Origin: Diphasiastrum complanatum
Lineage: Eukaryota; Streptophyta; Lycopodiopsida; Lycopodiales; Lycopodiaceae
Direction of reading: 5' to 3'
DNA: 64,000 nt
Assembly: GCA_029204225.1 (NCBI GenBank)
Contig: CM055107.1
Coordinates: 7,846,873-7,910,872, forward strand
Position 1 is the first letter of the stretch. Every line of letters starts with the position of its first letter. Position numbers and translations under genes: made by a program. The notes beneath the pieces are model-generated. The model worked only from the letters and a program-made list of their open reading frames with translations. It made no database searches and was not told where the DNA came from. Shown piece after piece: positions 1 through 64,000 of the stretch.

Positions 1-1190
1 TGGTGGTTTGTATATCTATAATTCTACCCAGATATAAGATAGAGATAACACTATTTCAAGTTTTTTTCCTACAATAATTCATTTTTCTACATTTACTAAT
101 GTCTTTAGTTCTTCATTATACCTTAGTTGAAAGATTTTTAGGGGACTAAAAAATTCTAAGGAGGGAAGAATAGTGGACATCAGAGGTAGTAAGTGTGATC
201 AGGAAAGGTATTTCGTAGTTAGGATTTTGTTAATCCTGGTAAATAATTGCTTAATACCATATATTAATTTTCAGGAGAGAATTTATTTAGTTGAATTCAT
301 AACTCATCTTTATAACCATTGAGTTATCCGTAGTTTTGGATGTCAAATGAGATATTAGGATTGGAATCTGAGACCTGGATTACATTGGATCTATTGATTG
401 ACTGAAGCTTGTCCCTAGATTTGATGCATCAGTAGGGTTTCAAAACTTATCATTAACCAGAATAGATCATAATGTAATAGTGAACCATGTTAATTCTTCT
501 GCTTAGATCACAGGATCAGATGTGGATTTGTGGTATCCATCTGATAGGCATCTGATAGACATGCTAGTCATCCAAATAATTGGATTCTCCAGTATATGGG
601 AATAAGAGATAATTTTCTTATGTGAACTATAGGACAACTAGATGATCTATGGATCTCTAGAATATCAGATAAGATAAGGATTTTTAAGAAAGGAAAAGCT
701 GATGGTATGGGACATCAGTAATTTTGGAAAAAAAATTCTAGGACTGTGAAGATCTAATGATCAATGGTGTGTTTAGTACCTAGTCATGATATGAGAAAAA
801 AGGAAAACCATTGATTAAATATTGTAAACTAAAGGGTAAAGGCCTGTCCTAAGTTCTCAAAGGCCAAAAGAATTAATTGGCTTAATCATTCACATAAAGG
901 TAGTCTCGAATCAACTTAATGAAAATCAATAAGATTTTAAATCAAAATTTGAAAAACATTGCATCACAAAGATTCATTCACACAATAGCGGAAGCACTGA
1001 GGGGTCAAGATGGGGACCCCCCCCGGGAGGATCCTTTTCTTATCATTATGAAAATCCAATTGGCCAATGCCAATTACATATAGAAATGGATTCCAATAGG
1101 GTCTCAGATGTAGGAACATCAACTTAACATAGACTTGATTCATATTCACTGATCTTAAATTCCATATCTAGCTTAATAAAAGCATAGACA
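1..1190. other. AT-rich stretch without a recognised gene
   Basis: No reading frame here resembles a known protein and no RNA gene was seen. A short C-run at 1017-1024 followed by GGGAGG is the only low-complexity patch. Part of it could be decayed retrotransposon, but nothing diagnostic was found. Confidence 0.5.
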
Positions 1191-1199
1191 TCTCTTCAT

Positions 1200-1815
1200 A
1201 AGACTTAATCTTTCCGACATGCAATCATGTTGGGTCTTAGATTCTTATCATGCAATCCAAATGGATCTTAGATTCTTGACATGCAATCATAAGGGTTCAT
1301 GGATTCTTGGCATGCAATCATAAGGGTTCATAGATTCTTGACATGCAACTATCTGAAGTGACATGCAATCATAAGGATTCATGGATTCTTGACTTGCAAC
1401 AGTCATGAAGTGACATGCATGATCATTTGGCAATGCATGATGTGACATGCAAGCTTCAAATCTGACATGCAAGCTCTAAATCTGACATGCAAAGACAATA
1501 GGCCACTAGCGGCATGACATGCGAGCTCTAAATCTGACATGCAAGCTTTAGATCTAACATGCAAGCTCTAGATCTGACATGCATGGACAATAGGCCACTG
1601 ATGCTATGACATGCATGCTCTACATCTGACATGCAAAGACAATAGGCCACTGATGGCATGACATGCAAGCTTCCAAACTGACATGCAAGCTTTAGATCTA
1701 ACATGCAAGCTCTAGATCTGACATGCATGGACAATAGGCCACTGATGCTATGACATGCATGCTCTACATCTGACATGCATAGTCAATTGGCCATAGACAC
1801 TATGACATGCAAAAG
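1200..1815. repeat. CATGC-rich minisatellite with a 144-bp higher-order repeat
   Basis: The motif GACATGCAAGCTCTAGATCT and close variants recur many times, so CATGC appears every 15-25 bases. A larger unit of 144 bp, starting near 1534 and again near 1678, repeats almost without change. 144 is a multiple of three, so a reverse-strand frame over it shows a 48-residue repeat; that frame is a by-product of the repeat, not a gene. A GA tract (1878-1897) and a G run lie about 60 bp past its right end. Confidence 0.9.
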
Positions 1816-2100
1816 TACTGATCAGCCATTCTGACATATGGGTAACAGTTTCAAGAGCATACCATAGTTTCGAGAGAAGGTGAGAGAGAGAGAGAGAGGG
1901 GGGGGGGTGTTTGTGTTGTGATGTGAGAGATAGAAATTCGAGGGTTTGAGCTCCAAATAATCTTGCAATCACAAAATAACATAGTCTCCTTGAGGTGATG
2001 CCTCAATCCCCTTCTCCAGATCACCTGTACACAACAAACAATAAAATGGCAGAGTTTGGATGCATCAATCTTTAATCCTCCTGGTAGAGGGGCGCATTTC

Positions 2101-2114
2101 CACTTATATAGAGA
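2101..2114 (-). promoter_or_regulatory. TATA-box-like element, reverse strand
   Basis: Read on the reverse strand the sequence is CTCTATATAAGTG, a good plant TATA consensus. Transcription from it would run left, through 2070 and into the CATGC minisatellite. It may belong to an unrecognised LTR covering roughly 960-2430. No partner LTR was found, so this is a suggestion only. Confidence 0.35.
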
Positions 2115-2299
2115 GTGGAGAGTCCTTCCAAAGTGAGTGAGGTGTCAAGTTCAAGTGTAGTGTGAGGAAGACTCCAATTGGACTTAGGGAGAAGTGGAGT
2201 GCATGGATGAGGTGTTTTAGTTAGGGAGGGTGAATGGGTGATGTGTACTAGCTTGGGAGAGTTATTAGAATGATTTGGCATTTGAAGTGAGAGTGCCCC

Positions 2300-3140
2300 A
2301 TTCTAGGTGTCAAATAGCCTAGAATGCATGAGGAAAATTAGGTGGGAGGTAGGTGGTACAAGGTTCAAACTTGACTTTTAATTACATACAATTTTACATG
2401 GTTACAACTTGGGAATTCACCCAAGTGCAATCTTCCTATAGAAGAGCCAAGGTATATGTCCATCTTGTTTTTGCATAACGTCCATCAATTCCTAGGCCCT
2501 TTTTTCTAGAGGTTGCCCATCCTCAGTCATGTTCATTGGCGCTTACTTTCCAGAGGTTGCCCATCCTCAATCATGGTGGAACAAGTCACTAGGGTGATCA
2601 GACCCTAAGTCTTGTCTTGTTCTTTATAGACTCCTATGAGCCTTCATTATATACTTATAAATAAGCCTTCTTTATAGACTCTACTGAGCCTTCATTATAG
2701 ACTTTATCAGAAAGCCTTCTTGTATACTGTCTGTAAGCTTAGAAAGCTTCTTGATTCGATTCTTGTTGTTCTGGCACTTTCTCGTGTACCTGCACATAAC
2801 CTCAAAGAGAGATCAGTCCTTAAGCCCATAGGGCTTCTTATTCTTGTTCAGACTCTTTAGGTACATTTCATGTGTACCTGGACATACCTTCAAAGAAAGG
2901 TCACTGATCATAATACCATCAAACATGGTTCATAGAAGATTCTTAGTTCTACACGTGTCAATGCCTGTTACTCAATTCATTGAAGCAATTAATTTCATAC
3001 AATATCCATAAGAATACTGATCATTGATAATTCTATATCATCAAAGTCTATCTGGGTCTAAACCTGAGAAAGTCTTTATTACTTGGAAGCAATTTGTCTC
3101 TACAAATTACAAATGTGGGGTATTTTGAAAAATTTTGAGG
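2300..3140. other. Non-coding stretch, nothing recognised
   Basis: Both strands are closed by frequent stops. There is a local near-duplication: phrases around 'ccttcattatagactt' recur between 2640 and 2720, and 'tcgtgtacctgcacata' near 2780 recurs near 2870. This suggests an old internal duplication of about 100 bp. Confidence 0.5.
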
Positions 3141-3142
3141 TT

Positions 3143-5095
3143 TAATCTAGATCCCAATGTGGTATCTCATTATTTACAAAATCAGAGGCCCTCAAATCTA
3201 TTTTTCACTTTTTAATTAATCCTTTACTTCTTAATAATTTCTCGAGTATAAGAGATCTGACTAGTTTATATGAATTCTTTTCAGCATGAAGTTATTCTTC
3301 TGGAAGATTGTTATGTCATATAAATTACTACTTGTGGGAATAGACTTGGAATTCTGGTAGATTCTAAGGTTAAAGTGTTTCAATTTCTTAAATCTAGAGT
3401 ATCTCTTTGTGCATAAATGGATTTTGATAGAATGGTAGTTCCGATCACTCGAGTTGAAAATATTTGAAAGAGAAGTCCTGTTTGAAATAGAGTGAATCCT
3501 TTTATGGAATGCATTTATTATTGACTTTTCATGGATTTGGATATTTCCACATATCAGGCTTTCCAGTTAACTATTATTGAAATTGATAATTTCTTTAAAA
3601 GGAGGGGTGAAGTGGTGGGATAAAATTCTATTTGGAAATCTGTGGGTTGCATAGTTTTTGGAAGAGAACCAACTTGGGTATAGAAATGAGATTGTTTCTG
3701 AAAGTAATTTTGGATAGATTCAGAGTCAGATGCCAAATTGGATCTTTTTGAATAAGAAGAATTCTCTAGGGATTGTGTGGACAATCTGGATCTAGAATAG
3801 GTTTGGAATTTGAATCATTATTTATAAGTTGTACAGTGAAAGGTCAAAAATTACTAATTTCATTTTGATTGGAATAGGAGTAAGTTTGATCAAGGTTTAA
3901 GTCTGAGAATTCTGTATTGGGTCAACCTAATCCTAGTTTAGTACTAAGATCAGAGAGGGGTTGATTGAGTGGATAAATTATATAATTAAAGGTAAATTGA
4001 AATGGAAAAATTGTTGAGAGTGAATTTTATTCGTCTCAGAGATTTTCTAGATATGTTATTTACTCATAAGAAATAGAAAATCTTTTGTAGCTGAGTTACA
4101 AGATCTCAATGAGATATGAAAGTAACATATGTGGGTTCTGGAGGAATCTGCCAGATAAAAATGTGTTTATATAACGGGTCATAGTGAGATTATTCACATA
4201 TGTGCACAATTGATCTTGTATGAATCTACTATGTATTCCTAGTTACTAGGGTTATTTGGTGCACTTAACCTAGTCAATGAACATAAGCATATGATCAAGT
4301 ATTTTTTGACAGATACTTGCAGAGTTAATGGATTTTTCTATGAAAGATTTATGATTTAACTAATAAATGATTTGGATGAGGATCTAAATGTGGTGTTATA
4401 CTAGTATAATGGAATTCTGTACCTATACATTTAAGATTTTTGAGTCATCAGCGATTAACTTGAGTAATTGATTTACTCTTGAGGAAGTTAATTGGAAAAA
4501 TGAACAGTGTGAAGGAAGTTCACCAGAAACTGTTTGTTGGTGTATATTGCTTGTAAGACACATGAGTTGTGAGTCATCCGGATTCATCAGTTAAAATCAT
4601 GTGCATAGGATATACAGAATTCTTGGGTGAGTATTTCTCGGTTGAGAAATAGACTCAATTTATTAGTGATTGTATCTCATTGGATAATATCTAGATTTAA
4701 TTCTAGACAGTAAATCCAAAGTTTTTCTATCTTTGACTACCTGAAGGTCTGAATTTGATAGCTTACATTTTGGTTAAGAATCCAATTTGAGAAATATTCT
4801 TAAGATTAGGTATTTTCTTAGTGGAAAAGCTTTTTAGAATGATTCTTATATATTTCCTAAGTCGTGTATTAAACATAAACTCCAAAAGTATATTTTGGGA
4901 TTCCAATAAATTATGATTGACGAATCATATGAATCTAACTATTTGTGATTGACGGATCACAAATGGATACTTAATCAAAGGGCAACCAGGAAATGTGTTG
5001 ATTCTTAAGTATGTGAGTAACTAATTGAGTTGAGATTTCAGTTTAACACTTGGGAGTGTGAATCTCTTTACTCCAGTATTTTATTGAGAAAACGT
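3143..5095 (+). repeat. Anonymous ~1.95 kb dispersed repeat, copy A
   Basis: The stretch beginning TTTAATCTAGATCCCAATGT is collinear with 58224-60205 in the same orientation, with many substitutions and small indels. Homology starts and stops sharply at both ends of both copies. The forward strand is poor in C relative to G, which would fit a decayed transcribed element. No frame is open for long. The phrase 'gacggatcacaaatgga' near 4954 faintly recalls the TDHK motif of gypsy RNase H, but too weakly to name the family. Confidence 0.8.
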
Positions 5096-5333
5096 TGCAA
5101 AAATAGCCGAAATCCTTAATCTGGACAAAGCCAGTAAGGACAACAAAAACAAATATCTTTTTTTGGCCACCGATGCAATTTGATAAATATGAATGAGATC
5201 TGAATTAGAGAGGCGGGGAGTCGGGAAAGGCAGAGAAAAATAATAGAAAGCTAGTATAATGAGTTATTGAAAAATTAAAGGTAAATTGTCGTCTAGAGTA
5301 GTGAAAAACTCTAGAACGACGGTGAACTATTTT

Positions 5334-6000
5334 TTGAGATTTCGCAGTTGGCCTTCTATTTCCTTGAGTGTGTGCTCGTCTTCTTAGAGCGAGGCACGTA
5401 GGATGACCAGCTCGGTATCCTTTGTTACGAGCACCGCATCATGAAGTTTTCTCTGGTCTTGGTAGGTCTATAGCACCCGAGCAGAGTGATCCTTGTAGTA
5501 TTCGACGCGCTTCCTCTAGAGTTTTTGGGCAGCCAGTGTCTCTTCTTCTGCCATTGCTACCATTTGATCGAGTGTAGCTTGGATGGCCTGCACTTGTTGA
5601 TCAGCTTGCTGGACTTTTAGCTCCAAGGCCATCTGTTGGGTGGTGAAGTTGGCCTGGGATCTCTGCAACTCTTTCTTTTCCTTGGAAACATTTTGCTCCA
5701 GTTGGTAGATGTAGTCCTTAAGCGATCTTTTGGTGGCTTTGATAGATTCACGCTCCTGCTCCAGTGCGGTCTGTTTTAGCACCAAATGCTAGTAGTCAGA
5801 TTGATATTTTTTTCGTGCAATCTTCTCTTGGTGAGCTCGATCTAAAGTCTGGACACGAGTTAGTGTTGCTGAGTTGCTTGCTCTGCTTTCTTCAACTGGC
5901 CTGTCAACTGGTGGACCAATGTCTAGCTCTCAATCCTTTCTTTTTCTTAATCTCTTTTTAGCTGCACGACCTGATCAATCAAGGCTTGCAGCATTTATCT
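5334..6000 (-). pseudogene. Decayed coiled-coil coding sequence
   Basis: The longest open part (5516-5785) encodes 89 residues rich in Glu, Lys, Gln and Leu with a clear heptad pattern (LEQERESIKATKRSLKDYIY, then QANFTTQQMALELKVQQAD). The same frame continues in both directions past single stops, with further coiled-coil-like text such as TDTELVILRASL and LKEIEGQLRNLKK down to about 5334. So a longer coiled-coil protein was once encoded here and now carries several nonsense codons. GC content is higher than in the surroundings. Plant transposon-associated proteins often end in such a coil, and the next entry fits that idea, but the family is not certain. Confidence 0.5.
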
Positions 6001-6037
6001 CATCACCAATTAGCCGTGACATTACTCAATAGCTCTT

Positions 6038-6680
6038 TTAGAAAGCATCTGGTAGAGTAATTGCTAGAGGATGGTTAAAACAATCCAACATCCCAAAGCT
6101 TGAGTGTCCCAGCTGGCCGAAGGTGGCAGAGTTACGATGAGTGGTAGAAGAGGTGGGGTGACAGAGATGGTGGTGATGGGTGGAACAGTGGTGGTGGAGA
6201 TGGTGGCGATAACAGGGGTGACAATAGAGGTGGTGAGAGCAGCAGCAATGGTGGAAACAACTGTGGGGCGAATGGGAGATGAAGTAAGTGGAATAGTGAG
6301 TAAGGGGGGATGAGGTGGCGATGACAAGAGTGGTGATTGTGAAAATGGTGGAACTTGTGATAGCTATGGAAACAGGAGAAGAAATTGTGGGGTGGATGGG
6401 GCTATGTACAGAGGATGTGATCTGAAGTATGGGGGAGGAGCGGATGGGGCTGGTGCGCATTGGGCTAGTGTGTGTGTGAGTTGATGGCATAGGTGATGAG
6501 GCGAAGGTGAGCAATTGTTATGAGTGGAGAATAGGCTGGCGGATGGAGAGGAGGGTGTGGGTGTTTTAACACCTAGATGCTCCAGGTGAGTGTAGGCAAT
6601 GACGGTGATGAGACCACCATAGGTGATCCGTGAGGGGCACTTGAAAGTAGCTTGTAACTCCTTTATGAGAAACAAGACAT
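6038..6680 (-). pseudogene. Low-complexity Ser/Thr/Pro/His-rich reverse-strand frames, probably the same decayed gene
   Basis: Several overlapping reverse-strand frames are open because the DNA is a GGTG/TGGTGA-rich repeat. The only part that looks like a structured protein is at the right end, reading MFLIKELQATFKCPSRITYG (6675-6616) and then GLITVIAYTHLEHLGVK. That phrase recalls the N-terminal domain of plant 'putative transposon proteins', which fits with the coiled coil just downstream (5.3-6.0 kb). This is an inference from style, not a firm match. The rest of the frame is compositionally biased and may never have been a protein. Confidence 0.35.
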
Positions 6681-6699
6681 GATCATTGTTAAAAATTTA

Positions 6700-7500
6700 C
6701 AATTCTAGCTTGACTAGTTTTGGTCATATGACTTGTAAATAGTTAGATGGTCATGATGTGGCTTGTCACACGTTCCAAATAGCATAGAATTCCATTCATA
6801 AGGATGTTCTCAAGTAGACCTAAGTATTAGAACCTTTGGAATGAGTCCAAATTATGCTTAGATACAAGGGAGAAAAAATAGGAGCTATTTTCGGTAATTT
6901 TTGCATTGTTGATGGATCTCCAAGATTCCAACCCTAACTTGGTAGGGATGAAAGATCCACCAAAATTAGCATTAGGGATAGGTTTAGGGCTACTCATACC
7001 TACCCAAAACCGTGATGGATCATGTATATATAGGTGATGATATCTCACCAAAATCAATCAAGCAATTTCATGATTTTTCTCTCATAATGGTGCAATTGCT
7101 CTCTATGTTCATAATTGTTTGAGTACTTGTGATTACTAATGATTATAGGATTGAATGTAGGTCTAGTGTACAGTACTCAGACTGTGGGAGGCCGTACTTT
7201 CACACGTGTGAAGCCTTCTTCAAGGATTTGGACCATTTAGTGAGGTTCAAGCATAGATTTTTGATGGATTTTGATGGTTCAACTTGTGCTAATCTTATGA
7301 AATCATAATCTATTGTTTCCCTCATTTCAAGTGTTTTAGGATCCTTATTTGCTGTAATTTTTACAATCATATAGTATTTGGTCCATCTATCATTATCGTC
7401 ATGACGATGACTTACTTGGACACGTGGAGGGGACGGTGGGAACTCATGATGATGGTGGTGGACTAAAAATATATCGCGTCACGGAGATTGGGATTTCTGA
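6700..7500. other. Non-coding stretch
   Basis: No protein-like frame was seen. The text CACACGTGTG near 7200 is the palindromic ACACGTGT element that recurs in several LTRs of this window and may mark an old LTR. Confidence 0.4.
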
Positions 7501-7504
7501 ATTA

Positions 7505-8080
7505 CAAAATCAGGTAGTTGTCACTGGTTTTTGTTTTAACGTCATCATCATCTGGACAAAAAATACGGATACGTCAAGTTTGGTGAGGGTTTGAGTGGCT
7601 GGCAAGTGGCTGGAGTGTGGAAGAATCAGAGCTATCGAAATTGGTTGTGGGTCGAGGGAGACTATATGGTCTTGCCCTTTATAAGTGACAATGAAATGGC
7701 CTTTGTCAAATGTGAAAAAGACTTGCTCGACCAGAGCAAGGTCCCGAAAGATGGGCACTTCCATGTTATGAGAACTACGAGATAACTGTCATTGCTAAGA
7801 GCTGCAATCTCTTGCTCCATGTGAGTAAAGACATGATGGTGTACCATGAAGGTGCACGTGTGGCAAGAGCAGCAGTTCAGTGGGCAGATCAGGGAGATGT
7901 GCCTCCCTCCTCTTGACTGGGGGACATGGATGAGGATGGGGAGGAGACGAGGTGGATCCGGTCTATTGGGATGCAGATGGCAAGGAAGCGGTACAAGGCC
8001 AGAAGAATGGTTGGGACTAGAAAGTGCAGCAGTGTTTCGGGTGATGTGAGGGGGGGGGGGGGGAGGGGTTTCAATCATGC
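7505..8080 (-). pseudogene. Decayed reverse-strand coding sequence
   Basis: A reverse frame reads EVPIFRDLALVEQVFFTFDK then GHFIVTYKGQDHIVSLDPQP (7764-7640), which has the hydrophobic/charged alternation of a folded protein. An overlapping frame farther right reads MEQEIAALSNDSYLVVLITW. The two are out of phase, so at least one frameshift has occurred. It lies in the same orientation as the coiled-coil remnant at 5.3-6.0 kb and could be the N-terminal part of the same dead transposon-type gene. The family is not recognised. Confidence 0.35.
8050..8063. repeat. Homopolymer G tract
   Basis: About 14 consecutive G residues followed by AGGGG. It opens spurious glycine- or proline-rich frames on the two strands. 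Confidence 0.9.
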
Positions 8081-8339
8081 GTTCAAGTGCAATAGAGAAG
8101 AATAATGGCGAGGACAGTGACTGTCAAAAATAGCAATAGTACTCCTTACAGACCATTCAGGACAGTTCTAGGGCAATTTTACAAGGAGAAAAGAGAAAGG
8201 AGGGGTAGGTTTGGATTTTCACATAGGATCTGTTCAAGGGCAAGGGCAGTGTGTATACAAGGTGGAATTTCTTATATATAGGGTTTTGTTGATGCTCTCC
8301 CTAACTAGATATACTCAATCTCCTATTTATTTTAAAATC

Positions 8340-9200
8340 ATCACTTAACTATAGTAAGGGTGTTAGCCGATTCTCTAGTACCGAGCCAAGTTGAAGACAC
8401 AAGTTATCTCTCACCCATGACCGAGGAGGTCTCAGAATGAAGAGAGCAGAAGAAGCTGAGAGCCGAGCGTGAGAGCCGAGGAAATACTAGCTAGGCAGAT
8501 AGTGATTAACTATGTGAGCCTACGTGGTGTATCCCAAAGAAGGAATGACCATGTAGGAGCTAGTAACATGTACTTGAATAGTTGTAATAAATGTAGACCC
8601 CCTTAAAATAGTAAGAGTGAGCCACCTTTTGATGGTGACCTCTAGTGGAAGGGCAAATTCCACATGTAATTTCTAATTTAGTGGAATTGCCACATGAGCT
8701 CCACATGGGCAGCCTTCTTGCTTATTTAAGGGCCCCCCTCTCTTGTGAGGGAGCTTTTGATCATATTTTCAAGTTCTCTTGAAGTAATAAAGAGGATCCT
8801 CCACGAGTTCTTGAAGATCACTAAGCTCCTTGTTCATGGCAATGATCTTGAGTGATATTTCTATGAGCATGCTCGATTTCTTGCTTGTGAATTAACTAGA
8901 TTCTTGTTTCTTATTCTTGCTTAGTTGTGGATTAGCTTCAATTCTTGCTTGTGGAATCTTGTAGAAATTAGCATTCAAGTAAACTATAGAGGCTGGAAAT
9001 GTGGTGTAAATCTTGCATAGTCTTGACATTCTAGTTCTTGATGTTCTTGGATAATTTAGGCATCAAGTAATGTATGTTTCTTGATTCCTAGATTGTTCAA
9101 TGTTGTTAGGAATCTTGTTTCTTGTTTCTTGAATCTAGCTTTGGTTTCAGTGGCTATTCTAGTTCTTGATTGTTCTTTGATTCAGTAGTTAGTAGTAGGA
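8340..9200 (+). other. Possible solo LTR or LTR fragment with promoter-like core
   Basis: A candidate start TGTTAGCCGATTCTC (8347) is followed by a GC-richer U3-like region, a TATTTAA box at 8723-8729 and AATAAAG near 8787. Then comes a T-rich tract with repeated 'ttcttg' motifs. This is how a plant LTR is built, but no terminal CA, target duplication or primer site could be fixed, and no second copy lies in the window. Confidence 0.3.
8721..8730 (+). promoter_or_regulatory. TATTTAA core promoter-like site
   Basis: CTTATTTAAG sits about 60 bp upstream of an AATAAAG motif, within the LTR-like block described for 8.34-9.2 kb. Confidence 0.3.
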
Positions 9201-9649
9201 TTGCTCTCTATGCTGAATCCTGATCTGTTTGAGCTGTAGATGGTTGCATGGCTAGTGTATGCATGTAGCTGAGTATCGGATTTAAGCTACCCACTGACAG
9301 GCTGGGAAATACGTAATGCATCCTTGAATATTGCTTCTGCTCTGTAAACGTTCTAATAAGAAGAATAATCACAAAAGAACCATAACGACAGAGGAATCCA
9401 AGAGAGATAAGTAGCAAAAAGAGAAGAACGTGCTACAGATTCAGTAAATAAGTGAACATTTGGCACCGTTCCACAGCAACACACACGCTCAACCAAGCCC
9501 TATCTCAATCTCCTGTGTTGCAACACCATCATCTGAGAGCTCCTACACATTCATTGACGAGCCCATCCCGTCGTTTTGGACCAAAGTCTTGCTCGTTTCT
9601 CAACCGGAGTCTCACGATCCTCACCACGATGAGCTCTACAATCTCAACC

Positions 9650-10410
9650 GGAGCCAAACCACTACCTCATACCTCTCGATCGAACGAAACCGTCATATAT
9701 CATTCGGAGTGCTCAGTAAAAAACTCGACCAGAGAACTGCCATCAATTCTCAACTGGAGTGCTCAGAAAAAAACTCAACCGGAGCACTGCCATCAATTCT
9801 CAACCGGAGCATTTCGCTCGCATCTCAACTGGAGTGCTCAGTAAAAACTCGACCAGAACATTGCCATCAATTCTCAACCGGAGCATTTCACTCACATCTC
9901 AATGAAGTGCTCAGTGAAAAAACTCGATTGGAGCACTTTCATCAATTCTCAATCGGAGTGCTCAGAAAAAACTCGACCGGAGCATTGCCATCAATTCTCA
10001 ACTAGAGCATTTCGCTCGCATCTCAACTGGAGTGCTCAGTAAAAACTCGACCAGAGCACTGCTATCAATTCTCAACCGGAGCATTTCGCTCGCATCTCAG
10101 CCAAAGTGCTCAGTAAAAAACTCGACCGGAGCACTGCCATCACATCTCAATCGGAGTGTTCAGTCCAATCTCGACCGAAGACCTCTACTCAGATCTCGAC
10201 CAGCACATTCTACTCAAATCTCGACCGGAGCACCCTTCTCAAATATCAACCGGAGCACTCTGCTCAAATCTCAACCGGAACACTGCTCTTGAATCTCAAC
10301 CAGAGGACACAGTCCCCTCTCGGCCTATTTCGAATCTCAACCGGAGCCGGAACCCTGTCACTTTTCAACCGGAGCCGAAACCTTACTCAAGTTCCGACAG
10401 ATGCACATCC
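9650..10410 (+). repeat. 25-bp-based minisatellite with 50- and 75-bp higher-order units
   Basis: The core phrase TCTCAACCGGAGCACT and variants are repeated throughout. The marker GTGCTCAG occurs at 9709, 9759, 9834, 9907, 9958, 10032 and 10106. Spacings are 50, 75, 73, 51, 74 and 74, which are two or three times a basic 25 bp. From about 10175 the plain 25-bp period is visible. Several forward frames are open through it and read as repeated SILNRSIS / ECSVKNSTG phrases; they follow from the repeat and are not convincing genes. It lies upstream of the gag start at 16097, and the two were contiguous before the copia insertion at 10529. Confidence 0.9.
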
Positions 10411-10523
10411 ATCCTTAACCGTCACAAACTATAGTAGACCGTAATATTATGATTTACGACCTTCAAACGACCTCCATCGACCATCCCAAACCGAAATCAA
10501 CCGGTAACAGACCACAACACCCG

Positions 10524-10528
10524 CATTC
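10524..10528. repeat. Left target-site duplication CATTC
   Basis: CATTC directly precedes the left LTR and is matched exactly by CATTC at 16020-16024. Confidence 0.95.
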
Positions 10529-11182
10529 TGTGAAGGATTTCAGATCATTCAAGATCCAATCCAAGTCCCAAATCTTTGGTTACAATAAGGAGCAAACCAA
10601 CAATCCTGCCAATGTAGAAAAATCAGCATCTACATACAAAATGAGATGCAAACTCTAAGAGATATTGATCAAACATGAACCAAAACATAAAATGTGTTTG
10701 CTGTTCGTACAATTACAATACCCTACTGTATTTCACACGTGTGGAACCGAAAATAGCAATAAATGATCATTCTACACACAAGATTGCAAGATAACACCAA
10801 GATAGTGCACCAATGAGTAGTAGAACCCAAAGAGAACCATGTATAATGATGAAATGAGAGAGAGAAGAGAGAAGATGTGTCTCTCCAATAGTTACATCCT
10901 TTTATAGAGTTTCCAAACCCTATTTGGCCACTTGGCTTTCCCTCCAAAATGTAAACCCTACTATTTTTGGGTCTAGATTCAATGTACCCAAAGTTCAAAT
11001 TTGAATCTCTCTCAAACTCGACTACCAACTTTCCCACACTTTCCAAAAGTGTTTATTGAATGTAGTTTAAACTAATATAACTTCAAAAAGTTTATCTCTA
11101 AGTCTAAAATGAGTTTTGGCCTCTTATTAACAATTTACCAAAATGTGACTAAACTAGACTAAACTAGTTGAAATCTCTCACA
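10529..11182 (-). repeat. 3' LTR of the young copia element
   Basis: It starts TGTGAAGGATTTC and ends GAAATCTCTCACA, so the ends form an imperfect inverted repeat. It is 654 bp long and shows no difference by eye from the right LTR. A 107-codon open frame inside it is identical in both LTRs but has no recognisable function. Confidence 0.95.
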
Positions 11183-14039
11183 CTCCCTCTTCAACTAGTT
11201 TTGGCATAGTTTTGACAATAGAACTTTGATCCAACTTTAGAATGATCTCCATCCTAAGTATAGATCTTCTTTCTAAGGTTCTAAAGTATCTTTCATAATT
11301 GATATAGAGAATAGTGTCCAAATTGGATGCTTCACTATTTCTTACATCAATTTTACACATCAAGATATAACTAGAACATGAAGAACCAAATAGAATGTAA
11401 ATGAAATGATTCCTCCATGTTTCAAACTTTGAACTCTCTGGAAAATTACAGCAACCAAACAATAAATGTGAGTGATGACCATTTGCTTGCTTGTCTCCTC
11501 CAACTTTGTCCTTTCTTGATATGTCTTCACCATAAAACTCCATGAATGTGCCTCCATCTCCATCTTGCCACAAGACACCATCAAACCTTGGAAATCCATG
11601 AGTAGGTGAGTATATACATGATGCAAATCTAGCACCACATGACTCCATAAACCAAGTAATTTGCACTAGTCCATCTTCAAGATCTACTTGACACAAGAAA
11701 ATGACCATGAATTCACCAAAAATTGACAATCCCCAAGTATTGGCACCAAGTAGCTCAACACTTGAGAACTTAGCCATGGATGAGTGACATAATGAACCTC
11801 CAATAACTTCATTTCCATCAGCAAAACCAGCCAAGAATGCTAGTACAACTCCAACAATAAGATATTGCAAGACAATGTAGCTAGTTTGTCCATATCTTGA
11901 CAATTTGCACACATCCACATGAAATAGCTCAAACATGAGATAGAACAAGTAAAGTAAACTTGAACAACACTTCCTTGCTGCTCCTTTGACCTTACTTGAG
12001 TCTTCAATAAGCTGCAAAAATAGATCCATAACATCTTTGCCAAATAACCTTCCTTTGATACTCTTGACTAGCTCCAAATTGCCACCTTTCCTTTTGTGTT
12101 GTTGAAGCCCTTTAAGACCAACCTCTTGATCTTCCTCTTGATCATCAAAGTCATTAAACAAACTTTTTTTTCCAGATCCATTACTTGATTTTCTAGTATG
12201 AAAAACATGAGAACCAATATCCACTTGCATAGCTTCATCTACACAAGAAAATTCTTCAAAACATGTGAATAAAGCAAAGTGAGTCGCTTCCATGTGCTTA
12301 CCTTTCTCTTGATCATCAAAGATATCAAAGATATGAATATCTTCAGACCTGAACCTCTGGAAATACTCCCTCTCAAACATATGATCTAGATTCAACAAGA
12401 TCTCATCAATGCTTGATCTCGATCTCCCACAAAAGTTAGTGAAAACAATGTCACCAATGTCACCATCATAAATCAAAAGATAGATTCCAAATTTTCCATC
12501 CAACATGAAGTAGAGTAGGTGAAGATGAGTATCAAACCTAATAAATCCAGCCCTCTTGAGTCCATAACAAACCTCAATAAGCTCACCAATGAGATCTCCC
12601 TTGCCTTGAAGAAATTGCCTCTCGATTTGTTCCATGTAGTCTTCTCCAACCAACTTTTTGCCATCTTGATCATGAGTGATCAATTCATAATCATAGAATC
12701 CTTTGAGTTGATGAAGAGATGTGAGATCCATGCCTTGGATCTTCCCAAGAACCAATCTTTCATTGCTCTTTCCTTCATAAGACTCCCTCTTAATGATTGC
12801 ATCATAAGAAGTAGAAACCTCAAAAACATTAGAAGCCATGAAAAAAATGATTAGTACATTCAACATAAGAATGATTGAAGTACTCTCTTTTTTCAAACAA
12901 GAACTTCTACTCAATGTTTTAGGTAATGACTCACATGATAATGATTCCTCCTCACTATCATTCAAAATGACATCATTCAAAGTACATCCTACTTTGAACT
13001 CTTCACATACTTCTCTTCTTCTTGACTTGTGACTATCTCCCTCACCAAGTCTCTTGATAGAACCATTTGATCTACTCTCTTTATGAGGAAATGTGACTCC
13101 ACTTGCTGCAAAAATGACTTTCTTGGACTCATCACTAAAAAATGTAGAAGAACCACCTCCTTCATGAATGCACCTAGCAACATCTTTTGACATATGATCA
13201 AAGAAATCATTAACAACAATCTTTTCCAAGGAAGAACCTTCACCTCCATTGATGAAGTTAGCTCTTTCCTTATCTTTTGCATGCTTGCACTTGCCATGAA
13301 GAACCATTGAAACACCATCATTATCCTCAAGACTAGCCAAGTTAGCACAAAGATGAACATCTCCAAGAAGCATATTAGATCTTGACCTAGATCTAGCATA
13401 AGGAAGCTTGTTAGACTTTGCATAAGATCCAACAATCTTATTGATGCTAAAAGATAACTTTGGAAAGTTGAGACCAATCTCCTTTTCCATTCCATCCTTT
13501 TTGTTAGCCATAACAAAAGCATCAAGCTTTAAAAGTCTACCTTGTCTATTGCCCCTAGCAACCAAGATTTCTTCCTTTGTAATGAAACAAGCATCACCAC
13601 CAAACTTTACCATGTATCCTTTCTTTATCATTTGACCAACACTTAGCAAATTCTTTGAAAGTGAAGGAATGTAAAGAACACCATCAAGTCTTGCTTTCCT
13701 ATTAGTAGAGAGACAAATAGGAATTGAACCAATACCTTCAATCACACACTCACCACCATTGGCCATGTGAATTGCTTTCTTGGCTCCATCATAAGTGACC
13801 AAAGAAGTAAAGAACTCCTTGTGACTAGTCATGTGTGAGCTAGCTCCACTATCAATCCACCATGAATCTTTGTCACCTTCACTTGATATTGGACTTGATG
13901 AACACATCAAAAGAGAATCACCACCACCTAGACCCTCATCATTAGTAGTAAAGTTGATTTGCTTGCTACCTTCATCTCTTTGCTTCTTCAAACATTCATT
14001 TGCAAAATGCCCTTTGATTCCACAATAAAAGCATTTCAA
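11178..14039 (-). CDS. Zinc-knuckle/protease polyprotein with remodelled, integrase-less C-terminal region
   Basis: 953 residues, uninterrupted. Residues 3-16 form a CCHC knuckle (CFYCGIKGHFANEC) for RNA binding. WWIDSGASSHM (60-70) is the copia aspartic-protease active site, and LYIPSLSKNLLSVGQM (122-137) is the segment that usually ends the protease. No integrase HHCC or DD35E motif follows; residues about 180-460 match nothing I know. Residues 465-575 still align in order with copia reverse transcriptase (DYMEQIERQF, then CYGLKRA, then DGKFGIYLLIYDGD), but the catalytic YVDD reads YDGD. A faint RNase H trace, LAGFADGNEV, comes later. A frameshift separates it from gag; the knuckle-frame linker can be read upstream of the ATG chosen here. 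Stop codon lies inside the LTR. RT activity is not expected. Confidence 0.8.
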   Translation of the reverse strand: MKCFYCGIKGHFANECLKKQRDEGSKQINFTTNDEGLGGGDSLLMCSSSPISSEGDKDSWWIDSGASSHMTSHKEFFTSLVTYDGAKKAIHMANGGECVIEGIGSIPICLSTNRKARLDGVLYIPSLSKNLLSVGQMIKKGYMVKFGGDACFITKEEILVARGNRQGRLLKLDAFVMANKKDGMEKEIGLNFPKLSFSINKIVGSYAKSNKLPYARSRSRSNMLLGDVHLCANLASLEDNDGVSMVLHGKCKHAKDKERANFINGGEGSSLEKIVVNDFFDHMSKDVARCIHEGGGSSTFFSDESKKVIFAASGVTFPHKESRSNGSIKRLGEGDSHKSRRREVCEEFKVGCTLNDVILNDSEEESLSCESLPKTLSRSSCLKKESTSIILMLNVLIIFFMASNVFEVSTSYDAIIKRESYEGKSNERLVLGKIQGMDLTSLHQLKGFYDYELITHDQDGKKLVGEDYMEQIERQFLQGKGDLIGELIEVCYGLKRAGFIRFDTHLHLLYFMLDGKFGIYLLIYDGDIGDIVFTNFCGRSRSSIDEILLNLDHMFEREYFQRFRSEDIHIFDIFDDQEKGKHMEATHFALFTCFEEFSCVDEAMQVDIGSHVFHTRKSSNGSGKKSLFNDFDDQEEDQEVGLKGLQQHKRKGGNLELVKSIKGRLFGKDVMDLFLQLIEDSSKVKGAARKCCSSLLYLFYLMFELFHVDVCKLSRYGQTSYIVLQYLIVGVVLAFLAGFADGNEVIGGSLCHSSMAKFSSVELLGANTWGLSIFGEFMVIFLCQVDLEDGLVQITWFMESCGARFASCIYSPTHGFPRFDGVLWQDGDGGTFMEFYGEDISRKDKVGGDKQANGHHSHLLFGCCNFPESSKFETWRNHFIYILFGSSCSSYILMCKIDVRNSEASNLDTILYINYERYFRTLERRSILRMEIILKLDQSSIVKTMPKLVEEGV
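11183..11196 (-). other. Polypurine tract of the young copia element
   Basis: On the reverse strand AGTTGAAGAGGGAG runs directly into the LTR start TGTGAGAG. The large open frame reads through this tract and ends on a TGA formed by LTR bases 3-5. Confidence 0.9.
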
Positions 14040-14764
14040 CTTAGACTTATCTTTCTTTTTTCCAAAAGAAGAAGTCTCACCTTGATCTTGCCCTTTAGAC
14101 CACTTGCCTTTGCCTTTGCCCTTGAACTTGCTTTGATGAACATAGCATCCTCTTCATAATGAGATGTCGATGTAGATCCACCTCCTCTTGATTGAAGCCT
14201 ATACTCCTCATTCACCAAGATCTCTTGCAAATCCACAATACTTGGCAAAGTCTTTTGAATAGCAAAACTTTGAACAAGATTAGCATGATCATCCAACAAG
14301 CCATTAAGTATAACTTGAACAAGCTCTACCTCCTTAATGCTTTCATCAATACATGCTAACTCATCATTGAATGCCTTAACCCTCAAAACAAAAGCATGAG
14401 TACTCTCTTCCCTCTTTTGCAAACTTTGAAAGATTTGCCTCCTAAGAGTAAGCACTCTTGATGTAGACTTGGATTCATAAAGCTTTTTCAAAATTTCCCA
14501 AGCCTCCAAAGATGATGTGCACTTACCAACTTCCTTGAGAAGTTCATTGGTAACATTCATCTTAATCATGTGTAGAGCTTTCTTTGCTCTCTTGTCATAC
14601 CTCACTTGATCTTGAGGTGCTTGAGGTCTCTCCTCCACACCTGCAACAATCTCCATCAACTCATTCATCTCCAATAAGGACTCCATCCTCACCTTCCAAG
14701 TAGAATAGTTGATTGAGGTAAGCCTATCATTGCTCTCCAACATAAATCCACCACTTGTAGCCAT
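14036..14764 (-). CDS. Copia-type Gag (UBN2 capsid domain)
   Basis: 242 residues starting MATSGGFMLESNDRLTSINY, followed by STWKVRMESLLEMNELMEIV, the usual N-terminus of plant copia Gag. The UBN2-type capsid region continues with KKALHMIKMNVTNELLKEV, then LRRQIFQSLQKREESTHAFV and FNDELACIDESIKEVELVQV. It would assemble the cytoplasmic virus-like particle. The normal linker to the zinc knuckle (KGKGKWSKGQ) lies in another frame, so there is a frameshift at about 14110-14135 in an AAG/CAA-rich stretch. In the deleted relative at 24.7 kb, MFIKRK and the knuckle are in one frame, which favours a mutation here over a programmed shift, though the latter is not excluded. Confidence 0.88.
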   Translation of the reverse strand: MATSGGFMLESNDRLTSINYSTWKVRMESLLEMNELMEIVAGVEERPQAPQDQVRYDKRAKKALHMIKMNVTNELLKEVGKCTSSLEAWEILKKLYESKSTSRVLTLRRQIFQSLQKREESTHAFVLRVKAFNDELACIDESIKEVELVQVILNGLLDDHANLVQSFAIQKTLPSIVDLQEILVNEEYRLQSRGGGSTSTSHYEEDAMFIKASSRAKAKASGLKGKIKVRLLLLEKRKISLS

Positions 14765-15353
14765 GTTGAAGTGACCTGATCTTCTCTTTCAACCTGTTCC
14801 AATGCACAAAGCACTCTCTTGAATGTCAAAAAATGAACTCAAGAAGAAATCACAAAGATATGGAACCTCTCAAATCTCTTCTAGCACTTCTAACTAGAAA
14901 ATCAACACATAGAATAGTGAAATCTTGATCAACCTATGATCTATCCTCAATCTAATGATTCTTGCCACTTCCTAAGATTGAAACACACTCAAATAAAGTT
15001 CAGTAACCTCACAAACTAGAGATCCAATCAAAATTAGGGTTTTGACAAAATCACAAAAAATTGAATATCTCAAATTCTACATGCAATTTCTAGAAACTTG
15101 GTATATCTTCTTGTAGACTCCAATGAGACCTTCCTAATGCACCAAAAATCATCTAATTCCAGTAAGCCAAGTGTTAAATCGGAATTGATCAAGTATATAA
15201 CCCTATATTGAGTTTTGACCTACAAAAGATCAATTCTACACATGCAAAAATGCTGATTTTTGAGTAGAGATCAATCTAGCATGCTCTAGCATTGGTAACT
15301 CCTCAAACTTCTTGCTAAAGATGGCTGATCCTTTCATAACCTGAGACACAATA

Positions 15354-15365
15354 GCTCTGATACCA
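15354..15365 (-). other. Primer-binding site for initiator tRNA-Met
   Basis: On the reverse strand TGGTATCAGAGC follows the end of the 5' LTR directly. This is the standard plant copia primer site. Confidence 0.95.
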
Positions 15366-16019
15366 TGTGAAGGATTTCAGATCATTCAAGATCCAATCCA
15401 AGTCCCAAATCTTTGGTTACAATAAGGAGCAAACCAACAATCCTGCCAATGTAGAAAAATCAGCATCTACATACAAAATGAGATGCAAACTCTAAGAGAT
15501 ATTGATCAAACATGAACCAAAACATAAAATGTGTTTGCTGTTCGTACAATTACAATACCCTACTGTATTTCACACGTGTGGAACCGAAAATAGCAATAAA
15601 TGATCATTCTACACACAAGATTGCAAGATAACACCAAGATAGTGCACCAATGAGTAGTAGAACCCAAAGAGAACCATGTATAATGATGAAATGAGAGAGA
15701 GAAGAGAGAAGATGTGTCTCTCCAATAGTTACATCCTTTTATAGAGTTTCCAAACCCTATTTGGCCACTTGGCTTTCCCTCCAAAATGTAAACCCTACTA
15801 TTTTTGGGTCTAGATTCAATGTACCCAAAGTTCAAATTTGAATCTCTCTCAAACTCGACTACCAACTTTCCCACACTTTCCAAAAGTGTTTATTGAATGT
15901 AGTTTAAACTAATATAACTTCAAAAAGTTTATCTCTAAGTCTAAAATGAGTTTTGGCCTCTTATTAACAATTTACCAAAATGTGACTAAACTAGACTAAA
16001 CTAGTTGAAATCTCTCACA
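15366..16019 (-). repeat. 5' LTR of the young copia element
   Basis: 654 bp and indistinguishable by eye from 10529-11182. It holds the promoter, and the RNA start should lie to the left of the TATA box at 15735. Confidence 0.95.
15735..15744 (-). promoter_or_regulatory. TATA box in the 5' LTR
   Basis: Read on the reverse strand it is CTATAAAAGG, a strong plant TATA consensus. The same site exists in the left LTR at 10898-10907. Confidence 0.7.
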
Positions 16020-16024
16020 CATTC
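16020..16024. repeat. Right target-site duplication CATTC
   Basis: An exact copy of 10524-10528. Confidence 0.95.
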
Positions 16025-16096
16025 TGACATCCGTATCCACTGTACCCAAAGTGCACGAGTTTATTTCCACCATCCTACGACACTCTACGAGCTGTC

Positions 16097-16660
16097 ATGG
16101 ATCGCCCTAATGATCCGAATACTACAGAGGACTATCCACTAGAGATGGTCTCACCATCTACCAAACAAGCTCAATTTAACAGGTATTTAAGGATGAAATC
16201 CCAAGTCGAAGAGCCATCCACAAACCCATTCGACAGATGGGAACCTACACATTATGAAACTCCTTACGAACGACCACAATTCCATGCTGCCGAATCATTC
16301 CATGCACGAGCTCACTTAAACGAAGCTTTCGCAAATAATGTTCCACGTACTGAAAAAAAGACCCCAAAGCTAGACTTACCTAAGTACAATGGTAACAACT
16401 GGCACTCCTAGGACCACCACCACAAGGACAACAGGATCTAGGAGCACAAAAAAATAGACATCCTCGAGAGTCTGCACACACACACCTGGTAGAAAACTCC
16501 TACGATCAATCATATCATCCTGATACATCAATTCCATCATCTAGCAATCACCAGTATCAAACTGACAACTCATGCTCGTGCAAACAAGCTGAGTATTCCA
16601 CACCACAAGACAACCCAACTCAGCTAGCCATCCAAGATGGTTATGTTTTTGTTGTTGAAT
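16097..16660 (+). pseudogene. Gag start of an older retrotransposon, truncated
   Basis: The frame starts MDRPNDPNTTEDYPLEMVSP and reaches TPKLDLPKYNGNNWHS before a stop at 16411. The phrase (P)KLDLPKYNG is the entry motif of the plant gypsy Gag capsid domain; the reverse-strand gypsy gag at 21.6 kb has the equivalent RLDLPKYNG. After the stop, text such as QDNPTQLAIQDGYVFVVE continues to about 16660, where a reverse-strand gypsy pol joins it tail to tail. The 25-bp minisatellite lies upstream of this ATG and was separated from it by the copia insertion. It is probably the 5' end of an element whose pol was lost. Confidence 0.55.
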
Positions 16661-17904
16661 AATTCTTCTCTGGATCTGTAAGTTGTCTGCTTGCAAATCG
16701 TATAGGATAATCTTTCTTATAATCACCTGGCTACGTCAAAACTGATCCAATGGCGTATTTTGAGGCGTCCGTATGAACATGAAACTCTAATGTCCAATCT
16801 GGAGAACGCAGTATTGGTGCTGAAGATAATGTTTTTTTTTAACTTTTAAAATGCTTCTAACGCCTCTACTGTTTAAATAGGAACAATAGTTAATTTGTAT
16901 ATAGGTCGTGCTGAATCCGCAAAGAAGACAATAAAAATTCGATAGTAGTTCGCATGACCCATAAACACATAAACTCCTCGAATTGTTGCTGGCGGTGGCA
17001 ATTCCACAATAAATTTGATCTTAGAGTAATCGGTGGCAATACCATGTCTTGATATCACATGTCCAAGCATCACTCCGTGAGAAACCCATATCTGGCATTT
17101 TTCTGGATTTAGAGAAAATCTGATATTTGCAGCATCTTTCAAAGACTTTCTCCAATCGATCCAGGTGGTCTGTATTTGTACTATGAACTCCCAAGTTGTC
17201 CAAGTAAATTTCAGGAAATCTCTATAGATAATATTTAAAGACAAATTGCATTACTCTTTGGAATGAACTTGGTGCATTACAGAGTCGAAACGGCATTACT
17301 TTGTAAGCATACGTGCCCCATTCTGTTGCAAAAGCAATTTTCTGGCAATCGGCAGGTGCAATCTTAACCTGGTTGTAGCCACTAAATCCATCCAAGAACT
17401 ATAAGCTTCCGCTCCAGCAAGGCGATCCAAAATGCTTTCAATAAAAGATAACGAAAAGTGATCCTTCCGTGTCACTTTATTCAATGCTTTGAGATTCACA
17501 CAGATTCGCAATTTCCCATTTTTCTTAGAAACAATGACAATTGGTGAAATCCATTCGGTATGCTCAATCTCATAAATGAAACCGGCGTCAAGAAATCTCT
17601 GAAGTTCTTTCTTTATCAGATCTACCACATTAGGATTACAATGATAGAACTTTGTAACCTTTGGTACTGCATCAGGTACTAAAGGTATGGTATGTTCAAT
17701 GACTGATGTTGGAATACCCTTCAAATCTTGATAAGTCCATGCAAAACAATCTTGATGCTTAATAAGTAGCAAACAGAGTGCTTGATACTGTTCAGGAGTA
17801 AGTTGTGATCCCACTTGTACAATCTTTTCTGGTTCTCCTGGTTCTGCAAGATTCATTGGCTGCGTCCTAGCTGGGCCATCATAAACCTCTTTAGATTCCG
17901 ACAT
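16640..17904 (-). pseudogene. Gypsy reverse transcriptase and start of RNase H
   Basis: The frame 17904-17296 begins with a linker, then HQDCFAWTYQDLKGIPTSVI, the fingers motif DAGFIYEIEHTEWISPIVIV, SKKNGKLRICVNLKALNKVT, and the palm start EAYSSWMDL. A frame change follows. The thumb region reads FSLNPEKCQIWVSHGVMLGH and then LPPPATIRGVYVFMGHANYY (17.13-16.92 kb). RNase H begins SAPILRSPDWTLEFHVHTDA, then SKYAIGSVLT and KKDYPIRFASRQLTDPEKNY, and stops abruptly near 16640. The FxDD catalytic box is not readable in any single frame, and stops occur in each part, so no enzyme can be made. Confidence 0.85.
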
Positions 17905-18384
17905 GTGTTCTTCAGGTTCAGGATGTGCATAGGTGACATGATAACCACATCATCCAGTGTATAACATTTAAAATGCTCTGGCATATCATGTTGGACTACA
18001 TTTGCTTGTTTTTTTTTGAAAGGACTTGTCTTGGATCTTCGCAAGAGCTTCGTTCCAATTGACAGTATCCATTTGAGAATCATAGTGAGCTCCCAATTTT
18101 TTCTCTGGTCGATCACAAGTGTGATCCGTTGTTGATGAATCGTCATCCGCTTTTTGAACCTCTGGCTTGACAGTCCAAGTCATAGGATCAATTTTAATTG
18201 CACGTTCACGATTTTCAAAAGTGATTTTTTCGGTACCCCAGTTATGAATTACTTGCGCAACTCGTAACCATGGATGTCCTAAGAGAACTCGGTAGACATT
18301 TGGTGCTTATGGTAAGTCCACCACGACGAAAGTAATGATCAACTGTACTCCTACAATCCTGATAGGTATATCTTCCACCATTCC

Positions 18385-18753
18385 TCATGGACAAACCGTC
18401 GTTTGATCAGCTAGCTTAATAGCAAAAGTAGTAGGTTTAATCTTTGTAAGGCCCCATTTTGTACATAGCTTTGTAGAAATCAGGTTAACTCCTGAACCAC
18501 CATCTATCACGGCTGCTTCTTTAGAAAATTGTCTATGTTGTATTGGCAGAGTGATATTCTTTTGTTCACTTTCCCAAGCTGCTCCAACATGTAGTACATC
18601 ATTAGATTCTTCAAATCCAGCACAAAAGAATATCCCTTGATGGTCTCTCTGATTCTTCTTGAAGGGTGCTTCCGGTTCCGTCATCTTGAAAGGTTCTTTG
18701 TGATGATGTAATCGATCATTCATATCCGTACGTAAATTTCTTGAAGGCTGCAA
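18385..18753 (-). pseudogene. Gypsy aspartic protease region
   Basis: 122 open residues. AAVIDGGSGVNLIS is the protease active site; here D-G-G replaces the usual D-S-G, which by itself would impair or abolish activity. Upstream text NITLPIQHRQFSKE and downstream TKWGLTKIKPTTFAIKLADQ fit the plant gypsy family. The frame continues left in the next frame to the DCFAW linker of the RT. Confidence 0.75.
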
Positions 18754-19028
18754 TGGTGAAGACCGAACTTCAGCTGTTACTTTAGCAGCTTCAAGTTTCT
18801 CTTCTTCTTGCAGATGCTTAATCTACTGTCTCATATCCTGATATCTTCGTTTTTCTGCATTAAGATTTGGATAAACTTCCGATGCTATTGGTATATCATT
18901 CAATGGTATAGAATCAGCAGGTACTGAATCCACTACTGGTTCTTTTTGCTTTTGTGCTCTAGTGACCACCTTCAAGGGTGCACTTGGTTTATTATAAGTT
19001 ACCAATCCTTGCTTGATTGTTATCAAAT

Positions 19029-19960
19029 TTACAAGTGTTGTAGCTGGTGGTGGTTTCGGTCTTGCTGGACAGTCTTAATAGCAATGCCCATATCTACAGT
19101 CACGACAGAACGGCACAAATTTTTCTTTATTTGGGCATTCTGCAACTCTGTGATTTTCTCCACATGCAAAGCATCCAACTGGTGCTCTGGCCCAATTTCT
19201 CGAGGCTTGTTGTTGAGCGGCAGTATAAATGGCATACTGTTCTGAAGATCCACCTTCCTGATCATTACCATAGCTCCATTGCTCAGCACTTCTGTAAGGT
19301 TCTGGTTCCATCAAATTCGCAGGAGGAGCGGAGTGCTTTGGTGGGGCATGCAAGGCTAGACGCTCCGGGTATCCAAGAGTAGATTGTCGTAGTCTTGCTG
19401 CTGGATTGCCTCCATACTGTGGATCTCGATATCCCATATGGGCATACCAAAACTGAATCATCCGAGGGTTTAAGTTGCAAAAGGCAGTCTCATGGTCAGG
19501 TGAATTACACAGATGGAAAACACTGATTTCCATTCGTTTTTTCAATTGAGGACACTAGTTCACTGTGTGATTTCCTGTACAAATAGAACACCAGACATTT
19601 TCCCTAGTAGAAAAATTCTTTGCAAATTTCTCAGGTTCCTTGTTTGCTTCTCCGTGAAAATTTTCCAATGCTTTGATCTTCTCATCAAATTGCAACTGCA
19701 ACTTTTCCATCTGTTTCTGCTGGGTCTTCTCAAGTTTCTCGAACTCATTGAGCATCATTTCTGTAGTAGCATTGGCATTCGTTGATGCAATAGTGGTGGA
19801 TGTCGTAGTAGTCTACCCTGCTGTATAAGGCAACATACTGACATTCGGCTCATCATCTGAATATTCATCCTCCTCCTGAATTGCATCGTCCATCGCATTT
19901 TGCAAAAGTGCGTACTCATTATGACGTTTTAGTTCATGCCTAATCCATTTAGGTAGACAT
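19029..19960 (-). pseudogene. C-terminal Gag with zinc knuckle, gypsy element
   Basis: A frame from 19545 reads FHLCNSPDHETAFCNLNPRM and later GCFACGENHRVAECPNKEKF and CRDCRYGHC, so there are two or three Cys/His clusters that would bind RNA. To its right (19758-19555) lies a charged coiled-coil-like segment, EKLQLQFDEKIKALENFHGE. The foldback element begins at about 19971 and separates this part from the N-terminal capsid half at 21.24-21.66 kb. Confidence 0.7.
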
Positions 19961-20244
19961 TAGGGCCCTTTTTGAACTCAAAAAGGGACTCTTCCTTTCC
20001 TAAACATGTTTGCTAATTAGGATTAATTAACTCATTAATCATCCTATGGGCAGTTCACCCTGGGTTTATCATGGGTTAACTTCTATTTTAGTAGGCTTCA
20101 CTTAGGCCTAACATAATATAGCAAGGACACCTAATTTTTGGCCAAAAAATTTAAATCCAATATAACATCTATTTTTTCAAGGCCTTCAAAATTCATCTTT
20201 TTAAGTTTAGAATGAGTGAAAAGGGGGCCTGATATTTTCTTGGG

Positions 20245-20293
20245 CTAAACCCTCAACCCTAAACCCTAAACCCTAAACCCTAAACCCTAAACC
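20245..20293 (+). repeat. Interstitial telomere-type repeat (CCCTAAA)n
   Basis: Five to six consecutive units of the plant telomere repeat CCCTAAA lie in the left arm of the foldback element. The matching position in the right arm (~20895-20925) lacks them, so they were gained or kept on one arm only. Confidence 0.9.
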
Positions 20294-20330
20294 CCATTTT
20301 GAAAAAAAAAGGAGAGGGGGATGGGAGTAC

Positions 20331-20352
20331 ATCCCCCCCCCCCCCCCCCCCC
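20331..20352. repeat. Poly-C tract
   Basis: About 22 C residues within the left arm of the palindrome, mirrored by a ~24-bp G run at 20798-20821 in the right arm. Confidence 0.9.
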
Positions 20353-21239
20353 GCCCCCCGTTCTCTCTCTCTCTCTCTCCCTCGGGGCCAGTTGGCCCGT
20401 CGCGCCCCACCCACCCCTCCGGGCCACTGGTCCTCATTGAATCGCATGGCCCGGAGGGCCACACCTAACACCCCCCTCCCCTCCCTCGTTGTCCTGTCAA
20501 AGAGGGAGGGGGGAGACATGGGAGCTTGCGCTCATCACGCTCCCACTCGGCTCAACAGCTCCAAGTGGGCAGGAGCACGCTGCTCTGCCTACTTGGAGTC
20601 GCTGAGCCAGGTGGGAGCGCGATGAGCGAGCGCTCCCAGGTCTCCCCCCTCTCTCTTTGACAGGACAACGAGGGAGGGGGGGTGTTAGGAGTGGCCCTCC
20701 GGGCCACGCGATTCAACGAGGGCCAGCGGCTCGGAGGGGTGGGTGGGGCGCGACGGGCCAGCTGGCCCCGAGGGAGAGAGAGAGAGAGAGTGGGGGGCGG
20801 GGGGGGGGGGGGGGGGGGGGGGTACAAGCGTACAATGGGGGGGGGGGGATGTACTCCCATCCCCCTCTCCTTTTTTTTTAAAAATTTTTTTCAAAATGGG
20901 GGCCCGAGGAAATATTGGGCCCTCTTTTCACTCATTCTAAGCTTAAAAAGATGAATTTTGAAGGCCTTGAAAGACGATTATATTGGTATTTAAAATTTAA
21001 AGTTGAGCCTTGTCAAATCATCATTACTATGGGTTGAGCAAGTAGAGTTAGAGGAGGGTTACTAGGAGGGTTAGAATTTGGAGATCTATTTTACACCATT
21101 GGATGTGCCATGTCATATGAACCATTCCATCTCACTTGTCACTCTCTTATTGGTACACATGTCATCATTAACACTAATTATAATTGGTGAAGAGGCCCTT
21201 TTGGAGTCCAAAAAGGGCCCTAATGCCTGACAAATACCA

Positions 21240-21660
21240 CATAATCATGGCAATTTCATTAATCAGCTCAGGCTCACATTCAGATCTAAGACATTTCACC
21301 CTTTCAATGTAATCTCGAACAATTTCCCATTTTAATTTTACTTAAAATTAGGAAAGGGTCTTCCATAAACTTCCGCGGTTTGAACCGTGTGATAAGGGCT
21401 CGGTTAACAACCTCCTAATCTGTACGCTCAGTTTCATCTTGGTTATAGTACCAATCTTGTGCTGCGCCTACATAGGCCATAGGAAACAACTTAAGTTTAT
21501 CTTGAGGATAAATCTCACCATAGACCTCACAGGATTCAACATAGATATTAAGAAATCAAACTGGATCTGTTAATCCATTATATTTGGGTAGATCCAATCT
21601 GGGTGCTCTTCTAACAACAATTGGATTGACCTCCTGTGGAGCACCTCCAGGAGCATCCAG
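21240..21660 (-). pseudogene. N-terminal Gag capsid of the gypsy element
   Basis: Read on the reverse strand, the translation gives RRAPRLDLPKYNGLTDPV, a stop, then NIYVESCEVYGEIYPQDKLK and LFPMAYVGAAQDWYYNQDE. This is the Retrotrans_gag signature (D-K-L-x3-P/M-x5-G-A-A-x-x-W-Y). FKPRKFMEDPFLILSKIKMG follows with shifts and stops. It is the N-terminal half of the Gag whose C-terminal half lies beyond the foldback insertion. Confidence 0.8.
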
Positions 21661-21899
21661 GGGCAGCCATTTAGATCAAGTTGATAATGTGATTGGATAT
21701 AGATTTTTCCAAAAACTATCTCAGATTAGATCTGCTAGCTCTATTCCACTTTTCAAGAATCTGATTCTATATGATGAAAAACTACCCAAAATTTGATCAA
21801 TCAATACTTCTCAAAAGGGATAAATCTCTCAGAGTCCAATTCAGAATATATCAGATCTGATCCAAATTTTGATAGAGACTTGATCTGGAAAATCAAAAA

Positions 21900-22560
21900 C
21901 TAAAAATAGGACTGACGAAGGTTATCTAGGCGAAGGTTAGCTCGACGAAGATTCAACAGTGCTATTTTGGGATAAAAACTCTTTAAACACTTTTCTGGCA
22001 ATTTTTTGGGAAATAACCTTCGCCGATTTCTCAGATGGAAGGTCTGACACAAATAAAACTATGGACAACCGGACGAAGGTTTTAGACACAAGAAAATACA
22101 GTTTTTGTGATCTGGCGAGGGTAAAAATCAAGATGTTTTGTGATTTGAGCAAGATAAATCTTTGTCGAACTCAAAAATAGTATTTTTATATAAATAGAAT
22201 GTTCTGGAAACTCGGCGAAGGTTCTGGCGAAGGATCAAGAGTAATACAGGTAATTTTGCAAAAAAGTGACTTTTTTGGCAAAAATATGACAATATGATAA
22301 CTGATCCTTTGAAAACCTTTCTATTTTTGGTATTATTCTTCGCCGACCTGGAAGTAGATAGATATGAGTCACATCTAAGCACAGTGAATTGGGCAAAGGT
22401 TCTTTTTTTGTATTTTTTAGGATTTTGATATTTGGTGTTTTTTGGTGGTTTTTCTGATGTTTCTGGAAATCTGCTCGGAATTAATCTTTGCCCTTCAAAC
22501 TGAAAGTTTTGTAAACAAAACCAAAGGTGTTTGCAACTCGGCAAAGGTTTCCTGAAGGAG
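21900..22560 (-). repeat. Dispersed GGCGAAGGTT motif in the gypsy leader
   Basis: GGCGAAGGTT, GACGAAGGTT or its complement AACCTTCGCC occurs near 21914, 21929, 21944, 22015, 22072, 22214 and 22226, and weaker forms occur near 22114, 22338, 22391 and 22540. The copies have both orientations and irregular spacing. The stretch lies between primer site and gag, so it is the untranslated leader of the element's RNA. Confidence 0.75.
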
Positions 22561-22771
22561 GGTAAAATGTTTTGGGCTCTGATGACGCTTTTTGTCTCCT
22601 TTTGAATAATCAGATTAGATTTTAAACAAGCAAATCCACTCAAAATCTAGCAAAATCAATCCCAAACTATCCCTACAATACAGTTTTAACACTATTCATG
22701 CCACGACAAGATGTCTAATGCAAGCTAACCATCAGCCAAACATGCTGCAAACTGAAAAATTGGCGTAGCTC

Positions 22772-22791
22772 CCCAGCAACGGCGCCAAAAT
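22772..22791 (-). other. Primer-binding site of the gypsy element
   Basis: On the reverse strand TTTTGGCGCCGTTGCTGGGG follows the LTR end. The core TGGCGCCGTTG is the tRNA-Asp-type primer site common in plant gypsy elements. Confidence 0.85.
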
Positions 22792-23537
22792 TGTAGTGGG
22801 TTTCTTTCTTTTCCTAACCTGAATCCAAGATCTAGTCAATCTAGCATCAAAGAGACGGAGTTAGTTGTCACGCGGAGGTTCGTTCCCATGAGAGCGATAG
22901 TACAGTTCAGATTTCAACATGAATGGAGGATCTAACACTAACATCCATTAACATTACATCCATCAACCCTACTTCCATTAACCCTAAATCCACAACAACG
23001 ATAGAAACTTATTCTTCTCTCTCTCCCTTTCTCTCTCACAAAAAGCATAAGAAATAGCAATCCCAATAATGATCACATCCAACAATTAGTAAAATCCAAA
23101 GAAAGCATGAGAAATGGAGGAAAAGAGAGGAAAAGCAAGGACATTCATCAATCCATTTCTAAAGAGAACCAATCTGCTTTATTGAAATGAGGAAACGGAC
23201 ATGAGGAGCAACTCGAGTTGGTCCCTTTTTATAGTAGAGAGGAGGACCCTGGCCTCTGAATCCTATTGGTCCAGTCTTGCCTCTCTTTTTATTCAAATTT
23301 AAAAAAAGTGTGGGAACCATCAAAATTGGAGGGAAACCCAACTTTATTCACTAACTTGACATTTAGGCCCTGCGACATTAAAAGTCCCGCAAAAAGGCCT
23401 AAAGTCCTTTTATTAACATTCTAGTTAATCAAATAACTATGTGATCATTGGATTGGACTTACACACGCAGGGTGCCAAATCCCTCTCACTTATTAACTAG
23501 GGTTAGGATTGCCTTGGGATCCGCAAACTCTCCAACA
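22792..23537 (-). repeat. 5' LTR of the gypsy element
   Basis: It runs on the + strand from TGTAGTGGGTTTC to CTCTCCAACA (~746 bp). A TATA box (CTATAAAAAGGG on the reverse strand, ~23225-23236) gives it a promoter. The right edge is set by the terminal CA only, because the second LTR is missing. Confidence 0.7.
23225..23236 (-). promoter_or_regulatory. TATA box of the gypsy LTR
   Basis: CTATAAAAAGGG on the reverse strand, inside the LTR and correctly oriented towards the primer site. Confidence 0.6.
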
Positions 23538-23769
23538 ATCTTCGAACAATGTTTTTGAAAGGAGCATACAAGTTGACTGATACAGTATATGCTCTCTTAT
23601 TTCAGAAGTAGGAGTTGAAAAAGTTGCTAACTGTTTGGCTTCAAAGTGGAACTTTCTCTCTTTGGAGGGCTATACACACATGAATGGGCTTAAATTACTT
23701 CCATCATTGACTAAGCTGTAGGAATTGACACAAATTTTTCTTGGTGGAGTTGGTGGTATCACTAATGAT

Positions 23770-25821
23770 TGTGAAAGATTTGGGATCCATTAAGATCTTT
23801 GGTTACAAAAACAAGCAACTCACCATTCTTGCCAATGTAGAAAAATCAGCATCTACTCTAAGAATGAGATGCAAAATCTATTAGATCTTGACCAAACATG
23901 AACCAAAATATAAAAATAGATTGTTGTTCATACAATTATAGTAAGCTATTGTATTTCACATGTGTGGATATGAAAATAACAAATATTGAGCATTCTACAC
24001 ATAGAATTGCAAGATATCACAAGTATAGTGTACCAATGGATAGTAGAACCCAAGAAAACCATGTATAAGCATGAATGAGATAAGAGAGAGTGATTGATCT
24101 CTCTTCCCATGAGTTACATCCTTTTATAACAGGTCCAAACCTAAGTTTCCACTTGGTTTTCCTCCAGAATATAAACCCTACTATTTTTGGGACTAGATTC
24201 AATGTACCCTACATTTAAATTTGAATCTACTCAAACTCGACTTCCTACATTTTCCACACTTTCCAAAAGTGTCTATGCAATAACTTTTTAGACTAATATA
24301 ACTTTGAAAGTCAAACATACGAAATTGGCCTCATACAAGCATCTCCATCAAACTCAACCTTTAGGCATCTACTTAGCAATTGACCCACACTAAGCAAATT
24401 CTTGGTAATAGATGGAATAAACAAAACATCCTCCAAATGAACATTCGTATTTGTAGAGAGAGAAATAGGAATTGTACCAATGTCTTTGGTTTGTACATTC
24501 ACCATCATTGGCCTGTAGATCACCCTCTTGTCATCTCCATATGCCAACAAAGAAGTGAAATACTCTTTTTGAAAAGTCATGTGTGAACTTGCTCCACTAT
24601 CAATCCACCATGGATCTAGATCTCCATCATTAACAAGCATACATGAAGACATCACAAATGCATCATCATTTGCAAACCATCCTCATCAAGAGTAAGACTA
24701 CTTTGCTTGTCTCCTTGATCTCTCTTCTTCTTGTAGCACTCACTTGTAAAGTGTCCTTTGATGCCACAAGAGAAGCACTTGAGCTTTGATCTATCTTTCT
24801 TTTTGCCATTTGAAGAAGCCTCCCCTCGATCTTGCCCTTTAGACCACTTACTTTTGCTTTTTCTCTTGATGAACATAGCCTCATCTCCAACTTGAGATGT
24901 TGATGAAGATCAACCTCTTGCTTGAAGCCCATATTCTTCATTGATCAAGATCTATTGATGCAATCAAACTTGACAAAGTTCTTTGAATAGCAAGACTTTG
25001 AACAATGTTAGCATGAGCATCCAACAATCAGTTTAGAATAACTTGGAAAAAAAAGACTCTCCTTCCTTAATGCTCTCATCAATGCAAGCCAACTCATCAT
25101 TCAATGCTTTCACTCTCAAAATAAAAGTATTGGGTCTTTCTTCATTCTTTTGCAAACAAGAAAAGATTTTCCTTCTTAGAGTCAACACTCTAAAAGTAGA
25201 CTTGGATTCATAAAGCTTCTTCAATAAATCCTAAGCATCCTTTGATGAAGTACTCTTACCAACTTCCTTGAGAAACTCATTGGTAACATTCATCTTTATC
25301 ATGTGTAGAGCCTTATTGGCCCTCTTGTCATACCTCACTTGATCTTGTTGTGTTGTTGGCCTCTTCTCCAAACCTACAACAATATCCAAAACATCATCCA
25401 TCTCAAGAAGTGATTCCATCCTCACTTTCACAATGAATAGTTACTTGAGGTAAGCCTATCATTGGCTTCCAGAGAGAGAGAGAGAGAGAGAGAGAGATCT
25501 TCCCACGAGTTACATCCTTTTATAACAGGTCTAAAACCTAAGTTGCCACTTGGTTTCCTTCCAAAATGTAAACCCTACTATTTTGGGGACTAGATTCAAT
25601 GTATCCTACATTCAAATGTGGGATGAAAAGCATTTTTTCAATTTGAATCTACTCAAACTCGACTTCGTACATTTCCCACACTTTTCAAAAGTATTTATTC
25701 AAATACTTTTTAGACTAATATAACTTTGAAAAGTCAAACTCTAAGTCTAATATGAAATTGGCCTCAAATGTCATATAAACAAATGTACCAAAGTATGATT
25801 AAACTAGTTGAATTTCTCACA
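23770..25821 (-). mobile_element. Internally deleted copia element related to the one at 10.5-16 kb
   Basis: Target duplications ATGAT (23765-23769 and 25822-25826) are intact. The left LTR starts TGTGAAAGATTTGGGATCC and is cut off near 24335. It then joins directly to the protease region, so all of pol and the polypurine tract are gone. The right LTR lacks its first half and begins at a GA tract (25471-25496) joined to gag, so the primer site is gone too. LTR and gag text are clearly homologous to the young element but many differences have accumulated. It sits inside a forward-strand copia pol. Confidence 0.9.
24336..25440 (-). pseudogene. Gag-protease remnant of the deleted copia element
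   Basis: From right to left: MKVRMESLLEMDDVLDIVVG and YDKRANKALHMIKMNVTNEF (25431-25231); then VLTLRRKIFSCLQKNEERPN and ALNDELACIDESIKEGE (25224-25033); then MFIKRKSKSKWSKGQDRGEA with the knuckle CFSCGIKGHFTSEC (24876-24652); then WWIDSGASSHMTFQKEYFTS and LFIPSITKNLLSVGQLL (24655-24311). Each block is separated by frameshifts. In this copy MFIK and the knuckle share a frame, unlike in the young element. Confidence 0.85.
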
Positions 25822-25826
25822 ATGAT

Positions 25827-27424
25827 ATCTTGAGTGAGCTTCTTGTGTACATTGGTATGAAACTTAAGAAACTATAACTTTCAGAGTGTTTGTAAGTGCT
25901 TGAAGAAAATACCTGTTAGTCGAGATGTCAGATTTAATGAAGGTCAGTTCACAAGATCTGATCAAAAATTTTGCTGATTTTCACTAGTATCCATATTTTT
26001 CCAGAACAGACACAAGTGAAGCTGAGGAGGCATTAGCGGATCCCCCAGCTCATCCAGTACTGCCACCTCAAAGGGCTACACACAAAGGTACGGAGTCGAT
26101 TATTTTGACACATATTCGCCAATGGTCAAGATGACAAGCATGCGGCTGCTCTCTGCATACACTACACAACACAATCTAGAAATTCATCAGATTGATGTAA
26201 AGATAGTCTTTCTCCACGGAGGTCTAGAGGAAGAAGTCTTCATGAAGCAGCTTGAAAGATTTGAAGACCCCGACAATCGACAATATGTCTATCAGTTGCA
26301 TAGATGCATTTATGGTCTAAAACAGGCATCAGGAGCTTGGTACAAGAAGCTCGACAGTCTTCCGAAGTCTCTAGACTTCAATCCTACACAACCAGACTGT
26401 AATGTCTATATAAAAAAAGTAGAAATAGATTTTGTGATTCTGACTATTTTCGTGGATGATTCTCTTATGATAGGAAACTCCTTGATGCTAATCAAGGACA
26501 CGAAGAATCAAATTTTTGAAATTTATGAAATCACAGATCTGAAAAAAGCAACAAAATGTCGTGGACTGAAGATCAAAAGAGATCGAATAAAGGGAGAAAT
26601 GCATCTGAGTGAGTTAGAATATGGCAGAAAAGTGCTGAAGCAGTATCGAATGATGGACTAAAAAGAAAAAGCCACACCAATGATAGCTGGAGCCAGATTA
26701 ACGAAGTAGGACTGTCCGAAAACAGAGAAGAAAAGACAAAAGATGGAAGGTACCAAAACTTGATCGGTAGTCAGATGTACCGTACAATTTGTACCAGGCC
26801 TGATTTGGCTTTCTTTGTCTATGCTTTAAGCCAATTCTCTTTCAATCTTGGGATGGCGCATTAATGGCAAAACGAATCCTACAATATTTGAAGGGTACCC
26901 AAAATATGGGATTAACCTACAAAGCAGACAATGAAAGAAAAGGATTCGAGCTATACCACTACAGTGATGCAAGCTGGGAGAGTTGCAAAGATGACAGTGA
27001 AAACAACTCCGCGACAGGAGGATGCTCAATGGTGTGCGAAGTAGCAATCAGCTGGATATGCAAAAAGCAAACCTAGGTAGCTCAATCATCATGTGAAGCT
27101 GAATATGTCGCAGCTTCAAAGATGGCGAACAAGATAGTTTGGTTACAAATGATGTTGGAGGCAACTGGAATACCACAAGGAGAACCATACACGATGATGA
27201 TGGATTCTCAAAGTGTCATTTACTATCCCAAGATCACGTCTTCCATTCAAAGACAAAACATATATCTCTGAAGTACCATCACATATAAGATCTGATCTCG
27301 AAAGGAGAGCTCGAGGTCCAGCACATAAAGTCATAAAGTTTGAAGACATGATTGCAGATCTGCTCACGAAGCCGCTCAACAAACCACTCTTCACAAAGCA
27401 AAGAAAGACAATTGGATTAAACAT
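25827..27424 (+). pseudogene. Forward copia pol: end of integrase, RT and RNase H
   Basis: It begins in the integrase-RT spacer (KIPVSRDVRFNEGQF near 25915). RT is open at 26122-26661: MVKMTSMRLLSAYTTQHNLE, IHQIDVKIVFLHGGLEEEVF, CIYGLKQASGAWYKKLDSL and the active site IFVDDSLMIG, where Y of YVDD is F. RNase H follows after shifts: ILQYLKGTQNMGLTY, YSDASWESC, GCSMVCEVAISWICKKQT, then a stop, then SSCEAEYVAASKMANKIVWL. It ends KFEDMIADLLTKPLNKPLFT. Several stops make it inactive. The reverse copia at 23770-25821 has inserted into its 5' side. Confidence 0.88.
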
Positions 27425-27436
27425 ACAAAGTTGTAA

Positions 27437-27448
27437 TGTTCAAGAAGG
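27437..27448 (+). other. Polypurine tract of the forward copia
   Basis: CAAGAAGGAG directly precedes the LTR start TGTCAAAAATTG. Confidence 0.75.
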
Positions 27449-28038
27449 AGTGTCAAAAATTGTGAACTCTTGCAACTTTGTCGCGAAGCAAAGCAAAGCG
27501 AAACGAAGTCCAAGGGCGAAGGGCGAACAATTCACGAAATTCAAACATACCTCAAGGACCAAAAGACATGAAATGAGATGAAACGAAAAGAATACGAACG
27601 AAAATAATTTGCACTGCCAGCTGGCAGCTCGACGGGCGTATGCGTGGTGTCTTGTACTTCACGCTCAGCTGAAAGAGTTAGCAGTAACAGAGAATAACTA
27701 ACTAGTTGATTAGCGTTGACTAATCTTGTAATTATCTATTTAGCTATCTTGTAAACTCCACACAGTGGAGATAAATCCACAATTTTTGCCAACAAGCAGA
27801 ACACAGTGATTGAGCTGAGTGTCAGGCCGCCATCGAATGAGACACTGATCATCTCACTCAAAACTCAAAAACTGATAATACAACTGCTCTCTTCTCCGTC
27901 TCATTGTTTTTCGTCGTCTTAATTGCTAGAATGTTTTATGTTCTGTGATCTGAAGTCGCATGCCTAGGATCTTGAAAGCTTCCGTATAAGAAAACTAAAC
28001 GAAAAGAATCTGTTCGCGAAACCAAATAATTCACGACA
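27449..28038 (+). repeat. 3' LTR of the forward copia
   Basis: It starts TGTCAAAAATTGTGAACTC and ends about TTCACGACA, ~590 bp. The left part is full of CGAA motifs. The 5' LTR is not in the window, so the right edge is less certain than the left. Confidence 0.7.
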
Positions 28039-28039
28039 A

Positions 28040-29960
28040 GTCTAATGTTATGGACAAGCTTGAGCATTCAACATTGAGATCGACAAGCCTGCATATGCTA
28101 ATGCGCCATTTATCACTTACTGATGGCCGTAATTTTCAAACTTTCACAAAATTGTCGTTTTGAAGCTCTCTTGAATGAATCCTCTATAGCAGGCTTTGAT
28201 TCCAAGTTAAAATTTCTGACTCATACGATCACATATCAGCAGAAACAAAAATCAACACAGTAACTACTCCAAAACCAAAACTCCAACATAGCAAACTATA
28301 TTCTCACAAAAATCCAAACATTATACACATAGTACTCTTAGTGGCAACCCATGCATAACCAAGTTGCCGCTGATGAGACGCATCGACTGTCTAGTCGTTA
28401 GCACAACTGGCCCTAGTTTGTTGACAGACCTCAAATCCAATGCCCTAGTAAATCTACTTTTATATTAATAGCAACTTTGGATAGTTGTCCCCGTACCAGG
28501 GACTAGTTTTCCATGCATCAGTTTACTGCTTAACTATATGTACTTGAATGCTAAGCAAAAAAAGTTTTAGTTTATGATTCAATTTTTATGGCTTTCAACA
28601 TTGATCATATATTCACATACCCCAAAATAGATGGTGATTGAGATGTCATGCTTTCATAATATCTATTAATGACCACAATTATTCTTAACTCATTCAACGT
28701 CTTTTGATACAACAATTTAACCAAACATCAACTCTATGCTATCATTACTCTTAAGTTTGACCTCTTTCTCTCATGTTTCAACTATAGGTATAGAATAACT
28801 ATTTCTTGACAAGTGTGGGGCAATATGTATATTTTGATTTACTTAAAGAATTTCTCGCATCATTTGTGTTTATGTGGTTGTTGAAATCACCCAACAAGAT
28901 TGTCCTATTAAAGTCAGAAGAAGCCAAAAATCCTCAGAACTTGACCAAATAGAAATAAAGATCAAACCTGAATCAACTTCACCCCCGAGCCACAATGACA
29001 AAATAAATTGAGCGGAGAGGTTTTCGGCAATTGAATTTCAAAATTTTAAAGCTGAGTAGGATGAATTTCTATAGGTTTATATAGACCCCTGGGGTCTAGA
29101 AATATTCCTTCCTAACCCTAATGCTCTACTAAACTCATATTTAATTGTTATTGATACTCTCTATATGAACATAGCCATCAATTACCATGCACTACTCCAC
29201 ATGTCCTAATTGGAGTGTTTGGGCCCTCAAAAGGTTATTAATTACATTTTTGTCCTAGTCCAAAATGAAGAGGCATAACTAATAAACTCATACATTGGAT
29301 TGCCCAATATCCTCGCTTAGGATTATTTCTAAACCAGACATGGATGTAATACTTACCTAGCCACTTTGTCGACTGTCTCTCCTCTTAATCCCACTCCTCC
29401 CATTGATTCTCCCATCTCCTCTGCTTCTCCCCTTGGGACACACCCCCTCCATATTCAATTTATGTATCTAATCACAATTTTGTTGGATTATGCAAAAATC
29501 AATTGTAAGATAGTCTCTCACCAAAGATAAGTAGGTGTACGACGTATCGAAACAAAATGCAATCCCTCTTTGAATTATTGAAGAGACAAGGAGTTATAAT
29601 TATACTCGATAAGGATGGTTCTGAAGCAAGGTGCTAGAACAAATTTTAATTTTATGACATTCATGCAGTCTCTCACGCTCACTACATTTCTCTCTCTTCA
29701 TAAACTAATTGCTTCTATACAGGCACCACAATACCCAATACAAAACAAGATCTAGAGTCTAGTGTTGGTGGCCCTAGACTCAAGTGAATGTAGTTAGATT
29801 TTTTATTTTTGATACATATTCATTATCATTTTAGTTTATATAACAATAATTTTGTGTAGACTAAATATATTCTTGAGTTTGGAACATTTTTTTTTCCACA
29901 TTGATATTTAAAACTTGTTTTTAGTCTTTGATACTTCATTTGATTGCACAAAATTTAATT
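28040..29960. other. Non-coding AT-rich stretch
   Basis: No protein-like frame, RNA gene or repeat family was recognised. The phrase near 28395 resembling a tRNA 5' half lacks a B box. Confidence 0.5.
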
Positions 29961-29966
29961 TTATAT

Positions 29967-29969
<3 letters not shown>

Positions 29970-30028
<59 letters not shown>
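29970..30028. repeat. (TA)n microsatellite
   Basis: About 29 uninterrupted TA units. Confidence 0.95.
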
Positions 30029-30030
<2 letters not shown>

Positions 30031-30180
30031 TAGTAAAGAGTGTCTGTCGTTGACGGACGGTCGACAATGTTTGAGTCGAAAGTTGTCAGTGACAATTAGC
30101 CGAAATTTTGGGTGGTGGCCGATGGTTTGGGTGGACGGCCAATGATCGTACAAATATGGTGCGGATTTAGGATTAGGGTT

Positions 30181-30191
30181 GTGTGTGTGTG

Positions 30192-30224
<33 letters not shown>
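30181..30224. repeat. (GT)n microsatellite
   Basis: GT repeats with one TTTGT interruption. Confidence 0.95.
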
Positions 30225-30225
30225 A

Positions 30226-30375
30226 CCACCACTTTTCACATGTGTGACATGCATGTTTTTTGCCAAAGCTTATATATCAACTATTACCACTTTTCACATG
30301 TGTGGCGTGCACGTTTCTTACCAAAGCTTATATCAACTACCACCACTTTTCACATGCGTGGCGTGCACATTTCTT
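30226..30375. repeat. 57-bp tandem repeat, 2.7 copies
   Basis: The phrase CCACTTTTCACATGTGTG recurs at 30229, 30287 and 30343, each followed by GTGCA(C/T)(G/A)TTTCTT and a 'ccaaagcttatatcaac' phrase. Spacing is 58 and 56 bp. Confidence 0.9.
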
Positions 30376-30870
30376 ATTTCTTAAAATTAAAATCTAATAG
30401 ATATATATACTAAATATAAACATTAACGAAATGATAATATAAACTAAATATATCATTTACTAATGTAGGTATCCTGTGTACATCCCAATCAACCAAATAA
30501 GAGTAAGCATCAATTTAGAAATAAAAGATTTACACAAAATTCAAACTCAGATTTATATAAAATTCACAATACAAAGTCATTTTTAAGTTCCGCTTTGTAC
30601 ACCATCAAATCCAACAAATTCATATACATTTATCATTAAAAAGCTCTTTCGAGGACGAAAATTTTCGCAAAGTTGTTGATAGTACAAAAATTGGGTGAAT
30701 TGCTCTATCACCCAGATAATACTAGATGGATAAACATCATCTCCAAAACAGAAATAGCTCCATTATATCTCGCACAAATATCCTATAGTTTACCACAACC
30801 TGCACCATTTGCACATACACATGCACACAGCCTCAATCCCATAAACATACACACACATTTTTGTTTCGGG

Positions 30871-32235
30871 TTTGTCTCGGCATCTAGCACTGGACGAAAC
30901 AGACCGCATGCAAGACGGAGCCCGTTCGACGATACTGGACCACTTATTGGGAATATCAAAAAGTGGTCCATTTGTTGTGCCCTAAATGGTGCTCCTTCTG
31001 ACATGAAGGACATTTTCAGACAAACGATGTCTGAATTGAGCTGCAACTAGTCCAGTGGGTTTGTGCCAAGCCCACGAACCAGTGGCCACCTTCCATCTAA
31101 GGTTATGACATCTCTAGCACGAATCCGACTAGTTTTCGGTCCAACAGGCCTAGGTTTCCTATATTGTTGTTAGGGTTTATGGCTGCTCGGACGCACGTTT
31201 CTCTGTGAGTACGGAACCGTTTGGAGCCCAGTTTGTTGTTGCACGTTTGTCTCAGCGTGCAACATTGGACAGAATAGACAACATGCAAAACGGAGCCTGT
31301 TTGTGAATATTGGACTATTTCGTGGGAATGTTGAAAAGTAGTATATTCTTGTGCCCTAATGGTGCTCCATCCAGGACGAAGGACATTTTCAGAAAAATGA
31401 TGTCCAAGTTGAGCTACATTTGGTCTAGTGGGTTCGTGCCCACAAACTTGTGGCCACTTTCCATCCGAGGTTCTGACATCTCTAGCACGAATCCGACCAG
31501 TCCGGTCCACAACATGCGTAGGTTTCCTATAATGCTTTTAGGGTTCATGGCTTGGACACACATTTCTCTGTGAGTACGGAACCATTTGGATCCCGGTTTG
31601 TTGCTACGGGTTTGTCTCGGTGTGCAACACTGGATAGAATAGATAGCATGCAAACCAAAGTCCGTTCGACAATATCAGACCACTTCTTGGGAATGTCGAA
31701 GTAGTCCATTCTTGTGCCTCAATGGTGCTCCATCCAACACGAAGGACGTTTTCATAAAAATGACGTCCAAGTTGAGTTGCACCTGGTTTAGTGGATTCGT
31801 GCCAAGCTCAGAAACCTATGGCCACCTTCCGTCCAAGGTTCTGACATTTTCAACACGAATCTGACCAATTTTCGGTCCGATAGGCCTAGGTTTCCTATAT
31901 TGCTTTTAGAATTTATGGCTTGGAAGCACATTTATCTATAGATACAAAACCGTTTGGAGCTCGGTTTGTTGCTTCGTCTTGGCATGCAACACTGGATGGA
32001 ACAAACAACATGCAAAACAAAGCCCTTCGACGATATTGAACCACTTATTTGGAATGCCAAAAAGTAGTCTATTATTGTGCCCTAATGGCACTCCATCCTG
32101 GCATGAAGGACATTATCAGAAAAATGATGTCCAAGTTGAGCTGCACCTGGTCCAGTGGGTTCGTGCCAAGCCCACAAGTCTGTGGCCACCGTCCGTCTGA
32201 CATTTTGACATTTCTAGCACAAATCCGACCAATCT
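30871..32235. repeat. Satellite-like tandem array, ~365-bp unit, ~3.7 copies
   Basis: The marker TTTGTCTCGG and variants occur at 30871, 31246, 31611 and ~31974, giving spacings of 375, 365 and 363. Each unit contains the phrases GGTGCTCCAT, AAGGACATTTTCAGA, AAATGATGTCCAAGTTGAG and GTGGCCACCTTCC in the same order. Short open frames recur in successive units but are not conserved as protein. Divergence between units shows the array is old. Confidence 0.92.
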
Positions 32236-32819
32236 CCTTTCTCTCACCCTCTTTCATATTTTAGATTTAGTTTTACCATATCCCTCGGCCCCCACACACA
32301 CAACGTGCGCACACACACACACACATCTTTTCGTTCCATCCCGATTCCCCTTTCTTATGTGTTATTCCCCTCTCTTATAATTTCTCACTCCCTCTTAACC
32401 TCGTTGTAATGGGGTCTGATCGCCCCCAGACCAGTTTATTGCGTACTACGATATCATTTCATATAGTAGTTATGAAATGTCACGCCTACATTTTTTGAAT
32501 AGGACTATTCAAAATGGCCCTTTTCAACATGGCAGTTGTTAGGTGGTTTGGGCGATAGGTTTGACACCATGCCATTTAGCTTTAGGGTTCTCACCCCTCC
32601 CGCACATTATATCGCCCACTCTCTTGCTAACGATTCATCGGCTTGATTAGGCTGTGAACAATTATGCTATTAAATAGATTAGTTTATGAATGATTAGGTT
32701 GTCAGACTCGATTATATCATACTCAATTAGGCTTTTAATTCAATAAGAATTTTAACAAAAGAAACGCAAACAACGTTGTGATAACATCATCTAAGGATTT
32801 AAAGTTATTGTAATTCGAG

Positions 32820-33215
<396 letters not shown>

Positions 33216-33219
33216 TTAG

Positions 33220-33380
33220 GTGAAGAAGAAAAAGAAGAAGATGAGGAGGAGGATGAGGAGGAAGAAGAAGAAGATGATGATGATGAGGAGGAGGAGGAGG
33301 AAAAAGAAAAAGAAGATGAGAGGACTTACATTTGTCTTGCTTCCTCTTGCTCTTGCTCTTGCTCTTGCTCTTGCTTCCTC
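33220..33380. repeat. GA/AAG-rich low-complexity tract
   Basis: Imperfect GAAGAAGA/GATGAGGAGG repeats, followed by CTTGCTCTTGCT repeats. Lys/Glu- and Leu/Ser-rich frames across it are artefacts. Confidence 0.85.
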
Positions 33381-33918
33381 TTGCTTCTCCTTTCGTGTAG
33401 ACTAGTTTTTCTCTCTTTCTCTTGAAAAACACATCTATTCAAAGCTGGAAAGGCAACTTTAGATCCCTGGAAGGGGGTTGCCCTACCTCTCCCCATCTCT
33501 GGCTGCAAGCTGAGGTGAAGGGGGTCTCCTTCACCAGCTCCATCTCTATCTCCCCCTTCATCGGTCACAACAGAAAAAATCTAATAACTTTTGATCTCAA
33601 TAGAACTTGAAAAATCTCTCCAGTAAAAATGTGTATAAAATAATTACACCCGTTTTATGTTTTTATATTAGAGAGATCTAACGGTTGGATTGTTCTATAC
33701 AGGCTCCAAAATTCTCTATCAAAAATCATTTTATTCTCACTTTTCAAACAGACTGACCGGAAAAACTTTCATGACTTTTTATCCAAGTGAAATATGCAAA
33801 CTCGCTCCGGTCAAATGGTAGAAAACATCATTGCTCTCAATTTTTCTTTTTACATCAAAGAGATCTAACGGCTAAATCTTTCTGAAAAGACTTCCGCACT
33901 CTGATAACCCTAGAAAAG

Positions 33919-34089
<171 letters not shown>

Positions 34090-34892
34090 CTTGCTTGCTT
34101 TTGATGTGTGTGTGTGTGTGTGGGTAAGAGAGATAGGGGAGGTGGAAGCTGGGGGAGGAACCAATATGTATGTATGGGGAGGTGGGGAGGGGCCCCCATA
34201 CATGTATCCTCCTCCCCACTTTTTAGTTCAAAAAATGTGTATGCATGGGTGAGGGGAGGAGGATGCATGGTCCCGTCCTCACCCATGCATACAAAAGTGT
34301 ATGTAAGTTTATATATATATATATATATATATATACCAACAAAATTTTTGCTCGCCAACTTTATAAGAAGTGGTGAAAAGACTTTTAAGGTTGGATGAAC
34401 TCCTAGTTTAGAATAGAATAGAGCAAGTATATGGCACCATTTTGCCTTGCACCTCGAAATAGACCTCGGGTAACCACATATATGGACCTCAAAATAACCA
34501 CAGATATAGCTCTTATCCTTTTTTAACAATAGATACTCCAACTGCATTGCCTTTCTCCAAATTTTTGATTCATGACTCTTACATGTTTTCTTTGTAGTGT
34601 TGCATTTTATCTAATTTTACAAAGGGATTACAAATTTGCCCCATTACATTCTCATAGAAACTTAGTTGACCATTGTCTCATAGTAATGAGAGTTGTCCAT
34701 TAGCCTATAAATTAATCCCATTCATAAATTATCCTTCTAAAGGGTCTTATTAAACAAACGATTTGTTGTTGTTAAACTCATCCCTATGATTTTCTCCACT
34801 ATATGATCAACATCATATTGATCAACTTATTTCTATAGTTTTTCCCTAGTGTACAATCAATAGGATCACTAGGAAATAAGTCCAAAAAATTC

Positions 34893-36557
34893 CATGAACT
34901 ATTTTCCTACTTAGATCTTCGATCTTTAATGGTATTGAGTTCATCGAATGTGACATGTCTACACTTTCTAGTGTTGGGTTTGTAGAGTTTATAACCTTTT
35001 AATTCCTAAATATATCACATAATGACAGACTTAGTACTTTGGGGCTCAAGTTTAGTCCTCTTCTCCTTAGGAACATGAGCATAGTTCCTACAAAAATATT
35101 TTGATTTGAGGTGATCTACTTTTTGCTTTTTCCAAGTTCAGATTTCTCTAAGACTTTTGGTTGGGAAATCCATAGTAAAAATGATAAAGAACAATATTAT
35201 TTGTCCTATCTAGGTTTTTTCATAAATCATGCTGCAAACATTGTCCATGAGTGTTTGATTAATCTTTCAGCTAGTGAATTATTAGACGAAGTATATGGAC
35301 AATGATTTGTCTTTGAATCTCATGCTCTTTGCAAAGTGTCTGAGGTAAATTTTTAGCTTTCAACTTGTCTAGACTTCCACCCACTTGTGGAATGGGCCTT
35401 GAATGAATTGAGCACCTTTGATTTAGCCTTTAGATAATAGACTACAACTCTACTACATAAGTCATCTATAAAGGACACAAAATACTTAGTAATTGCAAGT
35501 AAGCGAATACACATAGGACCCACAACATATGCTTTACTAATTTGATTACTTAGTCGTTAGCGTTGCTTGATGTCTTCAAAATTGGAGCTTTATGTTGCTT
35601 GCCATGCCTTGCTTCATCCATGAGCATAATAGATTGGAAATTTGGAAGACTAAGAAATTTGTGCCATAGCTCTATCAATTTTTTCCTTGCTACTATCATG
35701 GCTTGATGATCTTTTCCTTACTACTAACATGGCTCGATGATCCTTTTGCTTTGTTGCCAAACAGTGAAGATATGCAGGTCTTGTTCCAAACTTGAAGCCT
35801 TCATCATAGATGTCACAACCATCCTTGTTGAAGAGTATGTATAGGTGTACTCTAGCCAACTTATTTAGTCCAATCGAGTTGCTATCATAGCTAGGGACAT
35901 GAAGTGGCCCTTTCAAGTCCTTTGGTGACTCAATTAAGAAGCCAAGTTAAAACAATGCCTTGGCCCACAACAACAGTGGGATTAGCAAGCTTCACATTTT
36001 TGGGTATGTCAAACAAGTTTGAAAATGCCACAAACCAATCTATGGATGTCATGTGGTTAGTAGCCCCCAAATCCAACAGCCTAAACTCCAGGGCATTAAC
36101 ACCACTTCCATGATAGGTTGGTCTAGATTCAGCTTGTGCCATAAGGAGGGTGGCATTTGAATAAATTTACTTGGAGGAGTCTTGTTCAACAACGTTTGGT
36201 TGAGGAGCCTTTGTAGCTTTATCTGCAATCCACTAGTAACATAACTCTTCATGATGTCCTTTCTTCTTGAAATATGCACATTTGAACATTTTGTTCTCTA
36301 CAAAATTTCCATCCCTATTTTTGGCACTTTGTGGCTTCTGAAATTTTATCCTTTGTATCCTTGGTCTGGTTTCTAAATTATACTACTAAAGCAAGTGCAT
36401 CATCAGTATGTAGACTTAGCTATCTTTGCCTCACATCTTCTTGAAGATGGATTGTAATAAAACTTAACATCTTTGTTATGTCCAAACATTTTCAAGACTC
36501 AAGTTCGACTTTTGATTAGCTTTTGTTGGGCGTGAATCATCCATGGCTTTGATACCA
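34893..36557 (-). pseudogene. Copia gag-protease-integrase remnant
   Basis: From right to left: a decayed gag/knuckle stretch (~36.2-36.5 kb); the protease ALEFRLLDLGATNHMTSIDW then FVAFSNLFDIPKNVKLANP (36142-35930), where D-L-G replaces D-S-G; a GAG-pre-integrase-like part ending LWHKFLSLPNFQS (~35.65 kb); and the integrase C-terminal spacer AHVPKEKRTKLEP then KGYKLYKPNTRKCRHVTFDE (35.1-34.95 kb). Stops occur throughout. The primer site and LTR adjoin on the right. No RT was found to the left, so the element is 3' truncated near 34.9 kb. Confidence 0.75.
36545..36557 (-). other. Primer-binding site
   Basis: On the reverse strand TGGTATCAAAGCC follows TGTTGGAATG's complement. It is the tRNA-Met type primer site with one change. 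Confidence 0.8.
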
Positions 36558-37040
36558 TGTTGGAATGTTTGTAGTAATGCATTCTAGACAAAACCTGATT
36601 GTCATTCTACACTAATTTGCATATTTCTACTTAGATTTTATATTAGTCTTGGTACAAAGATAAAATTGATGCATAGAGAGAAAATGAAGCACACATGAGA
36701 TGGTTTCAACCAATATACTCAAATAGATTTTTTGAATATCATTGGAGGAAGCTCTTCATGCTACTATCTTGTACAAGCTATAAGGGTGCTTATAATACAA
36801 ACTCACCAATCCTTACTTGTAAAGAAGGTAAAATTGTACAACGAGTCTCTTGGACTCCAAGGAGTCTCGTGGACTCGTTACAATTAGATCACTAGTTGGT
36901 TAATAACCTCCCGAGTCATTATGGACTTGTTTAAACTCATAATGTCCCTGTTACAAGTCATACTATGTTACTAAGAAAATATAATGTTCATGTTACAAGT
37001 CATACTATGACTCATCATTACTAGTCTTACCAATAGGTAT
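36558..37040 (-). repeat. 5' LTR of the copia remnant, right edge uncertain
   Basis: It starts TGTTGGAATGTTTG beside the primer site. The far end cannot be fixed because the partner LTR is absent. Internal duplicates of 'gttacaagtcatactatg' occur near 36950 and 36993. Confidence 0.55.
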
Positions 37041-37779
37041 ATCTAGTGTGGGAACCTATTGCACCTACGATGTACGTGTGTAAGGGTTTGAAACGACAAA
37101 TAGGTCCACGAATAGCTCGTGTTGGGGTGAAAAGCTCCCAGATTTGTACCAGCAGGGTCTTGTCAATGATCAGCAAGCTTGACATTTTTTCAAACGAGAT
37201 CGCAGGCTGATCCGGCGGAATTGAGTGTCAATCAGGGATAGGTCTGAGGGCGACCTTCAGAGCAATATTGTCAAACAATTTGCAAGCTATTTCTTCTCAG
37301 AAGGGTCCAGAGCCCAAAGGCCGAGTCGAGCTGTTGCTTGTTTGGGCCATAGATCGTGATCTTCTTGAACAAGGACTTACACTGCTGATGATAAATCTGC
37401 TTGCTTTTTAGAGAAATACTAAGCTGCGTATCGTGTGTGGGCGGATCACGATCCTGGAAACTGAAGCTCGTGTTTTTCACGATACTCCAGGAAGCTACTA
37501 GCTGCTGTCATAGATGCAGGCAGGAAGGTGCATCCACGGAAACAATCACGCGAGTTGCAACGACGCGTTGCAGGTGATTTTCTCCCTCCCCGCAGTTAGT
37601 GATTTGCACAGTTACATCGCCTGCGCTACGTTATGTTAAATTATGTTTTTCAACTGGGTGAACGGGTCGTCCATTCTCTCTCCAGCACCAGATTTCTTTA
37701 AAATCTGCATGCCTGGTCACTCTGGACTCCGGAATCTGAGATTCTGAATGTAAATGTGATAATAGTTAGAAATCGATGG

Positions 37780-37947
37780 AGGAGCGTATTCTTCACCATG
37801 ACTGAAATGACAGTCATGGTGAAGAGATGATTCAAGGGTGAAAAGGTGAGAATTCATCATCCCACCCTCCTCACCCTTGGATGTATTGGAGTCCACCACT
37901 ATCATGTCAGTGGTGGTGACGTGGTGAGTGAGGAATACGCTCCTCCC
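37780..37947. mobile_element. MITE with nested hairpins
   Basis: The ends GGAGGAGCGTATTC (left) and its complement GAATACGCTCCTCC (right) are ~14-20 bp terminal inverted repeats. The outer flanks GAAATCGAT and CAAATGGAT agree at 7 of 9 positions, as for a decayed 8-9-bp target duplication of hAT or Mutator type. Inside lie two further hairpins: TTCACCATGACTG / CAGTCATGGTGAA (37791-37823) and CCACCACT / AGTGGTGG (~37895-37918). Non-coding. Confidence 0.75.
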
Positions 37948-38274
37948 AAATGGATGTGGGACGCGTTTTCAAACTCCTGAGTCGGAACTTAGAGCAACGC
38001 ACTCAGGCTGAGGCAAATCATAGAGATATCATTTATTATACAGAGATAGATGGATATAGATCGATTCGATCGATCAGTTAGAGCGAATAAGACCCAGTGA
38101 TTTTGAGTTCTGATAAGGTGAATTTGTGCCTTTTTGCACTATTATCTAATCCCCCCGGGGCGGGGCTTTGTAGGCACGCTGCTCTCTGGATTGTTTGTAT
38201 AATCTTTGTTAGTAATCGAGCAACATGCCCTTTGTTTGTTTGTTTTTTTTAGTCATGACTAGTTATGTCTGAAA

Positions 38275-39812
38275 ATGGGGTACCAATGATCTTATGAATA
38301 CCTATGTTTAATGTATTCCTCTTTTTCTTCAAGTGACATATTGTTGCATATGCTTCTTTGCTAGTACCTGCAAAATCACAGGCATCCTTAACTATAGTCT
38401 TATCTAAAATTTTCTGAATGTCCACCATCAAAGACTCTGCAATTTTGCACTTTACATTGAAACTTCTATTGTTCATCATGATACACTCAGTGGATTTGCC
38501 TATCAATATTGAGCCCAATGACATTCCAAGTGAAGCATTGTCCTTAATATTCTTAGAAGCTACTAATGCAGATTTGCAAAAAATCAGATAGTTAGCATAA
38601 TATCACCGTAGCTGGAATAAATCCATATGTCATTGATAAAGGTACAAAAATCAGAATATGCTTACTTGAATGCACAAATCCTTCTATTAAAATAACCTCC
38701 TTTAAAAAGAGTTTGAATATCCTTACAACTTTGTCGCTCTACGCTTGTTATTCCTAGCTTTCTTCTTAGCCTCTTCCACATCCTTCAGTAATTGTAAGTT
38801 TTCAAATTGAATAGATTGTAAGATTGATTGCATTTGCTCTATTCTGATTTGATATCAAATGTTATCTTCTGTAATGATTCATTATTTCTTTTATGTTCTT
38901 CATTTTCCTCTAAAGTCTTTTGGACAAGACAATCTCTTTTATGACAATAAGAGGATATGTGTACCGAATCACATTCTAAAAAGTGAATTTTTCATGGAAA
39001 ACTGATTTCATAGCTCTGCAATCTCTCACAATATCCTAGTAATCCAGTATGTCCATTGCATATCCATGTAACTAGATGAGTTTTTGAAGAGAATGTGGGA
39101 TGAGTGAAAGTGCTATGACCTTGAGGATACAATCTTCCATCTGTCCACAAATTCAAGTTCTTATTTTCTTCTTTCCTATTCGATCCTCAGCAAATATTGG
39201 AATTCCTTTGCCTCCCCTTCTCTGTAAAGGTGCCAAATCGTAGGGATGTCCAAATGTAGATGATACAATGTCGTCATAAAAAAAACCAAAAAGTAATCAC
39301 ATACATCAGAACAGATTTTTCAAAACAAATCAAACTACTTATTTTTTATTATCCTATATACTTTGTACCATCAATCCGTTGATTTTGCTTGGCTACCTGA
39401 TTCAAATTTGGAGATGGTGCTCATATTTTCATTCCAATGTGAAGATTGCACTCATGTCAACCAGTGGAGGGAATTCATATTCGAATTTAGAAAAAGCTAA
39501 ACTCTTCAATTCTTACATTTTGTTCTTTTTCTTGATTCAAATTTGGGGATGGCGTTCATATTTTAGATCCAATGAGAAGATTTTCCTCATCGTAACCAAT
39601 GGAGGGAATGTATATTCGAATTTAGACAAGTTAGACTATGAACAATTTAGAGTTCTTAACTGTGACTATAGACACTATGGTTAGATCATTGGGAGTTGGG
39701 GAGGGTCAAGAGTGATGGGGGCAAGCAAATAAACAATATGGCTTTTTTTATTTTGATTTTTTCATTATCGTACATGGAAGTCCTTATAGGGTATTTTTGA
39801 TATTTGAAACTG
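38275..39812 (-). pseudogene. Inverted, truncated copy of the gene at 45.1-48.3 kb
   Basis: Read on the reverse strand, this arm matches 45147-46805. Shared text includes the coiled-coil stretch LQLLKDVEEAKKKARNNKRR (38800-38720) and SLGSILIGKSTECIMMNNRS then FNVKCKIAESLMVDIQKILD (38524-38400). A segment of about 65 bp present in the other copy (between YATI and CHLKKK) is missing here. It keeps the intron-like stretch before the GKSTECI exon. The 3' half of the gene is absent. Function not recognised. Confidence 0.7.
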
Positions 39813-39829
39813 AAGAAACAAAATGTTTC

Positions 39830-40238
39830 TAACTACAAAGTTTTGCTAGCTTTCAGCCCTGGGCCTGACGAAGATGTTCGCGAACTCGAAAGTCGAGAGA
39901 CACGAAGCACGAACAGTTTCGCGAACTTGAAAGTCAAAGGAAACGAAGATGAACGGTTCGCGAACACGAAAGTCAAAGAAGACAAACACGAACGGTTCAC
40001 GAACGAGAATCCTTTGCGGTCTGGCACGAGATTCATTTGCGGTCTAGTACGAGAGAAAGGCAAACGAGTTAAACGAAACCAACGACGCAACTCGAAAATG
40101 TTGCGAAACCCGTTATGCCCTCACGCTGCAAAGAGTACCAGCAGAGATCAAACAAGTACCCAGAAGTACAGAGATCTGATCAAAAAGTATGATACAGGTC
40201 TTAAGATTGGTGATCTTAAAGCCAATGATTATGCTTGA
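39830..40238 (+). other. CGAA-rich stretch with an open frame of unknown meaning
   Basis: A forward frame of 144 codons (39804-40238) is open, mostly because of repeated CGAAC/GAAAGTC words giving charged, repetitive text. The same CGAA-rich style marks the 3' LTR at 27.45-28.04 kb, so this is more likely retroelement LTR or leader sequence than a gene. Confidence 0.35.
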
Positions 40239-40269
40239 TCTATGATAGTTGCCATCAAATTTTTTTGGA

Positions 40270-40410
40270 AAGCTTCATATGAGGTGGATGGGATCGTACA
40301 AGGTTATTGAAGTATTTGACAACGATTTTGTACAATTGGAGTCACTTGAAGGCAAATTGTTACCAACACGTATCAATGGCTCCAGACTTATAGGCCATAC
40401 AGCTCTGGGT
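40270..40410 (+). pseudogene. C-terminal end of a gypsy integrase/polyprotein
   Basis: The forward frame reads YKVIEVFDNDFVQLESLEGK then LLPTRINGSRLIGH. This is the SH3-like C-terminal tail of plant gypsy integrase (consensus G-P-Y-x-V ... V-N-G-x-R-L). Nothing upstream keeps the frame, so only about 45 codons of the element are left. Confidence 0.65.
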
Positions 40411-42090
40411 ACGCCATATTGATGTTTACCTGCATCGTTGAATGTTTCTATGTTCTCATGAGCTTGTGGTAAGTACAACTTGAATTCAGCATGCCTCCTC
40501 CAAAACTTTCGCTTCATATCATCGTGCTTAAAAAATTGATACTCCTGTATTCGGATGTATTCTAAAGTATACATGGAGGTGAAACCTATGTACAATTCAA
40601 CTGAACCGAATGGCAAAACCTTAAATTTACCCTGGATTATGGCCCAACATGACAACCCTTTTGTTCTATGCTAAGTTGGTCCCATGACCAGAGAAAATCT
40701 TCTTTTTTCCAAACAGTTAGCCAGTCCTCGAATGCAATGCCTACTATCCTGGTAGCATCAAATAATTCAGATGCCATTGCAATTTGAAGTTAAGATGGTA
40801 AGGACTCCACAATGGTCCTATTTCATAGAACAGAGTCGCAAGCAAACTTTGATAGCTCTATCTTCCACTGAATCAGAGTATATATGCAGCTGAGTATATA
40901 TGCAGCTGAAATTATTGCACTTTGGCGTGACAAAAATAGATTCTCATCGTTCTACACCATCAACACAAGGTGAGTAAATGAAGTGCGATTTGTCCACAAA
41001 GTAGAAATCCAGGTCAAACCAGCTGCGGAAACCAGATGGATAGACTTGTGCTTGGCTATAGAAGCATTGCCAGATGATACGCAACCAGAAGAGCTGAACT
41101 TCACACAGTCGACAACTCTAGGTGTTGATATTTCACCAACTGATCCAAGGAACTTATTCAAGCTGTCAACTATATGAACTAATCCCACCGCTGTGAAGGC
41201 TACTGAGCACAAATGGTTCAGCACAACAAACTGGCAAGATAATCAGTCGTGTGGAGGTGGATGCTGCTGTGCTTGCGTGACGGTCGGAGTTTGTACGCTA
41301 GACGCAATCTAAAGAGTGAGGAAAAATTGCACCTGCAGAATCTACTTCCATTTTCTCCTGAATCAGTTCAGCTAACCTAGGAGTGCAAGCTATTTGGTCT
41401 CTGGAAGATGCTTTGGATGCGTCGGAACTTGCATTTGACATAAGTGTCACGCTTTACACCTCTGTTATCCGTCAAATTCCATTTTGGTCTTGTTCCTGCA
41501 TCTGGCGAGCTCCGACCTTCGACCATGAGGAGAACGTTAATTGGCATATTGTTGCACCACTATCAAAAGATGATAATGATCGGGGCGTGCGCGTGCATGC
41601 ACTTGTGAAAGGTGGAAGGACTAAATTATCCCAGTTCCCGCAAGATTTGCCATGATCAAAATATTATACTCAAATCTGAAAGTTTTAATATGCTTTGGCA
41701 TAAATCTTTTGAACTCCCTAAGAAACGACCTACTCTTTTAAAGTTTCCTTCATTTGCCTATTTATCTTCACCAATACTTACTCCCACGAACGAGGAAGCA
41801 ACATCTAATGCGTGGTGACTGTATGAGTCACATGCAAGCTATTGGTTGTATATGATGATGGTTTAAAATGATGACATTTTTGAATGCAAGCAAGTCTTAT
41901 ATGATGGCCATAACAATTTTAAACAATTCTAAGTTCTATGTCGGCATTTGTGCCAATATTAACAATATTAAAGTGAAAATACTATATGCTATGTATAATA
42001 ACATGTATGATGACCTCTAAAAATAGTCGTATATGGTGATGAAAATGACATCCAACAAAAAACATTCATTTTCTTCTAGTTTTATGATGA
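40410..42090. other. Stretch without a recognised gene
   Basis: Two ~90-codon frames (reverse 40952-41224, forward 41383-41655) have slightly protein-like composition but match no family I know and show no splice context. A 17-bp phrase 'gagtatatatgcagctga' is duplicated at 40876-40910. Confidence 0.4.
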
Positions 42091-42249
42091 GATGAATTTA
42101 TTCAAATTTTATAGCAGGGATTATCGATAGGCTAGTGGATAGAAGTACACATAGCGATCTACATATTATATACCCTTATTTGTTTACATATGTGTGCATC
42201 AAAAAACTAGTCAAAGCATGTTAATGTGTACCAATCTATTATGATGTAG

Positions 42250-42900
42250 GCCTAAACAATCATTTTTTGCATAATTTTCATAAATGATGGCCTAGGAAAC
42301 TCTTGTTTATTCTGGCATATATGATAGTTTTTCAAAAGCCATCATTTATGACATTTTTCTCTTTATGAGCACACTTAAAAATTCTAGATAAGTGGGCAAA
42401 TAAAAGTAGTTATATTGAAATAATAGTATAACACCCTTAACTTGATATTAGAGTGCATGTCGTATACTTTTTGATAGATGTCGATGTGTAATATTGAATC
42501 CAATGATATTAAACTTGAGGATATGTATAACGTCCCATGTATAACATAAGTAGGTAAATCTACACATAGATGGATGGATTACCACATAATCTAGTAGTCA
42601 TACGTGATATCTGGACTTAAATATCAGTTCATGGAAAAAAACGGCATAAATGACAGCCTAGAAAATTGTCATTTATTCTGGTTAATATGACAGCCTTTGA
42701 AAAGTCATCATTTATGCCAAAAATGACATTTTTTTGTGTTTATGGCTTGAATGTGTAGATAAGTGGGAAGATAAAGCACAGTTAGATGGATATAATAGTA
42801 TAACACCTTTAAGTTGGTATAAGTGCGTCATAATTTTTTGATACACGTTGATGATATGTATTCTAGTGTATTAATATTGAATCTGACGATATTGAACATG
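42250..42900. repeat. CACTA-like subterminal repeats, copies 1 and 2
   Basis: The phrases (A)TAAATGA(C/T)(G/A)GCCTAG, TTTATTCTGG, TATGA(C/T)AG and AAAAG(C/T)CATCATTTATG follow each other at 42285-42400 and again at 42650-42760. Such ATCATTTATGAC words are typical of the subterminal regions of plant CACTA transposons. The surrounding phrases 'agatggatggattaccacataat' and 'agtataacacc' also recur. Confidence 0.6.
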
Positions 42901-43604
42901 TGGATAGGTAAAATACATTAGAGGATATTTTGATTCCAAAAGGGCCGTGTAAGAAATTGTGTCATAGTAAGAGAATGTTAGAGAGAGAATAATAAAATGA
43001 TTGGAATTATTTTTAGTTTTCACTGCTGCCCGTCGTCTAACTTGTGCAGTTGGCTCATTTTTTGAAGTATATTCACAATGTGCATGAAACAAAGCACACA
43101 ACACAAGCGGGAGAAAATTCCCTCCAAAATTTCATGTGTAAAGGAGTACACAAATCCTAAAGCCCATGATCTCAACATTTGTAGATCGAAGTTCTACATA
43201 AATAAAACCTCTAGTCTTTTAGATTTCTTCGATCATTTTGTCATGCTAATTTGCATTGCACCTTCTCGAATACTTGTGAGTCCTTTTGAAATGACTTTGA
43301 GAAGCTTTGTGAGGAAGTTTTAGCAATGTAAATTCCTTTTGCAGTTTTTTATTGATGTTGTATGTCTTGGCATAAGTTCTATTTGACTTCTTGCAAATGT
43401 ACATATTAGATTAACCACCTCTTTGTGTAGGATTAAGGGTTTGGAAGACAAGGCTAAACCTTGTAGATGTTCAAATCCTCTTCCCTTAAACTATTAAAAT
43501 AAAAAATACTTGAACTTAGATCTGAATTTTACTATATGCTAAATTTCTTAATTTTGAAAATGTAAATTAAAAAAGAACTCAATTATGAAATAAATAGAAA
43601 GCCT

Positions 43605-43995
43605 CTATACTTTTATGGAATCATATGCAAGATGTGAACATTTCATCATATTCTATGCAAAGAGTAGATCAATTTTGTTTTTTACCTCATCTCCATCAGA
43701 GTTCAAATAAGAAAGTTATGACATATCAAAGATTGTTATCATACATTTGATCATGTGGCATATCTCCACCACACGCCAATCTGCAATTGTTAAAGAGAAG
43801 AAGTCTACTGGCACGTCATGGTGATATGCCAAGTCATCAAATGCCACATCATCAATGTATGATAACGATATTTGACATGTCATAACTTTCTTATTTGAAC
43901 TCGGATGAAGATGAGGTAAAAAGCAAAAATGATCTACTCTTCACATAGAATCCAATGGAATGATCAAATCTTGCATATGATTTTATAAAAAAGAA
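43605..43995. mobile_element. Foldback MITE, ~390 bp
   Basis: The left arm (43605-43765) and right arm (43835-43995) are inverted copies. They share GCAAAGAGTAGATCA with its complement, TTACCTCATCTCCATC with GATGAAGATGAGGTAA, and TTATGACAT with ATGTCATAA. The loop of ~70 bp is at 43765-43835. The whole could fold into a long imperfect hairpin. No coding capacity. Confidence 0.85.
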
Positions 43996-44404
43996 TTGAA
44001 AATTTCTAGAAAAGTTATTGTTGTTCTACTCATCGTTAGATTAATGGATGATTTTATTGTAGATGATGTTTTGCAACTTCTTGCAAATTTGCCCTCCTTA
44101 AATCATGTAAGTTTGTTTAAATATGGTTTGCTCGATATATTACTATTAACCATAACTACTAAGAGTTGGGTAGTTAGGAGTTTACGGGCAGCATGTATTA
44201 TCAAATCACAAGACCTGCCCACATCGAGAGTTTCAAAATTTACACAAATATTACCGAAAAACTCCAAACATTTTCAGACCGACAAACTATGTTACATAAC
44301 TTCACAAGTATAAAAAATTTATTGGGCCACATGTACACTAAACGGTTGAACAGTCAACAAAAGCACCTTGACAAATGGCCCTTTTGGTGGACTACCTCTA
44401 ATGT

Positions 44405-44640
44405 CTCATGCATAACATAAGTAGTTAAATTCACACATAGATGGATGGATTACTACATAATATGGTAGATATGTCTGATATCTAGACTGAAATCATCATT
44501 TCATGTAAAAAACTGAAATAAATGATAGCCTAGAAAATTGTCTTGTATTTTGGTTTATATGACAGCTTTTCAAAACTCATCATTTATGCCAAACATGATG
44601 TTTTCTTAGGTTTATGTAGATAAGTGGGTCTAGGGCGGAT
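44405..44640. repeat. CACTA-like subterminal repeat, copy 3
   Basis: Collinear with 42540-42760: CATAACATAAGTAG, then ACACATAGATGGATGGATTA, GATATCTAGACTGAAAT, AAATGATAGCCTAGAAAATT and CATCATTTATGCC. The sequence between copies 2 and 3 (42.9-44.4 kb) contains the foldback MITE. Confidence 0.65.
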
Positions 44641-44875
44641 TTTTCGTCGAGGGATTGGTCTTGTTGGAAGATCCCCAGTGGGAGAAGGGCCCACACTGTC
44701 CTTACACGTGAGTGATCAGGGTAACGCCGCATCCAATCCCGAGGGCCATCCCAATTACCCTGTTCTCCCTAGCCAATAAGAGTTTTCCAGGCTCTCAGAG
44801 ATATGGCCACCGTGAGATGAGATGGCTACAAACGTTTTAGCTAGATTCGAGCTTTGGTTTTGAATTTGGTATGAT

Positions 44876-44883
44876 TATAAATA
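44876..44883 (+). promoter_or_regulatory. TATA box, possible promoter of the 45-48 kb gene
   Basis: TATAAATA follows a GC-richer stretch (44640-44800) and precedes the first exons of the unrecognised gene. The match to the plant consensus is good; its use is inferred from position. Confidence 0.35.
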
Positions 44884-45146
44884 CAAGCTTCTTAGATTTT
44901 GGTCTTTGGTCACTAGGGACAGTCCTGCTTTGATAATCTGGCTTTTGTTATCATCAGTGTGGCCTTTTCTTTGTAGTCGACATTTTTCTTTCCTTCAAGC
45001 AGTGGCTCAAGTGTCCACGTTTCATTCTGCCTCATCGACTCGATCTCCTCCGACATTGCTTGCTTCTAAAATTCACCTTATGGACTCTGGATAGGTTCTT
45101 GATATGTCGCCGGCTCCTCAGCGTAGCCATTAGAAGAGGTCTCATT

Positions 45147-46805
45147 ATCAAAAAGACCCTTTAAGAAATGCCATGTAGGATAAAGAAAAAAATCAAAATA
45201 AAAAAATAATAATATTGTTTATTTGCTTGCCCCCAACACTCCTGAGGATCTCCAACTCCCAATGATCTAACTATAGTGTCTATTGTCACAGTTAAGAACT
45301 CTAAACTGTTCATAGTCTAACTTGTCTAAATTCAAAAATATTTTCCCTCCATTGGTTACGAAGAGGGCAATCTTCTCACTGGATCTAGAATATGGCCGCC
45401 ATCCCCAAATTCAAATTAGGAAAAAAAGTAAAATGTATAAATATGCATTCCCTCCAGTAGAATAAAAATTTGAGTGCCTTCTCCAAATATGAATGCCATC
45501 TCCACATTGGAATGAAAATTTGAGCGCCATCTCCAAATTTGAATCAGACAGAAAAGCAAAATCAATGGATTGATGGTACAGAGTATATAATATAATAAAA
45601 GATAAGTACTTTGTTTTGTTTTAAAAAATTTGTTCTTAGTACTTTGATGCGTTTAATTACTTTCTTGTTTTTTCTGATGACAACATTGTATTATCTACAT
45701 TTGGATATCCCTACTGATTTGGCACCTTTACAGAGAAGGGGAGGCAAAGGAATTCCAATCTTTGCTGAGGATCGAATAGGGAAGAGGAGGCAAAGGAATT
45801 CAAATATCTGCTAAAGATCATTCTCGTTATAGGGTAGAAGGAAAGAACAACTTGGATTTGTGGACAAATGGAACATTATATTCTCAAGATCCCAGCACTC
45901 TGACTCATCCCACATTCTCGTCAATAACTAATCTAGTTATATGGATATGCAATGGGCATACTGGATTACTAGGATACTGTGAGAGATTGAAGAATCATGG
46001 AAATTAGTTCTATATGATGAAAATTCACATTTTAGAATGTAAGTTGATACGGATATCCTCTTATTGTCAGAATAGAGATTGTCTTCTCCAAAAGACCTTA
46101 GAGGAAAACGAACAACTTAAAAGAAATAATGAATAATTACACCAATATAACAATCGATATCAAATACAAACTAAAGCAAATGCAATCAATCTTACAATCT
46201 ATTCGAATTGAAAAGTTACAATTACTGAAGGATGTGGAATTCTAAGAAGAAGGCTAGGAATAAGAAGCGAAAGCAACAAAGTTGCAAGGATATTTAAACT
46301 CTTTCAAAAAGGATGTTATCGAAATAGAAGGATTCATGCATTCAAGTAAGCATGTTCTGATTTTTGTAACTTTATCAATGACATATGGATTTATTTCAGC
46401 TACGGTGATATTTTGCCAACTATCTGTTTTTTTGCAGATCTGCATTAGTAGCTCCTCGGAATATTAAGGACAATGCTTCACTTGGAATATCGTTGGGCTC
46501 AATATTGACAGGCAAATCCACTGAGTGTATCATTATGAACAATAGGAGTTCCAATGTAAAATGCAAATTAACAGAGTCTTTGATGGTGGACAATCAAAAA
46601 AATTTAGATAAGACTATAGTTCAAGGTGCTTCTGATTTTGTAGGTATTAGCAGGGAAGCATATGCAACAATATTTAAACTTATTAGAGAAGCTTTTAAGT
46701 AAGTTCAAATTAGAAAAGTACTAATCCCAAGGTCATATCACTTGAAGAAAGAGAAGGATACATTAAACATAGGTATGCATAAGATTATCGGTAACCCATT
46801 TCATA
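45147..46805 (+). repeat. Right arm of a ~1.6 kb inverted duplication
   Basis: Inverted and collinear with 38275-39812, including non-coding parts such as TTATTTGCTTGCCCCCA and AACTCCCAATGATCTAAC. The spacer between the arms is 5.3 kb. Confidence 0.88.
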
Positions 46806-48290
46806 TTGAGGAGGTGTATGAAACTGATGGAAGTTCAATATCTTGTAGTTCATCAAACAACTTATTTGTTGATATAAATTACTTGCTAAGATACATCGTC
46901 ACATTCTATGATATAACCTTTGAAAAGGTGAATGGCAAAATAATCATGGTACTTAAGCTAAATGAGTTAGAAATTGTAAAAGGGTAGAAGATGGAGAGTG
47001 TTAGTATAGCTCTCATGAATGGTGCACTATCACAAACAGTGGAACAAGGAGATTTCAGATTTAGTGTCCAGTCCGAGAATGATATATGGTGGTTGGCAGC
47101 GTTTCAAATAATTTTTCTCTTTATTACATTATTTTCAATGGATAATATAAATTCATATTAAGCTAAGTTTGAATTATTGTTTGGATAGGTATTGAAGGAG
47201 GATCATGATATATTATCATGGATATTCTCTAGGACATCTTACCCTAGGATCATCAAGGACCATATGGATGGAGGATTTCTCAATGTTCCACAAGTTGGAG
47301 ACTTCAATGTTGAATGGCACTTAGCAAGTTATTTGAAAACATTGAAATGCATGTATAATGTCTCTCACGATGCTACATCCAAACACCCTTGTTTATACTA
47401 CATGAAAATGGCAAAAGATGTTACTAGGAGTACATGAATTACTAGAGAATATGCAGATCCAAACTGGAAGCATGTGCTGCCCATTCCCTTGAAAATTGTG
47501 CATGTTTGCACTCTTCATGTAGAAGTTAGATTAATAGAAAAGCTCATTTATCTTCATATAGTTTTTGCTTGAAATACTAAGCCAACATCATCCTCGAAGG
47601 AAGCTATCTCGAGATTAGAAGATGTTTTATCGAAAGCAAGACTTCATAAGGGACGTGTCAAAATACAGAAAGATGAAAAGCTTTCAGAAAAGACAAGAAA
47701 TATGCTTACTAAACCAAGCATAGGAGGAGCAAAAGCACGTCAATTCCTATCAAAACATACTGGTAAGGCTTCAAAATTTAACACTCAGTCTGGATGGATA
47801 TCATTGCTGCCACTCAAGGTTTCGAGAAGAGCGGCAAAACTAGATTACTAAAAGTTGATGTATGGAGAAAGCTTGATAGTATGATTGAAATTTTAAGAAA
47901 AGATAAATTTTCTGATATTGACAAGAAAGCTGTACAAAATACTTGTGTCGAGTTTGTTGGTACAGTATCAAAAGCATGGGGAGAAGATCACATCACTCAT
48001 TACATGGTTAGTATAAATGCTTCGAGATGATTTTAATACTCCTTATATATTTTGATCCAAGCATAAGACTGACATTATGATTTTGACATGTGCAACACAT
48101 AATAAGAGATCATACAACATTTTTTGCAAACACATGGAAGCCTGAGTGTCTAGTCATCACAAGGGATGGAGAAGTCACATTGGCAAGCACGGGCAGCATT
48201 TCATCAACATGGAGGAACCAATGAAAAATGAAACTACATTTATCAATTATTTCAATGGTTCTACCGTAGAGTTCAGATTTGACAAATAAC
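45640..48290 (+). pseudogene. Decayed multi-exon gene, possibly transposase-derived
   Basis: Exon-like parts: RGGKGIPIFAEDRIGKRR (~45.73 kb); a coiled-coil part NSFKKDVIEIEGFMHSS (~46.3 kb); a donor at 46345/46346 and acceptor at 46437/46438; then SALVAPRNIKDNASLGISLG, GKSTECIIMNNRSSNVKCKL, and further blocks to 46987. After another intron-like gap come DHDILSWIFSRTSYPRIIKD and GDFNVEWHLASYLKTLKCMY with SKHPCLYYM (47192-47437), then VLPIPLKIVHVCTLHVEVRL and MDIIAATQGFEKSGKTRLLK (47794-48030), and finally RDHTTFFANTWKPECLVITR (~48.1 kb). Single stops and shifts occur in several exons, so this copy is probably dead. The order W-H-L..D/Y-L-K, a Cys cluster, then C-T-L-H recalls uncharacterised transposase-like proteins, but I cannot name the family. 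Confidence 0.6.
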
Positions 48291-48552
48291 AAAATCCATA
48301 GAATATATCAAGTTTAGAAAAGCATGCAAGTTCACGCATGAAGAGAAAAATTAGAATATTGCTGAATAACAGATTACATTCTTCTTGAAACTGTGCCTTT
48401 TCTACAAATGATTTTAATATAACAAAGACATTCAGTAATCATTGTCATCAAATTATGACAAGTTCAGAAAAGCAAGAGAGAAGAGCATCATAATCAAATG
48501 ATATGTACTCAATGTAAATGTATTAATTGTATCATAACATAAAACAAAGTGT

Positions 48553-48723
48553 TCACTCTTCATCATCAATTTTTGTATCTCCTTCTATGCCGATGAAAGA
48601 ATCCCGAACCACTTCAGTATCAAGGGTGTCAATAAGGAAGTGACTAATATCTTTAAAGGATGATGGAACTGAGGATGAGGCCATTTGAGGATCAGAAGCG
48701 ATAGCTTTTTCATCATCCGAGAT
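48553..48723 (-). CDS. Terminal exon of an unrecognised reverse-strand gene
   Basis: After an acceptor (CTAGTTTAG on the reverse strand) the frame reads ISDDEKAIASDPQMASSSVP, SSFKDISHFLIDTLDTEVVR, DSFIGIEGDTKIDDEE and a TGA. It is 56 residues, acidic at the end, and has no stop. An upstream open stretch of about 51 codons (48908-48754) reads MFKQRLDRMFTRLFEQFRYT then MMCPICKRKCRFLKY, with a C-x2-C pair that could be half of a zinc site. A possible first exon starts at ATG 49111 (MVLSSGSSRESTLSVFLTDL). I could not join these exons in one frame with confidence. The gene would lie head to head with the H3-like gene. Function unknown. Confidence 0.45.
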   Translation of the reverse strand: MSDDEKAIASDPQMASSSVPSSFKDISHFLIDTLDTEVVRDSFIGIEGDTKIDDEE

Positions 48724-49258
48724 CTAAACTAGCAGGAAAAGTATAAAACCAGTCTAGTATTTAAGAAAACGACATTTTCTTTTACAGATAGGACACATCA
48801 TAGTGTATCTAAATTGTTCAAACAATCTAGTAAACATTCTGTCTAGTCTTTGCTTGAACATCGGGAAGAAATGAACAAGACCAGTAAAATGCATGAATGA
48901 GAGAGGACCTATGGAGATAACATGTATACTAGCTATATCCCTGAATCTAACATAGTATTTGTAAATACTGCAGAACTAGGTTGCACAGTCTTGCAAACAT
49001 GTAGATATGGGCGAAATAGTGTGTGAAAGTAGTCTAAGTTTTTAGTCATTCCAAGATCAGTAAGAAATACACTTAGGGTGCTCTCACGGCTAGATCCCGA
49101 GGACAACACCATGGCTCTCAGGTAGATATCGCTTCTGTGCGTGGGGTAAGCAAACAGGAAAAAAGAGATTGTAAGAACGCACACAGGAGTGATATGTACG
49201 AAAACTGTAGTTGGGATATCGCATTAGTGTGTAGACAAAAGACTAGCAACAATAGATA

Positions 49259-49268
49259 CTATAAATAG
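49259..49268 (-). promoter_or_regulatory. TATA box of the reverse-strand gene
   Basis: CTATTTATAG on the reverse strand, ~150 bp upstream of the candidate ATG at 49111. Together with the ACACGTGT repeats to its right it looks like a normal plant promoter. Confidence 0.45.
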
Positions 49269-49389
49269 TGCGCAGAAAAGCAATTTGCCATGAAAATTGA
49301 GAAAAAAAAGTAAAAAATTAATCGGGTTGCATGTCTTTTATAGGCAATTTTCACACGTGTGGGTCAATGGTCAACCAAACACATGTTGC

Positions 49390-49543
49390 CTCCTAATGGT
49401 TCGTACAACTACACACGTGTGATCTGACTACTGGACACGTGTCACGAGTTCATCAAAAAATGTGACACGTGTCGCCTCCCTAATGGTCCATACGACTACA
49501 CACGTGTGATATGACTACAGGGCATGTGTCACGAGGTCATTGG
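49390..49543. repeat. ACACGTGT-rich tandem repeats, units 1 and 2
   Basis: Unit 1 starts GCCTCCTAATGGTTCGTACA (49390) and unit 2 GCCTCCCTAATGGTCCATAC (49475), an 85-bp period. Each contains ACACACGTGTGAT, a (G)ACACGTGTCACGA-type site and further ACGTG cores. ACGTG is the core of plant G-box/ABRE elements bound by bZIP and bHLH factors. A third unit lies at 53926, beyond the copia insertion. Confidence 0.85.
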
Positions 49544-50152
49544 TGTCAGAAATCGAGAGGTTAGTGAGCAGAATCTTGAGCAGGTTCGTATAGGATCGGA
49601 AACGCCACAAACAACAATAGAGTATTCAAATTGAATGATTTAGACAAATGCACAATGAAATGATACTGTAGTAGGACTAAAAATTTGCACTCTGATTAAT
49701 ATCAAACAGTGAGTACATGCTTGAAGTGATAACTTTAGCTTACAGTCATTGAGAGTGATAACTTTGGTTGTAGAAACTCGAATAATCAGAAGAAGTAATC
49801 TGATGAGATTCTAGGATTGATATCCTACAAAATATCTACAACTACCTTTTGTTGCAGTTATTACAATTGCCTCATTATAGTTAATGCATGTACAAAGTGG
49901 ACAGACTATCAACGCGAAGTCGTTGGGTCGGCGACAGTATCAAAATTTACAAGTATCAAAAAATGTACAAAGATTTGAAAATACTGACTCGAAAAATATA
50001 GAATTTTTCGAGTCGATCCGATATAAAAAATTCCTAGAAAAGATTTGATTCTGAATTTTTCAATCCTCTGTTCATAATTCGAGCTTTCTGTTTTTGGTTT
50101 TTCATGATGCTCATTATTGAATGGATTTGAGACTGAGCATCGAAATCCAACA
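49544..50152 (-). repeat. 3' LTR of the integrase-less copia
   Basis: It starts TGTCAGAAATCGAGAGG and ends CGAAATCCAACA. Confidence 0.9.
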
Positions 50153-50165
50153 CTCTTCCTTAATT
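50153..50165 (-). other. Polypurine tract
   Basis: On the reverse strand AATTAAGGAAGAG leads straight into the LTR start TGTTGG. Confidence 0.75.
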
Positions 50166-50271
50166 TGGATCTTGAAAACTTTTGATTTTTAGATTCAACA
50201 TGTCGTTGAATCTGAGGTGGTGCTCCTTTGATAGAGCCTTTGTGAAGTAATCTCCTGCCATTGATTCTGTC

Positions 50272-50366
50272 CTACAGTAGACTAAGGATATATCTTTGCT
50301 TTGTACTTTCTCTCTCAAATAGTGATATCTGATTTTGATATGCTTGCTTCGAGAATGAAATCTTGG

Positions 50367-50464
<98 letters not shown>

Positions 50465-51625
50465 ATGGTGCTTAAGTTGTCACAAAAGATGGTTGTTGGA
50501 TGTGATTGTGCAAGGTTGATTTCTGCTAGTAGGTGCCTCAACCAAATTGTTTCCTTTGTAACATTTGTGTCAGCAATGTACTCTAATTCAGTTGATGATA
50601 ATGCTACTGAGGTCTGCTTTCGGCTGTTCTAGGAGATCGGTTCTTGATTGTATAGGAATACCAATTCATAAGTAGACCTTCTAGAATCGATATCTCTTGC
50701 CCAATCTGCATCTGTGTATCCTTCAAGTACGTTGGTAGGTTGGTTGTCTCCATAACGTATGCTAAGATGTTTGGTTGCCTGAATGTACTTCATGACCTTT
50801 GTGAGCACTTTCCAATGAGTTAGACCTGGATTCGATAGAAACTGGCTGAGTGAACTGATTGAATATGCAATGTCACGGGTCGAGTGCAGATCATTGCATA
50901 CATTAGTGAGCCGATGATGGAGTGAAATAGATATTGTTTCATCTCCTCCTAATCTGCCTCAATTTGAGGATATTGTTCCTTTGACAACTTCAATCCAAAG
51001 TCAAGTGAAAAGAGACTTGGTTTGTAGTTGGCCATTCCATACTTTTTCAGCACATTTGTGAGATATCGCTGTTGGTTGATGAAAATCGGACGACTAGATC
51101 AAATTCAGAAAATTTTGATTCCGAGACAGTAGTGGGCTTTTGGACCCATATCAGTCATTTTGTACTCCTTGGCCAGCATGCATTTCGTTTCCTTCATCAG
51201 ATCCAGATCGTTACTAAATAATAGTGTATCATCTACATAGAGAGTGACGATGATGAAGAAATTTGATACAGAGTTGAAGTAGACATTCGAGTGTGCTGAG
51301 TTTGGAATGAAACCATTCTAATAAGGAATGCATTTATTTTTTGGAACTAGGCCCTAAGTGACTATTTCAGTCCATAGAGTGCCTTGTAAATTTTGCACAC
51401 AAGGTGTTGTTTTCCTCTCAACTCATATTCTTCTGGTTGTGACATAAATATTTCTTCTTCAATGGTCCCATTGAGCAAAGCGATCTGGACATCCATTTGA
51501 TGGACTTCGAGATCTACTGCAGCTGCAAAGGAGAGTAGCAAATAGAACAAAGCATGCTTGAGTATTGGGTTGAAGGTTTCAGAATAATCCAGATCTAGAA
51601 TCTGGGAATAGCCTTTGGCTGCCAA
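50272..51625 (-). pseudogene. Reverse transcriptase and RNase H with microsatellite expansion
   Basis: RT starts MAAKGYSQILDLDYSETFNP (51625) and continues EVHQMDVQIALLNGTIEEEI and KIYKALYGLK, then loses the frame. RNase H text appears between 50900 and 50272: YSISSLSQFLSNPGLTHWK, EGYTDADWARDIDSRRSTYE, SVALSSTELEYIADTNVTKE, TIWLRHLLAEINLAQSHPTT and IFCDNLSTIALS. The last phrase is the DNxSxI catalytic block, and there the DNA turns into (CT)n giving a run of Leu-Ser before the frame resumes. Several stops are present. No activity is expected. Confidence 0.85.
50370..50462. repeat. (GA)n microsatellite inside the RNase H sequence
   Basis: 93 bp of GA repeats. It begins at the Leu-Ser codons of the RNase H block and is thus an expansion within former coding DNA. 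Confidence 0.95.
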
Positions 51626-51939
51626 AGCATATTAGATGATTCAGAAGTTGAGGTATGACGAGCTTGACTGTTGGAAGAATAACAATGGCTGAGTTTGTAG
51701 AGATCTCTACTTCTTCTCCCAAAAGCTAGAATTTTCCAAGTTTTGTTAAGGATAGTGCAACCGATTGTATCGAATTTAACCCTTCGATCTGAATCAATGA
51801 TTCTGCTAACTGAGAGTAGATTCTTGGTCAGATTTGAGATGTGGAGAACATTGGGAAAGAAATGAGTAGGAATTTTACCCTTAAAACACATATTTGATAC
51901 AAGATTCAAATTTCTTAGTTCTTTCAACATGCCAATCAA
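51595..51939 (-). pseudogene. GAG-pre-integrase region fused to RT by a deletion
   Basis: The frame reads HISNLTKNLLSVSRIIDSDR, then VKFDTIGCTILNKTWKILAF, typical of the end of protease and the pre-integrase domain. It ends SNMLWQPKAIPRF. In complete copia elements LW is followed by HxRxGH, the start of the integrase zinc domain. Here the RT motif AKGYSQ follows within a few bases in another frame, so about 1.3 kb of integrase has been lost at this point. The ORF end and the RT start overlap by 31 bp. Confidence 0.8.
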
Positions 51940-52218
51940 ATCTCAAAAAAGCTCTGCCCTGCGGCCTTATGATCTTTCCAGATTCAATTAAGAATTTGAG
52001 AGTGGCAAAAAGTAGTTATTAGTTTCTTGTTGACAATAACCTTGACTTCACCTTTCTGAAATTTGACTCTGACTATTTCTTTACCTTGAATTGAATGTGA
52101 TGAGTTGTCTCCAAGTTGCACAACTCGAGTGGGTGAAAGATTTATAATCTTTGAACCAGACTTGATGGTGAGTCATGTGTTGAGTTGCTCCAGAATCGAG
52201 ATACCAGGAATCGATATC

Positions 52219-53153
52219 CTATTGTTTTCCGACCTTGGTCATAAAGGCTGCTTCATCTTCCTCATGTTGTTGTATCAAAAAACTAGTTGAGGCTGAATTT
52301 GCTTGTTGTTGGAAGTGCTTCTTCTTCTCATTCTTGAATTTTAAAGTTCTGTAGTCCTTGATCTCAAGTCCAATTCTCTTGCAATATCTGCAGAAAAGCT
52401 TCTGCTTTGGTTGGAAAGATGAAGAGTTCGAATTCGATCCTGAGTCTAAATTCAACCCAGAGCTAAAATTTGAGACTTAGTCAAAATTTGATCATGACTG
52501 CATATTGCTCTCTTTTTTTTGGATCTAAACTTCTGATTTTTGGAATACAGAGCATGAGGATCCGACTGTGTACCTAAGGAGGTTGCAGATCTTCTGGCCT
52601 CCTCTTGTTGAAGTAATAAAATCACTCTTGAAAGGGTGATCTTCTCTTGGATCAAAATTTCTAGGACCCAGTTCTCATAGGCCTCATGAAGACTCGATAA
52701 TAGAGTTATAACAACATCAGTATCTTCAATGACTGAGCCAGTTGCAGTCATTTGCTCCATAAAATTTTGGAAAGTGTTGATGTGGATCGAAACATTTGTT
52801 GCTTCAGACATTCTCAAGGTGAAGAATTTTTTCCTCAAATGCAGTTTGGAGGAGATGTCCTTGATATCATAGAGTGTTGCTAGGATGTCCCATGCATGCT
52901 TAGTAGTCTTAACAACTCGTATGTGACTGATTTGATTGTCTTTGATGTTGAGGTGATCATGACAAAAGCCTTGTCATCTTTCAGTCTCCATTTGGTGATA
53001 GTGGCTACATGACCTCCAAGTTTAACTTATGTGCCATCAACAATGTCCCACAGTTCCTTGGCTAGTAGTATGACCTTCATTTTGAATTTTCAAAGATGGT
53101 AGTTTCTTCTATCGAGTCTATCAATTAGAGAAGAATTAAAAGACGAATCCATT
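52219..53153 (-). pseudogene. Copia Gag with degraded zinc knuckle
   Basis: The start MDSSFNSSLIDRLDRRNYHL (53153) is followed by a stop where W-K-F-K-M-K is expected, then KMKVILLAKELWDIVDGT. The UBN2 part 52838-52452 reads MRKKFFTLRMSEATNVSIHI, FQNFMEQMTATGSVIEDTDV and VITLLSSLHEAYENWVLEIL. The next frame (52455-52219) holds KLFCRYCKRIGLEIKDYRTL, a knuckle whose His and last Cys are lost. The protease follows as closed text near 52.1 kb. Confidence 0.85.
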
Positions 53154-53277
53154 CTGGTTGAGCAAGATCATCGGTAGAAACAATTCGAGATACTGTTGGC
53201 TATGCGCTTGCTAGGACGCGTCTTGATATAAACAAGACTTGATAATCCGCAGTAAAATACAAATTACTGCACTGTCC

Positions 53278-53289
53278 GCTCTGATACCA
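53278..53289 (-). other. Primer-binding site
   Basis: On the reverse strand TGGTATCAGAGC follows the LTR end CGACA directly. Confidence 0.95.
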
Positions 53290-53899
53290 TGTCGAAAATC
53301 AAGAGGTTAGTCAGCGGAAGCTCGAATAGGTTCATGTAGGATCGGAAACACCACAATAAATAGTAGAATATTCAAATTGAATGATTCGGACAAATGCACA
53401 ATGAAGCTATATAGTAGTAGGACCAAAAATTTGCACTCTGATTAATATCAAATAGTGAGTACAATGCTTGAAGCGATAACTGCAGCTTACAATCACTGAG
53501 AGTGATAACTCTGGCTGCAAAAACTCAAATAATCAAAAGAAGTTTCTAATGAAGATTCTAGGATTGACATCCTACAAAATATCTACAACTACCTTTTGTT
53601 GCAGGTATTACAACCGCCTCATTATAGTAAATGCTTGTACAAAGTGGGCGGATTGTCAATGCAAAGTCGTTGGGTCGGATTTTAGATCATCGACAATATC
53701 AAAATTTACAAGTATCAAAAAATGCACAAAGACTCAAAAAATACTGACTCAAAAAATATAAACTTTTTGAATCGATCTGATATAGAAGAATTCTCAAAAA
53801 AATTTGATCCTAAATTTTTCGATCCTCTACTCAATGAGCCCTAGTTTTTCAAGATGCCCATTAAGAAATGGATTTGAGACTGAGCATCAAATTCCAACA
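53290..53899 (-). repeat. 5' LTR of the integrase-less copia
   Basis: It starts TGTCGAAAATCAAGAGG and ends ATTCCAACA, and is collinear with 49544-50152. Confidence 0.9.
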
Positions 53900-53904
53900 A
53901 TTGG

Positions 53905-54100
53905 TAGGAAACATGCCATGTGACATCTCCCTATTGCACCATACGATAGCACATGTGTGACCTGACATCCGAACACATGTCACGCAATCATTGCATGGAT
54001 AAGGCGACACATGGCAGAATCTCATAAACTGATAGTTTGCACGTGCGACAAGACGTGTGTTCGCACGTGCGAACCGTTTGATAAAAGTCCTCGACCCCGA
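53905..54100. promoter_or_regulatory. Third ACGTG-type repeat and upstream region of the H3-like gene
   Basis: TCTCCCTATTGCACCATACG (53926) continues the pattern of the units at 49390 and 49475. It is followed by CACATGTGTGACC, ACACATGTCACGC, GACACATGGC and, near 54040-54080, GCACGTGCGA twice. A TATA-like TGATAAAAG lies at ~54080. It reads as the proximal promoter of the forward gene. Confidence 0.5.
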
Positions 54101-54396
54101 GACACTTTTCTTCAATTTTTTTTTGCTCCATCTTTCCGCATATTGCTCTTGTGCGACGGTAGGTTATGTGCACTTCTATCTATTATAATTCATATGCACA
54201 AATTTGATATACTGTACCTCCGCATATCGCTATGGTAGGACCCTCTTCTATTTGTGTTTTACTTGTTATACTCGTTGCGCATAGAAGCGATATAACTTAC
54301 TGTCCATACATATTGCTTCTCTACAACCATCATTACACCCTTTTTCATCATATTTCATTTCTCATGCACAAGTCCAATAGCCCTCTGACTACCAAT

Positions 54397-55458
54397 ATGG
54401 ATAGGAGAAAGCAGACAAAGAGAGATTTTTTCTCTACTGATACTTCCTCAGAGCCTATTGTTGCCATTAATCCACCCAGACAAACTAGAAGGCGCAACTG
54501 TAGTAAGTGGCTATATGATATTCGCAAATACCAGAAATCCACCAAACTCCTAATTTCCAAAGCACCATTTTACCATGTTATCCGCCAGATTACCAAGGAA
54601 GATCTCGGTAGTATAGTTAGGTTTACACCCGGGGCACTTCAGTGCCTTCAAAAGGCTGCTAAGGATTATCATAGCCTCTTTTCTGAGGACTCATTTTTGC
54701 TCGTCATACATGCCAAGCGAGTTATGATAATGCCTAAAGATTTTCAGCTACTATACAAGATGAGGGATAGATACTCAAAATTACATATGGGTGAGCCAGC
54801 TGCTCCCAGACCCGCCGATCCATTAGATAGGACATACCTCCCTACCAAGAGGCCCATGAAGCAGCCAACCCCCAAGAGAACCCCGAAGAAAGTAAGGAGG
54901 GTCGTTAATCCAGAGTCTCCTTTTGTAGATAATATAGATACTGCTACATTTGATTTGGTTGTAAACATAGCTACAACCATTTTGGATAATTCAGTTATTT
55001 TTGTAGATTCTTCTCATCCACCTCCTCCTCTTCCTTCTCATCCACCTCCTCCTCATGCAATTTTTTATACATATATAGATTTTGATGATTATCTTAAATT
55101 TGAGAGTGACATGTATGATGTTGTAGATAGAATTGGAGTTCCATTTTGTTTTAGATTAGAGGAACTTGATTTCAGTATAAATTATAGGATTATTGATTGT
55201 TTGGATCTAGAAAATAAATGGGCTTTTATCAGTGATGCTGTGATAGAGTCTGGGGACACACTCTTGCAATTTGACATTGCAAGAGATTCATCGAGTGAAA
55301 TTTTGGTGCTCAACAATTCTTTCCTTCAGGCAATTAAGGAGAAGAATGACAATTTGTCACAATGTCTATTTAGTGGATATACACCAGTTACAAAATATCT
55401 GTTTAGTGGATGCACAGCAGTTACAAAATATCTGCTGGTGTCTTATCACTGCAAGTAA
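54397..55458 (+). CDS. Divergent histone H3 variant with long C-terminal extension
   Basis: 353 residues, uninterrupted. I chose ATG 54397 (context ACCAATATGG) over the in-frame ATG 54232, because the protein then begins DRRKQTKR, keeping R2, K4, Q5, T6 and R8 of H3 after Met loss. The 55 extra residues look like untranslated leader. Residues 38-125 form the H3 fold: IRKYQKSTKLLISKAPF (alpha-N), VIRQITKEDLGSIVRF (alpha-1/loop 1), ALQCLQKAAKDYHSLFSEDS (alpha-2), then IHAKRVMIMPKDFQL (loop 2/alpha-3). Loop 1 is one residue longer than in canonical H3, a hallmark of centromeric H3 (CENH3). H3 K9, K27 and K36 have no counterpart. Residues 130-353 are extra: a basic stretch KRPMKQPTPKRTPKKVRR (151-168), Pro-rich 208-219, an acidic folded-looking part, and a duplicated 12-residue unit (FSGYTPVTKYL / FSGCTAVTKYL). 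It should bind H4 in a nucleosome; the extension's role is unknown. Intronless up to here. Confidence 0.72.
   Translation: MDRRKQTKRDFFSTDTSSEPIVAINPPRQTRRRNCSKWLYDIRKYQKSTKLLISKAPFYHVIRQITKEDLGSIVRFTPGALQCLQKAAKDYHSLFSEDSFLLVIHAKRVMIMPKDFQLLYKMRDRYSKLHMGEPAAPRPADPLDRTYLPTKRPMKQPTPKRTPKKVRRVVNPESPFVDNIDTATFDLVVNIATTILDNSVIFVDSSHPPPPLPSHPPPPHAIFYTYIDFDDYLKFESDMYDVVDRIGVPFCFRLEELDFSINYRIIDCLDLENKWAFISDAVIESGDTLLQFDIARDSSSEILVLNNSFLQAIKEKNDNLSQCLFSGYTPVTKYLFSGCTAVTKYLLVSYHCK
55269..55458 (+). other. 3' end of the H3-like frame with a 36-bp tandem duplication
   Basis: The coding text LFSGYTPVTKYL is repeated as LFSGCTAVTKYL at about 55366-55437, from a 36-bp tandem duplication. A donor GCAA|GTAAGT lies at 55454/55455, overlapping the unspliced stop TAA (55456-55458). 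Confidence 0.7.
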
Positions 55459-55561
55459 GTCAATTTAAATGTTTTTTGTTATTTATAGCTTTATTATTGG
55501 CATTATCATTTGAGGTATTTCTCAGAATTGTAGCTAATGGACTCTCTATTTTATTTTGCAG

Positions 55562-55913
55562 TGAGCACTAGAGTTTAAACTTGATCTCTATCAGGAGATC
55601 TATAGAGAATGTTATTAAACTTTTTTGTGTAAATATTGACTCGGTCCTACCGATTGTATGTAAATATATTCCATCAGAGACTCCCATGCAATTGAATGAG
55701 AGATCATTAGTCTGGAGGTAAATTATGTCCTTCTCATCAACATTTTGAAATCAACAATCTATTGTGTTCTTATCATTGTGTGGTTTTCCATTATTGATGT
55801 CTTGTGTGCTGAAATTTTTGTAGTCACCCTAGCAAAATGATTCATTCAGTTGTGGGTGGTACACTTTGTACAATGCAAAGTTGCTTTTTGAGCAAGATGT
55901 TGATATTTCAAAG
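55562..55913 (+). other. Candidate downstream exons of the H3-like gene
   Basis: Acceptor TTTTGCAG ends at 55561 and donor GAG|GTAAAT is at 55717/55718. A second acceptor TTTTGTAG ends at 55823, with donor AAG|GTAATT at 55913/55914. If exon 1 is spliced at 55454 the frame continues as N-E-H and then a TAG (55569-55571). Beyond that single stop it stays open through both exons (RRSIENVIKLFCVNIDSVLP, IPSETPMQLNERSLVW, SHPSKMIHSVVGGTLCTMQS) with matching splice phase. So these are either real coding exons now cut off by one nonsense codon, or 3' untranslated exons. The copia fragment at ~55955 ends the series. Confidence 0.4.
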
Positions 55914-55954
55914 GTAATTTATTTTGTTTATTATTGGTTTTGGAATTGTGATTC

Positions 55955-56440
55955 ATTTTTCTATTCGAAATGCTTCTTTTGTAGAAAGAAGGGGCATTAT
56001 GCGTCTGAATGCTACAAGAGAATAAGAGCACAAGTGGAGAAGGACAAACAAGGAAACCTTGCAAAGGAGGAGGAGGAGGATGAAGTAGATGTATTCTTGA
56101 TGGCATCTACATCCTCACCAACAAGCAATAGCAATTCAAGAGACAATTGGTGGATCGACAATGGGGCTAGCTCCCACATGTCTTGTGAAAGGACTTTTTC
56201 TCAACTTTACACTCATTCAATGATGCTAAAAAGTTTGTCTTTACTGCAAATGATGAAGAGTGTAGGATAGATGGTGTTGGCACCATCTCTTTGTGTCTAG
56301 AATCCTCAAAATGCATGGATCTAGAAAATGTCCTTTATGTACCATCAATAACCAAGAATATGCTTAGTGTTGGTCTACTCTTAGAAAGTGGTTTGGATGT
56401 CCACTTTAAGCATGGGGTTTGCTTCATCGGATTCTGATGT
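55955..56440 (+). pseudogene. Copia gag knuckle and protease fragment
   Basis: KCFFCRKKGHYASECYKRIR is a CCHC knuckle; NWWIDNGASSHMSCERTFSQ is the protease motif with D-N-G in place of D-S-G. After a frameshift at ~56260 the text continues DGVGTISLCLESSKCMDLEN, VLYVPSITKNMLSVGLLLES and VHFKHGVCF. The sequence stops resembling copia at ~56440. It is in the same orientation as the integrase fragment at 60.35 kb and could be the same former element. Confidence 0.85.
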
Positions 56441-56864
56441 GCACTTTAAAAATTGTTTGCCGCCAGAATTTTTCGATCACCGGACTTCTAGTTTCGAATT
56501 TTTTGCCTATCAGATTCCGATGCGTTGAATTGTGACGGATTATAAAATTTCCAAAAATCTGTCGGACGTCCACGTCGGAATCTGCATGATATGTTATTAT
56601 GATTGAAAAGTTTTGAAAAGAGTTTTGAGGTACATTCAAGCCACAAAACATCACGCGTTTTGTTATGGTGAAAATTCAGTGGATGCATAAAGTTTGGAAG
56701 CTTGTTCATAGTCAAATTGGAATGAAGATGTGAATACTAGAAAATTCACTTCTTGCTACTTGTGCTTTATTTTAGGAGGGCCCATTTCATGGAACATCAA
56801 ACATCTAACCTTAGTTTATCATCAAACCATAACAAGCTATTAGTACTAAATACCTTAGCAAACA

Positions 56865-57092
<228 letters not shown>

Positions 57093-57099
57093 CTTCCTT

Positions 57100-58220
57100 T
57101 TCTCAATTTCTCTCTCTTTATCTTTCTCTCAATGTCAATCAAAACTCTCACTTTCACTCCCACTCTTCTTTTCTTCTTCACTCTTGCTCTTCTTATCTTC
57201 TTTTCAAAACAAGGATGACTCAGGCCAACAATTCTCTACTCCAAAATTGTGCAGCCTTTCTTTCTAGCAAATTTGTTTTTGCCAAAACTTCATGGGTGTG
57301 GCATAGCCACGCATGGTAGTGCGATGCCCAAGAATGAAATTTCCATCACATTTGGTAAACAAAGAGAAAATCCATTATGTAGTATTGCCACACACGACAA
57401 CATTTGAAAGTGCGTGTGGTTGTGCCAAGTTAAAAAAAGAACTCTATTGTTTCTTAGAATTCCAACGTGTTGCTTTTCGACAACTAGTTTGGGTGGTTGC
57501 ATCGTGGGTAGATGTGCCACGCACCTGATTTTTGAAAATTCTAGTAGCTAGAAAGGCTTCGACGCTTCGGTGTGGCAGTGTCCCGCCATAGTTACCACGC
57601 ACATAGCCACAAGAATAGCCACGCTCATTGTTAGAATTTCTTTGGCTCTTTCACACTTCTCATACAAGCTTGGATAGCCCTTTTGAGAACATTTGGATGT
57701 ATGGTGAGGCCTACACTTGCAAACTTGGACTTGAGGCCTATCATGAAGGAGGTGGCATTAGCATAATATTTCACATATATTGCTTTCAGATATCAATACA
57801 AATTCAATCAATAAAAAATCTCTTCAACATATCAGTTAGATTCAGTTCAATTGTTCATTGCACAATGTCTCCTATAGTTCCAATCGATGCTAATACCTAC
57901 AACTTCAATATGCAATAGTTGGGGCACATACATTAGGGCTATCAATATTGAATAAAATTTGGTGACACCAATGGATTGAAAGCATAACTTGCATTGTAAG
58001 GAGAGTACCCCAATGGATACAAATTTGAATATGCATAAAAAGAATGGTATTATTCTATTCGATCGAGAGGAGAAAACCACCCCACCCCACCCCCCTCTGG
58101 CCGCTTTTATTGTTCCAAAACGAATGCATCTTGATGTAGGAATATCTCAATGTGTGAATGTCTTTGGCCCAAATGCTTAGTTCATGCAAGAATAGGAGCA
58201 ACACTTGATGAAGCTTGGTG
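57100..58220. other. Non-coding stretch with recurrent GCCACGC words
   Basis: Words such as ATAGCCACGC, TGCCACGCA, TACCACGCACATAGCCACA and GCCACACACGA recur between 57300 and 57630 in irregular spacing. No gene was recognised. Confidence 0.5.
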
Positions 58221-58223
58221 GAT

Positions 58224-60205
58224 TTAATCTAGATCCCAATGTGGTATCGCATTATTTACAAAATCAAAGGCCTCAAATCTATTTCTCGTTTAATTAATCC
58301 TTTACTTCTTGGTAATTTCTCGAATATAAGACATCAGACTGATTTATATGATTCTTTCCAGCATTAAGTTATTCTTCTAAAAGACTGTTATGTCATATAA
58401 TTTACTACTTATGTGAATAGACTTGGAATTCAGATAAATTCTATGGTTTAAGTGTTTCAATTATTAAACCTAGAATATCTCTTTTTGCATAAATGGTTTT
58501 TGATGGAATGGTAGTTCTGTCACTTGGGTTGAAAATAATTGAAGAGGAAGTCATTATTACTGACTTTTCTTGGATTTGGGTAGTTTCATATATCATCTTT
58601 CCAGTTAACTTTTATTGAAATTGATAATTCCTTTGAAAGGAGGGGTGAAGTGGTGGAATAAAATTCTATTTGGGAATCTCTGGGTTGCATAATGTTTGGA
58701 AGAGAACCAGATGTAGTATAGAAATGAGATTTGATTTGAAAGTAATTTCGGATACATTCAGAGTAAGATACCTAATTGAAACTTTTTTAATAAGAGAAAT
58801 TCTCTAGGGATTGTGTAGACAATCTGGAACTAGAACAAGTTTGATATTTGAATCATTATCTATAAGTAGTACTGTAAAAGGTCAAAGGTTACTAATTCCA
58901 TTTTGATTGAAATAGAAGTAAGTTTGATTAGAATTTAAGTCTGAGAGTTTTGTATTTGATCAACCTAATCTTAGTTTTAATACTAGAATCAGTGAGGGGT
59001 TGATTGAGTGGAAGAAATTATGCTATTAGAGAAAATTGGATTGGAAAACTGTTGAGAATGAATTTTATTCGTCTCAGAGATTTATGGATATGTTATTTAC
59101 TAATGAGAAATGGAAAATATTTTGTAGCTGAGTTACAAGATCTCAGTGAGATATGTGAGTAACATACGTGGGTTATGGAGGAATCTACTAGATAAAAATG
59201 TGTTTATGTACTGGGTCATAGTGAGATTATTCACATATGTGCACGATTAATCTTGTATGAATCTACTGTGTATTCTTGGTTACTAGAGCTATTTGGTGCA
59301 CTTAACCTAGTCGATGAACATGAACATATGATCAAGTATTGTTTTGACAGATACTTGCAGAGTTAACGGATCTTTCTATGGAAGATTTATGAGTTGACTA
59401 ATAGATGATTTGGATAAGGATCTAAATGGGGTGTTATGCTAGTATAATTAAGATCTGCACCTAGACATTTGAGATTTCTAAATCATTGGCAATTAACTTG
59501 AGTAGTTGATTACTCCAAGATGAAGTTAATTGGTAAAACGATTAGTGTGATGGGAAATTCACCAGGAACTGATGGTTTGTTAATTATATTGTTTGTAAGA
59601 TGCATGATTAGTGAATCATTTGGTTTCATCAGTTAAATTTGTATGCATTGGATATACAATATTCTTGGAATAGAAAATTCCTCAGTTAAGGAATAGACTC
59701 AGTTCTTTAGTGATTGTATCCCAGAGAGCTCAATTGGATAGCAAATCATAATGAATCCAAAAATAATATCTGAATTGATATTCAGTAGGACTTTGGGTAT
59801 CTAGATTTGATTCTAGATTGTAATCTAGAGCTTTTTTTGCAGTTGAAGATGATTGTCATTTTAGTATGCGTTCAGTCTTTAATTACCCGTGATCAATAAA
59901 ACTTAAAATCTTGCACTTCAGTTAAAAAATCATGTTTGAAGAATATTTCTAAATCCAGTATTTTCTTAGTGGAAAGGTATTCTGTAAATGATTATGGCTT
60001 TGGATTCCAGAAAATTATGATTGACAAATCATACGAATCTAAATATTTATGATTAAGGGATCACAAATAGATACTTAAATATTGTCAGAGGATTATAAGG
60101 AATTATAATGATTCTTAAGTGTGACAATTAAGTCTTGGTCTATTAATTGAGTAAGAATTCAGATCAGTATTTTGAACCTCTTTACTCCAATATTATTGAG
60201 AACCT
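58224..60205 (+). repeat. Anonymous ~1.95 kb dispersed repeat, copy B
   Basis: Same orientation as and collinear with 3143-5095, from TTTAATCTAGATCCCAATGT to a CCTCTTTACTCCAATATTATTGAGA-like end. It carries one insertion of about 100 bp relative to copy A near 59730-59880. It separates the two copia fragments at 56 and 60.3 kb. Confidence 0.8.
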
Positions 60206-60339
60206 ATGGATTTCACAGATATTCTCACAAGATAAGTATTTTACTTGTGGAGAATTTAATTTATCTAGTAAATGCTATTCTACAGGCGGTTTGGCTCCAT
60301 AGTCTCTGTTATTGTGTTCTCCTATCCTCATCTTAGGGG

Positions 60340-60609
60340 CAATCCTTGAGGGTCTTTATATGTAGCCTCTCAAAGGCTCGCAAGCAACCATTTGCTAACT
60401 CTTCTATTAGATCTTCTAAGTCATTAGATCTCATTCATAGTGATGTGCACTCTTTTTCACAAGTATCTAATGGAGGTGCATTAATGTATGAATCTTTTAT
60501 TGATAATTACTCTAGATACATTTGGATTGAGCTTTTGGATTCCAAAAGTAAGATGTTTGAGTTTTTCAATAAGATCAATAAGCAAGTAGTTCGATCCATA
60601 AACAACTAG
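60340..60609 (+). pseudogene. Copia integrase fragment
   Basis: CSLSKARKQPFANSSIRSSK is the end of the integrase zinc domain and linker. SLDLIHSDVHSFSQVSNGGA then MYESFIDNYSRYIWIELLDS holds the first catalytic Asp (HSDV) and the second (FIDNYSR) of the DDE core, and the fragment ends KSKMFEFFNKINKQVVRS before a stop. The third catalytic residue is absent, so it is inactive. Confidence 0.85.
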
Positions 60610-60619
60610 ATCCATAAGT

Positions 60620-61500
60620 AAGTAGCCTTGCTGAGATGAAAATACTTTTTGATTTCAATATTAGAAAAATCCTGCCAAGTTGTGGTGATTTTTAGACTTA
60701 TGTTTCTAGCATAAGTAATATTGATAATCATAGAAAGTGCACATTGTATGATCATGTTTGTAGTGATCATCATGAGACATGGAGGTCTCAGATTTCCATC
60801 AAGGAGGAGCATGCACATCAAGAAAGCGAATGCCTCAAGGTCAAGCATCTACATGAAATTTGGAAGGAGTCAATCATCATCATGCTTTTATCAAGTTAGT
60901 TTTGAGGAGTGTTAAAATTGGCAAAAGCACTATGACTGTGACATATATATCTAGCACAAATAGGATAAGTTATCGATGAGATATAGCTCGTCTTTGTAGG
61001 ATATCAATAGGACCATCATCCTAAGTGTCAAACAAAGTGATGGACAAAAGAGTGCACATTGGAGAGAGTGGAATGCTGCATAAGTCCAAGATCTTCTCGG
61101 AAATAGTACCCTTGAAATCCAAGATCACATTAGAGGAGTTTTGAGTTCCAAAAAGACCCTTTAAGAATTCGTGCAAGATGTAGTTTATATTATTAAAATA
61201 TTATAGCACTAATACTTTTGACTTGCCATAACTTTTTAATTGTAGCTCAGAAGTATATCATCTAACATATCATTGGAAAGCTCTTGTTGAGCGCTTTCCA
61301 ATGCACTAGACTCTGCTAAATTTGGACTTGCCACAAAAACGTTATGCCATTTTTAGTGTGGAATCAAAATGTGGACTCAAAAAGTTACGTTATGTAGATT
61401 TCAAATTTGAGTGTTTTGATTGGTCCATGTGTAAGAAAAAATTGAGAAAAATTAAAAAAAGAATCCTTACAAAGTTTGGATTTAGAACTCCTCTAATGTC
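60620..61500. other. Non-coding stretch with a hairpin
   Basis: No gene was recognised. At 61271-61303 CATTGGAAAGC and GCTTTCCAATG form a perfect 11-bp stem with an 11-bp loop. The phrase AAAAAGACCCTTTAAGAA at ~61156 also occurs at ~45150, at the start of the inverted duplication. Confidence 0.5.
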
Positions 61501-61509
61501 ACATGGGTG

Positions 61510-62290
61510 ATTGAAGTCAAATCTGAATTATCTTGAGCTACTTAAATTTGAGCCACTTAAATGTCCTAAAGCTAATTCGATAAGGTCCAAAATTGACTTA
61601 TATATGATGATGGACATCAAATTTGAGTTATTTCGTGTGATAGGGGTAAACCCCATCGATAAGGAGTCAAAATCGATGAATCTTAATATACTAGATTCAA
61701 AACTAGTTGAGTCTGATTTCTTGATCAGCCATGTCAAGTGATCAACACCAAAATCACACGTTAGGCATCGATTTTGAGCTATTCTGAGTGATAGGTACCA
61801 AATTCAAGCTATTTCAATGTCTTCAAGTCACTATTCTATTGGTTTCGTCACTCAATAGACAATCTCGAGTGATAAAGGCCAAAAATACAACTATATTTAA
61901 TGATAGATAGCAAATTTGAGCTATCTGATGTGATGGGGATTAAATGTCAACAATAACTGGTGCAACAAAATATACTAGATTTGAAGCTAGTTGAGTCTAA
62001 TAACTTGATGAGCCATGTTGGGTGATAAAAAAAAAAATTACACATTAGGCATCAAATTTTGGCATTCTCAAATGATAGGCAACACATTTAATCTATTTGG
62101 ATAAAATCCCTCAAAGTTGATCACTCTATGAGGAGCCTCAAGTGAGAAGTGCCAAAATGGGACTTTTTACATTGATAGACATCAAGTTTGAACTATCTCA
62201 TGTGATGCTGGTTAATTATGATTACTCAATGGGCTATGTCAAGCGATAGGGACCAAAATAGAGTTGTTTCACATGTAAGTATCAAATTCA
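61510..62290. repeat. Diverged ~300-bp tandem repeat, ~2.5 copies
   Basis: The phrase GA(C/T)ATCAAATTTGAGTTAT recurs near 61610, 61912 and 62190. Each is followed by TGTGAT(A/G)GGG-like text, a 'tatactagattcaaaactagttgagtct' phrase and 'cacattaggcatc'. Copies differ by many substitutions and indels. Confidence 0.8.
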
Positions 62291-62299
62291 GGTTACTTG

Positions 62300-62930
62300 G
62301 AATTTCCCAAACTCGTGATTTTGATGATTTTTTAAAAATGACAAATATGTATTAATTATTGCTTAGTTTTCTAAATAGTTAAAAGAAATCGCACTTCTAT
62401 TTCATAGTTTGCTTGAATGTGCTTCTTTTCTTCGTGAATTACACAATGTCATATTCATTCAAGCATATTGACATTGGTGTGAATGTTTTAGTGATAAAGA
62501 TATTTGTGGATCTTGTTAAATTTGTGTGTACATCAATTTTGATTGTATATTTTGACAGGTGTATTTTGTCAATATCATTAACATTTTTGTTAAAATTTTG
62601 GAAAGATAACTCATGAGGAAAGAATATCTTGCTCTCAATTCTCAATCTTTGAACTAAATTCATAGACAGCCTGATAGGATAGCAAAAAATTAATATTGTC
62701 AACCTCATTCTTGGTTACGGCCCAGAGAATCATTAATATTCTCCCTCACCAATCCGGTCAGATTTTTGAAAATCATCTTCTGAAATCAATATAAGTTTTC
62801 ATTCGGTAATCAATGAGACTTAACCGTTTCTCATGCATTTACTGGAAAAGTAGCCAACAAATGGGAAATCCATTACCAAACAGACTTTTTCAAAATGCAC
62901 CAAAAGTTCAAATCTTGAATAACCAAAATT
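62300..62930. other. Non-coding AT-rich stretch
   Basis: Nothing recognised on either strand; short frames here have AT-rich random composition. Confidence 0.5.
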
Positions 62931-62931
62931 T

Positions 62932-63631
62932 GTGAAAGTATTGTACTTTAGGACCATAAATGGATCTACAAAATATCCACAAGAGTGATTGGATGCTTGC
63001 TTAACAATCTATCAAAAAACTAGTCATCAAAAAGTTGATCTAGATTGGCAATTTGACAAACAACAAGCATTAACAATCAAAAGCATTGATCAACATTGAA
63101 ATCCAAGCCCACACGTGTGTACTACAGGTTGTAGTACGGCCTTCAACCTGAGAAACAAGTAGAAATTGATTTGGTTTCATTTGGATCACAAAAACTCAAT
63201 GTACATAGTGAACTAGCTTGAGATTGCCAATGAGCTCCAAAATTTTTCTATCTTCTCACTATGGGAGCTTGGAATACATAGCAAATTCGACTTCCTTCTT
63301 GAAGTTAGGTGGATTTCCAGCATGTAATAAGGAAGTTAACTCACCCTTCTTGCCCTTAAAATGAAACCCTAGCCTAGATCCTAGAGTTATGCTTGGTAGG
63401 TAGCTAGTTGGTCAAATTTTCACCTTAAACTTAGGTGTAGGTCCTATAAAGTAGGGATGACCACCAAATAGACATGACCAACTCTCTTGACTTGACCTAA
63501 CCTACATTAGGATGGGTTTCCCATGTGGCATTATGGCCTCACATGTGCGGGACCCACTTGTGTACACAATTTACACTATTCTACATGGTTTTTGATCAAG
63601 CTAGATTTGTCAATTTTTGGCAATTCTTCAC
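62932..63631 (-). repeat. 3' LTR of a further reverse-strand copia-like element
   Basis: On the reverse strand the LTR starts TGTGAAGAATTGCC directly after a polypurine tract. The proposed far end TGTGAAAGTATTG (62932) gives ~700 bp. It contains an ACACGTGT palindrome (~63112) and TTTATAGG at ~63445, as in the LTRs at 10.5 and 23.8 kb. The rest of the element extends beyond the window. Confidence 0.6.
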
Positions 63632-63645
63632 ACTCCTCCTCAAAT
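63632..63645 (-). other. Polypurine tract
   Basis: On the reverse strand AATTTGAGGAGGAG runs into the LTR start TGTGAAG. Confidence 0.75.
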
Positions 63646-64000
63646 TTAGCTTGATCTATCTACAACTCTTTTGCTAGATGAATGAATGCTTTTAGAAGAG
63701 TCTAAAAAGTCCAGCTACAGACAAGGAACTTTTGAGACTCCAATAGAGAATGATGTCCATGAAAGATCTTTCACCACCTCTTAGAGGATCCCTTACAAGA
63801 TGTTCCATAAATGTGTCTATATACATGTAGCACACTTCAAAAACTATACATCATGCCAAGCCATGGATTCCAAGGCATTTTGTGCACTTGAAGATACATC
63901 AATTAAAATTTTAAGTGCATAAATAATGTTGCCAAAGACAACTTGCCTTGCTTGATCCATATGATTGAGCCTTGATGGCTCCATCTTGATACTCAAGGTT
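63646..64000 (-). mobile_element. Internal 3' part of the edge copia-like element
   Basis: No copia RNase H motif is readable next to the polypurine tract, where an autonomous element would have it. The sequence is closed in all frames, so this may be a 3' untranslated stretch or another non-autonomous member. Confidence 0.45.

Follow-up and report, generated by a model that had tools for sequence, protein, structure and literature searches.

A histone H3-like open reading frame in a 64,000-nucleotide stretch of the Diphasiastrum complanatum genome (hereafter, the window) does not encode an H3 variant of the host; it is the first exon of a longer gene. The best explanation, to which we assign a probability of roughly 0.8, is that this exon belongs to a gene fusing an H3-type histone fold to a Ulp1-type protease (the H3–Ulp1 gene), carried here by a decayed copy of a high-copy DNA transposon with terminal inverted repeats (TIRs). 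We hold the anatomy itself, an H3–Ulp1 gene within a four-gene TIR transposon, with high confidence. The features of the window are collected in Table 1.

Table 1. Features of the window, with positions counted from its first nucleotide.
Feature	Position	Strand	Remarks
Inverted partial second copy: element left end and transposase	38273–39804	-	
Left TIR of the decayed window copy	45128–45162	+	CATTAGAAGAGGTCTCATTATC...
Remains of putative DDE-type transposase	46245–48027	+	Several stops; tblastn, up to 76% identity
Remains of ORFa	48589–49112	-	Divergent from the H3 gene; 53–64% identity
One surviving copy of repeated motif	54139–54156	+	CATATCGCACTTGTGCGC; upstream of the H3 gene; 3 mismatches, 0.01 expected
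H3 tail, exon 1	54397–54498	+	MDRRKQTKRD...; K4 kept, K9 replaced by D
H3-type histone fold, exon 1	54499–54786	+	Loop 1 one residue longer than in H3
Linker, exon 1	54787–55038	+	Basic and proline-rich; weakly constrained (dN/dS 0.56)
Ulp1-type protease domain, first half, exon 1	55039–55454	+	
Intron 1	55455–55561	+	AA/GTAAGT ... TTTTGCAG/; inferred, matching sites in relatives
Protease exon 2	55562–55717	+	EH-stop, against DHW in many relatives; frame shifted at exon end
Intron 2	55718–55832	+	Inferred
Protease exon 3	55833–55913	+	QNDSFSCGW; 5 residues shorter than in most relatives
Copia-like gag-protease fragment adjoining the gene	55968–56430	+	Zinc knuckle and Pol_BBD, weak; right edge approximate, by eye
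Short element with both TIRs	61128–61498		371 bp; MITE-like derivative of the family

An H3-type fold and a tail that keeps K4

The first-pass annotation had described an open frame from 54397 with an H3 fold that differs at about half of the fold positions, one extra loop 1 residue as in CENH3, and K4-Q5-T6 at the spacing of ordinary H3, and each of these points held. The ATG at 54397 opens a 353-codon frame on the plus strand, residues 17–122 match the Pfam Histone model (E 7.9e-21), and the best PDB matches are H3 proteins (E 4e-18). Over 93 positions the fold is 46% identical to a host H3 reference read from eight host loci (L001–L008). Loop 1 in the family of the window frame, which we call family A, is one residue longer than in H3, and K4, Q5 and T6 are seen at their usual places in the window tail. 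Single-sequence AlphaFold2 returned unusable models (pLDDT 33 for the 353-residue frame and 41 for the fold alone), which are too poor to support or oppose the fold.

Residues were counted in 25 family A copies, five near-identical copies having been dropped. K4 is kept in all 24 copies in which it is covered; at K9, 23 of 24 have D or E and one (L020) has K. Sixteen copies have no tail lysine besides K4; the window copy also has K7. Within the fold, H113, K115, D123, Y54 and F84 of H3 are kept in 25 of 25 copies, R116 in 24, and L126 mostly; R49, R63 and K79 have been replaced, and the residues at R69 and R72 are variable.

Dispersed relatives of the frame

A search of the genome with the frame gave at least 115 scored matches among 9,103 first-look candidates; the frame is not single-copy but belongs to a dispersed family. 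The 115 comprise the window itself, one copy of 98% identity on the same contig, and others that are 63–73% identical. Nearly all scored matches cover residues 1 to about 336, and many contain one or more stops. In family A the extension behind the fold is as old as the fold. Plasmids yielded no relative.

The copy on the same contig (L010) lies about 0.78 Mb away, and positions 52899–56428 of the window match G000:C16:8682939-8686468 at 98.6% identity over 3.5 kb. Because this identity takes in the left flank, a segmental duplication is likelier than separate transposition.

A predicted protease split across three exons

On domain and motif evidence, the extension makes up the first half of a protease of the Ulp1 type (C48), predicted to continue in two further exons. 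By itself it gave only weak, below-cut-off Pfam and PDB matches and no NCBIfam match, as befits half a domain. Two family A copies spliced on paper scored 30.3 and 27.7 bits against PF02902 (Peptidase_C48), above the cut-off of 20.7. Exon 2 of the relatives starts with DHW, and the third exon carries QNDSFSCGW, which holds the Gln and Cys of the C48 active site; by eye, no catalytic Asp of C48 peptidases was found at the usual spacing after the His in families A and B. The His-Trp motif is kept in 17 of the 28 loci covering it, with a stop at the Trp in 9 and the His lost in 2 (L012 and L029 were left out of this count and near-identical copies included). The catalytic Cys is kept in 22 of 27 loci covering its position. 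One copy on C1, with both ends present, is without protease exons 2 and 3.

We infer that exon 1 ends at 55454, before AA/GTAAGT, which would make the last codon and stop of the open frame intronic. The AA/GTAAGT site is present in the window and in the C1 copy, and in other copies it is marked by their HTK-stop. A 33-bp tandem duplication at 55361–55434 falls in the last residues of the frame. In the window copy, a TAG at 55569–55571 replaces the Trp of His-Trp, while the Cys is kept; with this stop and the exon 2 frameshift, the window H3–Ulp1 gene is dead. Copia-like sequence follows it from about 55968. The earlier claims that an intact frame adds an extension, and that this extension is a C-terminal one with a folded-looking acidic region, thus stand in part: the frame is open and shared by relatives, but the gene is broken, and the supposed acidic region corresponds to a Ulp1-type protease, of which it forms the N-terminal half.

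Copies lie in a TIR DNA transposon

Conservation between copies extends far past the open frame. Comparison of four regions of about 19.6 kb, each holding one copy, revealed a perfect 35-bp inverted repeat at C7:71809545 and 71818225, and two further copies had both ends, at C1:20721697-20729787 and C7:37133404-37142130. The carrier elements are accordingly 8.1–8.7 kb long with 35-bp TIRs (8,091 to 8,727 bp in the three two-ended copies) and have the ends CATTAGAGGAGTTCTC...GAGAACTCCTCTAATG. They carry, in this order, a putative DDE transposase (+), ORFa (-), the H3 gene (+) and ORFb (-); TIRs and partner genes are present in the copies that were read at length, and both ends were read in a copy on C20. 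Searches with 300 bp of either end gave 1,833 first-look candidates for the left end, the best 40 scoring at 97–100% identity, and 1,760 for the right end, the best 40 scoring at 87–100%. Of 11 stretches at a guessed distance, one had the TIR, and it was of the short-derivative type; of two further stretches, the one on C20 contained the end.

Insertion is precise. The flanks of two full-size insertions join to uninterrupted related Copia sequence, one such empty site lying within the window at 14606–14714. Because the flanks join without a gap, there is no target duplication (0 bp) at these two insertions; at one short derivative the duplication is 1 bp, by eye. Inverted repeats at both ends and precise insertion are thus present as in TIR DNA transposons, and the target-site duplication of that class was absent twice and 1 bp long once. 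Four two-ended insertions (two on C7, one on C1 and one on C20) have identical bases flanking both sides.

The putative transposase is a long plus-strand frame with KLDES, GDLK and CxxC, and its placement in the DDE class rests on these motifs as read by eye. No Pfam family scored over cut-off for the family A or family B protein, and the family A protein had no PDB match; neither a Mutator transposase match nor a 9-bp target-site duplication was found. Such a transposase, together with a duplication of 0–1 bp between identical bases, possibly marks an undescribed superfamily. A Helitron with its left end at the TATCGCACTTGTGCG repeat was also considered and was rejected when this repeat proved to be an internal motif in longer stretches.

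The element copy in the window

Upstream of the dead gene, positions 45128–48383 of the window match the leftmost 3.2 kb of the C1 copy at 84% identity. ORFb and the right end of this large copy were not found within the window; the TIR at 61498 belongs to the 371-bp derivative, and 45128–61498 was for that reason rejected as the extent of the whole window copy. A relative of this short derivative, about 0.37 kb long, lies inside a C7 copy (L057) at element positions 1412–1788, in the transposase region, with a 1-bp duplication.

Related families and the H3 tree

A related element adjoining a copy on C6 carries an H3 gene of its own and defines family B, with at least 150 scored matches at 78–100% identity. 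Transposase, ORFa and H3 gene follow the family A order. Between the two families, identity is 60% for the transposase, 46% for the histone folds (L017 versus L083), 28% for the protease (E 6e-26) and 27% for ORFa (E 1e-12). The single family B tail that was read, MARTKETARLT, keeps K4 and has L at K9, and the gene is frame-shifted there; loop 1 is longer still than in family A. By eye, HW and Q..C motifs stand behind splice sites at corresponding places, and the one family B protease model scored below the PF02902 cut-off. Dozens of the family B matches listed are clustered at G000:C3:18.5–21.4 Mb and 29.98–30.15 Mb, where open-frame lengths shared by many of them hint at local or tandem amplification.

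A third H3-like repeat family, family C, has at least 150 scored copies at 77–100% identity, many of them stop-free (L082, L087, L088, G000:C17:8897258 and others). The one copy that was read on has a long proline-rich N-tail and ends right after alpha-3, and by eye no protease was recognised in the 1.5 kb behind it. Among the three families, host H3 is most similar to family C (53%).

In a tree that included two CENH3 sequences, a branch separates families A and B from host H3, CENH3 and family C, with a support of 90/81 that is below the tool's star. AU tests with these sequences rejected a clade of family A with CENH3 (p 0.013), of family A with host H3 (p 0.009) and of family B with CENH3 (p 0.015), and did not reject a clade of A, B and CENH3 together (p 0.064).

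Selection and decay

Pooled dN/dS, from 83 deep pairs between nine old groups (14 of 30 loci, hand-chosen), was 0.15 (0.09–0.23) for the fold, 0.28 (0.20–0.41) for the protease half of exon 1, 0.56 (0.39–0.81) for the linker and 0.39 (0.21–0.73) for the tail. Low values for fold and protease half against that of the linker indicate that spreading lineages kept the protein under selection. At the tail value, the loss of K9 and K27 might reflect no more than loosely constrained drift in a short tail. Five recent pairs scattered from 0.29 to 3.6, so constraint on recent copies is weak; taken with the deep pairs, this indicates that constraint is lost once a copy has inserted, the protein being maintained in the spreading lineages. 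The comparison between segments is weakened by unequal dS, which in the same pairs (window 54397–55404 and relatives) was 1.0 for the fold and 0.42–0.52 for tail, linker and protease segments. Whether recombination between subfamilies accounts for a fold dS about twice that of the other parts is a question that these values raise. The first-pass annotation had taken a lack of transcripts together with dN/dS near 1 in relatives as the sign of a decaying copy; the window copy is indeed decaying, but dN/dS in the old lineages is far below 1.

In eight recent copies, C>T changes numbered 33 of 288 site-observations in CG, 75 of 800 in CHG and 36 of 2272 in CHH contexts, and CAG to TAG accounts for 18 of the 38 stops in 26 copies. 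The recent copies decay as if methylated: changes like these are what methylation at CG and CHG sites would be expected to leave behind.

A repeated motif between two gene starts

Copies of a short motif lie in the intergenic region between two gene starts, with six in L057 against 0 expected. An exact 22-mer of the motif occurs 52 times genome-wide and its reversed control 0 times; five of these fall no more than 300 bp upstream of an H3 match listed from the frame search, and the association of the motif with the H3 gene covers these 5 of 52. Families A and B share, at 93% identity, one 70-bp piece that contains the motif CATATCGCACTTGTGCG. It stands upstream of the H3 gene in family A and inside the H3 gene, between the histone and protease parts, in family B.

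Proposed function and alternatives

We tentatively propose, at somewhat less than even odds, that the H3–Ulp1 protein may act as an anti-silencing factor of its element. This is the simplest account of a selected H3 fold that has lost K9 and K27 and kept K4, of a tethered protease, of a motif beside the gene and of an element that looks methylated. The H3-like protein would pair with H4 into nucleosomes or half-nucleosomes, an assembly suggested by the retention of H113, D123 and, mostly, R116 and L126. It would probably do so on element DNA, perhaps guided by the intergenic repeated motif. Its tail could take an activating mark at K4 and would be closed to silencing methylation at K9 or K27, and the tethered SUMO-type protease would strip SUMO from nearby silencing factors. 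CHG methylation accompanies H3K9me2 in plants; the H3K9me2–CHG methylation loop would be broken and the transposase gene expressed. In its strongest form, about which we are more doubtful, the proposal is that the transposon makes a silencing-proof nucleosome, in which an H3 markable at K4 and unmarkable at K9 and K27 is laid, with a SUMO protease, on the element's own DNA. If this were true, the element would rewrite its own chromatin instead of evading a silencing pathway protein by protein. Of the roles floated in the first-pass annotation, the best fit is a histone fold that tethers a second activity to chromatin, fold and protease being fused, but the gene is a transposon's. On the suggested sex- or germline-specific variant of the host, the one result that bears is that this is not a host gene.

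The main rival to anti-silencing, which we consider rather unlikely, is that the H3 domain serves transposition by docking the machinery on nucleosomes or steering insertion, with the protease processing or desumoylating transposition or repair factors. Purifying selection fits both roles alike, and the motif repeats between gene starts could be promoter or transposase sites. Ulp1 domains also occur in other DNA transposons, where one report suggests that they act in transposition (PMC2836005). The kept K4 and the acidic K9 position, however, are left unexplained by such a role, and two Copia insertions are too few to show or exclude insertion targeting. A passenger origin, in which host H3 and Ulp1 fragments were captured once in Pack-type fashion and copied unused, would suit the weak constraint in recent pairs, and plant transposons are reported to capture host sequence, Ulp1 included (PMC13317346). 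We nevertheless regard it as very improbable given a fold dN/dS of 0.15 across deep lineages and the same fusion, with His-Trp and Gln/Cys, in family B at only 28% protease identity.

Still less credible is an origin in the host, by pseudogene or retrocopy spread of an H3 variant or a duplicated CENH3. Splice sites are retained in the copies, which have three further genes within their inverted repeats, and family A was rejected as a partner of CENH3 alone and of host H3 alone, against which stand the longer loop 1, the RW of family B at the H3 F84 site (as in the two CENH3 sequences) and the clade of A, B and CENH3 that survived the AU test. The suggestion of a second centromeric H3 made in the first-pass annotation is not supported either, the gene being dispersed at high copy in TIR elements and its clade with CENH3 rejected for family A. 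We give the least weight of all to a remnant of an endogenous large DNA virus carrying a histone. Virus-encoded histones exist, but a scan of 2.9 million viral contigs, able to detect close relatives only, yielded no relative, the gene has inferred introns and sits in a TIR element with empty sites, and no capsid or packaging genes were recognised among the element frames, of which transposase, ORFa and ORFb were scanned against Pfam.

Relation to known systems

The proposed anti-silencing role invites comparison with the VANC proteins of VANDAL transposons, Mutator-like elements of Arabidopsis; VANC proteins are not known to have a histone fold. VANC anti-silencing proteins bind arrayed motifs in the non-coding DNA of their elements and cause methylation loss (PMC5735166), and some VANDAL elements, the KIU forms, carry Ulp1 (PMC13317346). 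The present element resembles them as a multi-gene plant DNA transposon with an accessory gene beside the transposase, a Ulp1 domain and signs of host methylation (PMC5735166, PMC13317346), and also in having short motif repeats, mostly in one orientation, in its non-coding DNA (PMC5735166). It differs from VANDAL elements in its clear 35-bp TIRs, a target-site duplication of at most 1 bp in three cases and a transposase unmatched by Pfam, and the source text available mentions no histone fold for VANC (PMC5735166, PMC13317346). Ginger1 likewise is a DNA transposon with TIRs and a Ulp1 (PF02902) protease domain, but in Ginger1 the protease is fused to an integrase-like transposase (PMC2836005), whereas in the present element its partner is a histone fold and the fusion gene is distinct from the transposase gene.

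With CENH3/CENP-A the protein shares an H3 fold, a longer loop 1, a divergent tail and fast evolution; unlike them, it is encoded by a transposon gene with at least 100 scored copies, keeps K4-Q5-T6, has a C-terminal protease and, in family A, does not group with CENH3. As with virus-encoded histones, a core histone variant is encoded by the selfish element itself, but here that variant is protease-fused and borne by a TIR transposon, and no virus relative was found. A search of the open literature found no transposon-borne histones, which is weak evidence of their absence.

Transposons of plants and animals are known to carry Ulp1 domains, for which there has been no explanation, and fusion of one to a selected histone fold hints directly at a protease acting on chromatin. 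With this family one can test whether selfish DNA is able to evade H3K9 methylation by providing a histone variant of its own. The family is also a source of natural H3 variants that may have evolved against silencing.

Histone searches in this genome

In genomes like this one, transposon copies can swamp a search for histones or CENH3. A Histone-model search of the 1.745-Gb assembly listed 153 matches, 13 of them canonical H3 (164–165 bits) and the remaining ones listed at 83–110 bits over many contigs. Host CENH3 was not found among 150 scored of 5,526 candidates, and those listed resemble canonical H3 and the transposon copies. The canonical host H3 loci (L001–L008) have A31, Y41, S87 and L90, which we take to be a mix of angiosperm H3.1 and H3.3 signs.
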